From: Planctomycetota bacterium
GTDB taxonomy: Bacteria > Planctomycetota > Phycisphaerae > Phycisphaerales > SM1A02
Length of the DNA: 64,000 nt
Direction: 5' to 3'
Assembly: GCA_022574595.1 (NCBI GenBank)
Contig: JACZRS010000003.1
Span: forward strand, 1-64,000
Shown piece by piece: positions 1 through 64,000 of this stretch. Under the pieces are notes generated by a model that saw only the letters and a program-made list of their open reading frames with translations, did not search any database and had not been told where the DNA came from. The translations under genes and the position numbers were made by a program. Position 1 is the first letter of the stretch. Every line of letters begins with the position of its first letter.

Positions 1-104
1 CTAGCGTCTCCGTCACCCGATGCTTCCGGCGTCACCGCCGCCGTCGGTGCCGGTGTGACCGACTATGGGTGCGCCTCGAGGCGACGGTCTTGGCCGGCCC
101 ATTG

Positions 105-140
105 AAAAGCTCGCAGCATGTGGTGGGTCACGCTGCGAGC
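105..140 (-). terminator. Probable intrinsic terminator downstream of mraZ
   Basis: On the minus strand a perfect 9-bp stem (109-117 pairs with 132-140, GCTCGCAGC/GCTGCGAGC) with a 14-nt loop is followed directly by TTTT. Read on the plus strand the hairpin is followed by a G run instead, so it fits a terminator for minus-strand transcription coming from mraZ, about 465 bp after the mraZ stop. Confidence 0.6.
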
Positions 141-604
141 GGGGGAAGGGAACAGACAGGCTCAACCCTGACAACCAGTCAGAAGAGCCTTGTGGCAGGA
201 AAGGCCTCCGGCCCGGGCAAGGACCGGAGACGTACGGAATGATGGCGAGGGCATCTTGGCCCAGTGCCGCCCATCGGTCGCGACCAACGGGCCTCTTCGC
301 CGCGCTGACGGCTTGCCGCGCTCATTCGTCCCGTGTCCTCCCTGACCAGACGGGACGTTGATCGGAAACTGACCGGGCCGCCGTGGCAGATCGGGCCGAA
401 AACGCCGGCACAACGTCTGGTGCGTTGATGGGTTGCCGACATTGCGGTCCGATCCTGACCGAACGGCCGGTCCATGGGGAGTACGGCTCGACTCCGTCCT
501 TCGGCCAAGCTTCCGTGCTTGGCCGGCCGGCTCCCACCGTCGTATGTGCGCGTGGTCCTGAGTACACCCGGGGCGGGCACCGGCCGCAGATCGTCGTGCC
601 CCGT
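141..604 (-). other. Gene-poor, hairpin-rich stretch between mraZ and terminator
   Basis: No convincing protein is seen here. Several frames stay open because of high GC, but their translations are Arg/Pro-rich with no recognisable motif. The stretch contains strong hairpins: 503-510 with 517-524 (GGCCAAGC/GCTTGGCC) and 327-334 with 350-357 (CGTCCCGT/ACGGGACG). Lying between mraZ and a minus-strand terminator, it could be a long 3' UTR or an undescribed structured RNA. I looked for RNase P, tmRNA and SRP RNA signature sequences and did not find them. The rsmH gene that usually follows mraZ is not here. Confidence 0.4.
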
Positions 605-1087
605 TCATGAACCCGGATCGCGCTCGGGCCGCGGCTGCTCGATGAGGGCTTGCCGTGCGCGGTGAAAGATCGTGGGTTTCTCGGTCAGCTTCTCCTGCCG
701 TCTTCGCTCCCATTGCCCCGGGTCCCGCAGCTCCAAATGGTCGCGCATACCCAGGATGACGACCTTGGATCCGATCCCCGCTGCGTCGAGCATCGCCTGG
801 GGCAGCCGCACCCGACCGGTCTTGTCCATCTCCAGCCGCCGGGCGCTGGGGAAGGTGATCTCGTCGAACGCCATCATCTCCTCGGCCGGCAGCAGTGAGA
901 CCTCGATCGCCCCGGCCATGCGCTCGAACGTCCGCTCCGGCCAAAGCCACAGTGCATCGTTGGGGCCGGCTGTGACGTAGAACGCCAGCCCGTCTCGTTC
1001 GGGGTGAAGGCGCGAGCGAATCTCGGCGGGGATCGCCAGTCGCTGCTTCGCGTCGATCGTATACTCGTATTCGCCTGTAAACAGCAC
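605..1087 (-). CDS. mraZ: Transcriptional regulator MraZ
   Basis: This 160-aa protein has the two SpoVT/AbrB-like DNA-binding repeats typical of MraZ, the conserved regulator at the head of the division and cell wall (dcw) cluster. The first repeat runs from the N-terminus (TIDAKQRLAIP at about residues 10-20) and the second is around residues 83-120 (EMDKTGRVRLP). Length fits the family (about 140-160 aa). The start is GTG at 1087, with a GAGG/AGGAA stretch at 1100-1091 as ribosome binding site. Upstream lies a 10-bp-phased GTGG repeat array, the expected autoregulatory operator. Unusually, rsmH, ftsL and ftsI do not follow on the minus strand; a terminator-like hairpin closes the transcript instead. 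Confidence 0.95.
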   Translation of the reverse strand: MLFTGEYEYTIDAKQRLAIPAEIRSRLHPERDGLAFYVTAGPNDALWLWPERTFERMAGAIEVSLLPAEEMMAFDEITFPSARRLEMDKTGRVRLPQAMLDAAGIGSKVVILGMRDHLELRDPGQWERRRQEKLTEKPTIFHRARQALIEQPRPERDPGS

Positions 1088-1405
1088 GCATTCCTGCCTC
1101 GGCTAGGTGGTGGCACAACTTAACCCACCGCTCGCCACTTTGCAACACCCTTCACCACTTTTCCTCATAATCCGGTCAAGTCACACCCTCACCACCGGCC
1201 CGGAGCGCACGGTAAGTCACAGCCACAGCGTTGGTTGAGCCAACTCACCCCCGCGAAAAAAAACTGCTCGCGCCAGCCGGAACGCAGATAATGGTTGCCC
1301 GCCGCCGAGCCGATCAAACTTCTGACCGATCCCGCTGGACCGGACGCTCATGATTCGCGCACTGGCGTCAGACCCGGCGGGCCATCACCAGGCAGGGTAG
1401 ACTAG
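1088..1405. other. Intergenic region carrying the mraZ operator
   Basis: This 318-bp gap separates the divergent mraZ and flavin reductase genes. It contains the phased MraZ boxes (listed separately). Beyond those I see only short A-rich sequence near 1256-1263 and no ORF worth calling. A TTGACC at 1179-1174 on the minus strand could belong to a promoter, but no good -10 lies at the right distance. Confidence 0.5.
1117..1158 (-). promoter_or_regulatory. MraZ-binding operator: four 10-bp-phased GTGG boxes
   Basis: Read on the minus strand, GTGG, GTGT, GTGG, GTGG occur exactly every 10 bp, starting at 1158, 1148, 1138 and 1128, with a weaker TTGT in the same phase at 1118. MraZ in other bacteria binds direct repeats of a short TGG-containing box separated by 5 nt, so the ring-shaped oligomer reads one face of the helix. 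The array ends about 30 bp before the GTG start of mraZ. Confidence 0.8.
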
Positions 1406-1879
1406 ATGATTGGCGAGCTTCCCCGAGCACTTGGCCAGATTCCCTCCGGCCTGTTCCTGCTGACGACGAGCTACGACGGCCACCGCAGCGGCGTTCTCGT
1501 CAAGTGGGTTCAGCAATGCGCGGTCCGGCCACCCATGGTGATCGTGGCCATGAGCAAGGGACTGCCCGTCGAGCCACTGATACGCGACAGCCGAAGCTTC
1601 GCCCTGTGTCAGATCGCCCAGGATGACCGGTTTTTGCAGCGGAAGTTTGCGACGCCACCCGACGCGCTCGAGGACCCCTTCGTCACCCTCCCCACGATGA
1701 CCGCCCTCAGCGGCGCTCCCATCGTCAAGCGAGCGGTCGCGTATCTGGATTGCGAACTGGTCCGCCACATCGACCTGGAGACGGATCATGCCTTGTACGT
1801 CGGCCGAGTCCGCCAGGGCGGCGTGCTCAACGAAGGGCAACCGGCCGTGTTCTTGCGCGACAGCGATCTGGTCGCATGA
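1406..1879 (+). CDS. Flavin reductase-like domain protein
   Basis: The 157-aa product resembles the flavin reductase-like FMN-binding split-barrel family: an N-terminal IPSGLFLLTTSYDGHRSGVL stretch (about residues 12-31), the PPMVIVAMSKG strand that normally contacts FMN (about 42-52), a FALCQIAQDD segment (about 65-74), and a C-terminal segment with the usual DHALYVGRV strand (about 126-134). Such proteins bind FMN, reducing it or using it as cofactor with NAD(P)H; the substrate cannot be told. It stands alone between divergent mraZ and the convergent glycosyltransferase. The ATG at 1406 has only a weak ribosome binding site. Confidence 0.8.
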   Translation: MIGELPRALGQIPSGLFLLTTSYDGHRSGVLVKWVQQCAVRPPMVIVAMSKGLPVEPLIRDSRSFALCQIAQDDRFLQRKFATPPDALEDPFVTLPTMTALSGAPIVKRAVAYLDCELVRHIDLETDHALYVGRVRQGGVLNEGQPAVFLRDSDLVA

Positions 1880-1897
1880 ACGACACGAGCCGGCCTA

Positions 1898-3007
1898 TTA
1901 GCCCACCAGGCTGTTCACCACCCGGCTGATCGCCTCGTCAAACGCCCGCTCAGTGAAGCGCTCGGCGTTTCGGCGACACTGCACGGGATCGATGTGGGCC
2001 TGATCCAAAGCCGCGATCGCCTCGACCAGCGCCTCCACCATATGTTGCCTAAAGAAAACCCCGGTCTGCGGCGTCACCGTCTCCATGGCACCGCCGCCGG
2101 CAAACGCGATCACGGGGCATCCCGTCGCTTGGGCCTCAACTGGGATAAGCCCGAAGTCCTCGACTTGTGGAAACACCAGCGCCTTGGCCCGCCGGTACAG
2201 CTCACGCAGCGTCACGTCGTCCACGCGACCCAGCATCTCAACGGTCGGCCCCGCCGCGGCGGCCAAAGCCTTTCGCTGTGATCCGTCTCCGGCAACTTTC
2301 AACTTCAACCCAGCGTGGGAAGCGGCCCGCACGACCAGCTCGGTCCGCTTGTACGGTTCCAACGCCGATACCACCAGCAGCCAGTCCTCCCGTTGAACCC
2401 GCCGATCAGCGGTGAACCAATCCGTTCGCACCGGCGGATAGACGACCTGCGCCTCTCGGCCGAAGTACCGCTGGATTCGCCCGGCCGTGTGCTGGCTGTT
2501 GGCCAGGAACATCGTCACGCGATCAGCCGTCGCACGGTCCCAGCGTCGAAAGACCGGCCCGATCAGCCCAAGGCCCATTCCGCGCCAGCGGCCGCCTGAC
2601 CCCGTGGCGTACGCCTGAGTCTGAGCCCAGATGTACCGAGCCGGCGAATGGCAATAGCACAGGTGCGGCGTGCCCTTGGGGGGGCGAATCGACTTCATCA
2701 CGGCGGAGCTGGTCGAGATGAGCAAGTCGCACGGCGCGACCTTGAGCCGACCGACGGCCCACGGCATCAATGGCAAGTACTGACGCCGAAGCCGACCCGA
2801 CGCCCCGGGAAACCGTTGCAGCGGCGACGTAATGACGCGGCAAGCCGAGATGGCCTCGGTGAGCGGCCGGCCGTTGCTGACCAAGGTGTACAGCTCGCTC
2901 GGGCCGAACTGCCGCGCCAGCCGATCGAGCACGAACTCACCGCCGCGCATGCCGACCAGCCAGTCGTGAGCCAGTACGATCCTCGGCTTGGATTGGTCGT
3001 GTATCAT
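1898..3007 (-). CDS. Glycosyltransferase family 4 (GT-B fold)
   Basis: This 369-aa protein is a retaining GT4-type enzyme, most like mannosyl/galactosyltransferases of surface polysaccharide synthesis (WbaZ-like). The N-terminal acceptor domain starts with IVLAHDWLVGMRGGE (residues 10-24), a CHSPARYIW motif lies near 119-127, and the C-terminal nucleotide-sugar domain has VSALEPYKRTE (about 213-223), GDGSQRK, and the E-x7-E signature EDFGLIPVE at 283-291 followed by CPVIAFAGGG. Donor and acceptor sugars are unknown. It starts only 6 bp from the divergent amidohydrolase start at 3014, so the two must have overlapping promoter regions, or one start is further inside. Confidence 0.9.
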   Translation of the reverse strand: MIHDQSKPRIVLAHDWLVGMRGGEFVLDRLARQFGPSELYTLVSNGRPLTEAISACRVITSPLQRFPGASGRLRRQYLPLMPWAVGRLKVAPCDLLISTSSAVMKSIRPPKGTPHLCYCHSPARYIWAQTQAYATGSGGRWRGMGLGLIGPVFRRWDRATADRVTMFLANSQHTAGRIQRYFGREAQVVYPPVRTDWFTADRRVQREDWLLVVSALEPYKRTELVVRAASHAGLKLKVAGDGSQRKALAAAAGPTVEMLGRVDDVTLRELYRRAKALVFPQVEDFGLIPVEAQATGCPVIAFAGGGAMETVTPQTGVFFRQHMVEALVEAIAALDQAHIDPVQCRRNAERFTERAFDEAISRVVNSLVG

Positions 3008-3013
3008 CCGCCG

Positions 3014-4135
3014 ATGTCATCGCCGCCGCCAAAGACCGCAGACACTGGAATCGCAGCGCATCCGGCCAACCGCCTTGGATTGGACTACGCCGCCCAAGCC
3101 CGCTGCCTTGGCGACCCGACAGCCCCGATCATAGACGTTCACAGCCACATCAACGGCCAAACCGCGCCTGAGATCTACCGTCGCGTGGCCGACCTGTACG
3201 GCGTCAGCCTCACCTACTCCATGACCCAGTTGGAGGAGGTCGAGGCCGTCCGCGAGATCCTCGGCCGGCGGGTGCGGTTCATCGCCGTGCCCAACTACAC
3301 CGGCGAGGACCGCAAGCACCACCACGGTTTGGGGTTCGAAGAGCGCATCAGACGCTTCCATGAACTGGGGGTGCGGATCGTCAAGTTCTGGGCCGCCCCG
3401 CGCGGTATCGACTTCGGTCGAGAGATCGGCGAGCCGGACCTGTTGCGGTTGGATGGATCGACCCGGCTGAAGACAATGGAGCTGGCGGCGGACCTCGGCA
3501 TGATCTTCATGACGCACATTGCCGATCCCGATACGTGGTTCGCCGCCAAATACGCCGACGCCTCCGTGTATGGGACAAAGGCGCAGCAGTATGAGCCGTT
3601 CGAGGAGCTGTTGGATCGCTTTACCGTGCCGTGGATCGCCGCGCACATGGGCGGTTGGCCCGAGGATCTCGAGTTCCTGTCCGGATTGCTGTCGCGGCAC
3701 GACAATCTCTACCTCGACACCAGCGCTGCGAAGTGGATGGTCCGCGAGCTTAGTAAACACAGCCGCGATGATCTCGTCGCGTTCCTTCGGCGATGGCAGG
3801 GCCGCATCATGTTCGGCTCAGACATCGTGACCTCCGACGAACATATCAAGGCGGGTGAAAAGGAAAACGAACTCCACACTCGCGCCAACTCGGCCGACGA
3901 GGCGTTCGACTTGTACGCCAGCCGGTACTGGGTCTTTCGCACGCTCTTCGAGACGGACTACGACGGCGAGTCACCGATCGCTGACCCCGACTTAGCGATG
4001 GTCGATCCTGATCGATATGACGAGATGGACGCCCCGCAACTCGTGGGCAAATCCGTTCCGCCGGATCTCCTGCGCAGCCTCTACCATGACGCAGCCCACG
4101 ATCTCCTCGAACCGCTGCATCGTGACGAGTGCTGA
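3014..4135 (+). CDS. Amidohydrolase-family metal-dependent hydrolase
   Basis: The 373-aa product belongs to the amidohydrolase (TIM-barrel, Amidohydro_2-like) group. Metal-ligand motifs are visible: DVHSH at 41-45, H168 in MTHIAD, H211 in AAHMGG, and D270 in FGSD. The protein ends with a PPDLLRSLYHDAAHDLL helix, typical of this family. The frame stays open upstream to 2648, but the upstream part overlaps the glycosyltransferase and reads as nonsense, so the ATG at 3014 is chosen. Substrate unknown. The last 13 codons plus downstream DNA are duplicated at 4731-4810. Confidence 0.85.
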   Translation: MSSPPPKTADTGIAAHPANRLGLDYAAQARCLGDPTAPIIDVHSHINGQTAPEIYRRVADLYGVSLTYSMTQLEEVEAVREILGRRVRFIAVPNYTGEDRKHHHGLGFEERIRRFHELGVRIVKFWAAPRGIDFGREIGEPDLLRLDGSTRLKTMELAADLGMIFMTHIADPDTWFAAKYADASVYGTKAQQYEPFEELLDRFTVPWIAAHMGGWPEDLEFLSGLLSRHDNLYLDTSAAKWMVRELSKHSRDDLVAFLRRWQGRIMFGSDIVTSDEHIKAGEKENELHTRANSADEAFDLYASRYWVFRTLFETDYDGESPIADPDLAMVDPDRYDEMDAPQLVGKSVPPDLLRSLYHDAAHDLLEPLHRDEC

Positions 4136-4170
4136 CAACATCTCTTCGATAACCCGCATCGTCGCCGCCA
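4091..4170 (+). repeat. 80-bp duplication, copy 1 (3' end of amidohydrolase)
   Basis: This segment covers the last codons of the amidohydrolase (AAHDLLEPLHRDEC), its stop and about 35 bp beyond. It recurs at 4731-4810 in the same orientation with only a handful of mismatches. Confidence 0.85.
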
Positions 4171-4209
4171 ACAGCACGCGCTTCCACAGCCCCACTGTCC
4201 CGAGTTTCG

Positions 4210-4536
4210 CTAGCGATCGTCCGTCCCTCGCCGCCAGCCGCATTCCGGACAGCCACGCGAGAAATTGCCACGACGGTCGTAGTTACAGTTTGGGCAATGA
4301 CCCGCCCGTTCTCTCCGCTCCGCACGCGTGGAAAGCGCGTAGCAAAGAATGCTCCCTCCCACGACCAACACCCCTGCGATCATCCTAGCCCTAGCCTGGT
4401 GTGGTGCGAATGGACGGGACTCTACCCAACCAGTAATCGTGAATAGCCACAAGATGCCGAACGATACCGCCCAGAATCCAGTAAAAATCGCCATCATCCA
4501 TAGCCAGCCGGTCTGTCTTGTGCGTCCCAGCCTCAT
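4210..4536 (-). CDS. Small membrane protein with C-terminal zinc ribbon
   Basis: The 108-aa protein has two predicted membrane segments (about residues 11-36 and 52-67), then a basic linker and a C-terminal zinc ribbon CPNCNYDRRG...GCPECGWRR (about 80-102). This ribbon, with its CxxCxYDxRG and CPECGW halves, is common on otherwise unrelated membrane proteins of planctomycetes; two more proteins in this window (51588-52469 and 54528-55157) carry it. Function unknown; it may bind zinc and mediate protein contacts on the cytoplasmic side. It is convergent with the amidohydrolase and sits between the two copies of the 80-bp duplication. Confidence 0.8.
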   Translation of the reverse strand: MRLGRTRQTGWLWMMAIFTGFWAVSFGILWLFTITGWVESRPFAPHQARARMIAGVLVVGGSILCYALSTRAERRERAGHCPNCNYDRRGNFSRGCPECGWRRGTDDR

Positions 4537-4680
4537 GATTAGCTCACCTCGGGTGTGAGAACTCTGCGGACGACTTGCCTATTGACGCACCCTCCGTCTT
4601 CGTTGATCGATCACGACATGGTAGGCTCGGTGAAAACCCCGGCCAGTCAGCTATTTTCAAGTGCACGATGGTTGGAATCG

Positions 4681-4706
4681 CCTGACTCTTGATTCCTGAC
4701 CCCTGG
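4681..4706 (+). repeat. Degenerate TGACTCC-type repeat
   Basis: The 26 bases align to the right inverted repeat of the four-helix-bundle cassette at 61421-61450 with about 21 matches (CCTGACTC..GA.TCCTGAC..CTG). It appears to be a solo, decayed copy of that repeat family, in the GC-rich half of the window. Confidence 0.45.
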
Positions 4707-4730
4707 AATCTTTGCGCCGCTGTGTCCTCC

Positions 4731-4810
4731 GCAGCCCACGATCTCCTCGACCCGCTGCATCGCGACAAGTGCTGAAGACATCTCTTCGATAACCCGCATC
4801 GTCGCTGCCG
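4731..4810 (+). pseudogene. 80-bp duplication, copy 2 (amidohydrolase tail remnant)
   Basis: Translated in the same frame as the amidohydrolase tail, this reads AAHDLLDPLHRDKC then stop, a near copy of the end of the gene at 3014-4135. There is no upstream gene body in this frame, so it is a fragment rather than a gene. Confidence 0.75.
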
Positions 4811-4985
4811 ACCTATCCCTTGCATGATCGCAACGCGTCCCGTCGATCCAGGGAGCTTGCAGGAGCGCCCTGTGGGTCTCATCTACGGCGAGGCTACCTG
4901 ACTTCCTGCGAATATACTTGAATAGAGACTCAGATCTGGCGATTCTGATTGAGTGTGTTAGAGTGAACCCTAACTGGAGTCTTCG

Positions 4986-5978
4986 TTGAACCGGAAGCGC
5001 CCAGATAAACAGCGTAGCGGCCTTTGGGGTCTCTTCGGACTGGTGGCAGCGTTCTCCTTGGCCATGACCCTTGGGCAGTTTATCGCCACCAAGCGCGCGG
5101 CCCCGGATACGAGCGTCCGTATAGCAGCGACGCTGGTATCGTGGGGTCTCACGACTGACGGCTTGTCCGTCGGGGTTAGCGCGGATGAGATCGACCGACA
5201 TGTCGGCTTGCTCCGTAGCCCCGATGGCGAGAAGCGTGTCCGGGCGGCTGATTGGCTGGCATCGCGCGGCGTGCGGGACGCGGGTCCACACATCGCGGCC
5301 GCGATGGCCGACGCGGGGACTTTGCGTCCCTGCCAACTCGCCCACAGCTTGGGACAATTGGGCGACGAGCAATGGGTTGGGACGTTGGTCGCGGCAGCGA
5401 AGCAACCTCGTAATCTCGACCTCCGGGCCTGTGCGACGCTCGCCCTGAGTGAGATCGCGTCGCCGAGCTCGGTCGATGCGTTGATCGATCTGTGCCGGTT
5501 AGACTCTTCACGCAGCATGGCGCTGGAAGCGCTGGGCAGGATCGGCGACCCGTCCGCGCTGGAGTTTCTTCGGTCCGTCGCTACGTCACCGCGCGACGAG
5601 GCCGAGGGGGAGATTGCCCGCCGGGCGGTTGAGCGGATTGAACTCATGCAACGGGCTGACCCCATCCCTCTCCTCGTCGCGCGGCTGGAGACGTCGGGTC
5701 GGGGAGGCCGTCTGGAAACCTGGTCTGTGCGCGCGCTGGCGAGACTTCACGATGCACGGGCTATCCCCGCACTGCTCGATGCGCTGCGCCATCCACAGAT
5801 CAGCCGCAACGAGCGCATCGTGGTGGCGGCTGGGCTGCTCGCCCACGGCGAAGCCGGCACCACTGCGCTGCAGCAGGTCGTCGACAACCAGCCGCAAAGC
5901 AAGGTCGGCCGGACGGCGATGGCCGCCTTGCGCCTGATCGACACGATGGGGTATGCACCGACCCTTGCAAGTCGCTGA
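4986..5978 (+). CDS. Membrane-anchored HEAT-repeat protein
   Basis: The 330-aa protein has one N-terminal membrane segment (about residues 13-31) and then a series of paired helices of HEAT/PBS-lyase type, for example DALIDLCRLDSSRSMALEALGRIGD..., ETWSVRALARLHDARAIPALLDAL and RIVVAAGLLAHGEAGTTALQQV. Such alpha-solenoids bind other proteins; no enzymatic motif is seen. The start is TTG at 4986, supported by GGAG six bases upstream (4976-4979). It lies 48 bp before the DUF255 lipoprotein and is probably co-transcribed with it. Confidence 0.75.
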   Translation: MNRKRPDKQRSGLWGLFGLVAAFSLAMTLGQFIATKRAAPDTSVRIAATLVSWGLTTDGLSVGVSADEIDRHVGLLRSPDGEKRVRAADWLASRGVRDAGPHIAAAMADAGTLRPCQLAHSLGQLGDEQWVGTLVAAAKQPRNLDLRACATLALSEIASPSSVDALIDLCRLDSSRSMALEALGRIGDPSALEFLRSVATSPRDEAEGEIARRAVERIELMQRADPIPLLVARLETSGRGGRLETWSVRALARLHDARAIPALLDALRHPQISRNERIVVAAGLLAHGEAGTTALQQVVDNQPQSKVGRTAMAALRLIDTMGYAPTLASR

Positions 5979-6026
5979 GCACGAGCTGCGAGCATGGATG
6001 CAAGCTGAGTTCAAAGGGATGATACG

Positions 6027-8537
6027 ATGACGTACCGACTCCAAACCACTCTGGCCAGCGCCTCCGTCCTGATTGGGGCGTCGGCTTTGATTTCTCTTTC
6101 GGGATGCGGGGGTGATCAGCAAGAGGATGATGCACAGGTGGCGGGCGGGCCGGTCGCGGACGGATCGCCCGAGTCGGCGCAAAATGAGGCGGAACTGACG
6201 GACGGATCGTCGGACCTGCGGTTGATAACCGGGCACGTGCCAAACCTCGTTGACGCGACCAGCGGCGAGCACGAGTACACCAATCGACTGATCGACCAAA
6301 CCAGTCCGTACCTTCTCCAGCACGCGCATAACCCGGTGAACTGGTATTCGTGGGGACCTGAGGCGTTCGAAGCCGCGCGACGCGAGGACAAGCCGATCTT
6401 CATGAGCATCGGCTACTCCACGTGCTACTGGTGTCACGTCATGGAGCGCGAGAGCTTCGAGAATGAGCAGGTTGCCGCGTACATGAACCAGCACTTCATT
6501 GCGATCAAGGTCGATCGCGAAGAGCGGCCGAATGTGGACGACATCTACATGGCGGCGGTGCAGACACTAGCGGGGCGAGGCGGCTGGCCGATGTCAGTGT
6601 TCCTCGAGCCGCAGTCGCTCAAGCCATTCTACGGCGGCACCTACTTTCCGAAGCAGCGCTTCCTCGCGATCCTGCGACAGATCGCGGGCCAATGGACCAG
6701 CCAACGTTCACAGCTTTTGCAAAAGGCCGATCAGACCGCGCTCAACGTGACCCGGCGGCTCGGATCGTTTTCGCGGCCACAGTCGATTGACGGCCGCGAC
6801 GTGGACAACGCCGTCGCCAGATTCCTCGCCGGGTTCGACCAAGCGAACGGCGGCTTTCGTCGCGGAGCGCCGAAGTTCCCGATCCCGCCCAATCTTCAAT
6901 TCCTGATCTATGCGGGCTGGGACGACCCCTCGATGCGCCAGGCCCTGCTGTATACGTTGAACCGCATGGCCATGGGCGGGATATACGACCAGATCGGCGG
7001 CGGCTTTCATCGCTACAGCACCGACGCCCGCTGGCTCGTGCCGCACTTCGAGAAGATGCTCTACGACAACGGGCAGTTGGCGTCCGTCTATGCCGAGGCG
7101 TATCAGCGTACCGGCGACCCCTTTTACGCCGAGGTGCTGCGCCAAACCCTGGACTATGTTCTGCGCGAGATGACGAGCCCGCAAGGCCGACTCTACAGCG
7201 CTCAGGACGCAGAAGCCAACGAGCGCGAAGGCAGCAGCTACGTCTGGACGAAGGATCAGCTCCGGGCGGCGCTGTACGAGGCCGGACTCAGCGACGATAC
7301 CGACTTTGCGCTTGCGGTCTACGGCCTCGATCGCGGTCCGAACTTCCAGGATCCGCACCATCGCGAGGACGGTCGCAAGAATGTTTTGTACCTGTCAACC
7401 AAGCCCATCGACCAGGCGCGGTCGCTAGGCATGTCGTTGCCCGAGTACCAGGCGCGTCTCAAGAAGGTTCAACGGGCGATGCTGACCTCGCGCAACGCAC
7501 GTGTGCAGCCGATCACCGACGACAAGACGCTTGCAGCATGGAACGGATTGATGATCGCGGGTCTGGCAGACGGCGGACGGGTGCTCGATGATCCGCGGTA
7601 TCTCGAGGCGGCCAACAATGCGGCTCGGTTCATCCTCACGAATATGCGTACCTCCGACGGCGGACTGCTGCGCACGTACCGATCAGGCACGGCGAGGATA
7701 GACGGCCTCCTTGAGGACTATGCGTTCTTCATCCGCGGATTGCTGGCATTGCATCGGGCGACGGGCGACAATCAATTGGTGCAAAATGCGATCGAACTGG
7801 CCGAAGCGGCGCGAGGCCGTTTCTGGGACGATTCCTCTGGCGGCTTCTTCGACACGCTCCAGGGCCAAGCGGATCTGTTCGTTCGTACGAAGTCCACGCG
7901 CGACGGCGTTGTACCGAGCGGCAACTCCGTCATGATTCATAATCTCCTCGACCTCTATGAACTCACAGGCGATCCACGATATCTCAACGACGCCGCGGCC
8001 ACACTGAGGTTCCTAAGCCGCAAGATCAAGACCCAGCCGACGGGTAGTTCGATCGCCGTGTTGGCGCTCAATCGCTTCGCTGAGGCGTATCCTGGCTACC
8101 TTCCGGGCCAATCACAGCGTACCGCGGTGCCGCCCGATCCGGTCACGATCACGACGAGCACGAATACCGTGCGCGTCACCCCAACAGAACCAGGTGACGT
8201 GGAAGTGACGCTCCAGATCAGCGACGGCTACCATGTGAACGCGCACGATCCCGGATTGGCCCAACTTGTCGGGTTGACCGTGCGCGTGATCGGCCAGGGG
8301 CTGGAGGTGGAGGTGAACTATCCGGCCGGTGAGTCGTACCGCGGCCCGTTGGGCGACCTTGAACTCCGCGTACACAGTGGTCGGGTGACGTTGCCGGTGC
8401 GGATCACGCAGTCCGGGCCGGTGCAAGGCCAGCCGAAGCTCATGGTCACCTATCAGGTCTGCACGGATAAGGTGTGTCTGGCGCCGACGCGCAGCGTCCT
8501 GCCAATCAGGATCGTCGCCGCCTCAAGCAACGAGTGA
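6027..8537 (+). CDS. DUF255 (YyaL/SPATA20-like) thioredoxin-domain lipoprotein
   Basis: The 836-aa protein starts with a lipoprotein signal peptide (LSGC lipobox, Cys27). Residues ~85-250 form the DUF255 thioredoxin-like domain, with the hallmark [16 protein letters not shown], the CYWC redox motif at 133-136 and [11 protein letters not shown]. The middle (~260-680) is the (alpha/alpha)6-barrel region seen in YyaL and mammalian SPATA20. The C-terminal ~130 residues look like a DsbD N-terminal-type domain ([15 protein letters not shown] near the end), which in DsbD passes electrons to periplasmic partners. The fusion suggests an extracytoplasmic thiol-redox role; exact substrate unknown. The next gene (minus strand) is another thioredoxin-fold protein. 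Confidence 0.88.
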
Positions 8538-8598
8538 TATTCGGAGCGTGCCGCCGTCGCGTCGGGCCGCTACAAGGCGCGAGCACCGCAGCTGTGCG

Positions 8599-9669
8599 CT
8601 ACGAGGGCTTTGTTGTGCGCGTTGGCTTGTCGGAAGCGTTGCGCTGCAGGATCGCGTCCAGCGCTTTGCGGGTAGCCTCGACCTCGATCCACACCTGCTT
8701 GGAGACAACCTTTCCCTCGGCATCGAGAACGTAGCCTCGGTTGGGACGGCCGCTGTAGGCGTCTGTCACCTTGTTCTGGTAGCCGTCGACAAGCACATGC
8801 AGTTTGAGGTCGAGCTTTTCGGCGCACAGCTTCGCACATTCCAGGCGCTTTTCAAACGAGGTGTGCTGCGGAATCTCGATGCCGGCCCGGGTGTTGACTG
8901 GGGCAACCCGGCCGTCCGTGGGATGCGCTTCGAGGGTATAGATCATGATCCATTGCACATCGTCGCCGTATTCGGATCGAAGGTCCGCCAGGGCGGTAAC
9001 TTTTCGCCGAAAGACTGGACAGGTATAGCTGCCGAACTCAATCACCACCGGTTTGCCGCGCAGCGAACTGAGGCTGAGCGTGTTCTCATCGAGATCCGTC
9101 AACTCAAAATCGGGAGCTTCGTCGCCGACGTTGGGTCCCTTGGCGGCATCGAGGCCCCCGCGGCCGCCGCGCCCTCGCTGCGGCATCAGATCCAACCCGA
9201 CGGCGCAGCCGTCCCACGCTTCCTGTCGTGTAGCGTCCAGGATGGCGCGAGAATCGGCGAGAAACTGGGCGTTGATCGGTTTCAGCACCACTCGCATTTT
9301 CTCCATCATCCCGCGACGGCTCTGCTGGCGGTCGCGACGTTGCCGGCCGTCGCGATCACGAGGTTGCTGACCGCTGCGCCGCATATCAGGCATCATCTCG
9401 CGCATCGCGCGGCGCTGGTCACGGCGAAGCTGCCGATAGCGGGCAACGATCTGCTCCATTTGTTCATCGGTCGGCCCAACGGCAGCCCGGATCGTTTGCA
9501 GGACCTCGTCGGTGCTCGGATTGATTTGATCGCGACGGGGACGGTTGGGGCGTTCTCGTTGTGGCTGGCCGGCCGCGGCGCCGTCCGGCGTCTCATTCTG
9601 CCCGTAGCTGAAACTGCCGAGTGAAAGCGTAAGGGCTACGACGGCAACAAGTACGTGACTGCTTCGCAT
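8599..9669 (-). CDS. Exported iodothyronine deiodinase-like redox protein (Cys form)
   Basis: With the start at 9669 the protein is 356 aa and begins with a signal peptide (residues ~1-23, ending SYGQ). Residues ~30-125 are very Arg/Gln-rich with predicted helices. The C-terminal domain (~180-356) has the thioredoxin fold of the deiodinase family: EAPDFELTDLDE, then FGSYTCPVF with Cys217 where vertebrate deiodinases have selenocysteine, WIMIYTLEAHPTDG, and PNRGYVLDAEG. The codon at 217 is TGT, so no selenocysteine is used. Bacterial homologues are of unknown substrate; a peroxiredoxin-like activity is plausible. The frame is open upstream to 9762 but lacks a signal peptide there. Confidence 0.8.
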   Translation of the reverse strand: MRSSHVLVAVVALTLSLGSFSYGQNETPDGAAAGQPQRERPNRPRRDQINPSTDEVLQTIRAAVGPTDEQMEQIVARYRQLRRDQRRAMREMMPDMRRSGQQPRDRDGRQRRDRQQSRRGMMEKMRVVLKPINAQFLADSRAILDATRQEAWDGCAVGLDLMPQRGRGGRGGLDAAKGPNVGDEAPDFELTDLDENTLSLSSLRGKPVVIEFGSYTCPVFRRKVTALADLRSEYGDDVQWIMIYTLEAHPTDGRVAPVNTRAGIEIPQHTSFEKRLECAKLCAEKLDLKLHVLVDGYQNKVTDAYSGRPNRGYVLDAEGKVVSKQVWIEVEATRKALDAILQRNASDKPTRTTKPS

Positions 9670-10425
9670 CGTGAGGTTCCTTCTGGGTGGTGTGTAAGGC
9701 CGGTCAAACTCAAACGGTGGCCGCCCGCCGGATACTTGCGAGCAATAGCCGACATTTTCCAAAGGACGAGTTTCGGATTCTCATTCGGCGTATTTTCCTT
9801 GGTGACACGTTCAACGCCCAACAGACCGTTCACGCGAAACCGGGGCACGCTCCACCATTGAAGCATGACGCTGTCGTTGGATAGTACGATCTCGCCGGCC
9901 CGTTCATCCCCCGCAGTTGGCGGATTCTTACGACGAATCTATGACCATCGCCCAGCTCCACGACCCCGTCGCCATCCGCATCCCACCGCCACGAGGGCAA
10001 ATCGGGGACATCGCATGGCCCACCTCCTCCGGCTACGGGATACCACGCCGGGCGTCCGGGCTGATATCTCACAAACGCCGCTTGGATGCAGCCCGCCTGT
10101 GGTAGACTGTTCTCGACCGGCTGCACGGGGGTACCTGTCTCCGGGGACGGCCATCCCGATTCAATCGGGACGACGGGCACCACTGTGCGACCACTTTGGC
10201 AGGAGGAAGCCTCCTTCTGGACACGTGCTCACCTTCACACCCCGCCTGCGAGCGTCCCTGGGCTGAGCCTCCTTCACATCTGAAAAAAAATCTGCGAAGT
10301 CGCGCAAGATTTCCGGCAAAACGGCATATCTACTACTGGTGGCCGATCGTCCGAGTCGGCGGAATCGCGTTCCGGTTCCCCGCACGACGAAAATAGATCT
10401 CTGATGGCTGCCAGGGAGGTGTACG
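9670..10425. other. 756-bp region without a confident gene
   Basis: Several open frames exist but none looks like a real protein. One minus-strand frame (10183-9830) contains WDADGDGVVELGD around 9985-9945, which resembles the calcium loop of a dockerin/EF-hand, so a decayed dockerin-bearing gene is possible. The last part (10270-10425) is AT-richer and should contain the promoter of the beta-helix gene, whose ribosome site GGGAGG lies at 10414-10419. Confidence 0.35.
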
Positions 10426-12447
10426 ATGGCCAGCACGACCAGCACGGCAACTGCGTTCGTGATGATGCTGACCCTCACGGCGGCGGTTTACGCCGGATCG
10501 GTACTCTTTGTGGATGACGACGCCCCACCGGGCGGAGACGGCACGACCTGGGACACAGCCTACCGCTTCCTTCAGGATGCACTGGCCTACGCCTCCAACC
10601 CGAAGAACGGGGTGTTGGAGATCCGCGTCGGTCAAGGTATTTACTTTCCGGATCGATACGAAAACAACCCTAACGGCAATGGTGATCGATACGCGACCTT
10701 CGAACTGATCAGCGGTGTGGCCCTGAAAGGCGGGTATGCCGGACTCGGGGCCGACGATCCGGATGCGCGCGATGTCGATCTTTACGAGACAATTCTGAGC
10801 GGGGACCTTGCCGGCAACGATGGCCCGGATTTCCTGAACAACCAGGAGAACACGCTTCACATTTTGACGAGCATTCATACGGACGAACCGCCGGCCTTGA
10901 GCGGATTCACGATCACCGGTGCAAATGCGAACCTCCAGGGGAACAATATTGACAATCGAGGCGCAGGGCTGTTCCTTTCGCACACCACCCTAGCAATCGA
11001 GCAGTGCCGATTCCTTGCGAATGCGGCAATATGTGTTGCGGCAGGTGTTTGGTCTAGACAGAGCGACTCAAGTTTCGTGAACTGCATCTTTCAAGACAAC
11101 ATCGTTTCGCCGGGCAACAGCGGAGCGGCGATTCAGAACGTGTTTGGAAGCACCGTGACGCTGGTCAATTGCCTCTTCCAAGGTAACCGGCTTGGCGCGA
11201 ATTCCACCGGCGGCGGAGTCATGTTCATTGGTGGAAACTTTGGGGGGAATCAATCAGCTGCTTTAGTCGCGGAGAGCTGCATCTTCGTTGGAAATAACGG
11301 GTCGGGCGGCGGGGCCATCGTGAACAACGGCTTCGCTGAGTTTTCCAACTGCCTCTTTGTCGGCAACCAAGCCCTCGGAGATGGCTTTGGCAAGCACTCC
11401 GGCCACGGGGGAGCGATCGCGAATTTCGGTGAAGTAACGATCACGAACTCGACCTTTGTTGCCAACAGTGCCGTCCTTGAAGGCGGCGCTATCTATGCCG
11501 GCCACAAGTCGGCCGGTACCAATCTTGACAGCATCTTGAATATTACGAACTGCATTCTCTGGGGTAACACCGGTAGCGGAAATTTGCAGGATCAGCAGAT
11601 CGGCGTCGCCGACCCGGATGTATTTGTGAATTATTCCTGCATCGCGGGACTTACCGGCAGTCTCGGCGGCGACGGCAACGTCGGCAACGATCCGCAGTTC
11701 GTCGATCCAAATGGTCAAGACGGTATTCCCGGCACCATGGATGACAATCTTCGCCTTGGCTCCGGTTCATCGTGCATCGATGCGGCCGACAACACGGCCG
11801 TGCCGAAGGGTATTGACACCGATCTCGACGGCAACCCGCGCTTCGTTGATGACCCCTGCATCGACGACACCGGGAACGGCGACCCGCCGATCGTGGACAT
11901 GGGTTCCTACGAGTTCCAAGATGGGACGAGAGACTGCTGCCCCGGGGACCTCGACGCCAGCGGCGACGTTGGCGTTAAGGATCTGCTCTTCTTGCTGGGT
12001 ACCTGGGGGCCGTGCCCGCCGAAGGAAGATTGTCCCGCCGACTTCGACGACAGCGGCGACGTCGGCGTTAAGGATCTGCTCGTGCTGCTGGGCGCATGGG
12101 GGCCGTGCTCCGAGAAGACAAACCCATGCGGAGACGCGAATTCCGGTTCGTGCTTCTCGGCCAACGGCACGCCGGGATGTAGCAACGAGTCGTGCTGCAA
12201 CGCGGTCTGTGAGATTGATCCACTGTGCTGCGATGTCGAGTGGGACGAGGCCTGCGCCGCGGCCGCCCTCAAGCTCTGCTCGGGTTGTGGAAACCCGAAC
12301 GCCGGGAGCTGCTTCGAAGCCCACGGTACGCCGTTTTGTGATGATGCTAAGTGCTGCGAGTTGGTCTGCGAGCAAGATCCTATCTGCTGTATATTCGATT
12401 GGGATTCTAGTTGCGCAGCGTTGGCGGAGATGATTTGCAGTCCATGA
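10426..12447 (+). CDS. Secreted beta-helix protein with dockerin and Cys-rich repeats
   Basis: The 673-aa protein has an N-terminal signal peptide (residues 1-23), a right-handed parallel beta-helix of polymorphic outer membrane protein type (~25-490; repeated G.I/V.NCIF..N and NCLF.GN.. rungs), then two dockerin-like loops, DLDASGDVGVKDLLFLLGTW and DFDDSGDVGVKDLLVLLGAW (~505-565), and two ~48-residue Cys-rich repeats at the C-terminus (CGDANSGSCF... and CGNPNAGSCF..., each with SCCNAVC/KCCELVC and DPLCCDVEWD/DPICCIFDWD). It is surely exported; partner unknown. Start ATG at 10426 follows GGGAGG. A second dockerin half lies in frame after the stop (see findings). Confidence 0.85.
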   Translation: MASTTSTATAFVMMLTLTAAVYAGSVLFVDDDAPPGGDGTTWDTAYRFLQDALAYASNPKNGVLEIRVGQGIYFPDRYENNPNGNGDRYATFELISGVALKGGYAGLGADDPDARDVDLYETILSGDLAGNDGPDFLNNQENTLHILTSIHTDEPPALSGFTITGANANLQGNNIDNRGAGLFLSHTTLAIEQCRFLANAAICVAAGVWSRQSDSSFVNCIFQDNIVSPGNSGAAIQNVFGSTVTLVNCLFQGNRLGANSTGGGVMFIGGNFGGNQSAALVAESCIFVGNNGSGGGAIVNNGFAEFSNCLFVGNQALGDGFGKHSGHGGAIANFGEVTITNSTFVANSAVLEGGAIYAGHKSAGTNLDSILNITNCILWGNTGSGNLQDQQIGVADPDVFVNYSCIAGLTGSLGGDGNVGNDPQFVDPNGQDGIPGTMDDNLRLGSGSSCIDAADNTAVPKGIDTDLDGNPRFVDDPCIDDTGNGDPPIVDMGSYEFQDGTRDCCPGDLDASGDVGVKDLLFLLGTWGPCPPKEDCPADFDDSGDVGVKDLLVLLGAWGPCSEKTNPCGDANSGSCFSANGTPGCSNESCCNAVCEIDPLCCDVEWDEACAAAALKLCSGCGNPNAGSCFEAHGTPFCDDAKCCELVCEQDPICCIFDWDSSCAALAEMICSP

Positions 12448-12519
12448 TCCAGACTGCGCGCAACTGACCCGATCGTCAATCTCCTCGCCCTCCTCGCCAA
12501 CTGGGGGCCGTGTGCGTGA
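12448..12519 (+). pseudogene. In-frame dockerin remnant after the beta-helix gene stop
   Basis: Continuing the reading frame of the beta-helix gene past its TGA (12445-12447) gives SRLRATDPIVNLLALLANWGPCA and then TGA at 12517-12519. The end IVNLLALLANWGPC is the second half of a dockerin-like repeat, just like the functional ones upstream, which end LLGAWGPC. It is therefore the tail of an older C-terminus that has been replaced or cut off by the present stop. Confidence 0.7.
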
Positions 12520-12522
12520 AGA

Positions 12523-12562
12523 AGGCATCAAGGCATCAAGGCATCAAGGGATCAAGGCATCA
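12523..12562 (+). repeat. 8-bp tandem repeat GGCATCAA (five units)
   Basis: Five head-to-tail copies of GGCATCAA are seen, one with G for C (GGGATCAA). A related GGCATCATGGCATCG string follows at about 12664-12678, and the same 15-mer occurs again at 42990-43004 in the AT-rich half. Confidence 0.8.
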
Positions 12563-12733
12563 GTTTTTAGTTTTCAGTGATCTCTGTCACCACTCCAGTC
12601 TTTCACAATTCCATACTTATTCTTCTCCGTGCCTCGGCGTCTCAGTGGTGAGTCTTATGAAGATGGCATCATGGCATCGTGGGATCGAGGGTCAGGGTGT
12701 AGGGCAGGTTTGAGCCGGCCTAATCACAAGCGA

Positions 12734-12752
12734 GTCAGGCCCAAGGCCTGAC
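12734..12752. repeat. Perfect palindrome GTCAGGCC-CAA-GGCCTGAC
   Basis: Two 8-bp arms (12734-12741 and 12745-12752) pair perfectly around a 3-nt spacer. It lies downstream of the convergent beta-helix and glycosyltransferase genes; without a T run it is more REP-like than terminator-like. Confidence 0.6.
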
Positions 12753-12770
12753 CTACGCACTGCACGTCGA

Positions 12771-13982
12771 TTAGTGATGGGTGACGGCCGCTGCGGTTTT
12801 TGCAGCGGTTTGGGCCGGCGGACAGGCTGGTTCTGCCTTCGTAACCACGCGCTGGCCACGGACGGTTTGGCGGTAGATGTCGTCGAGGGACTTGGCGAAG
12901 GTCTCGGCGTCGAAACGACTCGTGACGAGCTGTTGTCCAGCGTTGCCCAGTCGATGGGCCAGGGAAACATCGTCATGAAGGCGGAGCATACCACGAGCGA
13001 TCGCGTTCACGTCACCGTGTTGAACCAGCAATCCGCTGCGCTCGTCCTCAAGAAGATCGGCCACGGTCTGATTGGAGCCGGCGATGATGGGCACACCCGC
13101 CGCCATCGTCCACAACGGCGCAAGCAAGCTGCACGGCGCGTGACGAAGCGGCGTGGTGCGAGACGAACGAGACACGACCAGCGCGGCGTCGAGCCCGGGC
13201 GCGACCGTCCACGGTTGGGCCAGATCATCCTCGACCACGAGCAAATCACCGATCCCCAACTGATCGACCCATTTTGTCGCCCCGAGGCGCAAGGCGGCGG
13301 CGTGGTGAACGATCAGCTTCACCGCCCGGGCGGTGTGGATGATGCGAACGGCGGCCATCACCGCGGTTTGCGTGTCGACGCGTGACTGAGGTTCGCCGAC
13401 AAGTCCAACCACGAACGTGGTCTCGTCCGCACCCCAGCGGCTCCGAAGCATCGCTCGATCCTCCGGCGCAATGCGTTGACGATCAACCCCCGGAAGTTGC
13501 GGAGTGACTAAGAGCGGGGCGACGCCGACTGCGGTCCAGTCGCGCTCTAAAGCCGGCGTCGCCACAAGCACGCGCACGGCGCAGCGGTTGATCCGCATGA
13601 TCGCGCGCTTGGACACGGATGGTCCGGGCGGACTGGTGAGCGGTCCGGCGATGATGGTGTGCCAGGGCCTGGCCGTGGCGGCCACGAGCGCCGCGGGCAT
13701 CGTCCAAGCATGTATCAAGTCGTACGGACCATTGACGGTCTCATCGGCGTGGAGAAATCGCGCCAACCCGCGCTTCGCCAGTGCGGTTCGCTCTAACGCC
13801 GCAGGGATGCCGCCGAGCGGTCGAATACCGCAGCGGGCGGCGAGCCTCGTGCGCGACGTGTCGCCGATGATGAGCACATCGTGGCGGTGGCGATCAAGCC
13901 GGTCGATGGCGTCGGCAGCGAGACCGAGCACGCACGCGCCGGCTTGGCAAGGATCCGGATCAATCAGATGCAGGATTCTCAC
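12771..13982 (-). CDS. Glycosyltransferase family 4-like
   Basis: This 403-aa protein has the two-domain GT-B layout: an N-terminal domain starting MRILHLIDPD with YDLIHAWTMP (about residues 86-95), and a C-terminal domain with FVVGLVGEP (about 190-198), VKLIVHH, DLLVVEDD and LAPLWTMAAGVPIIAGSNQT...LLV, the donor-binding region of GT4 enzymes, followed by the usual A..M..L..D C-terminal helices. The E-x7-E motif is not clear, so it may be divergent. It overlaps the stop of the upstream lipoprotein gene by 4 bp and is the last gene of a minus-strand operon. The last ~25 residues are Ala/Thr-rich. Confidence 0.75.
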   Translation of the reverse strand: MRILHLIDPDPCQAGACVLGLAADAIDRLDRHRHDVLIIGDTSRTRLAARCGIRPLGGIPAALERTALAKRGLARFLHADETVNGPYDLIHAWTMPAALVAATARPWHTIIAGPLTSPPGPSVSKRAIMRINRCAVRVLVATPALERDWTAVGVAPLLVTPQLPGVDRQRIAPEDRAMLRSRWGADETTFVVGLVGEPQSRVDTQTAVMAAVRIIHTARAVKLIVHHAAALRLGATKWVDQLGIGDLLVVEDDLAQPWTVAPGLDAALVVSRSSRTTPLRHAPCSLLAPLWTMAAGVPIIAGSNQTVADLLEDERSGLLVQHGDVNAIARGMLRLHDDVSLAHRLGNAGQQLVTSRFDAETFAKSLDDIYRQTVRGQRVVTKAEPACPPAQTAAKTAAAVTHH

Positions 13983-14659
13983 CGCGGCGGATTCAGATTG
14001 CGACCGAGTTCGCGGGGCACGTGGCGATAAAAGACCTTGGTAATTTGATCGGCGATCTCGTTGGCAAGCTGCTCGTTGATCTGGTGACGCGAGGAAATGG
14101 TTCGGTAGCGTTCGAGACTGACCGGTCGCATCGCGACCTGCACGGGGTAGCCCGACGCACCGCGCAAACCGTCATCCGCGGTGGGAAACAGTCGCTCGCG
14201 ATTCGTTACGTCGATCACTTTGACCTGGCACGCGCCCATCGGGCGCGGGGTCACGTTGTCGGGGCTCAAGGAGAACGAGACCATATCGATGAACACGACC
14301 TGTTCGGCACCGACCGCCCGCCCAATGGCGTCGATCGGCATCTGCTCGCCAAACCTCTCGCGGCCCGCCACCGCCAGGGCGTCGGCTGGGCTGATCGTGA
14401 TGGTGACGAGTTTCCGCACCATCAACTCCTGCGACACCTTATCGCCGATGAGCCGGCGCAGGCTCCGATGCGGGAGGATGTTCTCGGGATCATCCACGAA
14501 GACGACGGTGGGGCGATCGCTCAGGGCGTACTGCGCATCGACCTTGGGTTGTCCGCCGATGATATACGCCGCCGGGCCGACGATATTGCACGACCCCAGC
14601 GCGGCGCCGACGGCCACCACAAGGGCGAGCGTCATGACAGTTTGAATTGTGCGGTTCAT
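13979..14659 (-). CDS. Putative lipoprotein, unknown function
   Basis: The 226-aa protein has a lipoprotein signal peptide (ALGSC lipobox, Cys at about residue 24) and a single soluble domain with VVFVDDPENILP, LRRLIGDKVSQELM and AEQVVFIDMVSF segments. The alternation of strands and helices resembles small outer-membrane-associated lipoproteins that form periplasmic assemblies, but I cannot name the family. The frame is open to 15031, but the true start is taken as ATG 14659, where the signal peptide begins. It lies 58 bp after a second lipoprotein gene and overlaps the next glycosyltransferase gene, so the three are likely one operon. Confidence 0.75.
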   Translation of the reverse strand: MNRTIQTVMTLALVVAVGAALGSCNIVGPAAYIIGGQPKVDAQYALSDRPTVVFVDDPENILPHRSLRRLIGDKVSQELMVRKLVTITISPADALAVAGRERFGEQMPIDAIGRAVGAEQVVFIDMVSFSLSPDNVTPRPMGACQVKVIDVTNRERLFPTADDGLRGASGYPVQVAMRPVSLERYRTISSRHQINEQLANEIADQITKVFYRHVPRELGRNLNPPR

Positions 14660-14717
14660 AGACGCTCCTTCATCGCGTCCCCAGCCCTCGCCAGGAAAGG
14701 CCCTCACCGGAAAACGG

Positions 14718-15395
14718 TTATCGAGGCGGCGGCTTGTACTTATCAGGATACTTCGGCTCCAGGTGGGTATGAAACAACCACGCCGTCCGCTGCACGAACG
14801 GGCCGAGCAGACCGGTCCTGATCTGCTCTGGGCTCGCGTTATCTCGTCCCACGCCTTCGAGGTCGGGAAACCGACTTTGGACGTCGAAGCTGTCGACGAA
14901 CGTGTCCGGGTCGTAGCCGCCGCGCTCGATGATGCCGACGTTTGCCGCACACACGCCGTCCCACAGAAAACGATTGCCCGGCGGATGCAACCGGTACTCA
15001 TAGATATCGACATGCACCAAGCGATCGACACCGAGCCGATCGGCCATCTCGCCGAAAGACATGGACGACCATTGCGGGGTGCGGAACTTCCACGTATGGA
15101 CCCGGCGCGGATCGACGACCTTCACGCCGGGCACTTCGTTCTGGATGCGCCCGGCCACGCCCAGCGCGATCACCAGTTCCAGATCGGGGTGCTCGTACAT
15201 CGTGGCCATGTCGCATTGAACGAGGACCGCGACGGAGTGGTTCTCGAGGCCGTCATACTTGGAAAGGACTTCGATCTGCTTTTGGTACTCGAAGTTCTGG
15301 GCCATGCCGCCAAGCAGGCTGGCCGCCTCACATCCGCCCAGCCATGAGCCGGTGAGCGCGATCAGTCCTATTAGTGCCCAGCGTGGTCTCGTCAT
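14718..15395 (-). CDS. Putative lipoprotein, unknown function
   Basis: The 225-aa protein starts with a lipoprotein signal peptide (LGGC lipobox, Cys22). The mature part has ENHSVAVLVQCDMATMYEHPDLE, PGVKVVDPRRVHTWKF, and DRLGVDRLVHVDIYEYRLHPPG segments, a layout similar to the second lipoprotein downstream (early strand, nucleotide-free alpha/beta core, sensor-like VxVDIxxY strand), so the two may be distant paralogues. Its ATG overlaps the stop of the DUF2752 gene by 4 bp, which implies translational coupling. Confidence 0.75.
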   Translation of the reverse strand: MTRPRWALIGLIALTGSWLGGCEAASLLGGMAQNFEYQKQIEVLSKYDGLENHSVAVLVQCDMATMYEHPDLELVIALGVAGRIQNEVPGVKVVDPRRVHTWKFRTPQWSSMSFGEMADRLGVDRLVHVDIYEYRLHPPGNRFLWDGVCAANVGIIERGGYDPDTFVDSFDVQSRFPDLEGVGRDNASPEQIRTGLLGPFVQRTAWLFHTHLEPKYPDKYKPPPR

Positions 15396-15877
15396 CCTAA
15401 GAGTTCCTTATATACAAGGACTTTGTAGACCCAGGCGCCTGTCGCGCCTGCCGCAAGAATCCACGCTGCCCGGCGGCCCCACAGTGTGGCGAAGATCGAT
15501 CCCACCCGCGAGCCGGTGACCGCTGCGTAACCCGCCACAAGCAGGGTCATGGCCGTGGCCAACGCCAGAACCGCCCCCAACGGCTGAGCCCCGAGCGCCG
15601 CGAGCAGGTTGCCGTTGGCGGCATGAGCGAACGCTGTGGTCATCCCGCACGTGGGGCAGGGCAAGTCCATCGTCACGATCCAGCCACAGGTCGGCATGGC
15701 CGGCAACTGGGTGTGGGTGCCGAGCCCAGTGGGTGATGGCTCCAGATACGCAGCGAGGCCGAGGATGGTTGCGGCGGCGAGCGTGACTACTGCCGCCACC
15801 AGCCGCCGTCGCGTCGAGCCGGCTTGGCCCTCAGCGGCGACCCGCGCTTCCACGATCGTGATCGGGGGGGCCTGCAT
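15392..15877 (-). CDS. DUF2752 family membrane protein
   Basis: The 161-aa protein has three membrane segments (about residues 25-44, 93-115 and 128-155) and the DUF2752 signature CPTCGMT at 74-80, preceded by a CGW at about 64. The family is widespread in bacteria, with no defined function; the conserved cysteines suggest metal or redox chemistry near the membrane. Start ATG at 15877. It is upstream of and overlapping the lipoprotein gene. Confidence 0.85.
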   Translation of the reverse strand: MQAPPITIVEARVAAEGQAGSTRRRLVAAVVTLAAATILGLAAYLEPSPTGLGTHTQLPAMPTCGWIVTMDLPCPTCGMTTAFAHAANGNLLAALGAQPLGAVLALATAMTLLVAGYAAVTGSRVGSIFATLWGRRAAWILAAGATGAWVYKVLVYKELLG

Positions 15878-15929
15878 AGGTCTGTACGGTACCCCCGGCT
15901 CGGGGTGGAGGCAACGAAAAGTCCTGGCG

Positions 15930-16346
15930 CTACTTACCTTGCGCGTTGCTGATAATGCTGTAGAGGTACCACCGCTGCTTCGTCACCCGCCCCGAGGCCC
16001 CCCGTGGGGCGTGCCGCTGGATGTATAGCTTCGCTCGTTGACCGGTATCCAGCCGCACGATGAACACCTGCCGGCGTAGGTATCGCTCGCCGCCAGGCTT
16101 CCCCCCTTCCGGGGCTGACTCCTTGAAATGGTCCAGACATTCGACCACCTCGTACCGCCGGCCACGCCAGGTGAACGCGCCGGGCGACGCCGCCAGACCA
16201 CGGGCCATAAGTTCCGTCGAAAACGACCCCGGCTCCGGCTCGATCGGCTCGGAGATGAACTCTTCCTCCCCGTTGGTGAGCTTCTGGTCATTCCGATCGA
16301 TTGCGGCGGCCATCAGCTTATTGTCGCCAATGCCAGCGACAACCAC
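15930..16346 (-). CDS. DUF6504-like protein, possibly truncated at its N-terminus
   Basis: The open frame gives 138 aa; an internal ATG at 16313 would give 127 aa. The body FTWRGRRYEVVECLDHFKES...GGERYLRRQVFIVRLDTG..AKLYIQR.....RWYLYSI matches what I know of DUF6504, a small beta-rich domain often found alone or at the C-terminus of Y-family polymerase-like ImuB proteins. The first residues, VVAGIGDNKLMAAA, look like the GIxxNKLxAK motif of Y-family polymerases, and the frame ends just at the MITE-like element (16353), so the gene may be a remnant of a larger protein. This last idea is weak. Confidence 0.6.
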   Translation of the reverse strand: MVVAGIGDNKLMAAAIDRNDQKLTNGEEEFISEPIEPEPGSFSTELMARGLAASPGAFTWRGRRYEVVECLDHFKESAPEGGKPGGERYLRRQVFIVRLDTGQRAKLYIQRHAPRGASGRVTKQRWYLYSIISNAQGK

Positions 16347-16352
16347 AATCCA

Positions 16353-16477
16353 CTAGGCTCTGTCTGATGGATAGTGGGACGGGCATCTTGCCCGTCTGCA
16401 ACAGTGAAACGGACGGGCTGGAAGCCCGTTCCACCAACCGATCAGCGCAACCTGCTGATCCATCAGACAGAACCTAG
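16353..16477. mobile_element. MITE-like element, 125 bp with 20-bp terminal inverted repeats
   Basis: The terminal repeats 16353-16372 and 16458-16477 are complementary over 20 bp with one mismatch (CTAGGCTCTGTCTGATGGAT on the left). Two further hairpins sit inside: GACGGGC/GCCCGTC at 16378-16396 and AACGGGC-type arms at about 16411-16432. There is no coding capacity. The CTAG ends could be part of the repeat or a 4-bp target duplication. It separates the divergent DUF6504 and dipeptidase genes, ending 10 bp before the dipeptidase start. Confidence 0.7.
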
Positions 16478-16487
16478 GCTTGCCCCC

Positions 16488-17483
16488 ATGCCGTGGATCG
16501 ACGCACATCTTGACCTGGCGTACATGGCCTTGGATGGCCGCGACCTGCGCACACCGTGCGAGAACCCTGATCAGGCGTGTATCAGTCTCCCCGCTCTGCG
16601 ACAAGCCGGCGTCGATCTCGTCTTCGCCACGATCTTCTCTGCCCCGGGAGAAATCCCCGAGGCCGACGCCGAGGGGTGGGACCATCCCTGCCGGTATCCA
16701 TCCAGTGATGATTTGGACGCCGCCGAGCAGGCCGGTCTTTGTCAGATCGAGCTGTACCGGCAATTGGAGGAAGCCGGCGAGTTGAGCATCGTCCGGGGAC
16801 GAGCTGATCTTGAGCGCGACGCGGCTTTACCCAAGATCGTGCTATTGATGGAGGGAGCTGATCCCATTCGATCACCTCAACATGCCCAGCAGTGGTACGA
16901 CTACGGTTTGCGTTTGGTGGGGTTGACCTGGTCGATGGGTACGCGCTATGCCGGAGGGAACGCCAAGCCCGGGCCGTTGACGGCACAAGGGATCGAACTC
17001 GTCGCCGCGCTCGATGACTTGGGCATCATTCATGACGCCTCGCACCTGGCCGATGAAGCCTTGGATGGGCTGTTGGAACACGCGCGCGGTCCCGTCGTCG
17101 CCACGCACTCGAATTGCCGAGCCATCACCGGCGACAACCAACGCCATCTGCGCGATGCTCACATCAAAGCGATCGGCGACCGCGGCGGCGTCATCGGCCT
17201 GAATCTGTTCTCCAAGTTCCTCGTCCCCGATGGCCGAGCGACCATCGACGATTGCGTCGCTCACGTCCAGCATGTGTGTGAGTTGATGGGACATCGCAAT
17301 GGTGTGGGACTGGGCTCCGATGCCGATGGCGGTTTCCCAGCGAACGCCCTACCGGTCGATCTGGATCACCCCCGCAAGTACGGCGCATTGCTCGAAACCC
17401 TGCGCGTCCAAGGCTGGTCGGACGACGACCTCCAAGGTTTTACCTGGGGGAATTGGATGGGCATGCTGCAACGAACGGTCTAG
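16488..17483 (+). CDS. Membrane dipeptidase, peptidase family M19
   Basis: The 331-aa product has the zinc-ligand set of renal-dipeptidase-like enzymes: H7 and D9 in DAHLDL, E122 in LMEGAD, H182/H186 in IHDASH, H207 in ATHSN and D278 in GSDADGG. These enzymes hydrolyse dipeptides, including D-amino acid-containing ones, with a binuclear zinc centre. No signal peptide is seen, so it is probably cytoplasmic. The frame is open upstream to 16374 but that part is translated MITE sequence; ATG 16488 gives the expected family start. No Shine-Dalgarno is visible; the MITE arm ends 10 bp upstream. Confidence 0.92.
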   Translation: MPWIDAHLDLAYMALDGRDLRTPCENPDQACISLPALRQAGVDLVFATIFSAPGEIPEADAEGWDHPCRYPSSDDLDAAEQAGLCQIELYRQLEEAGELSIVRGRADLERDAALPKIVLLMEGADPIRSPQHAQQWYDYGLRLVGLTWSMGTRYAGGNAKPGPLTAQGIELVAALDDLGIIHDASHLADEALDGLLEHARGPVVATHSNCRAITGDNQRHLRDAHIKAIGDRGGVIGLNLFSKFLVPDGRATIDDCVAHVQHVCELMGHRNGVGLGSDADGGFPANALPVDLDHPRKYGALLETLRVQGWSDDDLQGFTWGNWMGMLQRTV

Positions 17484-17739
17484 GAGAATCGATCGGCAGA
17501 TAAGACGACGATTCGACTTGCATCCTAGATTGGACGTGCCAGGCTTTGCGTAGCGGCCAGCGGGTTTGCACCATGTGGCGCATGACCCACATCAATTCGG
17601 CAGGTCTCGGCCGGCGGTCCTGAGGCGATTCCACAAGTTGAGATAGAACCCGGTACAACTCTTGGCGGTAGTTCACGTTGAATCAAGAAAAGATACGCTT
17701 TTACAATATAATGCGACAGGTGAGTGTCTTGCGCTGATC

Positions 17740-19194
17740 ATGGTAGTTATGACAAGCCTATACATCCGGGCATCCTCTCCCGGCTCCGCGCTGATCCGAC
17801 CCGCTCTCTTGTTGCTTTCGTTCATCACGTCGAGCTTCGTTGCGTTTGCAGCCGATGCGCAGTGCTCATTCGAAGCTGGACCCAGGCTCGTGGCATCAGA
17901 CGGCACCTCAGGCGATGTCTTCGGACTTTCCGGCGCGATCGACGGCGATGTCATGGCCATCGGCGCCATCTGGGACGATGATCACGGCTTCAATTCAGGC
18001 ACGGTCTATGTGTTCGTTCTCGACAACGAAGGTGTTTGGAGCGAGATCTTCAAGATCGTTCCCGCGGACGGCGGTTCGGAGGATGTATTCGGCCGCTCTG
18101 TAGCAGTGAGCGGAGACACGATTGTCGTCGGCGCCAACGGCGACGATGATAGAGGCTTCGACGCCGGTGCCGGTTACGTCTTCGTTCGGGAAGGTGACAC
18201 TTGGGTCCAGCAGGCAAAGCTGCTGGCAAATGATGGAGCAGCGCTGGACCATGCCGGTTGGGCCATTGATCTTGACGGCGACACAGTCATCCTTTCAGCC
18301 CACAATAATGACGATGCTGGCAGCAGCAGTGGATCCGCATACGTGTTCGTTCGGGACGCCAAGAACAACTGGACACAGGAGGCGAAGCTAACAGCATCGG
18401 ACGCTGCCGCCAACGACGATTTCGGGCACGATGTCGCTGTGAGCGGTGACACTATTATCGTGGGCGCGTACAAGGACGACGATCATGGCTCATCGTCCGG
18501 CTCGGTCTACGTCTTCGAGCGCGACGCGGAGGATCTGTGGCAGCAAACTGACAAGCTGACGGCATCAGATGCGAACACGGGTTACCACTACGGTCGTTTT
18601 CTCGACCTTCAAGGCGACACGGCGCTGATCGGCTCGCCATTCCACCACCCACTGAACTTTGGCGCGGCCTATGTCGTCCGCCGATCAGAGGGTGCCTGGC
18701 TCGAGGTCGAGATGTTGATCGCTGACGACCCGGCGACGCAGGAGTGGTTCGGTAGCTCCGTCTCCATCGACGGCGAGATCGCGCTCATCGGCTCCTTCTA
18801 CGGCCAAGGTAACAATGTCGGGGAAGCGTACATCTTTCACAATACAGGCGATGACCTGTGGACGCTCGTGGCCAACCCGACGGCATTTGACGGATCGATC
18901 GGTGACGGCTTCGGTCGTATGGTCGCACTCCACGCGGGCAACGTCGTTGTCGGGGCCAGCGTAGACGATGCCCCGGGAGTAGATTCCGGATCTGCTTACA
19001 CCTTCTGGATCGATTGCCCGGGAGATGTTCCCGGCGACCTGGATGGGGATGGGACAGTCGGCGTGAAGGATCTGCTGATTCTTCTGGGGAATTGGGGGTC
19101 GTGTGATGATTGCGATGATTGCCCGGCTGATCTGGATGACGACTGCACTGTCGGGGTATGTGATCTGCTTACATTGCTCGGTAATTGGGGGTGA
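17740..19194 (+). CDS. Secreted FG-GAP repeat protein with dockerin tail
   Basis: Starting at ATG 17740 (or 17749) the product is about 484 aa. After a signal peptide (ending near AFAADAQC) come about seven FG-GAP/integrin-alpha-like repeats of the form FG.SVAVSGDTIVVGA..DDD.G..SGSAYVFVR, which fold into a beta-propeller and often bind calcium. The C-terminus holds two dockerin-like loops, DLDGDGTVGVKDLLILLGNW and DLDDDCTVGVCDLLTLLGNW, separated by a CDDCDDC spacer. The frame is open upstream to a TTG at 17662, which would place the signal peptide too far inside. Function unknown; exported or cell-surface. Confidence 0.8.
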   Translation: MVVMTSLYIRASSPGSALIRPALLLLSFITSSFVAFAADAQCSFEAGPRLVASDGTSGDVFGLSGAIDGDVMAIGAIWDDDHGFNSGTVYVFVLDNEGVWSEIFKIVPADGGSEDVFGRSVAVSGDTIVVGANGDDDRGFDAGAGYVFVREGDTWVQQAKLLANDGAALDHAGWAIDLDGDTVILSAHNNDDAGSSSGSAYVFVRDAKNNWTQEAKLTASDAAANDDFGHDVAVSGDTIIVGAYKDDDHGSSSGSVYVFERDAEDLWQQTDKLTASDANTGYHYGRFLDLQGDTALIGSPFHHPLNFGAAYVVRRSEGAWLEVEMLIADDPATQEWFGSSVSIDGEIALIGSFYGQGNNVGEAYIFHNTGDDLWTLVANPTAFDGSIGDGFGRMVALHAGNVVVGASVDDAPGVDSGSAYTFWIDCPGDVPGDLDGDGTVGVKDLLILLGNWGSCDDCDDCPADLDDDCTVGVCDLLTLLGNWG

Positions 19195-19209
19195 TGGAAG
19201 ATGATCTGA

Positions 19210-19227
19210 CCCCGGGCAAGCCCGGGG
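19210..19227. repeat. REP-like palindrome, CTTG-loop hairpin
   Basis: CCCCGGGCAAGCCCGGGG forms a perfect 7-bp stem; on the minus strand the loop reads CTTG with the preceding TAGCC, matching the hairpins at 43019-43040 and 54351-54376. It lies 15 bp after the stop of the FG-GAP gene; with no T run it is not a typical terminator. The remaining DNA up to 19446 shows no gene. Confidence 0.6.
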
Positions 19228-19446
19228 CTATGTACTGCGCGGCTTCAGCGCTTCGGGGTGTTCAGCGGGGCGGCGCACCAGCTTTGTTTGCCCTGGACGC
19301 TCCGATCAACGCATGAAATCGTGGGGCGGCGGACATTCGATTGTTGATCCGCAGGGACGATTGGTGCAGCCGAACCGGGTTGTGGACCGTATTGGCCTGA
19401 TAGTGGTGGTGACGACGCCCTTGGCTTTCCTTGCGTAGGAGCAGCG

Positions 19447-20802
19447 ATGGCAATCTGGAATGATCTACGAAAGACGGGCCGACCGATCGCGGGATTGATC
19501 GGTGTCTTGGTGGTCACTATCGCGGCCATGGCCGGTGATGAGGGCGGCTGCGTTGGGGGAGTCCATCCGAGCATCGGGCAGCCCGGGATGAATGCTTCGG
19601 TGTTTGCCTTGACCACCTATGACGACGGCGCCGGCGAAGCGCTCTATGCCGGGGGATTATTCATATCGGCCGGTGGCAGCAGCGCTTCACGGCTGGCGCG
19701 TTGGGACGGCAAGACCTGGCAGGAAGTTGCCGGCGGTCTGATCGGGCCAGCCGCTGTGAGCGTACGCGCTTTGCTCGTCATCGACGATGGCGATCATGAT
19801 TCGCTGATCGTGGGTGGAAATTTCATCCAAGCCGGCGAGACAGTCGTAAAGAACGTCGCAAAGTGGGATGGAACCGACTGGTCGGCACTTGGGGATGGGC
19901 TGAACCACAGGGTGCGTGATCTGGATATCTTTGACGACGGAACTGGGCCTGCAATCTACGCGGCGACGGATATCGGCGCCGAACCCGGCGGCGTCTGGAA
20001 GTTTGATGGTGAGACGTGGTCCGTGGTAGGAGCGGGGTTCGATACACCATCGGGCATGGTCCTCGCCCTTGAAGTGTTTGACGACGGATCAGGACCGCGA
20101 CTCATTGCTGGGGGAATCTTCGGGTTTGCTGGGGCTCAAGACGGGTGTTGCATTGTGCAGTGGGACGGGAAATCATGGTCACTCGTCGGGATCGGCGTGA
20201 ACGAGGGGGTTTTTTCACTGAAGTCTTTTAATGATGGCAACGGCCCGACGCTGTTTGCCGGCGGGACATTCCTCGAAGCCGGGGGCATACCAGCCATCAA
20301 CGCTGCACGTTGGGATGGATCACAATGGTCGAACCTTGGCAACGAAGATCCTAAAGCTTTCTTTGGCATTATCTCAGCGATGGCGATCTTTGATTATGGT
20401 GAAGGTCCTGCGCTTTATCTCACTGGAAACAATGGGTTCGGCCCGGAACCTATCTTCCAATGGACGGGCGGCCCAAGTTGGAACGTAGTCACTGATGAGT
20501 TGAACGGAAGTGTGAATGCGATTACGCCCTTTGATAATGGTACTGCGCCAGCGCTTTATGTTGGCGGTAGTCTCTTCGAGGCTGGCGGAGAGGCTGTAGG
20601 CTTCATTGCACTTTGGACGGATTGTCCCATGATTACCCCCGGCGACCTCGATGGCGATGGGAATGTCAGTACGTCGGATCTGCTGATTCTGTTCGGCTTG
20701 TGGGGGCCATGCACCGACTGCAAAGATTGCATCGCGGATTTTGACGGCAACTGCGCCGTCGGGACGAGTGATCTGCTCATTCTTTTTAGCAACTGGGGGT
20801 GA
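19447..20802 (+). CDS. Secreted beta-propeller protein with dockerin tail
   Basis: The 451-aa protein has an N-terminal hydrophobic signal (about residues 15-30) and about seven repeats of the type ..VFDDGSGP.LIAGG.F..AGG....VAKWDG..WS.LG.G, typical of planctomycete propeller proteins. The C-terminus carries two dockerin-like loops, DLDGDGNVSTSDLLILFGLW and DFDGNCAVGTSDLLILFSNW, joined by CTDCKDC. Function unknown; secreted or surface. Codon usage is less GC-rich than in genes upstream, so this gene lies at the start of the compositional change. Confidence 0.8.
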   Translation: MAIWNDLRKTGRPIAGLIGVLVVTIAAMAGDEGGCVGGVHPSIGQPGMNASVFALTTYDDGAGEALYAGGLFISAGGSSASRLARWDGKTWQEVAGGLIGPAAVSVRALLVIDDGDHDSLIVGGNFIQAGETVVKNVAKWDGTDWSALGDGLNHRVRDLDIFDDGTGPAIYAATDIGAEPGGVWKFDGETWSVVGAGFDTPSGMVLALEVFDDGSGPRLIAGGIFGFAGAQDGCCIVQWDGKSWSLVGIGVNEGVFSLKSFNDGNGPTLFAGGTFLEAGGIPAINAARWDGSQWSNLGNEDPKAFFGIISAMAIFDYGEGPALYLTGNNGFGPEPIFQWTGGPSWNVVTDELNGSVNAITPFDNGTAPALYVGGSLFEAGGEAVGFIALWTDCPMITPGDLDGDGNVSTSDLLILFGLWGPCTDCKDCIADFDGNCAVGTSDLLILFSNWG

Positions 20803-21029
20803 TGATTACAGAATAGTACAGGCGGTATAAGGGGCTTATCTCATGTGCGATCCTGGACAGCGTTGGAGCTGATCAACACCCCTCAGCCAGTCGCTTAACA
20901 GTGTAATCCTTGCAGATTGCAGATTTTAACTAAGTAAGCCTGTCAATTACCCGATGACTTTGTTTGGTTATTTGCGCGCCCCGTTTGCGCCCAAACTGTG
21001 CCAATAAAGACCAAATAGGGCAAATTGTT

Positions 21030-21848
21030 ATGCAGATCAATACCGATATTTCAGCGGGCTCAAGCCTTCCACTAATCAGGCCTCAACTTCAAACTGATAA
21101 ATCTGAATCAAAAACGACTGATGCGCAGATTACGCCTGTTCAGCAGGAAGAACCTAAAGAGCCAAAGAAATCTGCACACGGCGTCTTACGCTTATTGGAA
21201 GCTGGCCATTTTAAGGGCGTTGCCGATGTTCGGCTGCGCATTAACTTTCATGATCAGCTAGAACGGCAAGCAGATTTGGCCGCTAAGGATGAATTGCAAT
21301 CTCGATCACGAGATTTAGTTGATGTCGTAATCGATGCTGTTCAAAACACACTCACAACAGTTCCAGGCGATGATTTGCATGAAGCGCCTGTTGACGATCC
21401 GCATGAATCACCCATTAACCATTTACAGCTTCAGTTTACAGATGCAATAAATACTGCAGTTACTGATGCGATAAGCAGTGAGAAACTTGATCTTAATTCT
21501 ATTGAGTCCGCTTTCACAGATGCGTTTGAGCAATTGACTCTCAGTCTTGAAGAACTATTAGGAAGTTCCGAGCAAGATGCTGCCCTAACCGAAAATGTAG
21601 AATTGACAGTTGATTCTAAATTAACTGCACAATTATCTACTTCCGATGATTCAACATTAAAACAAGCTCTTGAAGATCTAAGTGATATATTCGCAAAAGC
21701 GCTAAGCGATCTACTGAGTGCGGTTGAGACAAGTTCACTATTACCTGATCCAGCACCCGCATCCGGAAATGGCGCAGCTTATGAGAAATTCCTCGCTCAG
21801 TATGATCAACTCCGCTATGGTGAGTCTCAACTTGACATAAGCGCGTAA
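21030..21848 (+). CDS. Hypothetical acidic helical protein
   Basis: From ATG 21030 the protein is 272 aa. It is acidic, with an N-terminal Gln/Thr/Pro/Lys-rich disordered part (~1-50), then VLRLLEAGHFKGVADVRLRINF (about 54-75), and long Leu/Glu/Asp-rich helices (LQFTDAINTAVTDAI, TDAFEQLTLSLEELLG, LKQALEDLSDIFAKALSDLLSAVE). No signal peptide or enzymatic motif is seen, and I do not recognise the family. An upstream extension to 20964 is possible but reads less naturally. The first clearly AT-rich gene of the window. Confidence 0.65.
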   Translation: MQINTDISAGSSLPLIRPQLQTDKSESKTTDAQITPVQQEEPKEPKKSAHGVLRLLEAGHFKGVADVRLRINFHDQLERQADLAAKDELQSRSRDLVDVVIDAVQNTLTTVPGDDLHEAPVDDPHESPINHLQLQFTDAINTAVTDAISSEKLDLNSIESAFTDAFEQLTLSLEELLGSSEQDAALTENVELTVDSKLTAQLSTSDDSTLKQALEDLSDIFAKALSDLLSAVETSSLLPDPAPASGNGAAYEKFLAQYDQLRYGESQLDISA

Positions 21849-21914
21849 GTAGAAGACGATTGCATAATTGTTCTATTACTTTTCACCATTTACTCTAGCG
21901 TAGGGAGCTTGTAA

Positions 21915-22349
21915 ATGAAGAATATCCTATTAACAACTGCTGTATGTTCATTAATCGTTATTTGGCTAACTGGCTGCCATCGCTCTGGAATTACCATATC
22001 AAATAGATCTAATTCTCCTTCACACCAATCCCATGGCGGACCGCCCGATCATGCGCCTGCACATGGCTTTCGCAAGAAGCATCAATATCACTATTACCCC
22101 AATGAGCAGGTCTATTACGCACCTGCTAGTGGAACGTACTTCTGGCTCGAAGGAAGCAACTGGAGATTCGGCGTTAACCTGCCGGGTAATATCTCGGTAA
22201 ATATCGGCGATCGGATTTCCATTGAACTCGATACCGATAAGCCCTATCAACATCACTACGAAGTTTCAACCAAACACCCCAGCAAGGGTAAAGGTAAGGG
22301 CAGGGGTAGGGGTAAAGGAAAGGGTAAAGGTAAAGGCAAGAACCACTAA
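21915..22349 (+). CDS. Small lipoprotein with Lys-Gly-rich tail
   Basis: The 144-aa product has a lipoprotein signal (LTGC, Cys at about residue 21), a His/Pro-rich linker, a conserved core YHYYPNEQVYYAPASGTYFWLEG..W..G..LP.NI...IGDRISIELDTDKPY (about 59-112) known from small bacterial lipoproteins of unknown role, and a strongly basic low-complexity tail made of KGKGKGRGRG repeats. The tail could bind anionic polymers such as DNA, RNA or acidic glycans. The gene follows an unlinked helical protein and is closed by a strong terminator at 22380-22409. Confidence 0.75.
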   Translation: MKNILLTTAVCSLIVIWLTGCHRSGITISNRSNSPSHQSHGGPPDHAPAHGFRKKHQYHYYPNEQVYYAPASGTYFWLEGSNWRFGVNLPGNISVNIGDRISIELDTDKPYQHHYEVSTKHPSKGKGKGRGRGKGKGKGKGKNH

Positions 22350-22379
22350 GCCTTGTACCGAATACCGATATTATCACTT

Positions 22380-22409
22380 AAAACCCAGGTACTTCCACCC
22401 CTGGGTTTT
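22380..22409 (+). terminator. Intrinsic terminator of the KG-tailed lipoprotein gene
   Basis: A perfect 10-bp stem, AAAACCCAGG (22380-22389) and CCTGGGTTTT (22400-22409), with a 10-nt loop ends in a T stretch. The A/T arms would allow it to work in both directions. Confidence 0.8.
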
Positions 22410-22621
22410 AATATGCGCAGTAAGCCCTTCACGCCGAGTCCAATAATAACTATCGTTCAAACATCACAAGAGACTCATTTCAACCGAACCATGGGGTTCC
22501 CTTTACTTCTAGGCGAAATAGGCAGATATTTATCGTGTTGTGCATCAATAATGTACTAGTAGTATCCCTGGTGTATTGAATAATTCATATAGAGAGTTAG
22601 AAATTAGCGTATAAATAGGCC

Positions 22622-23131
22622 ATGAATGCGGTTTGTAAAGCTATGAACAAGCACCCTAATAAAAGAAAACACAAGCGAGGATTCACGCTTATTGAGATTC
22701 TCATTGTTGTGATCATTCTCGGCATACTTGCCGCCATTGTGATTCCACAGTTTAGCAATGCTAGTAACGATGCAGCGAGAGCAACATTTCTCGTCAACGG
22801 CAAGATATTCGTCGTGGCTGCTATGAGACTCGAGCTGGATACTGGCCAGTTCCCGGAAGATTCTAGTTCTGGAGCCTTGCCAGCCGGTTTCGAACAATAC
22901 ATACAGCCGGAGAAATGGATCGGCGGTACACCCATAGGCGGGGTGTGGGACTGCGAGCTGAATTCTTTCGGCATCACTTCTGCGGTTGGCGTTCATTTCA
23001 ACGGCAGCGGCGTGACCCGCGACATGGCATTCATGCAACAGGTTGATGCGATGGTCGATGATGGCGATCTCACAACAGGCTCATTTCAACAGATTGCCGC
23101 TGACCGCTACTACTTCATCGTCGAAGACTAG
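22622..23131 (+). CDS. Type IV pilin/type II pseudopilin-like protein
   Basis: The 169-aa protein has a basic leader ending in KRG followed by FTLIEILIVVIILGILAAIVIPQF, the prepilin peptidase site and hydrophobic helix of class III/pseudopilins (GspG/PulG-like), at about residues 19-43. The C-terminal part carries WIGGTPIGGVWDCEL and DRYYFIVED, seen in many planctomycete pseudopilins. ATG 22622 is used; MNKHPNKRK at 22643 is an alternative start. No other secretion-system gene lies close by, so its machinery must be elsewhere. Confidence 0.88.
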   Translation: MNAVCKAMNKHPNKRKHKRGFTLIEILIVVIILGILAAIVIPQFSNASNDAARATFLVNGKIFVVAAMRLELDTGQFPEDSSSGALPAGFEQYIQPEKWIGGTPIGGVWDCELNSFGITSAVGVHFNGSGVTRDMAFMQQVDAMVDDGDLTTGSFQQIAADRYYFIVED

Positions 23132-23311
23132 AGTGACCAAAACTCTACAACTCTAATGGTCAGAGTGCTTTTATGAAAGCCCAGGGATTTCCCCCCCGAA
23201 ATTGCCTCTGCCATGTTTAGCCACGAATGCCACCCCAGTCGGGATTAGCGCAATTACGCTGCACCCACACACTATCGAGTATCGTATGTAGTTAAGTGAG
23301 GTGATGAGCAA

Positions 23312-24544
23312 ATGCCAGGGTATCCCAAAAACCAGATGATGACTGCTTGCATGAGTTTCATGGTTGTAATGCTGGTTTGTGCAGCGGCTGTTGGATCGAA
23401 TAACTTTCCAAGCATTACCTCCGACGATTTCAATAAGCATATCCAGCAGTTGTCCTTAGATTCTGCACAGAAAAACAAGGCAAAGGTGATCTTCGATAGC
23501 TATCAGGAAGATCTGCAAGCCACCTTGAAATATCGTGATCAGATGTTGAGATGGATCTGGTCAAATTTGCCAGCGCAGTACGGCGGTTACGATCCAGATT
23601 TGAAAACAGTGGTTATTAAGGACGAAAGGTTGGTAGAGATCACTGTACAGATGGACTTGCGGCAATTGCAGAGGAACTATTTCAAACAACTTGCTGGACT
23701 CGATAGAAGCTTAATTAAACCGGTCGAGTCTTTACGGCGCAAGCATCTTCGTATTCGGATGCTTCAAGAGAGTTCAATTCCAAATCCTGCTCCATGCGGA
23801 GTGGCTTTTGATGTTGCCAAGCTTCTGCAGGAGATCGTACCTGACTGGAGAAGTCGGCCGGACGTGGCAGAGTATTTAGCATCATATGAAGAGCTAATGG
23901 ATCGACTCTTAATAAAACTGGACCATGTGCGCTGGCGGTACGACTCGGAGGTAAACCAAGGTCTGCGCGATTTGAAAGCAAAACTTGCTCGGGGAGAGAT
24001 TCTTCCTGATGATCTTGATGGACATGTCTCTCGTGTCGCGGATTCCTTTGTGGAGATCCACTACCTGCTTACACAGATCCGAACTCTTAACAATAGTACA
24101 ACACATGTTGTTGTGCCATTACTTTCTGACCAAGATGCGCTGCTTTTGCAGATTCGAGCCCGCAGATATTTGGCGAGTTATCTGTATGATTCTTCAGCAC
24201 TTTTGCCATATATACTGATTATGCGTGCGCTGAAACTTCCAAGCCTTAGCATTGCACAACAAGAGACACTTTCGAATTTGCGAATTTCTTACTTGAACAA
24301 GGAGCTAATTTCAGAAGCTTCTCTTGAACCAAAATATGAACAGATGTGGACAAAGCATATGTACCGATTGTCATTTGAAGCGTGGGTGCGGAGGATCATC
24401 TTGAAAGAAACTATCGAAGATCCACGTGAACAACTAAGAGACGAGTTCAATGTGAAGATTAAAAAATGGAATGCGTTGCAGGAACAATTTAACCAACAGC
24501 TAAAAGTGATTCTGACAGACAGCCAATGGCAGAAAATCCAATGA
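23312..24544 (+). CDS. Exported helical protein, paralogue A
   Basis: The 410-aa protein has a signal peptide (about residues 8-29) followed by almost wholly alpha-helical sequence with many charged residues, including ITSDDFNKHIQQLSLDSAQKNKAKVIFDSYQEDL and LEPKYEQMWTKHMYRLSF. No known domain is recognised. The next gene has the same length and layout and overlaps this one by 4 bp (ATGA), so the two are co-translated and probably act together. A start at the inner Met (MTACM, codon 10) is possible. Function unknown. Confidence 0.7.
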   Translation: MPGYPKNQMMTACMSFMVVMLVCAAAVGSNNFPSITSDDFNKHIQQLSLDSAQKNKAKVIFDSYQEDLQATLKYRDQMLRWIWSNLPAQYGGYDPDLKTVVIKDERLVEITVQMDLRQLQRNYFKQLAGLDRSLIKPVESLRRKHLRIRMLQESSIPNPAPCGVAFDVAKLLQEIVPDWRSRPDVAEYLASYEELMDRLLIKLDHVRWRYDSEVNQGLRDLKAKLARGEILPDDLDGHVSRVADSFVEIHYLLTQIRTLNNSTTHVVVPLLSDQDALLLQIRARRYLASYLYDSSALLPYILIMRALKLPSLSIAQQETLSNLRISYLNKELISEASLEPKYEQMWTKHMYRLSFEAWVRRIILKETIEDPREQLRDEFNVKIKKWNALQEQFNQQLKVILTDSQWQKIQ

Positions 24545-25764
24545 AACATATGTTAGGAATAATCTTCGCATTTGTGTTTGTAGTACCCGTTATTGCTCAG
24601 ACACGCATCTACCCGGAGTCTCAGTGGGCATCCTCAATATCACAAGCTGAATTCCAGCAATGTTTGGATTCGCTATCGTTTTCAGATGATACTGATGAAG
24701 CTGTATTTAATACTCTTTACGCCAAATTTCAAAATGACTATCGCCATCACAGCGCTTTTGTAAAACTACGTTTTAAGGAGATTGATGCGGAGCGGGCTGC
24801 TTATCGAGCTGCTAACCCTGACACTCTGAGGACACAAAAGAGCACGGTATTAGCTTACAACGATGAGCAATTCGCATGGAAGACATTGTGTAAAAAGCTG
24901 GATGCGCAGTTTGATAATGATGTGCGTTTATGCCTCACAAAGAAGCAGCAAGAGATCTGGATCACTACGATACAGAGTTCTCGTCGCCGCAGAATATTGC
25001 CAGAGGTTCGACAGTTAGGTCTGATTAGATCCTCAACCGATCTCGTTTCAATCATCGAACTAATTGATTTGACTCCAACAGTTCTGGATTTAATCGATCC
25101 TTTGCTGAGCGAATATGTATTGGCGCTCGATGAAGTACTTTGCAGTTGGGAAAATGAAGCTGATGCACTCCAAGCTCAGATCATGACAATCGCATATGGA
25201 CCAGGTGGCTATGAACAGAAATCTAGAGATCGCTCGATTAGACTAAGAAAGCAGATTGAAGGGCTCGCTGCAAATGTCAGCGATCTGAATCAACAATATG
25301 TCACTAGAATCCAGTCTGTACTCCCAGGTCAGTACGCTCTGAGCTTTGTTGAAGAGGTTTACAGAGTTGAATATCCGGTCTTGTTTCTGCCATCTCCTGT
25401 AGACTTGGCGGTAAGTGCAGTTGATGAGACAATTCAAATATCACAAGAGCAGCGAGAAGGTATTAATGCTGTCTATGAAGCCTATGTCCTAAAGCGGGCG
25501 GAAATAAGACGTCAAATTATTAAGGGGGTTTATCAGTGGGAGCACCCACGAAAGCGCGATCTCGAAAAGCGCCGAATAGCGTACAAGCAGTACATAGTGG
25601 ATGGGCTAGACCCGTACAAGGCATACGAAGGCCATCCTGCAATGAAATGGCTCGATAAGAGGCGATCACTTGCGAAAAATACTTGCGCACAATTACGGGG
25701 ATTGTTCGCGAATGATGAATTTGAATCTCTACCATTATCCTTGCAGTTGCTGCTCAATTGGTAA
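24541..25764 (+). CDS. Exported helical protein, paralogue B
   Basis: From ATG 24541 the product is 407 aa with a signal peptide (MKHMLGIIFAFVFVVPVIAQ). Mature part is helical and charged: SQAEFQQCLDSLSFSDDTDEAVFNTLYAKFQNDY near the N-terminus aligns with the corresponding region of paralogue A, and LTKKQQEIWITTIQSSRRRRILPEVRQL and ISQEQREGINAVYEAYVLKRAEIRRQI resemble the repeated acid/basic helices of Spy/LTXXQ-like proteins, though I cannot confirm this. The ATGA overlap with the upstream gene implies coupled translation. Function unknown. Confidence 0.7.
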   Translation: MKHMLGIIFAFVFVVPVIAQTRIYPESQWASSISQAEFQQCLDSLSFSDDTDEAVFNTLYAKFQNDYRHHSAFVKLRFKEIDAERAAYRAANPDTLRTQKSTVLAYNDEQFAWKTLCKKLDAQFDNDVRLCLTKKQQEIWITTIQSSRRRRILPEVRQLGLIRSSTDLVSIIELIDLTPTVLDLIDPLLSEYVLALDEVLCSWENEADALQAQIMTIAYGPGGYEQKSRDRSIRLRKQIEGLAANVSDLNQQYVTRIQSVLPGQYALSFVEEVYRVEYPVLFLPSPVDLAVSAVDETIQISQEQREGINAVYEAYVLKRAEIRRQIIKGVYQWEHPRKRDLEKRRIAYKQYIVDGLDPYKAYEGHPAMKWLDKRRSLAKNTCAQLRGLFANDEFESLPLSLQLLLNW

Positions 25765-25849
25765 GTACACGTTGAGGGTCATAATCTTGCGTAAGTACCA
25801 TATCTACCCGGACCTTCGCCAAGCCTCAGGTCCGGCTTGGGTTTCCCCT

Positions 25850-28156
25850 TTACTTCGTCATCTGGGGGTAGATCAGTATGCGGTCGTGGGCTAACAGAAT
25901 CAAATCGTTGGCGCCGTCACCGGTTATGTCAGCTATGGTGACTGTGCTGGGTTGGAATTCGCGTACATCACCGCCTGAGAAAATCTTTGATTCGAAGACA
26001 GCAAACCCAGTAGCGTAGAGCAGTCGTCTGGCTTCGGTAAACGTAAAGATTTCACACATCTGTTCGCCTGCATCCAGCGAGATCAGGTCAAGGAATCCAT
26101 CGCCGTTAATGTCGCCGGTGGCTAGTTCGTGCTGCAATCTGTGTTCTTTATCTGTGCGCCACGAAGCAAACTCGCGCAGGGCGCTGCGTTTTCCTGATAG
26201 GCTGATTACTGCAAATCCATCATTTCCGACTGCCAGGATATTATCTTTATCATCTCCGGAAAACGCACCTGCATAAATTGTGTGAAAATCAAAGCCATGT
26301 ACTGCAATTGATCGTATTTCACTCCATGCATCTTCATTTTGCGAATTCTCATCTTTGCCAAGTATCAATAACCGATCGTTTTCCTGATCCGCAACTACTA
26401 TTCGATCCTCAAGTATTGCAAGTGATACTAACTTCGCGGAACTATCCAGCGCATTAATTTGCTTGACAACCTGCCAACCCGGGCTGATTCCTGCTGCGGG
26501 ATTTGGTTCGTAGCGAACTGCTCTTACATAATTTCTATCTGCAAGCAATAGTTCATCATGTCCATCGCCATCAATATCAAAGATAGCGGTGTTGTCTGCC
26601 GTCGCCGCTTTGATTAGCCCGTATTGCCCCATATCCTTTGATTCGGTTAGCTCAAAGCCATCATCGCCCGCATAGAGCATGGTCATGGGCTTATCTCGCG
26701 TAAACACCAGCAAGTCAGTTCTGCCGTCTTGATCTGCATCTAGTGAAATAATCGTTTGGGGCGATCTACTAAGCGTGCCTAAGTCGATGGTTTCGGAATT
26801 TCCATCAGTATCAACTAATGCAATGGTGTATTTTCTGCCAGATTTTGCGATCACGGCTATTTTGGGACCGCCCTCTAATACAACTAAGTTCATAGCAACG
26901 GGTGTATATCCATCAGGAACTGCAAGCGGCTGCGGATAAGGTACGAAGTTGTCCTTAACATCCGACCAGCCGATCACCCCTTCTTTTTCTGATAGCACGA
27001 ACAGTTCAGCTGATGGATCATCATCCACATTGCCAGCTGCAAGATAATCAAGCTCCGCATAGCATGGATACGACAGGCCAGGCTGAAGTCCCTTACCTTT
27101 TGCCTGCTTATAAACAACAAGAGCATTGCCCTTTGTGTCAGTCGTAACAAGATCGAGCAAATTATCTCCATCGATATCAATTACGACTACTTGGCGTTTC
27201 TTGCTGCCAGTATCTATGAAGTTGTGTATTAACATTGATGCATCTTGGTCGCCAGTTGATTCGATATCTTCTTGAATGAGATCGTAAAAGACTATTCTTT
27301 TTGAAATCCGTTCGATTACCGCTATGTTGGCAGCGTCCGAATTTGGTAAACGCAGCGCATGAAATTCAACAAGTGCGGGCATTTCAAAGCGTATTTCAGG
27401 TCCAAGAACTGCTGAACCGTTTTCGTACTCACTAAGCCAAAGGCGCAATGGTGCTCGATTATCCGGGGTAACCGCTAGAATATCAACTTGGCCGTTACCG
27501 TCAAAATCTTCAAAGGCCATTGCCACAATGCCAGCTCCGGTTGTAAGTTCAACAGGCTGGCCCAGGCTTGTGTTATCAAAGGCCCAAATATAAATATCGC
27601 TATCAACTAGTGCGAGCAACTCGGGCTTTTCATCGCCAAGCACGTTAATAACTGCAAGACCGTCTCTTGTTGCGGTTAGTCTTTTAACACGATGTCTGCG
27701 CGCGATTTTAAATTCGCCTTCATCAGTTTGTCGCATGAATACGATCTCTGATGGCGAACCTGCATAAATCAGATCTAGCAGGCCATCTTCATCAAAATCA
27801 TGCATTACAATCGCAGCGACACGATGGCTGACTGTGATTTCTACGCGTTCAAACCGCCAATGCTCGGGCAATTCGTTTACTTTGGTAGTTGGAGCAACTT
27901 CATCATCAGGTGAAGCATCCTTTTTTTGCAGGTGCAGTTCGATGCGGCTGGAATGGTTATTTACCACGATCAGATCGTTTAGACCATCGTTATTTATGTC
28001 AGCAACGTATATCGGTCCGGCATTTCTGCCTACTTTGACCACCTCCAGGGGAGCAAAACCAAAATAGCCTGCCAGGTCTGGATCCTGCGCAAAAGTGGCT
28101 GTAGAGGTAATCATGAGTAGGGAGGGTATAAACAAAGTGGTAATGCGAACAGCCAT
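25850..28156 (-). CDS. Secreted VCBS/FG-GAP repeat beta-propeller protein
   Basis: The 768-aa protein has a signal peptide (ending ATFAQ) and ten or more VCBS/FG-GAP blades, each with a DxDxDGxxDLL calcium-type loop, e.g. ADINNDGLNDLIVV, DFDEDGLLDLIYA, DFDGNGQVDILAV, DIDGDNLLDLVTT, DADQDGRTDLLVF, DIDGDGHDELLLA, DINGDGFLDLISL and DITGDGANDLILL. Such proteins are extracellular binding scaffolds. Unlike the propellers in the first 20 kb there is no dockerin tail. The gene is convergent with the helical pair and divergent from the protease gene. Confidence 0.85.
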   Translation of the reverse strand: MAVRITTLFIPSLLMITSTATFAQDPDLAGYFGFAPLEVVKVGRNAGPIYVADINNDGLNDLIVVNNHSSRIELHLQKKDASPDDEVAPTTKVNELPEHWRFERVEITVSHRVAAIVMHDFDEDGLLDLIYAGSPSEIVFMRQTDEGEFKIARRHRVKRLTATRDGLAVINVLGDEKPELLALVDSDIYIWAFDNTSLGQPVELTTGAGIVAMAFEDFDGNGQVDILAVTPDNRAPLRLWLSEYENGSAVLGPEIRFEMPALVEFHALRLPNSDAANIAVIERISKRIVFYDLIQEDIESTGDQDASMLIHNFIDTGSKKRQVVVIDIDGDNLLDLVTTDTKGNALVVYKQAKGKGLQPGLSYPCYAELDYLAAGNVDDDPSAELFVLSEKEGVIGWSDVKDNFVPYPQPLAVPDGYTPVAMNLVVLEGGPKIAVIAKSGRKYTIALVDTDGNSETIDLGTLSRSPQTIISLDADQDGRTDLLVFTRDKPMTMLYAGDDGFELTESKDMGQYGLIKAATADNTAIFDIDGDGHDELLLADRNYVRAVRYEPNPAAGISPGWQVVKQINALDSSAKLVSLAILEDRIVVADQENDRLLILGKDENSQNEDAWSEIRSIAVHGFDFHTIYAGAFSGDDKDNILAVGNDGFAVISLSGKRSALREFASWRTDKEHRLQHELATGDINGDGFLDLISLDAGEQMCEIFTFTEARRLLYATGFAVFESKIFSGGDVREFQPSTVTIADITGDGANDLILLAHDRILIYPQMTK

Positions 28157-28275
28157 GAGGGGCTCCTAGAGTGGTTTGGCACGCAAGATGGTGGTGAAAC
28201 CGGTCGATTAATTGATCGGCATCCCTAATATTATCGACACCATCATATACTGGCTTTTCCAAGGATTTATTAAAC

Positions 28276-29253
28276 ATGAAATGTACAGTTGCAACCTCGG
28301 TTTGTGTAGCCCTTTCTTTGGCATTTGGGCTATTAGCAAATTCTGCTACCTCTGATGTGGTCACGCTAAAAAGCGGCGCAACAATTGCGGGTACGATTCT
28401 GAAGCGAAATGACCAAAAAGTATGGGTGGATGTAGGCAGTGATGTCCTTGAATTTAATGTTGAAGACATTAAGCAAATCGATGCAGAAGATAAAAAGCCC
28501 GACGCTCAAGTTCAGCAAGGTTCGTTATTTGGAACAGCTGAGCGCTTACCTCAATTGAGTCCTAAGGATCAGGCAAAGCGCGTTGGTGTTGCGGTTATAA
28601 AAGTTTCAACACCAAGTGGACTGGGGTCAGGTGTGATTCTTAATAAGCATGGCTATGCGATTACTAACGCTCACGTTATACAAGGTGAAACTAACTTGCG
28701 CGCTACTGTGTGGTTTACTCAGCCGGATGGGACTGAGAAGCGCCAGGTAATTGAAGATATCGAGATTATTGCGGTTAACAATCATATTGATTTAGCGCTG
28801 ATTAAAATCACACATCCGGATGATGGAGAGTTTGCCTTTGCTCTCTTAGAAGTAGAAGAATCGTTGGAAGTAGGTCAAACGGTATTTACAATTGGCAATC
28901 CCCTTGGTCTTGAGCGTAGCATGAGCCAGGGTGTGGTTTCGACAAAGCAGCGTAGCTTCGATGGCCTAACCTACATTCAAACCGATACCGCAATCAATCC
29001 CGGCAATTCAGGTGGTCCACTATTTAATACACGTGGCGAAGTAGTCGGCATCACCAACATGGGAATTTTGTTTGGCCAGGGCCTTAACTTTGCGATTCCC
29101 ACGCGCTATGTAAAAGATTTTGTTCGCAACCGCGAAGCCTTTGCTTATGACAAAGAGAACCCCAATTCTGGGCATAATTATCATCAAGCCCCACCTCGCA
29201 AGCACTTTGGTACGTCAAAGTTGCTAAAAGACGTAACGGAGTCTTCCCAATAA
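28276..29253 (+). CDS. Exported trypsin-like serine protease (S1C, DegP-like, no PDZ)
   Basis: The 325-aa protein has a signal peptide (~1-26), a short N-terminal SGATIAGTILKR..QKVWVDVG domain (~32-70) seen in planctomycete proteins that sense or bind polymers, and a protease domain with the catalytic triad H133 (NAHVI), D172 (HIDLALI) and S245 (NPGNSGGPLF). It lacks the PDZ domains of DegP and ends soon after the catalytic core. It probably degrades or processes envelope proteins. The neighbour downstream is a large exported protein, a possible partner or substrate. Confidence 0.88.
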   Translation: MKCTVATSVCVALSLAFGLLANSATSDVVTLKSGATIAGTILKRNDQKVWVDVGSDVLEFNVEDIKQIDAEDKKPDAQVQQGSLFGTAERLPQLSPKDQAKRVGVAVIKVSTPSGLGSGVILNKHGYAITNAHVIQGETNLRATVWFTQPDGTEKRQVIEDIEIIAVNNHIDLALIKITHPDDGEFAFALLEVEESLEVGQTVFTIGNPLGLERSMSQGVVSTKQRSFDGLTYIQTDTAINPGNSGGPLFNTRGEVVGITNMGILFGQGLNFAIPTRYVKDFVRNREAFAYDKENPNSGHNYHQAPPRKHFGTSKLLKDVTESSQ

Positions 29254-29338
29254 CTGTATGATGCCGTGGGATTACGCGCGATAAAAGCGCTGAAATCGCC
29301 AGCAATTACTGGGAAAATAAGCTCCAAAGGAGAATCCT

Positions 29339-31162
29339 GTGTTTAAGAATTTAATGCTTTTGTCAATTCCCGTCGGTTTATGTACCGCTATGGCGACGGC
29401 TGATGTCACTATCGAACAGCTTGCTCCTGAGCAAAGCGTAGTGATATTGAGTGTAAAGAATGTTCAAGCTTCAATGGATCGGCTCAAGGAATCGAAGCTT
29501 TGGGATCTTTGGGAAGCGCCTCAAATAGTAAACCTGCGCAAACAGTACATTGAGCCAATGACTGAAGAGATAGAAGAATTACTCAAAGAGCTTGGCATTG
29601 AAAAGGACACATTAACTCTCCCGCAAGGCGGAGTAGGGCTATCGATTTTCGCTCTTACGCCTCAGGAATTCGGTGATGCAACATCGGGATTCATGTTGAT
29701 GATGGATTATGGTGAGAATGCGGATAAAACCGCTGAGCTTATTGAAGCAGCCATTACTCGGGGTGAAGAGGATGATATTTTTGAATACGAGATCGAGGAA
29801 GTCGGCGAACATAGCGTATACACATTCATTATGATACAGGATGAAGAGGATGATGCTGACGAATTTGATGATGATTGGATGGGCGGAATGGGCATGGGCG
29901 GCATGGGCATGGGTGGTATGCCAGATTTGGGTCTTCCCGATAAGATTCACTATGTACAAAACGGTAGTGTCTTCATGCTTTGCACGGATCTTGAAACACT
30001 TACCGATGCTCTTGAGGATGACAAAGACGGTGGCGGGCCTTCACTAGTTGATCGTGAAGATTATCAAGTTGTGAATTCTCAGCTTGGTGAAGCAGACGCA
30101 ACTGTGGTCGTACTGATTCGAGATCTTCCGCAAATGCTTGCCGGTGATAGTCCCATGGTTGGCATGGTGATGGGTATGATTAAGCCGTTTATTGGGGATA
30201 TTCAGGCTGTTGGAGGGAGCTTTAGCCTAAATAGCGACAAGGCCATGATCGAAAGTGCATATGCAATATACATGCCCGATGGCAAGGTAGGGCTATCCGC
30301 AATGTTTGATACTCAAACACCCTATGGCGAATTGCCACCTTTTGTTGGCCAAAATACTATTAGCTACTCTCGTTTTAATTTCGAATTCGATAAGGTGCCA
30401 GATTTTGTAATGCAGCTATTGGGCATGATGGCTCAGATGCCGGGCGCTCCTGCTGACCCTGAGACTATTCAAGAAATTGATGAGATGGTGCGCCATGTAA
30501 CCAGCATGTTGGGCAACGAAATTCATGCCGTCACCACCCTTGACCGTCCAATTGATGCAGATAGCCAAACAATGATCTTTGCGGTTAAATGCACCAAGCC
30601 CCAGGAGTTTGAAAACTTCCTTGCAGAGATGGGTCCGCAGATTGGATTTGAGCCTCGCGATTTCCTGGGTCAGCGAATTTTCACTCTGCCAGGAGCTATG
30701 TTTGGTGCTGTGGGGATGCCAGGTGCTCCCGACTTTTCCATTGGTGTAAGTAACGGGTTTGTGCTCATAGGTTTAGCAGCAGGAGTTGAGCAAGCAATGC
30801 GCGCCGGTGGCGAGGCTGAATTACCAACTCTTGATTCTGATGAACAGTACAGCCATGCTGTTGCGGTGCTGCCGCAAGATCCTGTAGTTGCAGCTGGATA
30901 TTCCAACACAATTGATATGCTTGAAGCTATGATCAAGACTACTAGATTTAACTTACAATCTCAAGTTGCTGAGATGCGCGAGTTCGATCCGGAAATGGCG
31001 GATGAGTTTGAAGCTGAAGCATTAGAAGGCTTAGAGGCAATTGAAGCGATCGATATTGATCTTCTTCGTAAATATATAGGCCAATCTGTTTGGTTCGTAC
31101 AAGCGACAGATGAGGGATTCATCATCCGTTCGTATATGCTCGCACCAATTTCAGATGAGTGA
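29339..31162 (+). CDS. Exported DUF3352-like protein
   Basis: The 607-aa product starts with GTG at 29339 (GGAG six bases upstream) and a signal peptide (MFKNLMLLSIPVGLCTAMATA). It shows the pattern of large planctomycete exported proteins: ITIEQLAPEQSVVILSVKNVQASMDRLKESKLWDLWE at the N-terminus, a repeated beta-alpha layout, an acidic DEEDDADEFDDDWMGGMGMGGMGMGGM insert (about 171-197) and Met/Ala-rich helices. Similar sequences are annotated as DUF3352; no enzymatic motif. It follows the protease gene by 85 bp. Confidence 0.6.
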   Translation: MFKNLMLLSIPVGLCTAMATADVTIEQLAPEQSVVILSVKNVQASMDRLKESKLWDLWEAPQIVNLRKQYIEPMTEEIEELLKELGIEKDTLTLPQGGVGLSIFALTPQEFGDATSGFMLMMDYGENADKTAELIEAAITRGEEDDIFEYEIEEVGEHSVYTFIMIQDEEDDADEFDDDWMGGMGMGGMGMGGMPDLGLPDKIHYVQNGSVFMLCTDLETLTDALEDDKDGGGPSLVDREDYQVVNSQLGEADATVVVLIRDLPQMLAGDSPMVGMVMGMIKPFIGDIQAVGGSFSLNSDKAMIESAYAIYMPDGKVGLSAMFDTQTPYGELPPFVGQNTISYSRFNFEFDKVPDFVMQLLGMMAQMPGAPADPETIQEIDEMVRHVTSMLGNEIHAVTTLDRPIDADSQTMIFAVKCTKPQEFENFLAEMGPQIGFEPRDFLGQRIFTLPGAMFGAVGMPGAPDFSIGVSNGFVLIGLAAGVEQAMRAGGEAELPTLDSDEQYSHAVAVLPQDPVVAAGYSNTIDMLEAMIKTTRFNLQSQVAEMREFDPEMADEFEAEALEGLEAIEAIDIDLLRKYIGQSVWFVQATDEGFIIRSYMLAPISDE

Positions 31163-31233
31163 AAACTGGTAACGCGTTCAGAAAGAGTTAATTACTAGGT
31201 TCATTAAGTAATTGATTTATCTATCTCTGCGTC

Positions 31234-32439
31234 TTAGTCCCGCAACGCAAGTCTGCAAAATAGCTCGATACCCAAGGCAAGAGCATCATCGTTGAAGTTA
31301 AACGTTGGCTGATGAAGGTCAGGGAAACTTTCAGCACCTTGAGGTACAAGTCCTAGCACAAAGAAACATGCGGGGACGACCTGGCCGTAAAATGCAAAAT
31401 CTTCGCCGCCCATTACTGGATGTTCCATTTCGTGAACGTGATCTTGACCTATGGCTTCCATTGCTACATTTCTGAATATTGCAACCGCATCAGGGTCGTT
31501 TACCGTCGGCGGATAACCATCATGATACTCAAGCTCAGCGCTGCATCGATGCGCTTGAGCAATACCATCTGCAACAGTTTGCATGCGTTGTTGTACAAAT
31601 TCGCGCATTTGAGGCGTTAATGTTCTAACAGTGCCGGAGATCTTCGCAGAACCTGGAATAATATTATGCGCGCTTCCTGCCTCCATTTGTGTAACTGAAA
31701 TTACAACCGATTCAAATGGATCTATGTTGCGTGAAACAATAGATTGTAAAGCAGTAACAACTTCAGCAGCAGCTAATACGGGATCGTGTCCTCCGTGTGG
31801 CCAAGCTGCATGCGCTCCTTTCCCGTGGATAGTAAGCTCAAACGAATCCGCAGCAGCAAGCAGAACCCCTGGGCGAGTAGCTACTTGACCCAATTGCAAT
31901 CTTGGCCACCCGTGTAAACCGAAGGCATTTTCAATAGGTGGGCCGATTAACGAACCATCAAGACAACCCTCTTTCACCATACGCTCACCACCTGCGCCAC
32001 CTTCTTCTGCGGGTTGGAATATAAATGTGATTGGCCGAGGTAGTTTGTTTTGCTGAGCGACTTTCGATAAAACACGAGCGGCCCCGATCAGCATGGTTGT
32101 ATGACCATCGTGTCCGCATGCATGCATCACGCCGTCAATTGTCGAGCGGTATGCAAGATCGCTTTCTTCAAGAATCGGCAAAGCATCCATATCCGCGCGC
32201 AAAGCAATGGCTTTTTCAGCTTCACCAGGCAGATGCCCAAGTATACCAGTTCCGCCCGCAAGGTCACTAACGAACTCAATACCAACATTAGTTAATTCGC
32301 GGCGAACAACTTCGCTTGTTCTTCGCTCCTCGTAACCAAGTTCAGGATGAGCGTGCAAATCATGGCGAATTGCTAGAAGTTCTGGCAATTCATCGGCAAT
32401 TATCGACTTAATTTGTTCGTGAGAGATTGCTGTTGTCAT
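31234..32439 (-). CDS. M20-family amidohydrolase (hippurate/acyl-amino acid hydrolase)
   Basis: The 401-aa protein is a peptidase family M20D amidohydrolase. It shows RHDLHAHPELGYEE (about residues 21-34), MHACGHDGHT with the first zinc ligand (about 105-114), PAEEGGAGGERMV (catalytic Glu pair, about 142-154), the GLHGWP His ligand and GGEDFAFY near the C-terminus. Such enzymes cleave N-acyl or N-benzoyl amino acids, or IAA conjugates, in the cytosol. No signal peptide. Convergent with the gene at 29339-31162. Confidence 0.92.
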   Translation of the reverse strand: MTTAISHEQIKSIIADELPELLAIRHDLHAHPELGYEERRTSEVVRRELTNVGIEFVSDLAGGTGILGHLPGEAEKAIALRADMDALPILEESDLAYRSTIDGVMHACGHDGHTTMLIGAARVLSKVAQQNKLPRPITFIFQPAEEGGAGGERMVKEGCLDGSLIGPPIENAFGLHGWPRLQLGQVATRPGVLLAAADSFELTIHGKGAHAAWPHGGHDPVLAAAEVVTALQSIVSRNIDPFESVVISVTQMEAGSAHNIIPGSAKISGTVRTLTPQMREFVQQRMQTVADGIAQAHRCSAELEYHDGYPPTVNDPDAVAIFRNVAMEAIGQDHVHEMEHPVMGGEDFAFYGQVVPACFFVLGLVPQGAESFPDLHQPTFNFNDDALALGIELFCRLALRD

Positions 32440-32503
32440 GGCGATATAGTAGGGAATTCTGTGAGTGAGACAAATATCCAGTGCAATTTTATCAACTCAT
32501 GCT

Positions 32504-33037
32504 TTATCTCAAAGGCTTTAGCCCTAATTCAACACGTTTTTCATTGACAAGGGCAAAGGCGTGCTTTTCATGGCGAATTAATCGGGCAAGTTGGGACATA
32601 GTAATGCTTAACGCACCAGCAGCTTTGGCGACATCGCCATCGTATGCAAACAGAACATCAAGAGCTTCAGCCAATACGGCTGGATAATCCTTGTTCTGTG
32701 GGTTGATAGGTAGTTTGTTGCCTTGGCGGCGAATCTCCCAAAGTTCGCTGGGTTTATAGTTGCGGCGAGATACTTTAGTGCGGCTCTTAATCGCAAGTTT
32801 CATGCGCAAGCGTTTTTTAGCGGTATGTAGATTTTGGGATTGGCTTCTTCTTTCTGATGCTGAGCCAATAATACCAGTTGGCTCATGAGTAATAGAGACT
32901 GCTGTTTCTACTTTATTGCGATGTTGCCCACCTGGTCCCGATGACCGGCCAAAGCCAATACTGCACTGTTTTTTTAACGCTTCATCAGTAAGAGTGGCAG
33001 GGTGGGGTGGCTTGACTATGGGGATTGGTTTGCTCAC
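32504..33037 (-). CDS. Release-factor-like (GGQ) protein
   Basis: The 177-aa protein has the class I peptide-release domain: [25 protein letters not shown] with the catalytic GGQ at about residues 36-38, and the basic [16 protein letters not shown] helix. It lacks codon-recognition domains, so it is an ArfB/RF-H-like peptidyl-tRNA hydrolase acting on stalled ribosomes or an unassigned relative. The C-terminal part (~110-177) is a helical domain with [32 protein letters not shown], resembling a small DNA/RNA-binding helix-turn-helix. The start is GTG 33037, overlapping the tsaD stop by 4 bp; the frame extends upstream to 33094 inside tsaD but this is not needed. Confidence 0.85.
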
Positions 33038-34119
33038 GCTTCGATCCGTCCAGCAACAGTTGGCTGCATCCGCGGCGAAGCAGTAAGTGACCAATCATCA
33101 AATGCTTTTGCTTTGAATTTCTCTGACGCTAAGCCGGCAATCATTGCTGCATTATCCATACAATACTGCATTTCAGGCAATCTTAAATCCAAATTACGTT
33201 TATCAGCTAGCTCCGTTAGTTCACTCCTTAATCGTGAGTTAGCACTAACACCACCACCAACAAGTAGTGTGCTGACATTATAGCGATCTAACGCAGTTTT
33301 TAGTTTTCGAAGTAGTGCGGTTACCGCAGCTCTTTGAAATGATGCAGCAAAGTCAGCTATTTGTTGCGGGGTTAAATCATCTGCGCTGCGCATAAATACA
33401 TGTGAATTACCTTGTTTTTGTGGTTGGCCACGCACTGCATACAACATGGCGGTTTTTAATCCACTAAACGAAAAATCCAAACTATCACGACCGAGCTGAG
33501 CGATGGGCAGGTCATGTGCGGAATCGTCGCCTTGTTGGGCGAGTTTATCCAGAGCCGGTCCGCCTGGATAACCAAGTCCAAGTATTGTTGCAGTTTTGTC
33601 ATATGCCTCTCCCACAGCATCATCGATTGTCTTACCCAGCAATTCGCAGTCAATAGAACTTTGCAGATGAAATATGCTGCTGTGCCCGCCAGATACTACT
33701 AGACCAATGGCTGGGAAATCCGCAGGTTCTTCATCTAACAGTCCCGCATATAAATGAGCGATAATATGATCTACACCTATTACTGGTATTTCAAGCGACC
33801 ACGCCAAGGCTTTTGCTGCACTAACACCAACTAATAATGACCCGATCAAACCCGGGCGATTAGTAACAGCTATTGCATCAAGCTGGCTAAGGGTTACGCC
33901 TGCCTCGGTTAATGATTCACGAACAACAGGTAAAATTCGCTGCAAGTGTGCACGGCTGGCGATTTCTGGCACGACTCCTGCGTATATCCGATGCAGGTCG
34001 TGCTGGGTCGCAATAACATTGCTCTTAACGTGTGTGCAGGTATCCACAACCGCAGCTGCAGTTTCATCACAGCTGGTTTCAATTCCTAAAACAATCGGTC
34101 CGTTACCGTCGTAGCTCAC
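33034..34119 (-). CDS. tsaD: tRNA N6-adenosine threonylcarbamoyltransferase TsaD
   Basis: The 361-aa protein is TsaD, which transfers the threonylcarbamoyl group to A37 of tRNAs reading ANN codons. Seen: [16 protein letters not shown] at the N-terminus (ASKHA ATPase signature), the metal-binding [12 protein letters not shown] (H-x4-H), the [10 protein letters not shown] and SFSGLKTA segments, and the C-terminal [14 protein letters not shown] and [11 protein letters not shown]. Length fits (about 340-360 aa). Start GTG at 34119 shares one base with the stop codon of the upstream S41 protease gene, and the stop overlaps the release-factor-like gene, so all three are coupled. Confidence 0.97.
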
Positions 34120-35747
34120 TACTGCGCAATACTCTCAATAGGGCTTAAATGAACCTGCTGAAGTGCAAGTTCGAGATTTCCATCTTCAATGCGGTAAGTT
34201 CCAATTACGTTGCCGTGCTTATCGCGGACAGTTATAGTCCCTTCTGCGGTTTCAATTTCAGGCGGAAGCAGTGGGGGCCTGCCAGCCCTAGCAGCAAGTT
34301 GGTTTATCTCACTGAGTCGTTCGTCAATTTGCTTTAAGCGTTTGATAATTCGTTCGCGCTCATTAAGCCGGCGTGTGCTTTCTTTATCCAGCGCCAGTAT
34401 ACCTGGGTTGTCTTGACCAACTACGGGCCAATCATCACCTTTTAGTCGTGTTTGTATCGCTTCTAATGCAGCAGCTAATTGAAGATCGCTTATGTTCTCT
34501 TTGATCCAATTCGGATCAGACCAATCTTGCCCTTCATGGCTAATTTCTTCACGAATAATCTCGTATTCGCGTCGAGCCTGAAGCATGGTACCATAAATTT
34601 CATCCGTCATAGGTACTGCATAACCAGGATCAGGATCAACACCCCAAATGATACTGTCTTTTTCCCTTGCGATGTTTCGACCACTAGGTAGATAGTAGCG
34701 TGCAGCGGTTACTTTTAAAGTTCCACGGTGATAAGGCAGTTCATGTACTTCTTGCACGGATCCTTTGCCGAAACTACGTGCGCCTAGCACTTTTGCTCTG
34801 GCATTTTCTTGTAATGCGCCAGCTACGATTTCTGAAGCTGATGCAGAGCCACCATTAAGAAGTACAACCATGGGAAAGTCAGGTAGTGTGTTCTTAGTTT
34901 GTGCTGACCACGATTTTTCACTATCTTTACCTTTGCGTCCCCGCATAGAAACTATCTTGCCTTTAGTAAGGAATAGATTGCTGACCTGAATCGCAGTAGA
35001 TAGTCCTCCACCGGGGTTATCACGAAGATCAAAGACTAAACCGTTAAGATCTCCTCGCTGAATCTGACGAAACGCATCTTTTAATTCATCAATACTAGAA
35101 TCGGTAAATTGAGTAAGACGAACGTAAGCAATACCTACTTGCGAATCAAGCCAATAATCCCATGCTAAGCCTTTTCTGCGCACACCCTTGACTGTTCTTG
35201 CAACGATTTTTCTTCGCGTAATTGTTAGATTTTCTTCTTCCCCACCAAGGTGGCGCACTTTAATATTGACAGTTGTGCCAGCTTCACCCAAGAGCAAGTC
35301 GATCGAATCGTTGATCGGTACTTTAAAGGTAGATGTGCCGTTGATTTCCAGCACTACATCACCAGCCATTACACCTGCTTCCAGTGATGGCGAATCATCC
35401 ATAGGTGTAGAAATAGTCAGGAAACCTTCAACGACATTAACTTCAGCACCAATTCCCACATACGTTCCGCGCAGATCCTTATTAAAATCTCGTTCATCAG
35501 CGGGAGGGACAAAGACAGTGTGCGGATCATCAAGCGTGCGGATCATTGCGTCGATCATTGCTCTTTGCATCGCAGCTTCATCGGGCGCCTTATAGAAGCG
35601 TTCGAGAATGAGATGTCTTACATCAACAATCGGATCAAACCACGAATAGGAAGAATTCCGGTCTGCGATCGCCTTAGGCAACTGGACTAGAAGTGCAGCG
35701 AATAGGACAATTAGTAATGCTGGTCCAACTGTTTTTTTGATCCGCAC
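34119..35747 (-). CDS. S41 C-terminal-processing peptidase (CtpA-like)
   Basis: From GTG 35747 (AGGAGG 6 bases upstream) the protein is 542 aa. It has a signal anchor (about residues 6-26), a PDZ domain (VGIGAEVNVVEGF..., ~95-180) and the S41 catalytic core with GLVFDLRDNPGG, the Ser in NGGSASASEIVAGAL and the Lys in GARSFGKGSVQ. C-terminal ~150 residues are a helical/coiled-coil region specific to this subgroup. It processes or degrades envelope proteins at the periplasmic face. An upstream in-frame extension to 35831 lacks a ribosome site and precedes the anchor, so it is rejected. Confidence 0.92.
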   Translation of the reverse strand: MRIKKTVGPALLIVLFAALLVQLPKAIADRNSSYSWFDPIVDVRHLILERFYKAPDEAAMQRAMIDAMIRTLDDPHTVFVPPADERDFNKDLRGTYVGIGAEVNVVEGFLTISTPMDDSPSLEAGVMAGDVVLEINGTSTFKVPINDSIDLLLGEAGTTVNIKVRHLGGEEENLTITRRKIVARTVKGVRRKGLAWDYWLDSQVGIAYVRLTQFTDSSIDELKDAFRQIQRGDLNGLVFDLRDNPGGGLSTAIQVSNLFLTKGKIVSMRGRKGKDSEKSWSAQTKNTLPDFPMVVLLNGGSASASEIVAGALQENARAKVLGARSFGKGSVQEVHELPYHRGTLKVTAARYYLPSGRNIAREKDSIIWGVDPDPGYAVPMTDEIYGTMLQARREYEIIREEISHEGQDWSDPNWIKENISDLQLAAALEAIQTRLKGDDWPVVGQDNPGILALDKESTRRLNERERIIKRLKQIDERLSEINQLAARAGRPPLLPPEIETAEGTITVRDKHGNVIGTYRIEDGNLELALQQVHLSPIESIAQ

Positions 35748-35918
35748 AGAAAACCTCCTGCAATGATTCGATCTTGGATATCTTACCCTACGAGGTAAAA
35801 TCTCCTTCGTGTGATACGCAGCTTTACCCATTAGGGTTGAGTTATCTCAGCCGCTAGAATAGGTTCTTCGATCAAAAGAGGCGTTTATGACCAAGTTTGA
35901 CAGAGTTACGACCTTATA

Positions 35919-37316
35919 ATGGCACAGAATCAACGCGAACAGATCAGAGTTGTTGCAGAAAAAGCGGTTTTAGTAGCTGTTCTGCTGCCAAATAGCCTGC
36001 ATGGACCTGATGCTGCGCTTGATGAGCTGCGAGCTTTAGCGGAAACAGCGGGGGCTGTGGTCGTAGGCGAACTCATCCAAAACCGGGCTAAACCATCAGG
36101 CAAGACCTATTTAGGCAAGGGTAAGGTTCAGGAATTGGCAGATCTAGTGTCAATGATGGGTGCGTCACTTGTGATATTTGATAATGACCTGGCACCATCA
36201 CAAATTAAAGCTATCGAGGAAGGGACCAATTGCAAGGTCATAGATCGAAGTGAGCTGATCCTGGATATTTTTGCCAACAGGGCTGCGACCCATGCAGCAA
36301 AATTGCAGGTGGAAATTGCCCAGCTTGAATATACCTATCCCAGGCTCCGGGCTATGTGGGACCATCTGGAAACTATTGTCGGTGGAGCACCAATTGGGAT
36401 CGGAACCAGAGGCCCGGGTGAGCAGCAACTGGAAATCGACCGCAGACTTGTGAAGAATCGTTTGCGAAACTTAAAAAGAGAACTCAACCAAATACTGCAG
36501 CGCAAGGTACGCGAAGTCCACAAACGCAACCTCGATCACTTTACCGTAGGGCTTGTTGGATACACCAATGCAGGCAAGTCAACGCTCTTTAATAGTCTTA
36601 CTGCCGGTGGCGCATTTTCACACGAAAAACTATTTGCCACACTAGGAACCCGAATTGAAAGATGGGATTTCGGGGGCGGAACCGCAGCGATGTTATCTGA
36701 CACTGTAGGATTTATTCGCGACCTACCGCATCATCTTGTTGCATCATTTCGTTCTACGCTTGAAGAAACCATACATTCAGATTTGATCATTATTGTAGTT
36801 GATATTTCAGATCCCAACTCTCAAATGCATTTGGAGACGGTTCAAAATACCTTAGATGCAATAAAAGCGACTCGCCAAAAACGTTTGCTTGTTCTAAACA
36901 AAATCGATCAACAGGAAGATAGCCGCCAAATAATGTGTTGGCTCAACAATCACCCCGATGCTATCTGCATTAGCGCTATCACGAAAGAGGGGTTGGATGA
37001 GCTTAGCAATACTGTCCGCGAGTCAGTGATCGGCAAGGTACGGGAAATTGTCATAACTATCCAGCTATCAGATAGTAGAGCAGTTGATTTTATAGAAAAA
37101 CGAACCGAAGTACTTAATAGAGATTATGGGGATGGACAGGTCAATTTTACCGTTGGTATAGGCAGAAGGCAGATTGATCAAGTGTTAGCTATAGGTGGCG
37201 CGATATTGATAGATGGCAAAAATCCACAGGAAGCGATATCACTACTTTGGAAGGAAGATGAATCTGACAAAGATCGCCCCTTGCGTATTCCACCGCACGA
37301 ATTGCCAGAAATCTAA
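35919..37316 (+). CDS. hflX: GTPase HflX
   Basis: The 465-aa protein is HflX, a ribosome-associated GTPase that rescues or splits stalled and stressed ribosomes. It has the HflX N-terminal domain (residues ~1-200, with AETAGAVVVGE and KTYLGKGKVQEL), a helical linker ending in RGPGEQQLEIDRR, then the G domain: P-loop GYTNAGKST at 214-222, SDTVGFIRDLPHHL (G3), NKID (G4) and ISAITKEG (G5). Divergent from the S41 protease gene across 171 bp that holds both promoters. Confidence 0.97.
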   Translation: MAQNQREQIRVVAEKAVLVAVLLPNSLHGPDAALDELRALAETAGAVVVGELIQNRAKPSGKTYLGKGKVQELADLVSMMGASLVIFDNDLAPSQIKAIEEGTNCKVIDRSELILDIFANRAATHAAKLQVEIAQLEYTYPRLRAMWDHLETIVGGAPIGIGTRGPGEQQLEIDRRLVKNRLRNLKRELNQILQRKVREVHKRNLDHFTVGLVGYTNAGKSTLFNSLTAGGAFSHEKLFATLGTRIERWDFGGGTAAMLSDTVGFIRDLPHHLVASFRSTLEETIHSDLIIIVVDISDPNSQMHLETVQNTLDAIKATRQKRLLVLNKIDQQEDSRQIMCWLNNHPDAICISAITKEGLDELSNTVRESVIGKVREIVITIQLSDSRAVDFIEKRTEVLNRDYGDGQVNFTVGIGRRQIDQVLAIGGAILIDGKNPQEAISLLWKEDESDKDRPLRIPPHELPEI

Positions 37317-37347
37317 GAACTATTCAGGGAAAGTGTGCGATACTAAA

Positions 37348-37375
37348 TAAGCTAAGCTAAGCTAAGCTAAGCTAA
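37348..37375 (+). repeat. 5-bp tandem repeat TAAGC (about five units)
   Basis: TAAGC is repeated about five times head to tail, ending 16 bp before the TTG start of the next gene and just upstream of its GGAG. Such short repeats can change copy number by slippage and so alter spacing in a leader. Confidence 0.85.
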
Positions 37376-37391
37376 ACCAGTTGGAGTTTCA

Positions 37392-38321
37392 TTGAACAGT
37401 TTTCTATCAGATCTAAGCCCCGCGGTTCTTAAAGAAATTTCTCAATGGCAAGACCATCCAGAGCTGGGCAAACTCCTTGCAAATCTTGATACCGCAACGG
37501 ATCATGAGAGATTCCTGAACTTCTGTGGCGAGGCGTTTCTTGCACTGCATCTTTTAGCACATGGCTGTGAGCTTCGAGTAGAAGTAGATACACCTGCTGG
37601 TAAAACTTGTGATTTTGAAGTTACAACTTCAGATGATAAATTCTATTTGCACTTAAAGCGAGTGATAACCGAACGTGCAACTGCGCGCAGAATTACAGTA
37701 TCATCAAGACTTCGTTACCTTGAGAGAATTCAGCGGCCATATGTTGTTTCGATTCGTTGGAATAGCGGACTAGATGATGAGCAAATGATTACCTATGTGG
37801 CAAAGACAGCTGAGTTCATCAAACAAGCAAAAGTTGGTGATGAATTTATTGTTTGTGATAATGATGAGCAAGAAATTGGTGGTTGCCGCATCGTAGCGCC
37901 ATGGAATGGGACTCATGTGAGTTTAGCCATAGGCTTTCCATCTGGTTTTATTGATGAAGCGCCTCGGATGCGCAAGGCCATGCGCAAAGCCTATCAACAG
38001 TTCATGCCCGGCGCGACAAACATTATTATAATTTACAGTTTGCATCAAGAGGATAAAGTTGACTTTGAAACAGCATTGCTAGGCTCGCATATCGAGCGTT
38101 GGGACACACAGCCTCCTCGAGGCCGCCGCGTTGCTCATGGCCGGGCGGATGATGGTTTTTGGCATTTAAATCAATTTGCTGAGTCAGCGGTGGCGGGATG
38201 GTTCTGCCTCAATCCACAATCTGCGGAAATTAGGCCACAGTTATGGTTTCGTTCGGATGATGAGCTTGCCAATCAGATGACAAACCAACTGGAATCGCTC
38301 CTCCACGCCAAAAGTGAGTAG
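37392..38321 (+). CDS. Conserved hypothetical protein, possible nuclease-like core
   Basis: The 309-aa protein starts at TTG 37392 (GGAG six bases upstream). It is soluble. TCDFEVTTSDDKFYLHLKRV (about 75-94) has the D...E/LHLKR layout of PD-(D/E)XK nuclease-like domains: an acidic residue on a strand, then an x-K after a hairpin, but the key D/E-x-K is not exact (HLK). It is followed by ITVSSRLRYLERIQRPYVVSIRW and DEFIVCDNDEQEIGGCRIV. I do not recognise the family. It lies between hflX and the M29 aminopeptidase; spacing to the latter is 41 bp. Confidence 0.65.
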   Translation: MNSFLSDLSPAVLKEISQWQDHPELGKLLANLDTATDHERFLNFCGEAFLALHLLAHGCELRVEVDTPAGKTCDFEVTTSDDKFYLHLKRVITERATARRITVSSRLRYLERIQRPYVVSIRWNSGLDDEQMITYVAKTAEFIKQAKVGDEFIVCDNDEQEIGGCRIVAPWNGTHVSLAIGFPSGFIDEAPRMRKAMRKAYQQFMPGATNIIIIYSLHQEDKVDFETALLGSHIERWDTQPPRGRRVAHGRADDGFWHLNQFAESAVAGWFCLNPQSAEIRPQLWFRSDDELANQMTNQLESLLHAKSE

Positions 38322-38362
38322 AATCGGCATCCTTTATCTACACACTATTGATGGACTAACCA

Positions 38363-39487
38363 ATGCCTGATCCACGCTACGAAAAACTCGCTGATGTTCT
38401 TATTAACCACTCCACCGCATTGCAAGCTGGTGAGAATGTGCTGATAGAAGTCTTTGATGCGCCAAGTGAGATTGTAATTGCCCTGATAAAAGCTACGCGA
38501 GCGGTGGGAGGAAATGCGCACGTGGCTATTCGTGATAATCGTATTATGCGCGCGCTTAATTATGATGCTTCCAATGCCAACTTCGAGGTGTGGGCGGATT
38601 ACGATAGATATCGCATGACTAAAATGCAGGCTTACATAGGCCTGCGCGGTTCGCAAAATGTTTCAGAAGCAGCAGACATACCAGATGAACAGCAGAAAAT
38701 GCAAGCGAGTCTTTACGCTAAGCCGGTGCATTTCCAGCAGCGCGTTTGTCATACTCGGTGGTGTGTACTACGTTGGCCTACACCCAGCATGGCTCAACTG
38801 GCGCAGATGAGTACCGAAGCCTTTGAAGATTTTTACTTTAATGTTTGCACACTGGATTACGCCAAAATGGCCAGTGCCATTCAACCTCTTGAAGATCGTA
38901 TGAGCTCGACCGATCAGGTGCGAATCAATGGGCCGGGCGATACCGACCTGACGTTTTCCATACGAGACATTAATGTTATTGGTTGTTCGGGAACACACAA
39001 TATCCCAGATGGTGAGATTTTTACCGCTCCGGTGCGCGATTCAATCAACGGCATAATCCACTACAACACACCCACCATCTACAACGGCGCATCATTTGAA
39101 AATGTCCGCCTCACTTTCGAGAACGGCAGAGTAGTCGAAGCCTCCGCAGAAGCGGATACCGACAAGCTAAACTCAATCCTCGATACCGATGATGGTGCGC
39201 GCTATGTTGGCGAATTTGCCATCGGCTTTAACCCATACATAACACACGCAATGAAAGATATTCTCTTTGATGAGAAAATCGCAGGCTCACTGCACTTTAC
39301 CCCCGGAAGGTGTTATGAAGAAGCCGACAACGGCAACAAGTCCGAAATCCACTGGGATTTAGTTCTAATCCAACGCCCGGAGTTCGGCGGCGGAACAATC
39401 CACTTCGATGGCGAACTAATAAGACGCGATGGCCTATTCATCCCCGGCGACCTCGAACCCCTGAACCCCGATGCACTTAAGGGGTAG
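38363..39487 (+). CDS. M29-family aminopeptidase (AmpS/PepS-like)
   Basis: The 374-aa protein matches thermophilic-type M29 aminopeptidases, cytosolic metallopeptidases that remove N-terminal residues: YEKLADVLINHSTALQAGENVLIE at the N-terminus, NIPDGEIFTAPVRDSINGIIHYNTP (Glu ligand, about 211-235), GEFAIGFNPYI and GRCYEEADNGNKSEIHWDL near the C-terminus, with the conserved metal-binding His/Asp/Glu. Its 3' end overlaps the convergent MMPL transporter gene by 11 bp. Confidence 0.9.
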   Translation: MPDPRYEKLADVLINHSTALQAGENVLIEVFDAPSEIVIALIKATRAVGGNAHVAIRDNRIMRALNYDASNANFEVWADYDRYRMTKMQAYIGLRGSQNVSEAADIPDEQQKMQASLYAKPVHFQQRVCHTRWCVLRWPTPSMAQLAQMSTEAFEDFYFNVCTLDYAKMASAIQPLEDRMSSTDQVRINGPGDTDLTFSIRDINVIGCSGTHNIPDGEIFTAPVRDSINGIIHYNTPTIYNGASFENVRLTFENGRVVEASAEADTDKLNSILDTDDGARYVGEFAIGFNPYITHAMKDILFDEKIAGSLHFTPGRCYEEADNGNKSEIHWDLVLIQRPEFGGGTIHFDGELIRRDGLFIPGDLEPLNPDALKG

Positions 39488-42143
39488 ACTGCTTGCCTCT
39501 TAGCGTTCTTAAGCGCAATATAGCGGGTAAGACGGTGTAGCAGGCAAGTAGGGTTATGGATAATCCCATTAGCATTACTATTGCTAGGGATTTGATGCCG
39601 CGGTGCTCGGAAATCAGGAGGCAGCCGAAGCCTATCATGGTTGTCAGCATTGTCAGTGTTATGCCGCGCCCGGTAGCGCCGCTGAGGCCTGCGGGCCTGC
39701 CATTAGGTTCCGCACGCCAGCGGTGAACAGTGTGGACTCCAGCAGTAACGCCCACACCGAAGATCACAGGCAATATTATCATGTTTGCGAAGTTCAGGGG
39801 CATGCCTGTTAACCCCATTATGCCGAACGCACCTACGAAGCCGATGGTAACCGGAGTCATGGCACACAGCGCATCCGCCAATGAGCGAAAATCAAGGAAC
39901 AGAATCACCAATATGGCTGCGATGGCATAGAGAGCAGCAAGTCTATATGCACGCTTAATAAGCTCACCCGATTCGTAGATTTGTATAGGTGGTCCTATTG
40001 GTGTTACACCTGTTCCCCAAAGGGACATTTGCATAGAATGGACGAAGGCTACAAGTCGCTGCGGATCGAGAATTGATCTCTGCTGCGCATCAGCTTCGGG
40101 ATAAACCAGTAGTAGCCACGATCCATCAATTCCTACCCATAACTCCCTCAGGATAGGCGGCAAATCTTCAATTCCTGGTATTCGCTCATCAAGCGCTTGA
40201 TCAACCCAGGTACTGAGTTTGAATTTTGCGCTATTAAAAGCATCATTTAGATTGTTCCATGAAAGGCTTTGTGCATCAGCGTCCATAGCTAGGCCGGTGT
40301 TTACTGATCGAGCTATTTTCCCAATGGTTTCAGATAGCTTTAAACCAATCGCTTCATCATTTATCGTTCTCATTTGAAGCGCGATACCCGCACTTAGTAG
40401 TTCTAACTTCCCTAGCAGATTGCCCATGCCCGGCTGCGAAGCTGCTGGGCTTATAGTTTCCTCTCGCAGCTTTCTAATCAGCGAGTGGCGCTCAGGCCAA
40501 TCACTTGGATAAAGCATCCCCATGGCTCCGACGCCTGATATTTTAGGAGCTTGATGCAGTCGCATACAAAGCTCAGCTGCTTGCTCGGGCTTTGCAAGAA
40601 CAACCCCGCTCCAAACGCTTTGTTCATCTTCTTCAACAATGCGTTTATTCCAGACGACCGATTCCAGATTCGGCGGCTGCAAGTTTATTACATTGGAATC
40701 GTAACCAACATTACGAGCTGCAATTGCCATGATGATTACGATGAATGCAGCAACAGCTAATGTTGTTTTGGGATTCCCATCAAAGCGGTCAAGTCGGCCA
40801 TGCGCGAAGTGTGCTGTTTCGCCGCCTGGTCTGTGGCGGATAATCTTCTTCCAGCGTCCCGTAAGCGCCAAACATGCGGGGAACATTGAAAGTACTGCAA
40901 AGAGGCAGAGAATAATTCCGCCGCCGGCGATTATTCCCATCTCAGCCATGCCTTTGAATTGTGTTAGCGCAGTTGATGCGAAGGCAACTGCGGTTGTTAC
41001 TGCTCCGGTCACCATACCTGGGCCTATCCCACGAAAAACGCGTGCTGTTGCGGATGGTAAATCTTTATGTTCATCTTGAACTAACTCGAGGCGAGAAACA
41101 AATAGAAGCGCAAAGTCAATTCCAAGACCTAACAGGATTACAGAAAACACTACTGAAAGAATTTGAAGATGGCCTACGGATATGACTAACCAACCAAAGC
41201 TCCATGAGATACCAACTAGTAATGATGCTGCTGCTAGAAATGGAACAATGCCTCCGCGAAACGCAGCGACCATTAACGCTGTAATAAGAATTATGGCTAT
41301 GATCGATGCAACCGTAGAATCAGCTATCGATTGTGAGGTCTCATCAGATTCGATAACTGGCAGGCCTGTCACGCCCCAGTCGATTTTGGGGTTAGCGCTA
41401 TTTGCTATTAAGTTGGAAACTGTAGATCGCAACCATTTAAGTGAACTCCCAAGCTGATCGATTCCAGCGTTACTGCTATAGAATTGAACCAGTATATAGC
41501 GAAGTCTACCTTCACCCGATTCACTGGCAAACGGCTCCCAGCGCGATTGGTTTGGTAAAAGAAAATCAAAAGATGCTTGCTTACCGCTTGCTGCAGCAAG
41601 AAACGGCTTGAGATAATCATCAAGGCGATCTACCGCTCCGGGATCATCGCGATCTGTTGCTAGAGAACTAAGCAATAATCCCAATGCGGCATTGGCGTTT
41701 TTACAGGCAGTTATTTTCCTGGCGTCACCAATTTCGCTAAGCGTTTTATCGAATTGATCCTTAGAAGCAACAGCAAAAAGTTTGGGCCCAGCCTCGGCTG
41801 CATCAAACCCAGCATCAGCGGAGATAACCTTTTCATCAGCTTGAATTTCAATCGCTATTTCAGCGACGAGTCTGTTCAGGTCTTGGTCACCAGGCTCGCC
41901 ATCGATGACAACAACTACATCGCTCCAGCGTGGGAAATTTTCTTTGTATTGTGCGTACTGTTTGTTCCAGCTAAGGTTGGGATCGACAAGGTCACTTCGT
42001 TCTGCGTGAAACTCAAGACGTGTAATAGTTAGATAAACGCTAAGCAGTGTGAGGATCAAGCAGAATGTAAGCGTTAGTAAAGGGCGTGACGCAACCGTGT
42101 GTCCCCATACCCCTAAAAATTTGTCTCGTATACGCTCGTGCAT
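39477..42143 (-). CDS. MMPL/RND-superfamily exporter (HpnN-like)
   Basis: The 888-aa protein has about 12 membrane segments in two six-helix halves, each with a large periplasmic loop. Key sequences: GLGIDFALLFVSRLELVQDE (second half of TM4) and the FGVGVTAGVHTVHRWRAEPNG repeat in the C-terminal half. The N-terminal RHAERSDLVDPNLSWNKQYAQYKENFP loop is typical of hopanoid-transport HpnN-like proteins. Lipid or hydrophobic substrate export across the inner membrane is likely; no hopanoid genes are seen nearby, so the cargo is open. Confidence 0.88.
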   Translation of the reverse strand: MHERIRDKFLGVWGHTVASRPLLTLTFCLILTLLSVYLTITRLEFHAERSDLVDPNLSWNKQYAQYKENFPRWSDVVVVIDGEPGDQDLNRLVAEIAIEIQADEKVISADAGFDAAEAGPKLFAVASKDQFDKTLSEIGDARKITACKNANAALGLLLSSLATDRDDPGAVDRLDDYLKPFLAAASGKQASFDFLLPNQSRWEPFASESGEGRLRYILVQFYSSNAGIDQLGSSLKWLRSTVSNLIANSANPKIDWGVTGLPVIESDETSQSIADSTVASIIAIILITALMVAAFRGGIVPFLAAASLLVGISWSFGWLVISVGHLQILSVVFSVILLGLGIDFALLFVSRLELVQDEHKDLPSATARVFRGIGPGMVTGAVTTAVAFASTALTQFKGMAEMGIIAGGGIILCLFAVLSMFPACLALTGRWKKIIRHRPGGETAHFAHGRLDRFDGNPKTTLAVAAFIVIIMAIAARNVGYDSNVINLQPPNLESVVWNKRIVEEDEQSVWSGVVLAKPEQAAELCMRLHQAPKISGVGAMGMLYPSDWPERHSLIRKLREETISPAASQPGMGNLLGKLELLSAGIALQMRTINDEAIGLKLSETIGKIARSVNTGLAMDADAQSLSWNNLNDAFNSAKFKLSTWVDQALDERIPGIEDLPPILRELWVGIDGSWLLLVYPEADAQQRSILDPQRLVAFVHSMQMSLWGTGVTPIGPPIQIYESGELIKRAYRLAALYAIAAILVILFLDFRSLADALCAMTPVTIGFVGAFGIMGLTGMPLNFANMIILPVIFGVGVTAGVHTVHRWRAEPNGRPAGLSGATGRGITLTMLTTMIGFGCLLISEHRGIKSLAIVMLMGLSITLLACYTVLPAILRLRTLRGKQSTP

Positions 42144-42460
42144 TGGACCCCAACAGTAGGACGTTTTTATAGGCTGCGTTAGTGACTAGATAAAATAACA
42201 GCCGATGCGTATTTAGGTGGTTTTTAGGGTCTACAAGTGGTTGGATAGGAGGGCTTGGAAGGGTGTATTTGATGCCTCTGCTGCATAGGCCAACGGGGCT
42301 GAGATTGAGGCCAGATGCGACAGATTGCCATCCATAGCTAGTTAGCACAAGCCAGTTGGATAGCCATCAGAATAGCCCTAAACGCTACTGAACAAGGATA
42401 ATTAGCTATGCCTTGTCGATATTGCTAATGGAGGCCATGTTAATCCATAGGAGGTGTAGG
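42144..42460. other. 317-bp intergenic region
   Basis: No gene or clear RNA structure is seen. It lies between the divergent MMPL exporter and GspE-N domain genes and should hold both promoters. Near its 3' end are two possible ribosome sites, AATGGAGG (42428-42435) and AGGAGGTG (42449-42456); the second serves ATG 42461. Confidence 0.5.
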
Positions 42461-42976
42461 ATGGAACCTCTTCGACTAGGAGAGATACTTGTTAAAAGCG
42501 GCGTATTGACCGCCAAGCAAGTAGAAGATCTGCTTCATTATCAGCAACAGACCCATAAACCCATTGGCTGGTTAGCGGAACGTAAATTTGGCATAGATCC
42601 TGAAGTAATAGAGGACGCTTGGGCGGAGCAGTACGCATCGATCACGCGGACTATTGATCCCGAGTTTGAGTTCTATACCGATGAGGCAAGTCAGCTTGTT
42701 TCGCATCGCCAAGCCTGGCAGTTTCGAGTCCTACCGATTCGATTCGATGATAGTGAGTTGATAATGGCTACTACGCGCAGACATCTGCGACGCGCACTAC
42801 GATTTGCCACAAACGTAATAGGCGTGCCCGTGTACTTCGTAATGACCGAACCCATAGCACTTGGACGCGCACTATGTGAACGATACGCCCTTGCAGGTTT
42901 CACACCGGAATCAATCGATGATGATGCCAGCTTTGCCGGCCTACTTGAAATGACAAAGAACGGCAAGGCCGCGTGA
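42461..42976 (+). CDS. Stand-alone GspE/MshE N-terminal domain protein
   Basis: The 171-aa protein contains the GspE N-terminal (MshEN-like) fold: LRLGEILVKSGVLTAKQVEDLLHYQQQTHKPIGWLAERKFGIDPEVIEDAWAEQYA (about residues 4-60), followed by a second alpha/beta half. In MshE this domain binds c-di-GMP; here it is not attached to an ATPase. The start ATG 42461 is set by AGGAGGTG; the frame is open 48 bp further up. It could be a c-di-GMP-responsive adaptor for the type IV pilus or type II secretion machinery; the pseudopilin at 22622 is the only other such gene in the window. Confidence 0.7.
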   Translation: MEPLRLGEILVKSGVLTAKQVEDLLHYQQQTHKPIGWLAERKFGIDPEVIEDAWAEQYASITRTIDPEFEFYTDEASQLVSHRQAWQFRVLPIRFDDSELIMATTRRHLRRALRFATNVIGVPVYFVMTEPIALGRALCERYALAGFTPESIDDDASFAGLLEMTKNGKAA

Positions 42977-43018
42977 GGTTGAAGAATAGGCATCATGGCA
43001 TCGAGTATAAACTCGTTT

Positions 43019-43040
43019 AGCCGGCGGGCTTGACCCGCTG
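43019..43040 (+). repeat. CTTGA-loop hairpin
   Basis: AGCCGGCGGGCTTGACCCGCTG forms a stem GCGGG/CCCGC (43024-43028 and 43033-43037) around a CTTGA-containing loop, preceded by GTTTAGCC. The same arrangement with a different stem sequence occurs at 54351-54376 and, on the opposite strand, at 19210-19227. Confidence 0.6.
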
Positions 43041-43090
43041 CGTTATGGAAGAAGGCACTAGGCACTAGTGAAATGCATCGAAATTAAACC

Positions 43091-43120
43091 GTTTAGCCGC
43101 GACCCGAGAGGGGAGCGCTT
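43091..43120 (+). repeat. GTTTAGCCGCGACCCG-type palindromic repeat
   Basis: The unit contains CGACCC-gaga-GGG arms with a GTTTAGCC head, resembling the dispersed extragenic palindromes of planctomycetes. It shares its first eight bases with the neighbouring hairpin at 43019. Confidence 0.5.
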
Positions 43121-43132
43121 GAAGAATACCCT

Positions 43133-43160
43133 AGCCGCAGCAATTCGCTACGGCTTTTTT
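43133..43160 (+). terminator. Intrinsic terminator after the GspE-N domain gene
   Basis: AGCCGCAGC (43133-43141) pairs with GCTACGGCT (43147-43155), eight pairs with one mismatch, and is followed by six T. The T run overlaps the stop of the convergent propeller gene (43159). Confidence 0.65.
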
Positions 43161-44280
43161 ACGGCGCATTTGCATGATCTTGCGCAACAATATCAAAACC
43201 GGTCACATAACGAATATCATCTACGTTACCTACGTTGGACCATTTGAAGCGGTGCTGATCTATTAGTTTGTATTCGCGATCTAGTTTGAGTAGGCCGAAG
43301 CTTAGATCGCTATCGTATCGGCCGTCGATTGTGGTGTAGATGTATTTGGAAGTGACTTCGATTCCGCGGCACCAGTTATTTTCTACCTCATCAAGGCGTA
43401 TACACTCAACCTGAAGATCATAACGAAAGAGCTTGGGGTCAAAGCCTTGCGGCTTGGAAGCCACAAGAATTTTCCCATCAATGCTGGTCAGATAGAATTT
43501 GCCATCCACGAAATCCCCATCGTGAACGCAAGTTGGTGTTTTGTAGTTTAGTGTGCGCAGGCTGGCATGATCTTCACCGGGCCTGATTACTATTAGTGCG
43601 CCAAGGTTGCGTGATGTAAGGTAGATATCCTGGCCGATGGTTTGCACGTGATTTATATGAAACAGTCCGGTAGGGCCTGACCAGGGTTTATCTGCAAAGC
43701 GCCAATCGATCTCATCATCGGGAATGTCGCGCAAGATGCGCAGGGATTGGTCGATCATAAAGCGATCAATGATCTCGCCGGCGTGGCTCATGATCACGAC
43801 CATATCCATAAAGGGCATGGCAAAGATTATTCGCTGCTCATCAGCACAGAAGCGATGCATATAACAGGAGTATCTATTGGATAGGAAGCTCTCCACTTTC
43901 TTTGTTGAAGAATTAAGCGAGTAAATCCCATTCCATGAACCTGCTAATAATCTATCCTTGAGTTTGGCGAGTCCTGTAAAACCATAGCGGGGCCTGCGTT
44001 TTAATTCATTTTTAGTGCGAGGCATTTCGCCAAGCAAGGGGTAGGGCAAACTTTCAAAATCGCTTGGTGTAAAAGGAAAATGGTAACTATGAGTTTCTTC
44101 ACCATCTGGAGTAAGCGACCACAGAGCGGGATGTTCATCGTTAATATCGACAGCTACATGATCGTGAAAACCATGTACGAAAGAAACATCAATTTCTGGT
44201 TCGATTGCAACTGGCATCAGTGGGCTTACTCCAACACTGCATATCGTCAGCAACTTTACTTTAACTGTAATTGATCCCAC
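43159..44280 (-). CDS. Predicted beta-propeller protein of the glycan cluster
   Basis: The 373-aa product has repeated beta-sheet blades (GSWNGIYSLNSSTKKVESFL, GQDIYLTSRNLGALIVIRPG, DGKFYLTSIDGKILVASK and KYIYTTIDGRYD) resembling a propeller of the TolB/SMP-30-like or PQQ type, with no signal peptide or enzymatic motif. It is the last gene of the minus-strand glycan cluster. GTG 44280 overlaps the upstream GT2 gene by 25 bp; a start further inside (for example TTG at about 44250) is possible. Role unknown, possibly a lectin-like or carbohydrate-lyase-like partner. Confidence 0.6.
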   Translation of the reverse strand: MGSITVKVKLLTICSVGVSPLMPVAIEPEIDVSFVHGFHDHVAVDINDEHPALWSLTPDGEETHSYHFPFTPSDFESLPYPLLGEMPRTKNELKRRPRYGFTGLAKLKDRLLAGSWNGIYSLNSSTKKVESFLSNRYSCYMHRFCADEQRIIFAMPFMDMVVIMSHAGEIIDRFMIDQSLRILRDIPDDEIDWRFADKPWSGPTGLFHINHVQTIGQDIYLTSRNLGALIVIRPGEDHASLRTLNYKTPTCVHDGDFVDGKFYLTSIDGKILVASKPQGFDPKLFRYDLQVECIRLDEVENNWCRGIEVTSKYIYTTIDGRYDSDLSFGLLKLDREYKLIDQHRFKWSNVGNVDDIRYVTGFDIVAQDHANAP

Positions 44281-45236
44281 ATCTCATCAAACGGCTGATC
44301 CAGATATCCTTGTAGAAATACCATTCGCTTTAATGGCAAGTGAGCGAGGTAAGTAGCATGCATCTCATCGCGCGAAGGCCGAAAGTCCGATGGCTGCGCC
44401 CAGGTTTGTAGAACACCAAGCACATCACGGGCTGCGGGCAGAAATAAGGATTCCAAAGTATCCAATTGCTGCTTAGGTTTATTGATCCATTTCCAAATTT
44501 GATCATGAAAAAGCGGATTGATTGTCTTTGCAGCATGAGCAGAACGGCCCGATTTGTGTTCACGCAGCAAATAGTCGTGGGGATCCAATGCGTGATCATG
44601 CAGGCTGCTAATAGATTTATCTACATGAACTTCTAAGCCATGTTTTTCGTGTAATCGCCAACCGAGTTCTATATCTTCATGCATCGCAGAGGCGAAATGC
44701 TCATTAAAACCGCCAACGCTGTTTACATATTCTCGCTTAACTGAGAGGTTGCTTGTCCAAAAGTGTCTAAAGCCGTATTGGTTTCCGCTTTTCATTCGAT
44801 CCCAGAAAAATAGCATTGAAGTTTTTGCGAGCATTTCGCGCCAAGGAGAATCTATAAGTTCCCCAGGCCAATCAACTCGCCCTAGGTAGGCAAGTGCTGC
44901 ATCTGGATCTTTGCGAATCAAATTTAGATGCCCGATAAGAGTTTGATCATTAACGCGAGCATCATCATCGAAGAATACAAGCCAATCACCCTGAGCTTGC
45001 TCAATAGCAAAATTCCTCGCAGGCGCTTGCCCTGCGTGCTGTTTGGTAAGCCCCTTAAAACGAATAGTGTCCGGCAGCGAATTTGCACACTTTAACGGCT
45101 CTTCATCTTCACCATCAACAACAACTATGACTTCAAACGCGTCATGATCGCATTTGGTTTTAGCAATGCCATCAAGAAGCGTTTGCAGCTTGTCAGATCG
45201 CTTATAGGTTGGGATAATTACTGAAAGTTCACACAC
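44256..45236 (-). CDS. Glycosyltransferase family 2
   Basis: The 326-aa protein is a GT-A enzyme: LSVIIPTYKRSDKLQTLLDG (N-terminal nucleotide-binding strand), FEVIVVVDGED, QAPARNFAIEQAQGDWLVFFDDDA with the DDD metal-binding motif (about residues 81-96), and AMHEDIELGWRLHEKHG (ED motif, about 190-206). Donor and acceptor are unknown. The C-terminal ~90 residues have no clear match. It follows the sulfotransferase gene by 77 bp in the same direction. Confidence 0.9.
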   Translation of the reverse strand: MCELSVIIPTYKRSDKLQTLLDGIAKTKCDHDAFEVIVVVDGEDEEPLKCANSLPDTIRFKGLTKQHAGQAPARNFAIEQAQGDWLVFFDDDARVNDQTLIGHLNLIRKDPDAALAYLGRVDWPGELIDSPWREMLAKTSMLFFWDRMKSGNQYGFRHFWTSNLSVKREYVNSVGGFNEHFASAMHEDIELGWRLHEKHGLEVHVDKSISSLHDHALDPHDYLLREHKSGRSAHAAKTINPLFHDQIWKWINKPKQQLDTLESLFLPAARDVLGVLQTWAQPSDFRPSRDEMHATYLAHLPLKRMVFLQGYLDQPFDEMWDQLQLK

Positions 45237-45313
45237 GTTATGTATCTCTAACTTTCTTATAAAGCGAAATTTTCCTAAGCAATTAATTGGAGTGAATTAT
45301 TATGCTGTGTATC

Positions 45314-46459
45314 TCAAACGAAAACAGGGTCGGTTTTGTTTTCAGGCCAAAGTTCTATAATCGGAATGCGATCTTCATAAAGGCATTGCCAGCGATCAAG
45401 CAACACCTCCTGATGAACTAGTGTGATTGGAATAACTGCCTCAATACCATGATCTGTTGCTTGCTGCGGATGATAGATTGGATATCCGCCAAGAGTCGCC
45501 CCAACTAATGAAGGATTTTCATCCAAGAAACAGATGATATCAGCGGGCATGTCGTTAAGTGTCGGAGCTATGAGGTGGCTCAAATACCCCGCACCGAAGA
45601 GTCCGATGCGATGATGCCCTTGTTTAGCAACCATCTTAATCGATTGTCGCAGCATCTGTACGGCATCAATAGTCGGCGGTGCTGCTGATAAACGGCGCTG
45701 TGGATAAAGCTCGGTTCGATCTAGAATGTGATTCGGTACCTGAGAGGAGTATTCGTTTGATTTGTAACCAAGCTCGCTGAGGATCGGCTCTGAACTATTG
45801 ATGATCCATTTGCGCTCATCTTCATTGAGTACGAACTCGTCATCGTAATCAACCGGCCCGGGAAGTGTATGTGAAAAGCTATCGTCAATGTCCAGGAATC
45901 GATAAATTTTTTGGAAGAACTCTTTGGTATTAGAAATCATGTCTTCGAAGCGCACATGGATAACCCTTTCGTGACCGAACACAGGTGATCGAATGTAGGC
46001 CAGGACATCGTTAGCCCATCGCAGCATGGAATTGACGACAGTTGCATCGTAACCATGCGCGCCTTTATAGTGAACAATGTCTGCACTGATGTAAGCTGGC
46101 ACGACAAGTATGGGATGCCGTACAATATAAACGATCTTAGATTCTGGCCAAAGCTCTAACAGCGTCATTAACCGGTGAACGTTCATAGTACTTTTATGTA
46201 GAATGATGCCCGATTCGCTAATAAGACAGGAACAGTATGCTTGGAAATAAGCCCGACATGCTGCCCCAAGCGCTTCATCAGTCATATTGGGGCAGCGATT
46301 GCGCACATGCGAGTCCGTCCAATCAATGAGATCTTCCGGCAAGCATTGATTGACGGGCACCTTGGCAATAGATGGATGCATTCCAAGTTGATTAGCAAGC
46401 GTTTTGCTTCCGCAACGACCTGTGCCGCGAACAAAGATGATCGGTTGAGCGTCGTTCAT
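45314..46459 (-). CDS. Sulfotransferase fused to a Rossmann-like sugar-binding domain
   Basis: From ATG 46459 the protein is 381 aa. The N-terminal part (~1-235) is a PAPS-dependent sulfotransferase: RGTGRCGSKTLANQL (5'-phosphosulfate-binding loop, ~11-25) and YIVRHPILVVPAY (3'-phosphate-binding, ~117-129). The C-terminal part (~275-375) has a Rossmann-like fold, GLFGAGYLSHLIAPTL...PADIICFLDENPSLVGATLGGYPIYHP, as in PglD/NeuD-type and sugar-C-methyltransferase C-terminal domains. The enzyme therefore probably sulfates a nucleotide sugar or glycan. Downstream of the methyltransferase by 21 bp. Confidence 0.85.
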   Translation of the reverse strand: MNDAQPIIFVRGTGRCGSKTLANQLGMHPSIAKVPVNQCLPEDLIDWTDSHVRNRCPNMTDEALGAACRAYFQAYCSCLISESGIILHKSTMNVHRLMTLLELWPESKIVYIVRHPILVVPAYISADIVHYKGAHGYDATVVNSMLRWANDVLAYIRSPVFGHERVIHVRFEDMISNTKEFFQKIYRFLDIDDSFSHTLPGPVDYDDEFVLNEDERKWIINSSEPILSELGYKSNEYSSQVPNHILDRTELYPQRRLSAAPPTIDAVQMLRQSIKMVAKQGHHRIGLFGAGYLSHLIAPTLNDMPADIICFLDENPSLVGATLGGYPIYHPQQATDHGIEAVIPITLVHQEVLLDRWQCLYEDRIPIIELWPENKTDPVFV

Positions 46460-46480
46460 TAATGCCTCTTGCAATGTCCC

Positions 46481-47425
46481 TTATCTGATATTGGAAACTG
46501 ACAAACCGCTACGCTGCATCGCTACATGTTGTTTTCTTCGTGCAGCAACATATGTGCGACCATCGATAATGCTGCACGGATGATCGATCTCATAACCAAT
46601 ATCCTGTAGGACTTTCGTTAGTGTTGATGCTGTGAATAGAAACCAATTCCAACCCCAAGGCTCGTCTGAATTGCCGGCCGTGTCCAGGGCGCGGCGCGCG
46701 AGGATTCTCTTATCGTGATCGAACGATAACGTTTCAAGCAAGCAGAGACCGCCGTCATGCAAGCTATTAAACACTATGCGAAGTGCTAGTTTAGGATCGG
46801 AAAGATGATGCAATACACCTGCGAAAAGCACAAGGTCAAAGGAGTCCTGCATTTCATCTTCCGTGCAATCGTAAAGCGATTTGTGCAGCACGGTTAGATT
46901 TCTTACATCAAAAGCTTTGGCAAGGTACTCAGCGGTCTTTGCGTAATGCTCAATTTCTTCAATCGCGACTACTTCAGCGCCCATAGCTGCGAGTAACAAA
47001 CTTGTACCACCAGTCCAGCACCCGATATCCAGGATACGTTTGCCCTTCAGCGATTGATCTATTGCGCCCAGGTGATCGATGAAGGTTGCCAGTAAAGCGA
47101 TATGGTGATTTCCCATGCGCCCGGGCATGGAAAACTCTCCAAAGTTGTGGCGATGCCCCCAATGGAACTGCTTGGCCATTGGATGTTGGACTTTATCATC
47201 ATCGGTAATATTTGTTGCCGTTTCACTTGGGCTGTGTAATTCCTGTATTGATTGCATAAACGAATCTGCCTCGACATTTACAAGATCTTTAAGTTGATAT
47301 CGTTTCATCAACTCATGCAGATACGAATACGATGGAAGTGTCTTTGAGGAAATGACCTGTTCATCAACAATAGATGGTACAGGAATGGGAGCGATGCCCT
47401 GTAAAGTTGGATTCTCTTTTAGCAT
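46481..47425 (-). CDS. SAM-dependent methyltransferase
   Basis: The 314-aa protein is a class I methyltransferase with GKRILDIGCWTGGTSLLLAAMGAEVVAIE (motif I and following strand, about residues 127-156), FDLVLFAGVLHHLSDP (about 199-214) and GGLCLLETLS. The N-terminal ~110 residues resemble the tRNA-wobble CmoB/DUF1698-like enzymes, but in this cluster a glycan or sugar methyl transfer is more likely. It follows the CgeB-like gene by 4 bp. Confidence 0.85.
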   Translation of the reverse strand: MLKENPTLQGIAPIPVPSIVDEQVISSKTLPSYSYLHELMKRYQLKDLVNVEADSFMQSIQELHSPSETATNITDDDKVQHPMAKQFHWGHRHNFGEFSMPGRMGNHHIALLATFIDHLGAIDQSLKGKRILDIGCWTGGTSLLLAAMGAEVVAIEEIEHYAKTAEYLAKAFDVRNLTVLHKSLYDCTEDEMQDSFDLVLFAGVLHHLSDPKLALRIVFNSLHDGGLCLLETLSFDHDKRILARRALDTAGNSDEPWGWNWFLFTASTLTKVLQDIGYEIDHPCSIIDGRTYVAARRKQHVAMQRSGLSVSNIR

Positions 47426-47429
47426 GAAA

Positions 47430-49685
47430 TCAATTGTCCCTTAGAGTCTTGTCCTGTGCTGCAAGATTTGCACGTATTTTATTCAGCAAGTCTCGCATCG
47501 CTCTCGTATAAGTGAATTTCTTGTGTACGGTAGAGGCAAATTTTTGTTGGATATCTTTACACAAATTAGCATTTGCAATGTATTTTTCAGCAAGTGATGC
47601 AAAGCCTTCTGCATTATCAAATACAACACGATCCAAAGCACCAAATGTGCTAACAGAGCCATAGAGAACATGATCATCATCTCTTTGGTGATTTAAATAC
47701 TGATCTAGCGCTAAGTTGCCAAAGTCTGGCGGAATGTATCTGCCCAACACCAGGCTACCGCTGGCTAGTGCCTCAAATGCACGTTGGTGACTGAATCCGC
47801 CGGGGATAGTTTGTATGCAGAGCTTGGCGCATCTATAAGCACACCGCAAATTTTCGCCGTGTAGTATGGACCCAACTGCGTACTTGCTGAGGATGGGATC
47901 TTTTTCCCACCCATTACCATATAGACGAAACGATCGGTCGAATTTCTCCGCCCACTGCACAACCCAATGCAGTGTTTGAGTTCTAAAAAGAATATCAAAC
48001 AGCCTGTACATATAAAAATTAGTAATCTTTTCTATTTCATTATCAGGTAATGTTGCGCCTGATTTCTGCAAGAGGGTCTTCACGTAAGCTAAGCAGTGTT
48101 GCAACTCAAGAAAATCACCCCGCTCATGCAATTGAGAAACTTGTTCATAGATTTGATTTAGTAGCGGGTGAATTCGCGGAGGTGCTTGTGAAAGCCATTT
48201 CTCGAGATGTTCCTGCACAGTATCATGCAAGTGTCCTACATACATTACATCGCACTGATAACGCGCTTGTTTTTCTGCAACAACTGGCCCATCGTGGAAT
48301 ATGCGCGTTGAAACAGGAACAGTAGCTCGGAAAAAACGTTCTGCAGGATATTGAAATTCGTCCACACATCTTTCCGAGCAATAACCACATACAAAATCTA
48401 ATGGGCCTATCTCTTTACCAGTATCTTCAGATAAAACTAATTCTGTTGGATCTTGAACCCAGCTAAGTACAGGCACTCCACCTAAGCAGTTTGGTCGTTC
48501 ACTTCGAAAATGATTGATCATAATCACAAGTGCAGCATCGGATTCATAAACACTTCGACTTGTGGTTAGCGTTGTGTGATCGCGATGAGCATCTTTTTCT
48601 ATCATCAGCTCAAACTCGTATCCCAATTCTTCAAGAGCGTGACCAATATCGCGCATTGAGTATTGCAGCATTGTTGTAAATCGAGATGTGAAGCCGAGGA
48701 TGCGCGCTCCACTTCCAGGCTCAAGTTTCTTTGCAAGAGATGTTGGGGTAAGCTTAGATGCTCTTGCTTTATGCTTAGCAGTAAGTTCATCGAATGATTT
48801 GGTACGCTTTGCTGTAACTAACTCACCAATCTCTTGTACTTTATTTGAAAGATTACCCGCCCAACTAGCACAAAGATGCGCTGTAGCGATTGAGATATCT
48901 TCATTATTAGTTAGGAAGAGTTCATATTGTTTTAGAGCATCACTGCCGATGAAAAAATAAGCGCGATCATCGCTGAGGACACTTGTATGATCCGCTGCAC
49001 ATAGCCATGCTGCTAAATGCCGTAATTCTTGATCGATAATGAAGACCGGCGTGGTTTGTCCGCCGGGCATTTGGGGCGATGTTTCTTGGTAAGCGCGATC
49101 AACTAAGCAATTCATCGCAAGGCCGATCACAATCGGCGCTGGTCCAGTAGCAGCTATGGGCAATTCCAATGTTTCAACTAATTTGTGATCAAACAGCCCG
49201 GGCAGCCACTGGCGCAGCTCGCCGGTCTTGCGCTGCGATATATGAAGTTGGTCATCGGATGATCTGAAAAAATCCAGGCCATGAAGGCTGTCACTGATTG
49301 ATTCCTTTAGCTTTGCTAGTTCGGGGCGGTTGCTAATCAGCGCATTTAGATTGTTCTTAAAAGTCTCCTCAAGCTCCTGCATCCCAACCCTGCCTGTCGG
49401 AACAGGCACAAGACTCTTTCGCAGTTCTGCAACATCAACGTGTCCTTCAAGATCTTTGCGAGTTTGCAATAACTCACGAGCCGGCACTCCCAAACCAACC
49501 TTCACCAAAGCTTGTAGAGTTAACAATACGATTTGCGGATCCGATGGTGTCTTATGTAAATAACGATACGCAGCATCAAGAAACTGAAAATCAAGCCCAC
49601 TTTTAGATAGCGCAGCAAGCCTAAGCCTCTCATCAGATTCAGGCATATTCTTAACTTCAGCGATAGCGCTAGCTTCTTGATTCAC
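47430..49685 (-). CDS. CgeB-like glycosyltransferase with long N-terminal extension
   Basis: The 751-aa protein has an N-terminal region (~1-330) of helical/TPR-like sequence (DAAYRYLHKTPSDPQIVLLTLQALVKVG) with no catalytic motif, then a GT-B module of CgeB/spore-coat type with GARILGFTSRFTTMLQYSMRDIGHALEELGYE (~325-355), and the donor-binding SHQRAFEALASGSLVLGRYIPPDF at about 640-664. The CgeB family glycosylates surface structures such as spore coat or flagellin. First gene of the minus-strand glycan cluster; tRNA-Phe lies upstream. Confidence 0.8.
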   Translation of the reverse strand: MNQEASAIAEVKNMPESDERLRLAALSKSGLDFQFLDAAYRYLHKTPSDPQIVLLTLQALVKVGLGVPARELLQTRKDLEGHVDVAELRKSLVPVPTGRVGMQELEETFKNNLNALISNRPELAKLKESISDSLHGLDFFRSSDDQLHISQRKTGELRQWLPGLFDHKLVETLELPIAATGPAPIVIGLAMNCLVDRAYQETSPQMPGGQTTPVFIIDQELRHLAAWLCAADHTSVLSDDRAYFFIGSDALKQYELFLTNNEDISIATAHLCASWAGNLSNKVQEIGELVTAKRTKSFDELTAKHKARASKLTPTSLAKKLEPGSGARILGFTSRFTTMLQYSMRDIGHALEELGYEFELMIEKDAHRDHTTLTTSRSVYESDAALVIMINHFRSERPNCLGGVPVLSWVQDPTELVLSEDTGKEIGPLDFVCGYCSERCVDEFQYPAERFFRATVPVSTRIFHDGPVVAEKQARYQCDVMYVGHLHDTVQEHLEKWLSQAPPRIHPLLNQIYEQVSQLHERGDFLELQHCLAYVKTLLQKSGATLPDNEIEKITNFYMYRLFDILFRTQTLHWVVQWAEKFDRSFRLYGNGWEKDPILSKYAVGSILHGENLRCAYRCAKLCIQTIPGGFSHQRAFEALASGSLVLGRYIPPDFGNLALDQYLNHQRDDDHVLYGSVSTFGALDRVVFDNAEGFASLAEKYIANANLCKDIQQKFASTVHKKFTYTRAMRDLLNKIRANLAAQDKTLRDN

Positions 49686-49755
49686 CTACACCTAAGAATC
49701 GTCAAGCCAAGCGTGGATAGGCCAGTAAATGAGTGGTTGGTTTTTAATTGTAGTA

Positions 49756-49785
49756 ATAAAAAAACCCCACATAGGCGAGGGTGAC
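49756..49785 (-). terminator. Probable terminator after tRNA-Phe
   Basis: On the minus strand ACCC...GGGGT arms are followed by a run of seven T (49762-49756). The hairpin part contains CCTCGCCTATG (49780-49770), which is also complementary to the 5' end of the tRNA (see findings). Confidence 0.55.
49770..49780. repeat. Inverted copy of tRNA-Phe 5' boundary
   Basis: CATAGGCGAGG at 49770-49780 is an exact 11-bp inverted repeat of CCTCGCCTATG at 49870-49880, which spans the last leader bases and first seven nucleotides of tRNA-Phe. Confidence 0.85.
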
Positions 49786-49803
49786 TTGTAGATAAAGTTA
49801 AAA

Positions 49804-49876
49804 TGGCGAGAGGCGGACTTGAACCGCCGACACCCGCATTTTCAATGCGGTGCTCTACCAACTGAGCTACCTCGCC
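49804..49876 (-). tRNA. tRNA-Phe (GAA)
   Basis: The minus strand folds as a canonical tRNA: acceptor GGCGAGG with its 3' partner ending CTCGCC plus discriminator A, D arm GCTC...GAGC, anticodon arm CCGCA-TTGAAAA-TGCGG giving anticodon GAA, and T arm with GGTTCAAGTCC. CCA is not encoded. It is flanked by the inverted repeat described separately. Confidence 0.96.
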
Positions 49877-49969
49877 TATGGCAGAGCAATCAAGCTAGGC
49901 TACCTATTGATAATGTCAAGTTGATCGGGCTAAGCGCGATCTGCAAATCAGCAAAAAGCCAGTGTGAAT

Positions 49970-50656
49970 CTACTGTGCAGAGGAATTTCCAGTGGAAACG
50001 CCGCTGCCTATTGCTACCTGTTGAGCTACATTAGCCTTACCTTGAGCATTAGGCAGAGCCTTGGGCAACTTCGATTCGATGGCATCCCACCCAAGTGACT
50101 CAAAGCAATGTTCACAAAACCGCATTGGGCGATTGTCAATCATTTTATGGCCATATACGAATTGGTTCATAGCTTGTGCTAAGCATTTACAAAGCCAACT
50201 GCGCAGTGAAGAAGTTCCGTAATAGTTGCGCAAGGATAATTGTAAATCGCAAGCACCAGATTCGCTGCAGCGCTTTAAGTCGACGAACATTCTGCGAACT
50301 AAAAGAATTGAATCCGCTTCTTCAAAGCGATCTCCAGAAGCGCGAATAAGTATGCGTTCATGTTGTTCAACTAGATCCGCCCATGCAACACTCATTCCAT
50401 CAACACAAGCAATTGCTTGCACTAGATCATCTGCATAGCGAATGTCTTTATTAATCTTTGCTCCTGCATCCCACATAGGCTTAACGTGCTCGACAACTCG
50501 ATCAAACATTATGTTGTAGCGTGCAACTGCTTGTGAAGCTTGTGCAAAGTATGCACGTCTTAATTGTGATGTTGCGTTTTGCATCGCAGTTTGTTGTAGG
50601 CGTTTGCGATGCGTTGAGTTTGCTTGTCTTTGTCGCTGCGTTTGGGGTTGACCCAT
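49970..50656 (-). CDS. Conserved hypothetical protein
   Basis: From ATG 50656 (AGGAGA five bases upstream) the protein is 228 aa. The N-terminus is Gln/Arg-rich; the body is mostly alpha-helical, with YNIMFDRVVEHVKPMWDAGAKINKD and YADDLVQAIACVDGMSVAWADLVEQHERILIRASG segments, and a C-terminal MRFCEHCFESLGWDAI motif resembling half a zinc-binding site. A disordered Ala/Gln-rich tail ends the protein. Family not recognised. It ends about 95 bp from the tRNA-Phe gene. Confidence 0.65.
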   Translation of the reverse strand: MGQPQTQRQRQANSTHRKRLQQTAMQNATSQLRRAYFAQASQAVARYNIMFDRVVEHVKPMWDAGAKINKDIRYADDLVQAIACVDGMSVAWADLVEQHERILIRASGDRFEEADSILLVRRMFVDLKRCSESGACDLQLSLRNYYGTSSLRSWLCKCLAQAMNQFVYGHKMIDNRPMRFCEHCFESLGWDAIESKLPKALPNAQGKANVAQQVAIGSGVSTGNSSAQ

Positions 50657-50752
50657 TAGGTTCTCCTGCGCTATCTGTGAAGTTGTTAAAAGTGTAAGCA
50701 AACCAACCTCAACGTCAACTACAATTGCAATAGCAATTTGATAAGCGATGTG

Positions 50753-51565
50753 TTAATCGCTTTTGGAATCTACCGCAGCAATACTATTCACTTTGATTGA
50801 TCCAAGTAAACTTTGTTTAATATCTTTTAGCGCAGGAAAATCTTTTCTCCAAGATATAAGCGCAGATAAATCTAACTCGGCTTGTAATACAACTGCCTCG
50901 CTTTGCGCTTCGGCTATTATCTCTCCCTTAGGCGAAACCAGGATTGATCCGCCTTGATACTGTAGGCTTATATCTTCACCTATGCGGTTTGCGCTTAGAA
51001 CATATGCTTGGTTTTCAATGGCTCTAGCAATAATCAGCGATTTCCAATGTGTTTGACGAGCTGCGGGCCAATTTGCTCCGATGGTAAAAAGTTCGGTTCC
51101 TGCCAGGGTCGCAACCCGCCACAGCTCCGGAAAACGCAGGTCGTAACATATTGTGGGACAAATGCTTACGCCCTTACAACTTGCTATCAGAAGTTCACTG
51201 CCACCGCTGTAGTATTGTCCCTCTCGGCCATAAGTAAACGGATGCAACTTCTCATAAATGCCTAAAACATCGCCAGCAGGTGAGATGATCGCAGTGCAGT
51301 TTCTGCCTTTTCCATCAGATCCGATTCGCGCAAAGCCAGGCTGTAGCCAAATTTTTAGATGCTTTGCAAGATCGCTTGCCCATGGAAGTGTTTGCTCATC
51401 AACAATTTTGTCTAGATCAAAGCTGAAGCCGGTGTCGCATAGTTCGGGAAGCAAGACGTAAGTGCCTTGTGCGAGGTCAGCTGCGCTTAGCATGTCCTCG
51501 ATGATGCGATGATTAGCTTTCTTATCTTCCCAGACTATATCAAACTGTAATGCTGCAACACGCAT
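50753..51565 (-). CDS. Nitrilase-superfamily carbon-nitrogen hydrolase
   Basis: The 270-aa protein has the Glu-Lys-Cys triad of carbon-nitrogen hydrolases: E41 in LLPELCDTGF, K109 in GIYEKLHPF, and the Cys in TICYDLRFPELWR (about 140). The sequence is closest to omega-amidase/YafV-like members (NIT2), which hydrolyse alpha-keto-glutaramate and similar amides. Cytosolic; no signal peptide. Divergent from the next membrane protein. Confidence 0.88.
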   Translation of the reverse strand: MRVAALQFDIVWEDKKANHRIIEDMLSAADLAQGTYVLLPELCDTGFSFDLDKIVDEQTLPWASDLAKHLKIWLQPGFARIGSDGKGRNCTAIISPAGDVLGIYEKLHPFTYGREGQYYSGGSELLIASCKGVSICPTICYDLRFPELWRVATLAGTELFTIGANWPAARQTHWKSLIIARAIENQAYVLSANRIGEDISLQYQGGSILVSPKGEIIAEAQSEAVVLQAELDLSALISWRKDFPALKDIKQSLLGSIKVNSIAAVDSKSD

Positions 51566-51587
51566 GAGCTAAGTGTATCGTATAGCC

Positions 51588-52469
51588 ATGAGACGGTGGC
51601 GTACGGCCATTTTGATTCTAGTAATTTTGCCGGTTTACTGGTGGCTGTTGATGGTGATAGGGGTAATTAGCTGCACATTGATAATGTGCTTACACGAGGA
51701 TACCTCGCTTGAAGATATCGAATGGGCCGAGGTATTCAATCCATTAGTCTGGCTCGAAAATGGAATATTTACTAGTTGGGAAGGATTCCTAAGCATACCT
51801 GTACCAGCACTTCTTGTCGCTTGCACGCAGATCGCGTTCCTCTTGCCGGTTTTCTCAAAGCGACTGCAAATTACAACACAAGGGCGCTCTTTGAAGTGGA
51901 CAGTCTGTGCAGCAGGATTGGTCGGAGGATTCCTTTTTACAGGTTTGATCTTAAGTCTACTTGAATTGCTAATGATTTGGGAGCCAGCATTCGCATGGAG
52001 TTATGACCAGAATTTAGATATTCCGATCATGTTCGTAATATTCTGGATCAGTATTGGTGTTTGCTGGTTGCTATGGCTGCCAATCCTGTTCATTTTCGCA
52101 CGTCGAAAAGGCCCAAGGAGATTGCACGAAAAAATAATCGTGCTGCTATTAGCAGGTACTGTAATCGAGACGTTGGTGATATTGCCAATAGACATGATGG
52201 TTAGGCGTCGTACAAATTGCTATTGCGGGACAGGAACGTTTTTTGCTTTTTGTATGTCCATCTGGGCATTACTTTGGCTTGCAGGTCCCGGAATCGTCTT
52301 GGCAATTACTGCCAAGCGCAGGCGTTTGATTGCCGAAACCCATTGCATTAACTGTGGTTACGACAAAGGGCCTTCACCTGGTCCTGTTTGTCCGGAATGT
52401 GGTTTTGATTGGTCAAATGCTAAAAAGACAGGGGGTAAACCTAGTAACCTCACCCAAAAGGGCGGCTGA
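51588..52469 (+). CDS. Integral membrane protein with C-terminal zinc ribbon
   Basis: From ATG 51588 the protein is 293 aa with about seven membrane segments (for example residues ~7-29, ~70-85, ~103-126, ~144-167, ~180-198, ~222-246) and a cytoplasmic C-terminal zinc ribbon HCINCGYDKGPSPGPVCPECGFDW (about 257-280), of the same type as in the genes at 4210 and 54528. An upstream GTG at 51573 is an alternative start. Its last three codons lie in the antisense direction over the 3' end of tRNA-His. Function unknown. Confidence 0.75.
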   Translation: MRRWRTAILILVILPVYWWLLMVIGVISCTLIMCLHEDTSLEDIEWAEVFNPLVWLENGIFTSWEGFLSIPVPALLVACTQIAFLLPVFSKRLQITTQGRSLKWTVCAAGLVGGFLFTGLILSLLELLMIWEPAFAWSYDQNLDIPIMFVIFWISIGVCWLLWLPILFIFARRKGPRRLHEKIIVLLLAGTVIETLVILPIDMMVRRRTNCYCGTGTFFAFCMSIWALLWLAGPGIVLAITAKRRRLIAETHCINCGYDKGPSPGPVCPECGFDWSNAKKTGGKPSNLTQKGG

Positions 52470-52535
52470 AGGGATTCGAACCCTCGACCCCCTGGACCAC
52501 AACCAGGTGCTCTAACCAACTGAGCTACAGCCGCC
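52461..52535 (-). tRNA. tRNA-His (GTG) with encoded G-1
   Basis: On the minus strand the acceptor arm has eight pairs, GGCGGCTG with CAGCCGCC: the extra G-1 paired with C73 is the tRNA-His identity element. Anticodon loop TTGTGGT inside CCTGG/CCAGG gives anticodon GTG. D and T arms are canonical, and CCA is not encoded. It overlaps the 3' end of the convergent membrane protein gene by 9 bp. Confidence 0.96.
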
Positions 52536-52762
52536 ATTATCGATAGCTGATTCAAGGGCCAAACAACTGTCGCTTCGCAAGCGTATGAATCATACCAATA
52601 CCGGTCAATGCTGAGAGGAAACTGCAAATTGCCCATAGGCGGGTGGGCTTTATGGTGCTAAGCTACCCGATTGCTAATCCACTGGTAAGGAAGTCCTTTT
52701 TTGCCGATAGGCGACAAGAGTTTACTGGATACGACCTGAGGATAAACCTAACGAGATCAGCT

Positions 52763-54349
52763 ATGACAACTGCGACTGCTTCAACAACAATTTTTGAATT
52801 TCCTAATGCAACGATCCACCGCAATCTTCCCGCGGCTCGATTAATAGAGATCGCTATCCAGCGCGGAGAAGGTGTGCTTGCTTCAAATGGCGCACTAAAC
52901 GTCGATACGGGTAAGCACACAGGTCGAAGCCCTAAAGATAAATTTCTTGAAGATACCCCAACCATTCATAACAACATTGACTGGGGGAAAGTCAATGTAG
53001 GAATAACGCCAGAGAACTTTACCAAACTTGAACAGATGGCTGTTAAGCATCTTGCAACTCGTGAAGATCTCTTTAGGTTCGATGGCCTGGCGGGGGCTGA
53101 TCCAAGTTATCAACTTCGTGTTTCAGTAGTAACCGAAAAAGCCTGGCACAACTTGTTCGCGAAGACTTTATTTATTAATGCCGATGTTTCAGAACTCGCA
53201 AACTTTGAGCCGGATTGGCAAATTATCAATGCCTGCGAAATGCGCGTGGATAATTTCACGGACTATGGACTCAATACACCTTGTGGCATTATTCAATCAC
53301 TAACACAGCGCAAAGTAATAATCTTTGGAACTCATTACGCTGGTGAAATTAAAAAATCCATCTTTTATGCAATGAACTACGACTTGCCGGAAATGAATGT
53401 CTTTCCCATGCATTGTTCAGCAAACGTTGCATCCGATGATCCATCGAACGTAGCATTATTCTTTGGTTTATCCGGTACGGGCAAGACTACATTGTCCGCT
53501 GACCCCAACCGCCCGTTAATCGGCGATGATGAGCATGGCTGGTCGGATAAGGGTGTATTTAATATCGAAGGCGGATGCTACGCAAAGTGCATAAAACTCT
53601 CCCATGAAGGTGAACCACAAATCTGGGATGCCATCCGCTTCGGTTCAGTATTAGAAAATGTGATTCTCGATCCGGTTACGCGTGTGCCTGATTATGATGA
53701 TGGATCAAAGACAGAAAACACACGCGTAACTTATCCGGTTTCATATATTCCAGGAGCGGTTGTGCCCTCAATGGGAACACATCCTAAGAATGTCGTGTTT
53801 TTGGCCGCTGATGCTTTTGGAGTGCTGCCGCCTGTTAGCAAATTATCCAGTGAGCAGGCGATGTATTACTTCGTCAATGGCTATACCAGCAAGTTGGCGG
53901 GAACCGAAGCTGGTGTAACCGAGCCCCAGCCGAACTTCAGCCCGTGCTTTGGTGGGCCGTTCCTTCCGCGTCCACCTATGGTTTACGCAGAGTGGTTAGC
54001 CAAACGTGTTAAGGAACAAGATGCGGATGTGTGGCTGTTAAATACAGGTTGGACCGGCGGGCCTTATGGCGTTGGTGAACGCTTCAAGCTTAAATATACT
54101 CGTGCATTTGTTACCGCAATTCTTGATGGAACACTGCGTGGTGGATCATTTGAGACGGAAGAATTGTTTGGACTGAGTATTCCAACGGAAGTTCCGGGCG
54201 TACCGCGCGATGTGCTGAATCCGCGCAATACCTGGGCGGATAAGGATGCCTACGATAAGAAAGCGTCACAGCTTGCACAACTATTTAGAGAAAACGATGC
54301 GCGTTATGAGATATCAGCAGAGGTACGCGCAGCTGGCCCAAAGGGATGA
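52763..54349 (+). CDS. pckA: Phosphoenolpyruvate carboxykinase (ATP)
   Basis: The 528-aa protein is ATP-dependent PEP carboxykinase, which converts oxaloacetate to phosphoenolpyruvate in gluconeogenesis. Seen: TGRSPKDKF (substrate-binding, about residues 50-58), FGLSGTGKTTLSADPNR (kinase-1a P-loop), IGDDEHGWSD (kinase-2 metal site), and LNTGWTGGPYGVGERFKLKYTRA near the C-terminus. Start MTTATAST at 52763 fits the family; the open frame extends to 52643 but this part is not conserved. A strong terminator follows at 54403-54446. Confidence 0.97.
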   Translation: MTTATASTTIFEFPNATIHRNLPAARLIEIAIQRGEGVLASNGALNVDTGKHTGRSPKDKFLEDTPTIHNNIDWGKVNVGITPENFTKLEQMAVKHLATREDLFRFDGLAGADPSYQLRVSVVTEKAWHNLFAKTLFINADVSELANFEPDWQIINACEMRVDNFTDYGLNTPCGIIQSLTQRKVIIFGTHYAGEIKKSIFYAMNYDLPEMNVFPMHCSANVASDDPSNVALFFGLSGTGKTTLSADPNRPLIGDDEHGWSDKGVFNIEGGCYAKCIKLSHEGEPQIWDAIRFGSVLENVILDPVTRVPDYDDGSKTENTRVTYPVSYIPGAVVPSMGTHPKNVVFLAADAFGVLPPVSKLSSEQAMYYFVNGYTSKLAGTEAGVTEPQPNFSPCFGGPFLPRPPMVYAEWLAKRVKEQDADVWLLNTGWTGGPYGVGERFKLKYTRAFVTAILDGTLRGGSFETEELFGLSIPTEVPGVPRDVLNPRNTWADKDAYDKKASQLAQLFRENDARYEISAEVRAAGPKG

Positions 54350-54350
54350 G

Positions 54351-54376
54351 GTTTAGCCATAGGGCTTGACCCTATG
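54351..54376 (+). repeat. CTTGA-loop hairpin
   Basis: GTTTAGCC leads into CATAGGG (54358-54364) and CCCTATG (54370-54376), a perfect 7-bp stem with loop CTTGA. It starts two bases after the pckA stop and precedes the terminator. Confidence 0.65.
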
Positions 54377-54402
54377 TGAAGCGTGTAAGGTTAAATTTCA
54401 AG

Positions 54403-54446
54403 CGCGACGATCGGAACTATTATGGTGGGCCGACCGTCGCGTTTTT
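54403..54446 (+). terminator. Intrinsic terminator of pckA
   Basis: CGCGACG (54403-54409) pairs with CGTCGCG (54435-54441), with an inner TCGG/CCGA helix, followed by TTTTT. Confidence 0.85.
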
Positions 54447-54527
54447 ATTTAAAAGCTTCCAATTGCCCAGAATCACCTGTAATAGTTGCCCAATGCGCAT
54501 ATGATATAGAATCACGCTGGAGCAGTA

Positions 54528-55157
54528 ATGAACGAACTTGAAATAGAATTCGAAGTTACGGAAGAGGATTTGTTTGCATTTAACAAGCTGCACCACACAC
54601 GATCCCCAATGCAATGGGTCAAGCGAATCTGCATGCAACTGTATTACATGTTGCCAATATTTCTCCTTTTATGGTTGATGAACATTTATCGATCATTGGT
54701 GCCTACTGGGAGGATTAAAGCAGCGCTAATAGCATTTGTGTTTCTTGTTTTTCTCTATGATTGGCTTCATTGGCGCAATGCGCCGAAACGCGCGATGCAG
54801 AAAATGCTAAGAAAAGGCCATGGCCGATTGGCGCTGGGCCAACATCATTTGTCGATAAATCCGGAGAAGATTTGCCTAAAAACACTTGATGGTCTTGAAG
54901 AATTAAAATGGCATGCAATTTGGAAAATCATTAAGACGAACGAATACGCATTTATTTACAACACACCATTCTCCGCTTTTATAATTCCCAAAGGAGCGTT
55001 CGACTATCCTGATGCATTCGAGTCGTTTGTAAAGCAAGCATGCGACTACCATAAGCAGAGCCAAGATTACGGATTAGTCTGTGAAAAGTGTGGATTTGAT
55101 TTACGAGGAGTTGCCGATCCAGGATGTCCAGAATGTGGTTGGCGACGTGAAAAATAA
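54528..55157 (+). CDS. YcxB-like membrane protein with zinc ribbon
   Basis: The 209-aa protein has two membrane segments (about residues 38-56 and 64-82), then a YcxB-like soluble domain with LSINPEKICLKTLDGLEELKWHAIWKIIKTNEYAFIYN and AFIIPKGAF (about 105-162), and a C-terminal zinc ribbon CEKCGFDLRG..DPGCPECGWRREK. YcxB-like proteins are widespread and uncharacterised, possibly sensory. The ribbon links it to the two other ribbon-tailed membrane proteins in the window. Confidence 0.8.
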   Translation: MNELEIEFEVTEEDLFAFNKLHHTRSPMQWVKRICMQLYYMLPIFLLLWLMNIYRSLVPTGRIKAALIAFVFLVFLYDWLHWRNAPKRAMQKMLRKGHGRLALGQHHLSINPEKICLKTLDGLEELKWHAIWKIIKTNEYAFIYNTPFSAFIIPKGAFDYPDAFESFVKQACDYHKQSQDYGLVCEKCGFDLRGVADPGCPECGWRREK

Positions 55158-55274
55158 GCGATTATAGCTTCAAGCCTCTGGTCAATTGCACTTTTGAAGC
55201 CATTACATACGGCCGATATTGTAGATTAAGAGCCGATTCACTCAACGCTTGCGGCGCAATTCTGGAGATATTAA

Positions 55275-55709
55275 ATGCAGATAGTTGCTGATTTCATGAC
55301 TAGTAAGGTTGTAACAGTTCAAATGGACGACACTGTTGCGACTATCCAGGAAATCTTTGATGAGTCGCTATTTCATCACTTGGTGGTTGTTAAGGATCGC
55401 CAAGTGGTGGGGGTGATCTCCGATCGCGATCTGCTGAAAAATATCAGTCCATTTATTGGTAACAATTGGATGGAGCGCAAGCAAGATACCAACACACTTA
55501 AAAAGCGAGCACATCAAATTATGCGCCGCCCACCTATTGTTACTCTTCAAACTGTTGCCGTAGCAGAAGCTGCAACAAAGTTGATTCAAGAACAAGTGAC
55601 CTGCCTGCCTGTGGTTGATGAAGATGGGCGGTTAGAGGGGATTGTAACCTGGCGCGATTTGATGCCACATTGCTTTTCGTGTCAGCAGGATCGTAGCGAT
55701 GCAGCTTGA
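55275..55709 (+). CDS. CBS-domain pair protein
   Basis: The 144-aa protein consists of two CBS domains: VADFMTSKVVTVQMDDTVATIQEIFDESLFHHLVVV..VVGVISDRDLLK (~3-57) and QIMRRPPIVTLQTVAVAEAATKLIQEQVTCLPVVDEDGRLEGIVTWRDL (~78-130). Such Bateman modules bind adenine nucleotides and act as energy or ligand sensors. There is no attached enzyme or channel, so it probably acts on an unlinked partner. Confidence 0.9.
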   Translation: MQIVADFMTSKVVTVQMDDTVATIQEIFDESLFHHLVVVKDRQVVGVISDRDLLKNISPFIGNNWMERKQDTNTLKKRAHQIMRRPPIVTLQTVAVAEAATKLIQEQVTCLPVVDEDGRLEGIVTWRDLMPHCFSCQQDRSDAA

Positions 55710-55736
55710 TGCGTTGAAGTGAAATTGTACGGTTGC

Positions 55737-55757
55737 GCGAAGCCGCAAGCGGCTGAG
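55737..55757 (+). repeat. REP-like palindrome GCGAAGCCGCAAGCGGCTGAG, copy A
   Basis: The core GCCGC-AA-GCGGC is palindromic and is followed by TGAG...TATTGTACTACTATGA. A close relative, including the downstream part, is at 56428-56467; the 17-bp core also occurs inside mutL at 62674-62690. Confidence 0.8.
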
Positions 55758-55797
55758 CGTTATTGTACTACTATGAAAAGTCATCTACGGTAAAACC

Positions 55798-56364
55798 TCA
55801 CTCCGGCCATTGTCCTACAGCGCCCTCTTCATCATCTAGCGCAACACCCAAACCAGTAACGATGCGATTTACGTAATTAAAATAGCCGATGCACTGCGCC
55901 AGATCGAGAATCGCGCGATCATCAAGCCCGACATCTCTTAAGACCTTCACATCATCTGCGTTCATCTGCTGCGGAGTTGTAGTAAGTTTTCGTGCATAAA
56001 GCACCAACGCTCGTTCACGTTCACTTAGTAACTCGTGTTTACCTTCTCGCAGCTCACTGGCGACATCGTGGCGGTCCGTAGGCAGCAGTCGAATAAGTCC
56101 ATGGTTGTGATGCGTTAAGCAATAATTGCATCCGTTAAGGCGGCTCACCTCGGTTGCCACCATTTCTCGCTCTGCTTTTGATAGAGGCGAAGGCTTGTGC
56201 ATTGCTGCGGTATACATCTCAAAGTGCGTGCGCAGCGAATCGGGATTCAGTGCATGTATCTTCATCACATTATCTACAGTCCCGTCCGGATTCCCCACTC
56301 TTTTATAGAGATAAGCTAGTTCACCCTGGGATTCGGTTTCGGAGATGGTTTGGATATATGCCAT
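55798..56364 (-). CDS. AhpD-like alkylhydroperoxidase / carboxymuconolactone decarboxylase family
   Basis: The 188-aa protein has the CxxC-x3-H motif NGCNYCLTHHNHG (about residues 79-91) of AhpD-like peroxidase-related enzymes, with the preceding LSKAEREMVATEVSRL and the LVLYARKLTTTPQQMNADDV helices. It may reduce peroxides via the Cys pair, fed by a thioredoxin-like partner. Monocistronic on the minus strand, between two copies of the REP-like palindrome. Confidence 0.88.
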   Translation of the reverse strand: MAYIQTISETESQGELAYLYKRVGNPDGTVDNVMKIHALNPDSLRTHFEMYTAAMHKPSPLSKAEREMVATEVSRLNGCNYCLTHHNHGLIRLLPTDRHDVASELREGKHELLSERERALVLYARKLTTTPQQMNADDVKVLRDVGLDDRAILDLAQCIGYFNYVNRIVTGLGVALDDEEGAVGQWPE

Positions 56365-56427
56365 GGTTTTCTTTCTTTTTACGGAAACGGGATTAGTCAG
56401 ATGCAGTGTATTGAATTATGCAGTTAC

Positions 56428-56448
56428 GCGAAGCCGCAAGCGGCTGAG
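56428..56448 (+). repeat. REP-like palindrome, copy B
   Basis: The same 21-bp core as copy A, and the downstream sequence GATATCGTACAATACTTCTATGA is also similar and reaches the ATG of the threonine aldolase gene (56469). So the start region of this gene is part of the repeat. Confidence 0.8.
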
Positions 56449-56468
56449 GGATATCGTACAATACTTCT

Positions 56469-57521
56469 ATGAGCAGATTTGCAAGTGATAATAATGCTGG
56501 ACTTTGCCCGGAAGCCTTGGCTGCTATTACCGATGCCAATGAAGGTCATTGTGTTGCTTATGGTGATGATGATTATACTTTGGGAGCCAAGGCAGAATTT
56601 GCTCGGATCTTCGGCGATACAACAAGTGTCTGGTTCGTAGCAACCGGAACTGCTGCTAACACACTAGCAATCGCAGCCCTAACTCGTCCCTGGCAGCGTG
56701 TGCTTTGTTATGTGCATAGTCATTACAACGATGATGAATCCACTGCCCCCGAGCGGATCACACAATGTCGTACCACAGCAATCGTTAACGACACATCGAA
56801 GATTACGCCACAGGAGGTCATCGATGCTACTAATCAATCGCGGTTGGACGTTCACGTGCCTCAGCCAGGCGTATTGACAATATCAAACTCCACAGAGCTG
56901 GGCACGATCTATACGCCAAATGAAATGAAAGCTCTCTGTGATGTTGCCCACGATTCTGGTTATCGGGTGCATGTTGATGGTGCGCGTTTTGCGAATGCTG
57001 TAGCTGCGCTTGACTGCGATCCGCGCGAGTTATCTATAGACGCAGGTGTTGATGCTTTAAGCTTTGGTGGAACCAAGAACGGCCTGGCGTTTGGGGAAGC
57101 TATTCTTCTATTTCCCCAAGGTGATGGAGAAGTATTTGCAACCGCCGATAAGGCGTTTCCGTTTCTACGCAAAAGTACCGGCCACCTGCTGAGCAAGCAT
57201 CGCTTTGTAGCCGCTCCGTTTTCAGCAACCCTTCGAGATGATCGCTGGCTTCATCACGCATCACACGCTAATGACATGGCCGCAAAGCTATCTGCAGGCT
57301 TTAAAGCCCAAGGCTGTGAGCTGCGATATCAAACCCAGGCCAACGCTATTTTTATTACTCTAAAACAACCCGTCGCTAAAGCTTTGCTCGATAAGGGTCA
57401 CTTCTTCTATCCGTTTGGCGTTTCATCCTGGAACTTGTATCGCTTCATGTGCAGCTTTGACACAACACCTGAGCAGGTTGACAGTCTTCTTGCAGATTTA
57501 AGCGAAATTCTCAGCCGATAA
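56469..57521 (+). CDS. Low-specificity L-threonine aldolase-like PLP enzyme
   Basis: The 350-aa protein is a fold-type I PLP enzyme of the beta-eliminating lyase/threonine aldolase group. N-terminal FASDNNAGLCPEAL, the GDDDYTLGAKAEFARIFG region, HVDGARFANAVAALDCDP and the PLP Lys in SFGGTKNGLAFGEA (about 197-210) all fit. It cleaves L-threonine or allo-threonine to glycine and acetaldehyde. No clear ribosome site precedes ATG 56469, which directly follows the REP-like copy B. Confidence 0.93.
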   Translation: MSRFASDNNAGLCPEALAAITDANEGHCVAYGDDDYTLGAKAEFARIFGDTTSVWFVATGTAANTLAIAALTRPWQRVLCYVHSHYNDDESTAPERITQCRTTAIVNDTSKITPQEVIDATNQSRLDVHVPQPGVLTISNSTELGTIYTPNEMKALCDVAHDSGYRVHVDGARFANAVAALDCDPRELSIDAGVDALSFGGTKNGLAFGEAILLFPQGDGEVFATADKAFPFLRKSTGHLLSKHRFVAAPFSATLRDDRWLHHASHANDMAAKLSAGFKAQGCELRYQTQANAIFITLKQPVAKALLDKGHFFYPFGVSSWNLYRFMCSFDTTPEQVDSLLADLSEILSR

Positions 57522-57744
57522 GTCGCCTTAAATGATTGCCCTTACTTAGCTCAAAAATGTCTGCAATTGAAGACAAATTACGTTATCACCCCAGCGCAAT
57601 ATATTTTCTTTCTCTCTAACGCGCTGGTTTAACGGTTTTCCGGTCTGCGTAGTCAACTTGACTTTCAATTGAACCGATCGAAAACCATAAGCGGGCCAAC
57701 CCTGCCGCCGTTGACCGCTTGTTTTGTTCCATTGCGAGTTTGCT

Positions 57745-58326
57745 ATGAATCCGTTTGAGAAAGATGTACTAACAACTGGGGAAGTTGCGAAGATCTGCAA
57801 CGTGGCGTCGAGAACCGTTAGCAAATGGTTCGATTCGGGTCAGCTAAAAGGCTACAGAATTCCTGGCTCCAAAGATCGACGTATCCCAATGAGTGCGCTC
57901 GTCAAATTCATGAAGAGCCATGGCATTCCCATGGACGGACTAATGAGTGGCTCATTACGAGTGCTCATCGTGGACGACGAGGAGGAGGTCGTCCATACTC
58001 TTCAATCGATCCTTTCTGAGCAAACTAACTTTGAAGTTCGCTCCGCTCGATCAGCATTCACTGCTGGTATTGAGTGCGAACGATTCCGCCCACATGTGAT
58101 GCTGCTGGATATCCACCTTCCAGGTTGTGAAGGCCAAATTATCTGTCAGGCAATCCGTGAAAGCGATGATCTGCAGATAACTAAAGTAATCGCAACTTCC
58201 GGCAAGGTAACCGATGGTCAGGCTGCACAACTCTTGCATCAAGGCTTTGATAGCGCACTAAGAAAACCCTTCAGCGTCAGGCAAGTCATCGAAGCAATCG
58301 AAAGTGCAAGCGCGATAGTTTACTAA
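57745..58326 (+). CDS. HTH-receiver fusion regulator (excisionase-type HTH + REC)
   Basis: From ATG 57745 the protein is 193 aa. The N-terminus (~7-55) is a MerR/excisionase-type winged helix (LTTGEVAKICNVASRTVSKWFDSGQLKGYRIPGSKDRRI). The C-terminal ~120 residues (~73-190) form a receiver domain: LRVLIVDDEEEVVHTL (acid pocket DDE), phosphorylation Asp in HVMLLDIHLPG, T/S in ATSGK and Lys in RKPFS. Output and sensor are thus in reverse order to the usual response regulators. No kinase gene is nearby. This fusion is known from planctomycetes. Confidence 0.85.
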   Translation: MNPFEKDVLTTGEVAKICNVASRTVSKWFDSGQLKGYRIPGSKDRRIPMSALVKFMKSHGIPMDGLMSGSLRVLIVDDEEEVVHTLQSILSEQTNFEVRSARSAFTAGIECERFRPHVMLLDIHLPGCEGQIICQAIRESDDLQITKVIATSGKVTDGQAAQLLHQGFDSALRKPFSVRQVIEAIESASAIVY

Positions 58327-58486
58327 GCTTTTCATCATCGAGCGATAAATCCCTAATGCACCAAGCGTCCTGACGTGGCGGATTTGATGTCAAATTCGAC
58401 ATGTCAGCGCACGACTTATGCCGTATTATCTATAGCAGCGATAGGCTGGTTAATTGTGGGCAACCCTATCGTGCAGCTAGGGAGGC

Positions 58487-59218
58487 ATGATGATAATTAG
58501 TGCGTTTAAAAAAAAGCTTCATCCAAGCAATAGCAATTTGCCACCACCAAGGCCTGGTGTTCGGCATGTTAAGCTCAAACGCGTAGGTATCCTCATCGCA
58601 GATGATGAACTTCGCCAAAGAGTTGATCGATTATTCCACAGACCGATGATAATCCTAGCGCTATTAGTGCTTCCAGTCCTTGCTATCGAACATCTCTATC
58701 TCAACCCTGATGAGTATCAATCGCACGACTTAGCCGCCTGGATCTGTCGAGGTGCTCTAGCGTTGATTTGGTTTGCGTTTTTAACAGAGTTTGTACTGAA
58801 GATTATGATTGCAGAATGTCGTATTGAATATGTTCGGCGGAATTGGCTTGATGTGATCATCATACTCTTGCCGGTTCTTAGGCCGCTGCGCGTGGCTGCG
58901 GTTGCGCGGACTAGCAGGCTTTTTACCCTTCGTGGGGTGGGCGTGAAGTTTCTTCGATACGGCATATCTGCGCTGATTGGACTCGAAGCAACAGAACGTA
59001 TCCTTAAAAAGGTGGGGATCAAGCCTCGTCCGCCTGGCCAGAAACCGCCGGAGCAAATGACTCGATATCAGTTAATGGATGAAATAAAGCTGCTTAGAAA
59101 GCGCTCTGATCAATGGGAGCAGTGGCATGCTGCGGAGCAGGAGTATGTGGCTCGCAAGGGTATAGATGGCCAGGATTTGCCTGATCCGCCTTCGGAAAAA
59201 GTGGATTCTTCTTCGTAA
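58487..59218 (+). CDS. Voltage-sensor-like membrane protein without pore
   Basis: The 243-aa protein has three or four membrane helices (about residues 52-70, 82-108, 118-135, 155-172) whose sequence LALIWFAFLTEFVLKIMIAE..IEYVRRNWLDVIIILLPVLRPLRVAAVARTSRLF matches the S2-S4 part of voltage-gated ion channels, including the Arg-rich S4. No pore domain follows; the C-terminus is a coiled-coil-like, charged tail. It may be a stand-alone voltage sensor like Hv1 or a degenerate channel. ATG 58487 or 58490 is the start (GGAGG directly upstream). Confidence 0.7.
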   Translation: MMIISAFKKKLHPSNSNLPPPRPGVRHVKLKRVGILIADDELRQRVDRLFHRPMIILALLVLPVLAIEHLYLNPDEYQSHDLAAWICRGALALIWFAFLTEFVLKIMIAECRIEYVRRNWLDVIIILLPVLRPLRVAAVARTSRLFTLRGVGVKFLRYGISALIGLEATERILKKVGIKPRPPGQKPPEQMTRYQLMDEIKLLRKRSDQWEQWHAAEQEYVARKGIDGQDLPDPPSEKVDSSS

Positions 59219-59267
59219 TCTTCCGCGAGCGCGTCAGAAGTAGATCATTGCCGTACAATCTCGGCCC

Positions 59268-60989
59268 ATGAAGCTGGCAATTGCACAACTCAATCCCACG
59301 ATCGGTGATGTCCGAGGCAATACAGACTTAGTGCTTGATGCGATCGATAAGGCCAAAGCTGAAGGAGCGGATCTTCTCATCACACCAGAGTTGGTGATCG
59401 TCGGTTATCCACCGCGCGATCTACTTTTCAGGAATGGCGTTGTTGAGGCTTGTGAAAACGCGGTAAAGCTTATCGCAGATCAAACAGGCGATATGCACGT
59501 AATTGTCGGTCATCCTCGCCGCTGCTCTAATGGCGAGAAACCTTTTTATAACAGCGCTTCAGTTTGTAATAACGGCAGAGTAATTACAGTTTACGATAAA
59601 CGACTTTTCCCCGGTTATGATGTGTTTGATGAAGATCGTTATTTCCAGGCAGGTGATAAGACTTGTGTTGTGGAAATTGCAGGTAAGCGCATCGGCCTAC
59701 TTATTTGCGAAGACCTTTGGCGGGCACAGGATGCGCTTGCAGAGCGGTCTTATGAATTAGAACCAGTTAAGGAAACTATAGACGCTGGCTGTGATTTGAT
59801 TTTAAGCCTGAATGCCACGCCCTTTGTTGTTGGTAAGTGTCAAAAACGCGTTAAGCTTATGCAAAGTGCCGCTCGCTCAATCGGCAAGCCCATCGTTGCC
59901 GTACATCAAGTTGGTGCCAACGATGATCTAATTTTCGATGGTCGCTCGGTAGTTGTGGGCGCTGATGGCGAGATTGCTGACATGCTACCCGCGTGGGAAT
60001 CGTGTGTAAGAAGAGTAGAGATAACAGGAAAATCCATAAGCGTTAACCAAGATCCTATGCACGAACTATATAACGCCCTGGTGCTGGGTGTGCATGATTA
60101 TTGCCATAAGACCGGCAACAAACGCGTAGTCTTAGGTCTATCCGGCGGTATAGATTCAGCCGTAGCTGCAAGCATCGCAGCCGCAGCGCTTGGCCCAGAA
60201 AATGTCACCGGCGTATTGATGCCATCTCGATATTCCTCAACCGGTTCTATTGAAGATGCACGTGCGTTAGAAGCCAATCTCGGTCTAGCAAAGTGCCCGC
60301 AACTACCTATCGAATCCGTGCATCATGCCATTGAAGCTGTACTTCAGGAACATCTTCACGATCAGGCAGCCGGCATTACAGATGAGAACGTTCAATCACG
60401 CGTTCGCGGCATACTACTAATGGGCTTTTCCAATGCAAGTAGTGGACTTGTCCTGGCGACCGGGAACAAGTCCGAAATAGCGACTGGTTACACAACGCTC
60501 TATGGCGATATGTGCGGCGCAATCTTTGTGATAGGTGATGTTGTTAAGACACGAGTATTCGAGTTGGCGCGTTGGATGAACGAAAACTATGATGAATGTG
60601 GTTTTGATAAGCCGCCAATACCAGATGGTAGTATCACCAAACCACCCTCAGCAGAATTGCGTCCTAATCAAACCGATCAAGATACGTTGCCGGAATATGA
60701 AGTATTGGATGAGATAGTCCAGCGATATATTGAACAAGAGCAATCCGCAGATCAAATCGCTGCTTTACCACACTTGGATACTGATCTAGTTTTGAAAACC
60801 ACACGCATGATAGATCTCGCCCAATATAAACGCGATCAAGCAGCAATTGTGTTAAAGGTAACGCCGCGTGCATTTGGTCGTGGCCGACCCATGCCTGTTG
60901 TAATGAATTGTGATGTAGGTGTCAGGAGTCAGGAGTCAGGAGTCAGGGGGGAAAAGAGAGGGGATAGGAGTGTGGAATGTCAACAATAA
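59268..60989 (+). CDS. nadE: Glutamine-dependent NAD+ synthetase
   Basis: The 573-aa enzyme has an N-terminal glutaminase domain of nitrilase type (E41 in ITPELVIVGYPP, Lys in YDKRLFPG, Cys in LLICEDLW) and a C-terminal synthetase domain with the PP-loop GLSGGIDSAVAASIAAAALG (about 289-308) and the GNKSEIATGYTTLYGD ATP/deamido-NAD site (about 401-416). It makes NAD+ from deamido-NAD+ using Gln-derived ammonia. The last ~22 codons are translated from the inverted repeat of the adjacent cassette and are not expected in the native protein, which should end near VVMNCDV. Confidence 0.96.
   Translation: MKLAIAQLNPTIGDVRGNTDLVLDAIDKAKAEGADLLITPELVIVGYPPRDLLFRNGVVEACENAVKLIADQTGDMHVIVGHPRRCSNGEKPFYNSASVCNNGRVITVYDKRLFPGYDVFDEDRYFQAGDKTCVVEIAGKRIGLLICEDLWRAQDALAERSYELEPVKETIDAGCDLILSLNATPFVVGKCQKRVKLMQSAARSIGKPIVAVHQVGANDDLIFDGRSVVVGADGEIADMLPAWESCVRRVEITGKSISVNQDPMHELYNALVLGVHDYCHKTGNKRVVLGLSGGIDSAVAASIAAAALGPENVTGVLMPSRYSSTGSIEDARALEANLGLAKCPQLPIESVHHAIEAVLQEHLHDQAAGITDENVQSRVRGILLMGFSNASSGLVLATGNKSEIATGYTTLYGDMCGAIFVIGDVVKTRVFELARWMNENYDECGFDKPPIPDGSITKPPSAELRPNQTDQDTLPEYEVLDEIVQRYIEQEQSADQIAALPHLDTDLVLKTTRMIDLAQYKRDQAAIVLKVTPRAFGRGRPMPVVMNCDVGVRSQESGVRGEKRGDRSVECQQ
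60921..60951 (+). repeat. Left inverted repeat of four-helix-bundle cassette
   Basis: Tandem GTCAGGA units followed by GGGGGG (60921-60951). Its reverse complement equals 61421-61450 except for two bases. It is read as the 3' end of nadE. Confidence 0.9.
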
Positions 60990-61396
60990 CAAGATCGCAA
61001 CAAGTAAATGTGAATTCAGAGATATCATCATTTCGTGATTTGATCGCTTGGCAAAAGGGAATGGATCTAATTTGCGATGTATACAAAATGACCTTACAGC
61101 TGCCCGATCATGAGAAATTTGGATTGGTTTCACAGATGCGACGGGCTGCGGTTAGCATTTCATCAAACATCGCTGAAGGATGGGGACGCGATAGCACCCA
61201 GGAATATATTCGTTTTTTGAATATCGCAAGGGCATCAGCATGTGAAATTAGTACACAGGCTGAAGTTTGCAAGCGTTTAGAGTATTCTGGGAACTGGCCA
61301 GCGATTATAGAGCAATCCGAAGAAGTCGGCCGCATAATAAACGGCCTAATAAAGTCCCTACGCAAATACATCACTAAAGCTAGAACATTAAAATAA
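60977..61396 (+). CDS. Four-helix-bundle protein (23S rRNA intervening-sequence/bAvd-like)
   Basis: The 139-aa protein matches the four-helix-bundle family first known from genes inside 23S rRNA intervening sequences and related to the accessory variability determinant of diversity-generating retroelements: FRDLIAWQKGMDLICDVYKMT (about residues 18-38), FGLVSQMRRAAVSISSNIAEGWGR (about 50-73) and the IRFLNIARASACEISTQAEVC helix. It is basic and likely binds RNA or DNA or a protein partner. The start overlaps the nadE end by 13 bp, and the gene sits exactly between two 31-bp inverted repeats. Confidence 0.9.
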   Translation: MSTITRSQQVNVNSEISSFRDLIAWQKGMDLICDVYKMTLQLPDHEKFGLVSQMRRAAVSISSNIAEGWGRDSTQEYIRFLNIARASACEISTQAEVCKRLEYSGNWPAIIEQSEEVGRIINGLIKSLRKYITKARTLK

Positions 61397-61420
61397 AACC
61401 AACAATTAAAAGTCTTAACT

Positions 61421-61450
61421 CCCCCCTGACTCCCGACTCCTGACTCCTGA
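61421..61450 (+). repeat. Right inverted repeat of four-helix-bundle cassette
   Basis: CCCCCC followed by GACTCC-type units ending at base 61450, the A of the mutL ATG. It mirrors the left repeat at 60921-60951. The element has become the leader and start context of mutL. Confidence 0.9.
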
Positions 61451-63300
61451 TGCCTATTCATCTTCTATCTCCGCTCGTCGTCAACCAGATTGCTGCTGGT
61501 GAAGTTGTCGAACGCCCTGCAAGCGTTGTTAAGGAGTTAGTTGAGAATTCTATTGATGCGGAAGCAACACGCATTAATGTTGAGATCGAAAACGGTGGGC
61601 GTGATCTGATTCTTATTAACGATGATGGGGTTGGGATTCCTATGGATGAATTGTCTCTTGCAGTGGCTGCACACGCAACCAGCAAGATAACCCAAACTGA
61701 AGATCTTAACGCTATTGCGAGTTTAGGTTTTCGTGGTGAAGCGCTTGCTTCAATCGGTGCCATAAGTCGAATGTCACTCGTGTCGCGCACTAAGAATGAT
61801 ACGGGCGCAGCACGAATTGATATTGAGGGTGATAAAGTAGATGACCCTAAACCTTCACCAGGCCCACTTGGAACAACAATAACTGTGCGCAACCTCTTTT
61901 TTAATACGCCAGGTCGGCGTAAGTTTCTGCGTACCGATCAAACCGAAACAACGCGCATATCCCAAACCGTTGAAAAATTAGCCTTATCTCATCCGCAAAT
62001 TGGTTTTACGTTTACGACTAATAAAAGAAAGACTATTGATCTTGCGCCCACACAACATCGCCGTGAAAGAGTGCTGGAAATCCTAGGCAGAGAGCTTGAT
62101 GGTGAACTTCTTGAGCTTGATGTAAATGAGCGAGGTATAGGAATGTGGGGGATGATTGGTAAACCCGCAATCGCGCGCGGAACCAATCGACACATGCAAG
62201 TGTTTCTAAACGGCAGATCTATTACCGATCGATCTATCACACACGCAATCAAAGAAGCGTATCGAGGTCTGATCGATCCAACGCGACACCCGACGATTGT
62301 GCTGTTTATGCAAATGGATCCTGCTATGGTGGATGTCAATGTGCATCCAACCAAAGCGGAAGTGCGTTTCCGCAATCAAGCTGCGGTACATGGTGCGGTT
62401 TTGTCTGCGGTTCGCAATCGGTTAAGAGAAGATGATTTAACACCTACGTTTGATTTGTCGCGGCCTGGGGTTGGTTCGCTTAGCATACCTGGATTTAAGC
62501 CGGAGTTTGCTAGTGGTGTAGGTTCCGGGGGTGGGGGATCAAGCTCACAAGAATCTACCAGTCAGTTTGTTGATTATTTTCGTCGGTTGGATCCGTTGCA
62601 GAAGGGGTTTATTTATAGCGAGGTTAAGGAGGTTTTGGCGGAGTCGGTACCGGAATTGTTGGATGATGATAACGCGAAGCCGCAAGCGGCACAGGATATG
62701 GAAGTCCTGCCTATGGTTCGTGCGGTTGAAGATGTGCTGCAAATTCATTCTAGTTTTTTAGTTACTCAGGATGAACATGGTTTACTTATTATCGATCAAC
62801 ATGCGCTGCATGAACGCGTTATGTTTGAAAAATTAAAGGAAGCGATCGGTAAGGGTAATCTCGAATCGCAGCGATTATTAATGCCCGCTCCGGTTGATAT
62901 TGATGCATCGCAAATGGAATTGCTAGTATCACTTAAACCCTTGCTTGATCGCATCGGTATTGAAGCGGAACAAATAGGCCCGGCAGCAATCGGCATAAAC
63001 GCATTTTCATCATTCCTCTTTGAGCGCGGCGTAGAACCAGCAGAATTCATACTCGAACTATTTAATAAAGCTTCCGCTGAAGGATTAAACAACGACACCG
63101 AAGCTGCGCTTCATGAAGTTTTAGACATGATGGCCTGCAAAGCTGCCATCAAGGCCGGCGATAAACTAACAACCCAGGAAATCACAGACCTGTTAAGACA
63201 AAGAGAAATAGTCGAACGATCAAGTAACTGCCCCCACGGCCGCCCAACAACTCTTAGATTAAGTATAGAAGAACTGGAAAAGCAATTTGGGAGAAGGTGA
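61450..63300 (+). CDS. mutL: DNA mismatch repair protein MutL
   Basis: The 616-aa protein is MutL, which links MutS recognition to strand incision. GHKL ATPase motifs: ELVENSIDAEA (~31-41), DDGVGI, GFRGEALASI (~97-106). The C-terminal domain has the endonuclease motif DQHALHERVMFE (DQHA-x2-E-x4-E) and the CPHGRPT motif, so it is of the nicking type, as in bacteria without MutH. A 17-bp REP-like palindrome lies in frame within the linker (62674-62690, giving NAKPQAAQ, ~408). The linker (~340-410) is Gly/Ser-rich. The start codon is provided by the end of the right inverted repeat. Confidence 0.97.
   Translation: MPIHLLSPLVVNQIAAGEVVERPASVVKELVENSIDAEATRINVEIENGGRDLILINDDGVGIPMDELSLAVAAHATSKITQTEDLNAIASLGFRGEALASIGAISRMSLVSRTKNDTGAARIDIEGDKVDDPKPSPGPLGTTITVRNLFFNTPGRRKFLRTDQTETTRISQTVEKLALSHPQIGFTFTTNKRKTIDLAPTQHRRERVLEILGRELDGELLELDVNERGIGMWGMIGKPAIARGTNRHMQVFLNGRSITDRSITHAIKEAYRGLIDPTRHPTIVLFMQMDPAMVDVNVHPTKAEVRFRNQAAVHGAVLSAVRNRLREDDLTPTFDLSRPGVGSLSIPGFKPEFASGVGSGGGGSSSQESTSQFVDYFRRLDPLQKGFIYSEVKEVLAESVPELLDDDNAKPQAAQDMEVLPMVRAVEDVLQIHSSFLVTQDEHGLLIIDQHALHERVMFEKLKEAIGKGNLESQRLLMPAPVDIDASQMELLVSLKPLLDRIGIEAEQIGPAAIGINAFSSFLFERGVEPAEFILELFNKASAEGLNNDTEAALHEVLDMMACKAAIKAGDKLTTQEITDLLRQREIVERSSNCPHGRPTTLRLSIEELEKQFGRR
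62674..62690 (+). repeat. REP-like palindrome core inside mutL
   Basis: GCGAAGCCGCAAGCGGC is identical to the 17-bp core of copies A (55737) and B (56428), but here lies in the mutL reading frame (A-K-P-Q-A-A), in a poorly conserved linker where it can be tolerated. Confidence 0.85.
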
Positions 63301-63315
63301 TGGCCACCCCAGACG

Positions 63316-63343
63316 CCCACGGATAGCAATCCGTGTGGGTTTT
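63316..63343 (+). terminator. Intrinsic terminator of mutL
   Basis: CACGGAT (63318-63324) and ATCCGTG (63329-63335) form a 7-bp stem with loop AGCA, extended by CC/GG pairs, followed by TTTT at 63340-63343. Confidence 0.8.
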
Positions 63344-63382
63344 ACCCAAAACGTGTATTGAGGTGGCGATAATAATTTTAGC

Positions 63383-64000
63383 ATGTACCAGATTCCCAAA
63401 GTCATTCAAGTCGATGAATTGCCGAATGGTGTGCGTTATTGTTTGCCTAAACGGCGCGGAGTCAGTAATCAAGATATTTGGTTATATCATATCTTGATGA
63501 GCGTGACACCTGTGAGGCTACTGGTTGTGTGGGCAGCCTTGGCCAAAATGAAATGGGGGAGCTTTCTTGATTATTTCTTCGGATACAATGTACTTGTACT
63601 AGGTGATCAGGGCATTGAGCGAACAGTTCATGTCAGGCGTACTACTTGGTTAAGTTACATACCTTTCAGTCAAATTAACAAGCTAGTCATAGAACCCCCG
63701 ACGGCGATAATGCGTAACGTCGAACGCGGCTCATTTCCACCTTGTGGTGCGGTGACGGCAGACCTTGTAGCAGAAGATGAAAATGGCGATGCGGCGGTTC
63801 TACTTGCCTCTTATCCTCGGCAATGGGTTATTCCAATTGCGGTTGATTTATCAAGACGCATTAACAATGAAAATCTTGGAATGGATGAGATATCTGTTTA
63901 CGATAGAACGCTATCAAGTTTTGCAAGAACTAATATCAGTGAACAACCTGATTCGAGTTCTATACATGTTGATAAGAATTCTTCCAGGCTGCTTTTATCT
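63383..64000 (+). CDS. Hypothetical protein, cut by window end
   Basis: ATG 63383 opens a frame that runs unbroken for 206 codons to the window end: MYQIPKVIQVDELPNGVRYC..., with a membrane-like stretch VRLLVVWAALAKMKWGSFLDYFFGY (about residues 43-67) and a soluble part with CGAVTADLVAEDENGDAAVLLASYP (about 115-139). The lack of stops in an AT-rich region supports a real gene. I do not recognise the family; it may be one of the small planctomycete membrane proteins. Confidence 0.6.
   Translation, partial: MYQIPKVIQVDELPNGVRYCLPKRRGVSNQDIWLYHILMSVTPVRLLVVWAALAKMKWGSFLDYFFGYNVLVLGDQGIERTVHVRRTTWLSYIPFSQINKLVIEPPTAIMRNVERGSFPPCGAVTADLVAEDENGDAAVLLASYPRQWVIPIAVDLSRRINNENLGMDEISVYDRTLSSFARTNISEQPDSSSIHVDKNSSRLLLS

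Follow-up and report, generated by a model that had tools for sequence, protein, structure and literature searches.

A 125-bp MITE-like element with a REP-doublet core and ends matching IS5-family ISs in a planctomycete genome

Introduction

A short inverted-repeat sequence of 125 bp lies between two divergent genes, encoding an M19 dipeptidase and a DUF6504 protein, in a 64-kb stretch of planctomycete DNA (64,000 nucleotides of contig JACZRS010000003.1; hereafter the window). Is this sequence a mobile element and, if so, which enzyme moved it and from where did it come? Two kinds of small mobile repeat bear on the question. Type II MITEs, as described in the cited part of PMC10969869, are non-coding elements of less than 500 bp possessing terminal inverted repeats (TIRs) and a short target duplication, whose likeness to an autonomous element is restricted to the TIRs. 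REP doublets constitute the second kind, and the mechanism by which REPINs disseminate is called unresolved in the cited part of the 2011 REPIN paper (PMC3116915).

Structure and setting of the element

The first-pass annotation had described an element at 16353-16477 with 20-bp ends matching at 19 of 20 positions, and an inverted-repeat search returned exactly these coordinates, the ends being 95% complementary and 85 nt apart. They constitute the sole 20-bp inverted repeat with up to one mismatch and a spacing of 60-160 bp within the window, and five mononucleotide shuffles of the window yielded no comparable inverted repeats. The same search returned an inner hairpin (GACGGGCA/TGCCCGTC); a second (ACGGGCT/AGCCCGT), whose 7-bp arms fall below the length limit of the search, was read from the sequence. 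As DNA, the element folds at -40.5 kcal/mol, against a mean of -16.55 kcal/mol for 200 dinucleotide shuffles (z -8.29).

Mechanically listed ORFs run across the element, and the open frame of the dipeptidase extends upstream as far as a GTG at 16374, within it. The ORF list over the 125 bp nonetheless contains no credible gene of the element's own, and the annotation was thus correct regarding both the two hairpins and the lack of coding sequence. It was also correct regarding the neighbours (Pfam PF01244 and PF20114): 10 bases separate the end of the element (16477) from the dipeptidase ATG (16488), and the DUF6504 ORF on the minus strand starts (16346) 6 bases from the left end. The further suggestion that the element had truncated a neighbour does not hold. 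The DUF6504 and M19 matches span profile positions 3-101 of 103 and 7-318 of 319, respectively, and residues 1-136 of the DUF6504 protein align at 87.5% in G140, a genome of the related genus g37 that lacks this element.

Table 1. Positions of the element, its parts and its neighbours in the window, together with complete ISs sharing its ends and the places of a 27-bp insert.
Feature	Position	Strand	Basis or remark
Left terminal inverted repeat (CTAGGCTCTGTCTGATGGAT), with probable host C and TA duplication	16353..16372	.	Inverted-repeat search; complete ISs with nearly the same ends
Probable 2-bp target-site duplication (TA), left copy	16354..16355	.	Base variation over 46 elements; empty sites
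Element proper, 119 bp, if TA is the duplication	16356..16474	.	Probable extent
First REP hairpin of the core (GTGGGACGGGCATCTTGCCCGTC)	16374..16396	+	Inverted-repeat and REP pattern searches
Second REP hairpin of the core, inverted relative to the first (GTGGAACGGGCTTCCAGCCCGTCC on the minus strand)	16411..16434	-	REP pattern search
Right arm, of the kind seen in MITE subfamily A (reverse strand CAGCAGGTTGCGCTGATCGGTTG)	16435..16457	.	Copy comparison; tree
Right terminal inverted repeat (reverse strand CTAGGTTCTGTCTGATGGAT), with probable TA duplication and host G	16458..16477	.	Inverted-repeat search
Right copy of the probable TA duplication	16475..16476	.	Base variation over 46 elements; empty sites
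DUF6504 gene, neighbour, domain intact	15930..16346	-	ORF list; Pfam
M19 dipeptidase gene, neighbour, domain intact	16488..17483	+	ORF list; Pfam
Complete IS, L032/L116	G041, 951-952 bp		Cut at the contig's first base
Complete IS, L329	G063, 959 bp		
Complete ISs, L330-L333	G409, 934-950 bp		
Complete ISs, L334 and L335	G262, 932 bp		
Complete IS, L340	G544, 959 bp		
27-bp insert	L236 461-487; L253 1558-1584; L091 5744; L094 1682; nine more		

Copies in related genomes

The genome to which the window belongs (G000; 4.09 Mb in 31 contigs, 96% complete) contains the element as a single copy, and the TIR occurs at up to three mismatches only here. Counting copies by their ends, as the first-pass annotation had envisaged, therefore gives one in the element's own genome and many in its relatives. 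Among 101 genomes, G036, which belongs to g37 and thus to another genus, was found to contain at least eight full-length or near-full-length copies with the same ends and 91-98% identity, and 47 TIR ends at up to three mismatches. More widely, the TIR was detected at up to three mismatches in 49 of 181 family genomes (the reversed control gave 4 hits in all) and at up to one mismatch in 25 of 397 class genomes (reversed control, 2).

Forty-six distinct complete elements were read: that of the window, 32 from the g37 genomes in the comparison (17 in G036, 6 in G139 and 9 in G140) and 13 from five genomes of other genera. Repeat fetches of single copies, partial copies (L097, L104, L107, L109 and L110) and pairs with up to five mismatches that link a genuine end with a remote position (L082, 1304 bp; L085, 662 bp) were left out of this number. 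A full copy of the g37 type is also present in L147 (JADFOM010000201.1), from a MAG labelled Acidobacteria, reflecting either transfer across phyla or mis-binning.

Insertion sites and the target duplication

The flanks of 22 copies were joined and searched for in 17 genomes, with 17 candidates scored in each genome, and 20 places were fetched; the resulting counts of empty sites are lower bounds. Uninterrupted counterparts, for which the first-pass annotation had advised looking, were read for at least 11 of these 22 chosen family sites (at least 10 of the 15 in g37 and at least 1 of the 7 others). That annotation had also named a single genomic copy together with the want of any empty site as grounds for abandoning the MITE reading: the former was found in G000, the latter was not. 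At L080, a single CTAG is present at the empty counterpart in both G139 and G140. Small gaps lie beside the junction in two counterparts (that of L085 and one of the two for L090), and the places fetched for L098 and L102 match one flank only.

Within the two CTAG motifs, the inner bases hardly vary (44/46 and 46/46 copies) whereas the outer bases vary more (commonest base in 40/46 and 41/46), in a search whose own pattern favours CTAG at all four places; identical 4-mers occur on both sides in 28 of the 46. Because of this difference between inner and outer bases, and because the empty CTAA of L079 reads CTAG...CTAA when filled, a duplication of TA within CTAG probably fits better than one of the 4-bp CTAG, although at some empty sites (e.g. 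L026 and L089) a point change must be assumed under either model. The outermost C and G would then probably be host DNA, leaving an element proper of approximately 16356-16474. CTAG is itself somewhat rare in the window (96 occurrences against 132 expected).

At the window's own locus, G140 possesses the same gene pair (dipeptidase 88% and DUF6504 87.5% identical) and the same junction (ATCCACTA / CTAGGCTTGCC), which is occupied there by a different inverted-repeat element (L161, about 1092-1284). The gene pair lacks the window's element in nine relatives, and an exact empty version of the site was read in none of them: G140 is occupied and the other eight are too diverged for alignment between the genes. 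The filling of the same CTAG-type site by different inverted-repeat elements in related genomes was seen twice (L161 and the window; L236 and L020).

Might the element be retained for the sake of its neighbours, as a promoter, attenuator or insulator serving the dipeptidase and DUF6504 genes? It is very foldable and lies in their shared upstream region, 10 bp before the dipeptidase ATG, and the first-pass annotation had proposed that it supplies promoters. However, simple scans of a kind that planctomycete promoters may not fit found neither a sigma-70-like promoter (0) nor a terminator-like site (0) within it, and Rfam gave a single match, attributable to chance and scoring far below the gathering threshold. 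Furthermore, the element is missing from the same gene pair in the nine relatives, one of which contains an unrelated insert, and the copies occupy unrelated sites, since the flanks of the window's copy have no similarity to those of any other copy read. A cis-regulatory or structural role is thus very unlikely, and we find no indication of a host function for the element.

IS5-family ISs with the same ends

Nine complete ISs of 932-959 bp, from five genomes, were found to be bounded on either side by these TIRs, each end having 0-3 mismatches (Table 1). One of them, L332, encodes its transposase in a single whole frame that scores 294 bits against NF033580 (NCBIfam IS5_3; cut-off 110) and matches PF13340 (DUF4096) and PF01609 (DDE_Tnp_1). 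The frames of the G041 copy (L032) are broken and the pieces match the same two Pfam families; these two ISs were assigned to a transposase family by HMM and the other seven by eye. Tc1/IS630-type elements also duplicate TA. An element of that type was considered and rejected, as the L332 transposase scores as IS5 family.

Alignment of the window element with the ISs gave long matches at the ends (13-22 bp) and one further match of 10 bp, at chance level. Because the likeness is confined to the terminal repeats, the element falls into type II. The expectation in the first-pass annotation of a transposase with the same ends was thus borne out in five other genomes and not in G000, where no match to a PF13340 transposase was found in the assembly. 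Ten PF13340 loci from three g37 genomes, several of them cut by contig ends, included none with this TIR within 4 of 19 positions; the IS in L118 has paired ends that differ by 6. The matching ISs sit in other genera, and we therefore infer the enzyme that moved the g37 copies.

With its many copies in relatives, nearly identical ends on ISs and existing empty sites, the element deserves the description MITE-like given to it at first pass. We consider it very probable that it is a type II MITE, built around a REP doublet, moved in trans by an IS5-family transposase to a CTAG target and derived recently from a g37-like source. In this mechanism, an IS with nearly the same ends as the non-coding element would supply a DDE transposase (IS5_3 type, DUF4096 and DDE_Tnp_1), whose presumed catalysis in trans would insert the element at a CTAG in the space separating the DUF6504 gene from the divergent M19 dipeptidase gene, most likely duplicating TA. 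The interior is a REP doublet of a kind that recurs across this genome and flanks a RAYT (Y1/HUH protein), such that one mobile repeat is nested in another.

Compared with the type II MITEs of IS5-family ISs in the cited part of PMC10969869, the window element is alike in size, lack of coding sequence, TIRs, short duplication and likeness restricted to the TIRs. It differs in that its interior is the REP doublet of a second mobile-repeat system, and in that the core variants of its family differ at orthologous sites.

The REP-doublet core

The first-pass annotation had recognised in the hairpins a style seen in planctomycete genomes, and they are indeed REP units. The core comprises two of them, inverted, tagged with the 5' tetranucleotide GTGG and repeated in the genome. 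With one mismatch allowed, the REP pattern GTGGNACGGGCNTNNNGCCCGTNC was matched 58 times in G000, 111 in G036, 30 in G139 and 40 in G140; matches occurred in 9 of 14 genomes, and the reversed control gave 0 in all 14. Eighteen short REP loci of G000, chosen mostly as pairs, are free-standing, and 16 have two inverted hairpins. By regular expression, the doublet was detected in 32 of the 33 elements of G000 and g37, the remaining one (L098) having a mutated half, and in 0 of the 13 elements of other genera.

These findings bear on the proposal that the element is a plain REP doublet (BIME or REPIN) moved by a RAYT, its outer repeats being part of an extended palindrome of REP type instead of the ends of an IS5-type element. 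Such a reading is in keeping with the core, with the abundance in G000 of other REP hairpins of this class and with the presence of Y1_Tnp genes in all 14 genomes tested (83 matches). It does not account for the outer ends, which are present in the 13 elements of other genera, all 13 of them lacking a REP core, and which also bound the nine complete IS5-type ISs at 0-3 mismatches; moreover, as the TIR is found in G000 at the element only, the other REPs of that genome lack it. We regard the proposal as largely refuted and highly improbable.

A type II MITE with a REP core has near precedents. In the cited part of PMC3733652, a REP dimer is regularly embedded in a longer palindrome in GTAG-15 of A. 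variabilis and CGTC-1 of H. neapolitanus, and no IS is linked there to the outer palindrome, whereas the outer repeats described here match ISs. Since REP dimers in longer palindromes are thus described in two genomes, a MITE with such a core represents a variant of kinds already known. With the REP doublets, BIMEs and REPINs that accompany RAYTs (PMC3116915 and PMC3733652, cited parts) the window doublet shares inverted hairpins, a 5' tetranucleotide (here GTGG), a short spacer and repetition in the genome, but it is carried inside IS5-type ends and so would be moved as cargo. Searches of literature titles, with most subscription journals outside their scope, returned none on a REP-cored MITE of planctomycetes. 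A single element here joins IS-driven MITEs and RAYT-linked REP doublets, with natural before-and-after sites.

Other MITE-like elements with different ends also possess a REP-doublet core (L097, 1714-1910; L012 and L022, near 1501; L013; L024), and by eye the ends of two such types match the IS5-like elements L122 and L123. A REP core may be a general feature of MITEs here.

Origin of the window's copy

The nearest copy (L009, at another site in G036) differs from the window element at 3 of 125 bases (98% identity), whereas the flanks of the window's locus are 86.5% and 88.5% identical to G140. Judged from these sequence differences, the element was probably acquired recently by transfer from a g37-like source, later than the separation of its host from g37. 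The core of the window's copy has the loop TTCCA, which is frequent in G036 and occurs once among the 58 listed hairpins of G000; this also points to such a source. In a tree given without support values, the window's copy groups with three from G036. Plasmids, phages and IMG/VR contained no match to the element, so no transfer vehicle was found among them. As no DUF4096 transposase was found in the assembly, the copy is probably immobile at present.

That a g37 fragment was instead mis-joined into this genome, through an assembly artefact or contamination, might be suspected from a single copy at 98% identity to one in another genus, but it is scarcely credible for an element inside a 254-kb contig whose flanks both lead to orthologues of one gene pair, stand at 86.5% and 88.5% rather than 98% to G140 and bear no similarity to the flanks of other copies.

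Change of the core at orthologous sites

Five orthologous pairs of elements had matching flanks on both sides; the core is the same in three and differs in two, namely L086 (125 bp, G036) against L094 (152 bp, G139), and L082 (125 bp) against L101 (221 bp), which has an added core unit carrying a 27-bp insert. This insert was found in none of the 17 elements of G036, 3 of the 6 of G139 and 6 of the 9 of G140. Allowing up to two changes, the insert (TCTCCATAGGCGACTCGCCGAGGCGAG) occupies the same point of the REP hairpin in 13 of 13 distinct occurrences, at loci chosen for MITEs and REPs, and its hosts are of three kinds, namely MITEs of subfamily A, MITEs of subfamily B and an element unrelated to them (L236 and L253). 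Orthologous copies with and without it offer a way to study the spread of REP cores. Separately, at three MITE copies (L088/L091, L084/L095 and L093/L103) the match between g37 genomes is confined to one flank, which would be expected if such copies act as recombination breakpoints.

Most of the change in the core would be accounted for by ordinary gene conversion among the repeats. A bolder reading, which we hold to be doubtful, is that of a mosaic maintained by two enzymes, in which an IS5-type DDE transposase moves the ends and a RAYT borne by valS rewrites the REP core through single-strand hairpin exchange. Such REP-specific exchange is itself conjectural; if true, it would explain both the change of core at orthologous sites and the identical hairpin position of the insert across the three kinds of element.

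RAYTs within valyl-tRNA synthetase

The study of the element also led to a RAYT within an essential tRNA synthetase gene. The minus strand of L343 (G000:C21:128200-132500) encodes, at 198-3983, a valyl-tRNA synthetase (ValRS) ORF of 1261 aa with a RAYT in frame; it is the only ORF listed in G000 above the TIGR00422 cut-off. The inserted protein is a Y1_Tnp (Y1/HUH) protein, its HUH and Tyr motifs being identified by eye. Searches of literature titles returned none on a RAYT within valyl-tRNA synthetase.

A stand-alone RAYT accompanied by this REP class was not seen among 14 loci (L270-L281, L298 and L301): 11 lack the hairpins, and the three that have them are valS-borne. No hairpins of the class were found near 10 other Y1_Tnp loci, 12 of the 83 Y1_Tnp matches having been examined as loci, and another partner RAYT for the class may exist.

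An in-frame RAYT is also present in the ValRS of G036, G140 and G023 (further loci are L344, L345, L301, L346 and L347). In G009 and G071 the corresponding position is taken by another type of Y1-like domain (NHVH, YVLHEQ), G031 contains a shorter insert that differs, and the insert is absent from the ValRS of G139, G044, G003, G022, G028, G041, G059 and G030. REP hairpins, absent at 9 of 9 other ValRS loci and flanking 0 of 2 inserts of the other Y1-like type, flank the insert in 4 of 4 valS-borne RAYTs.
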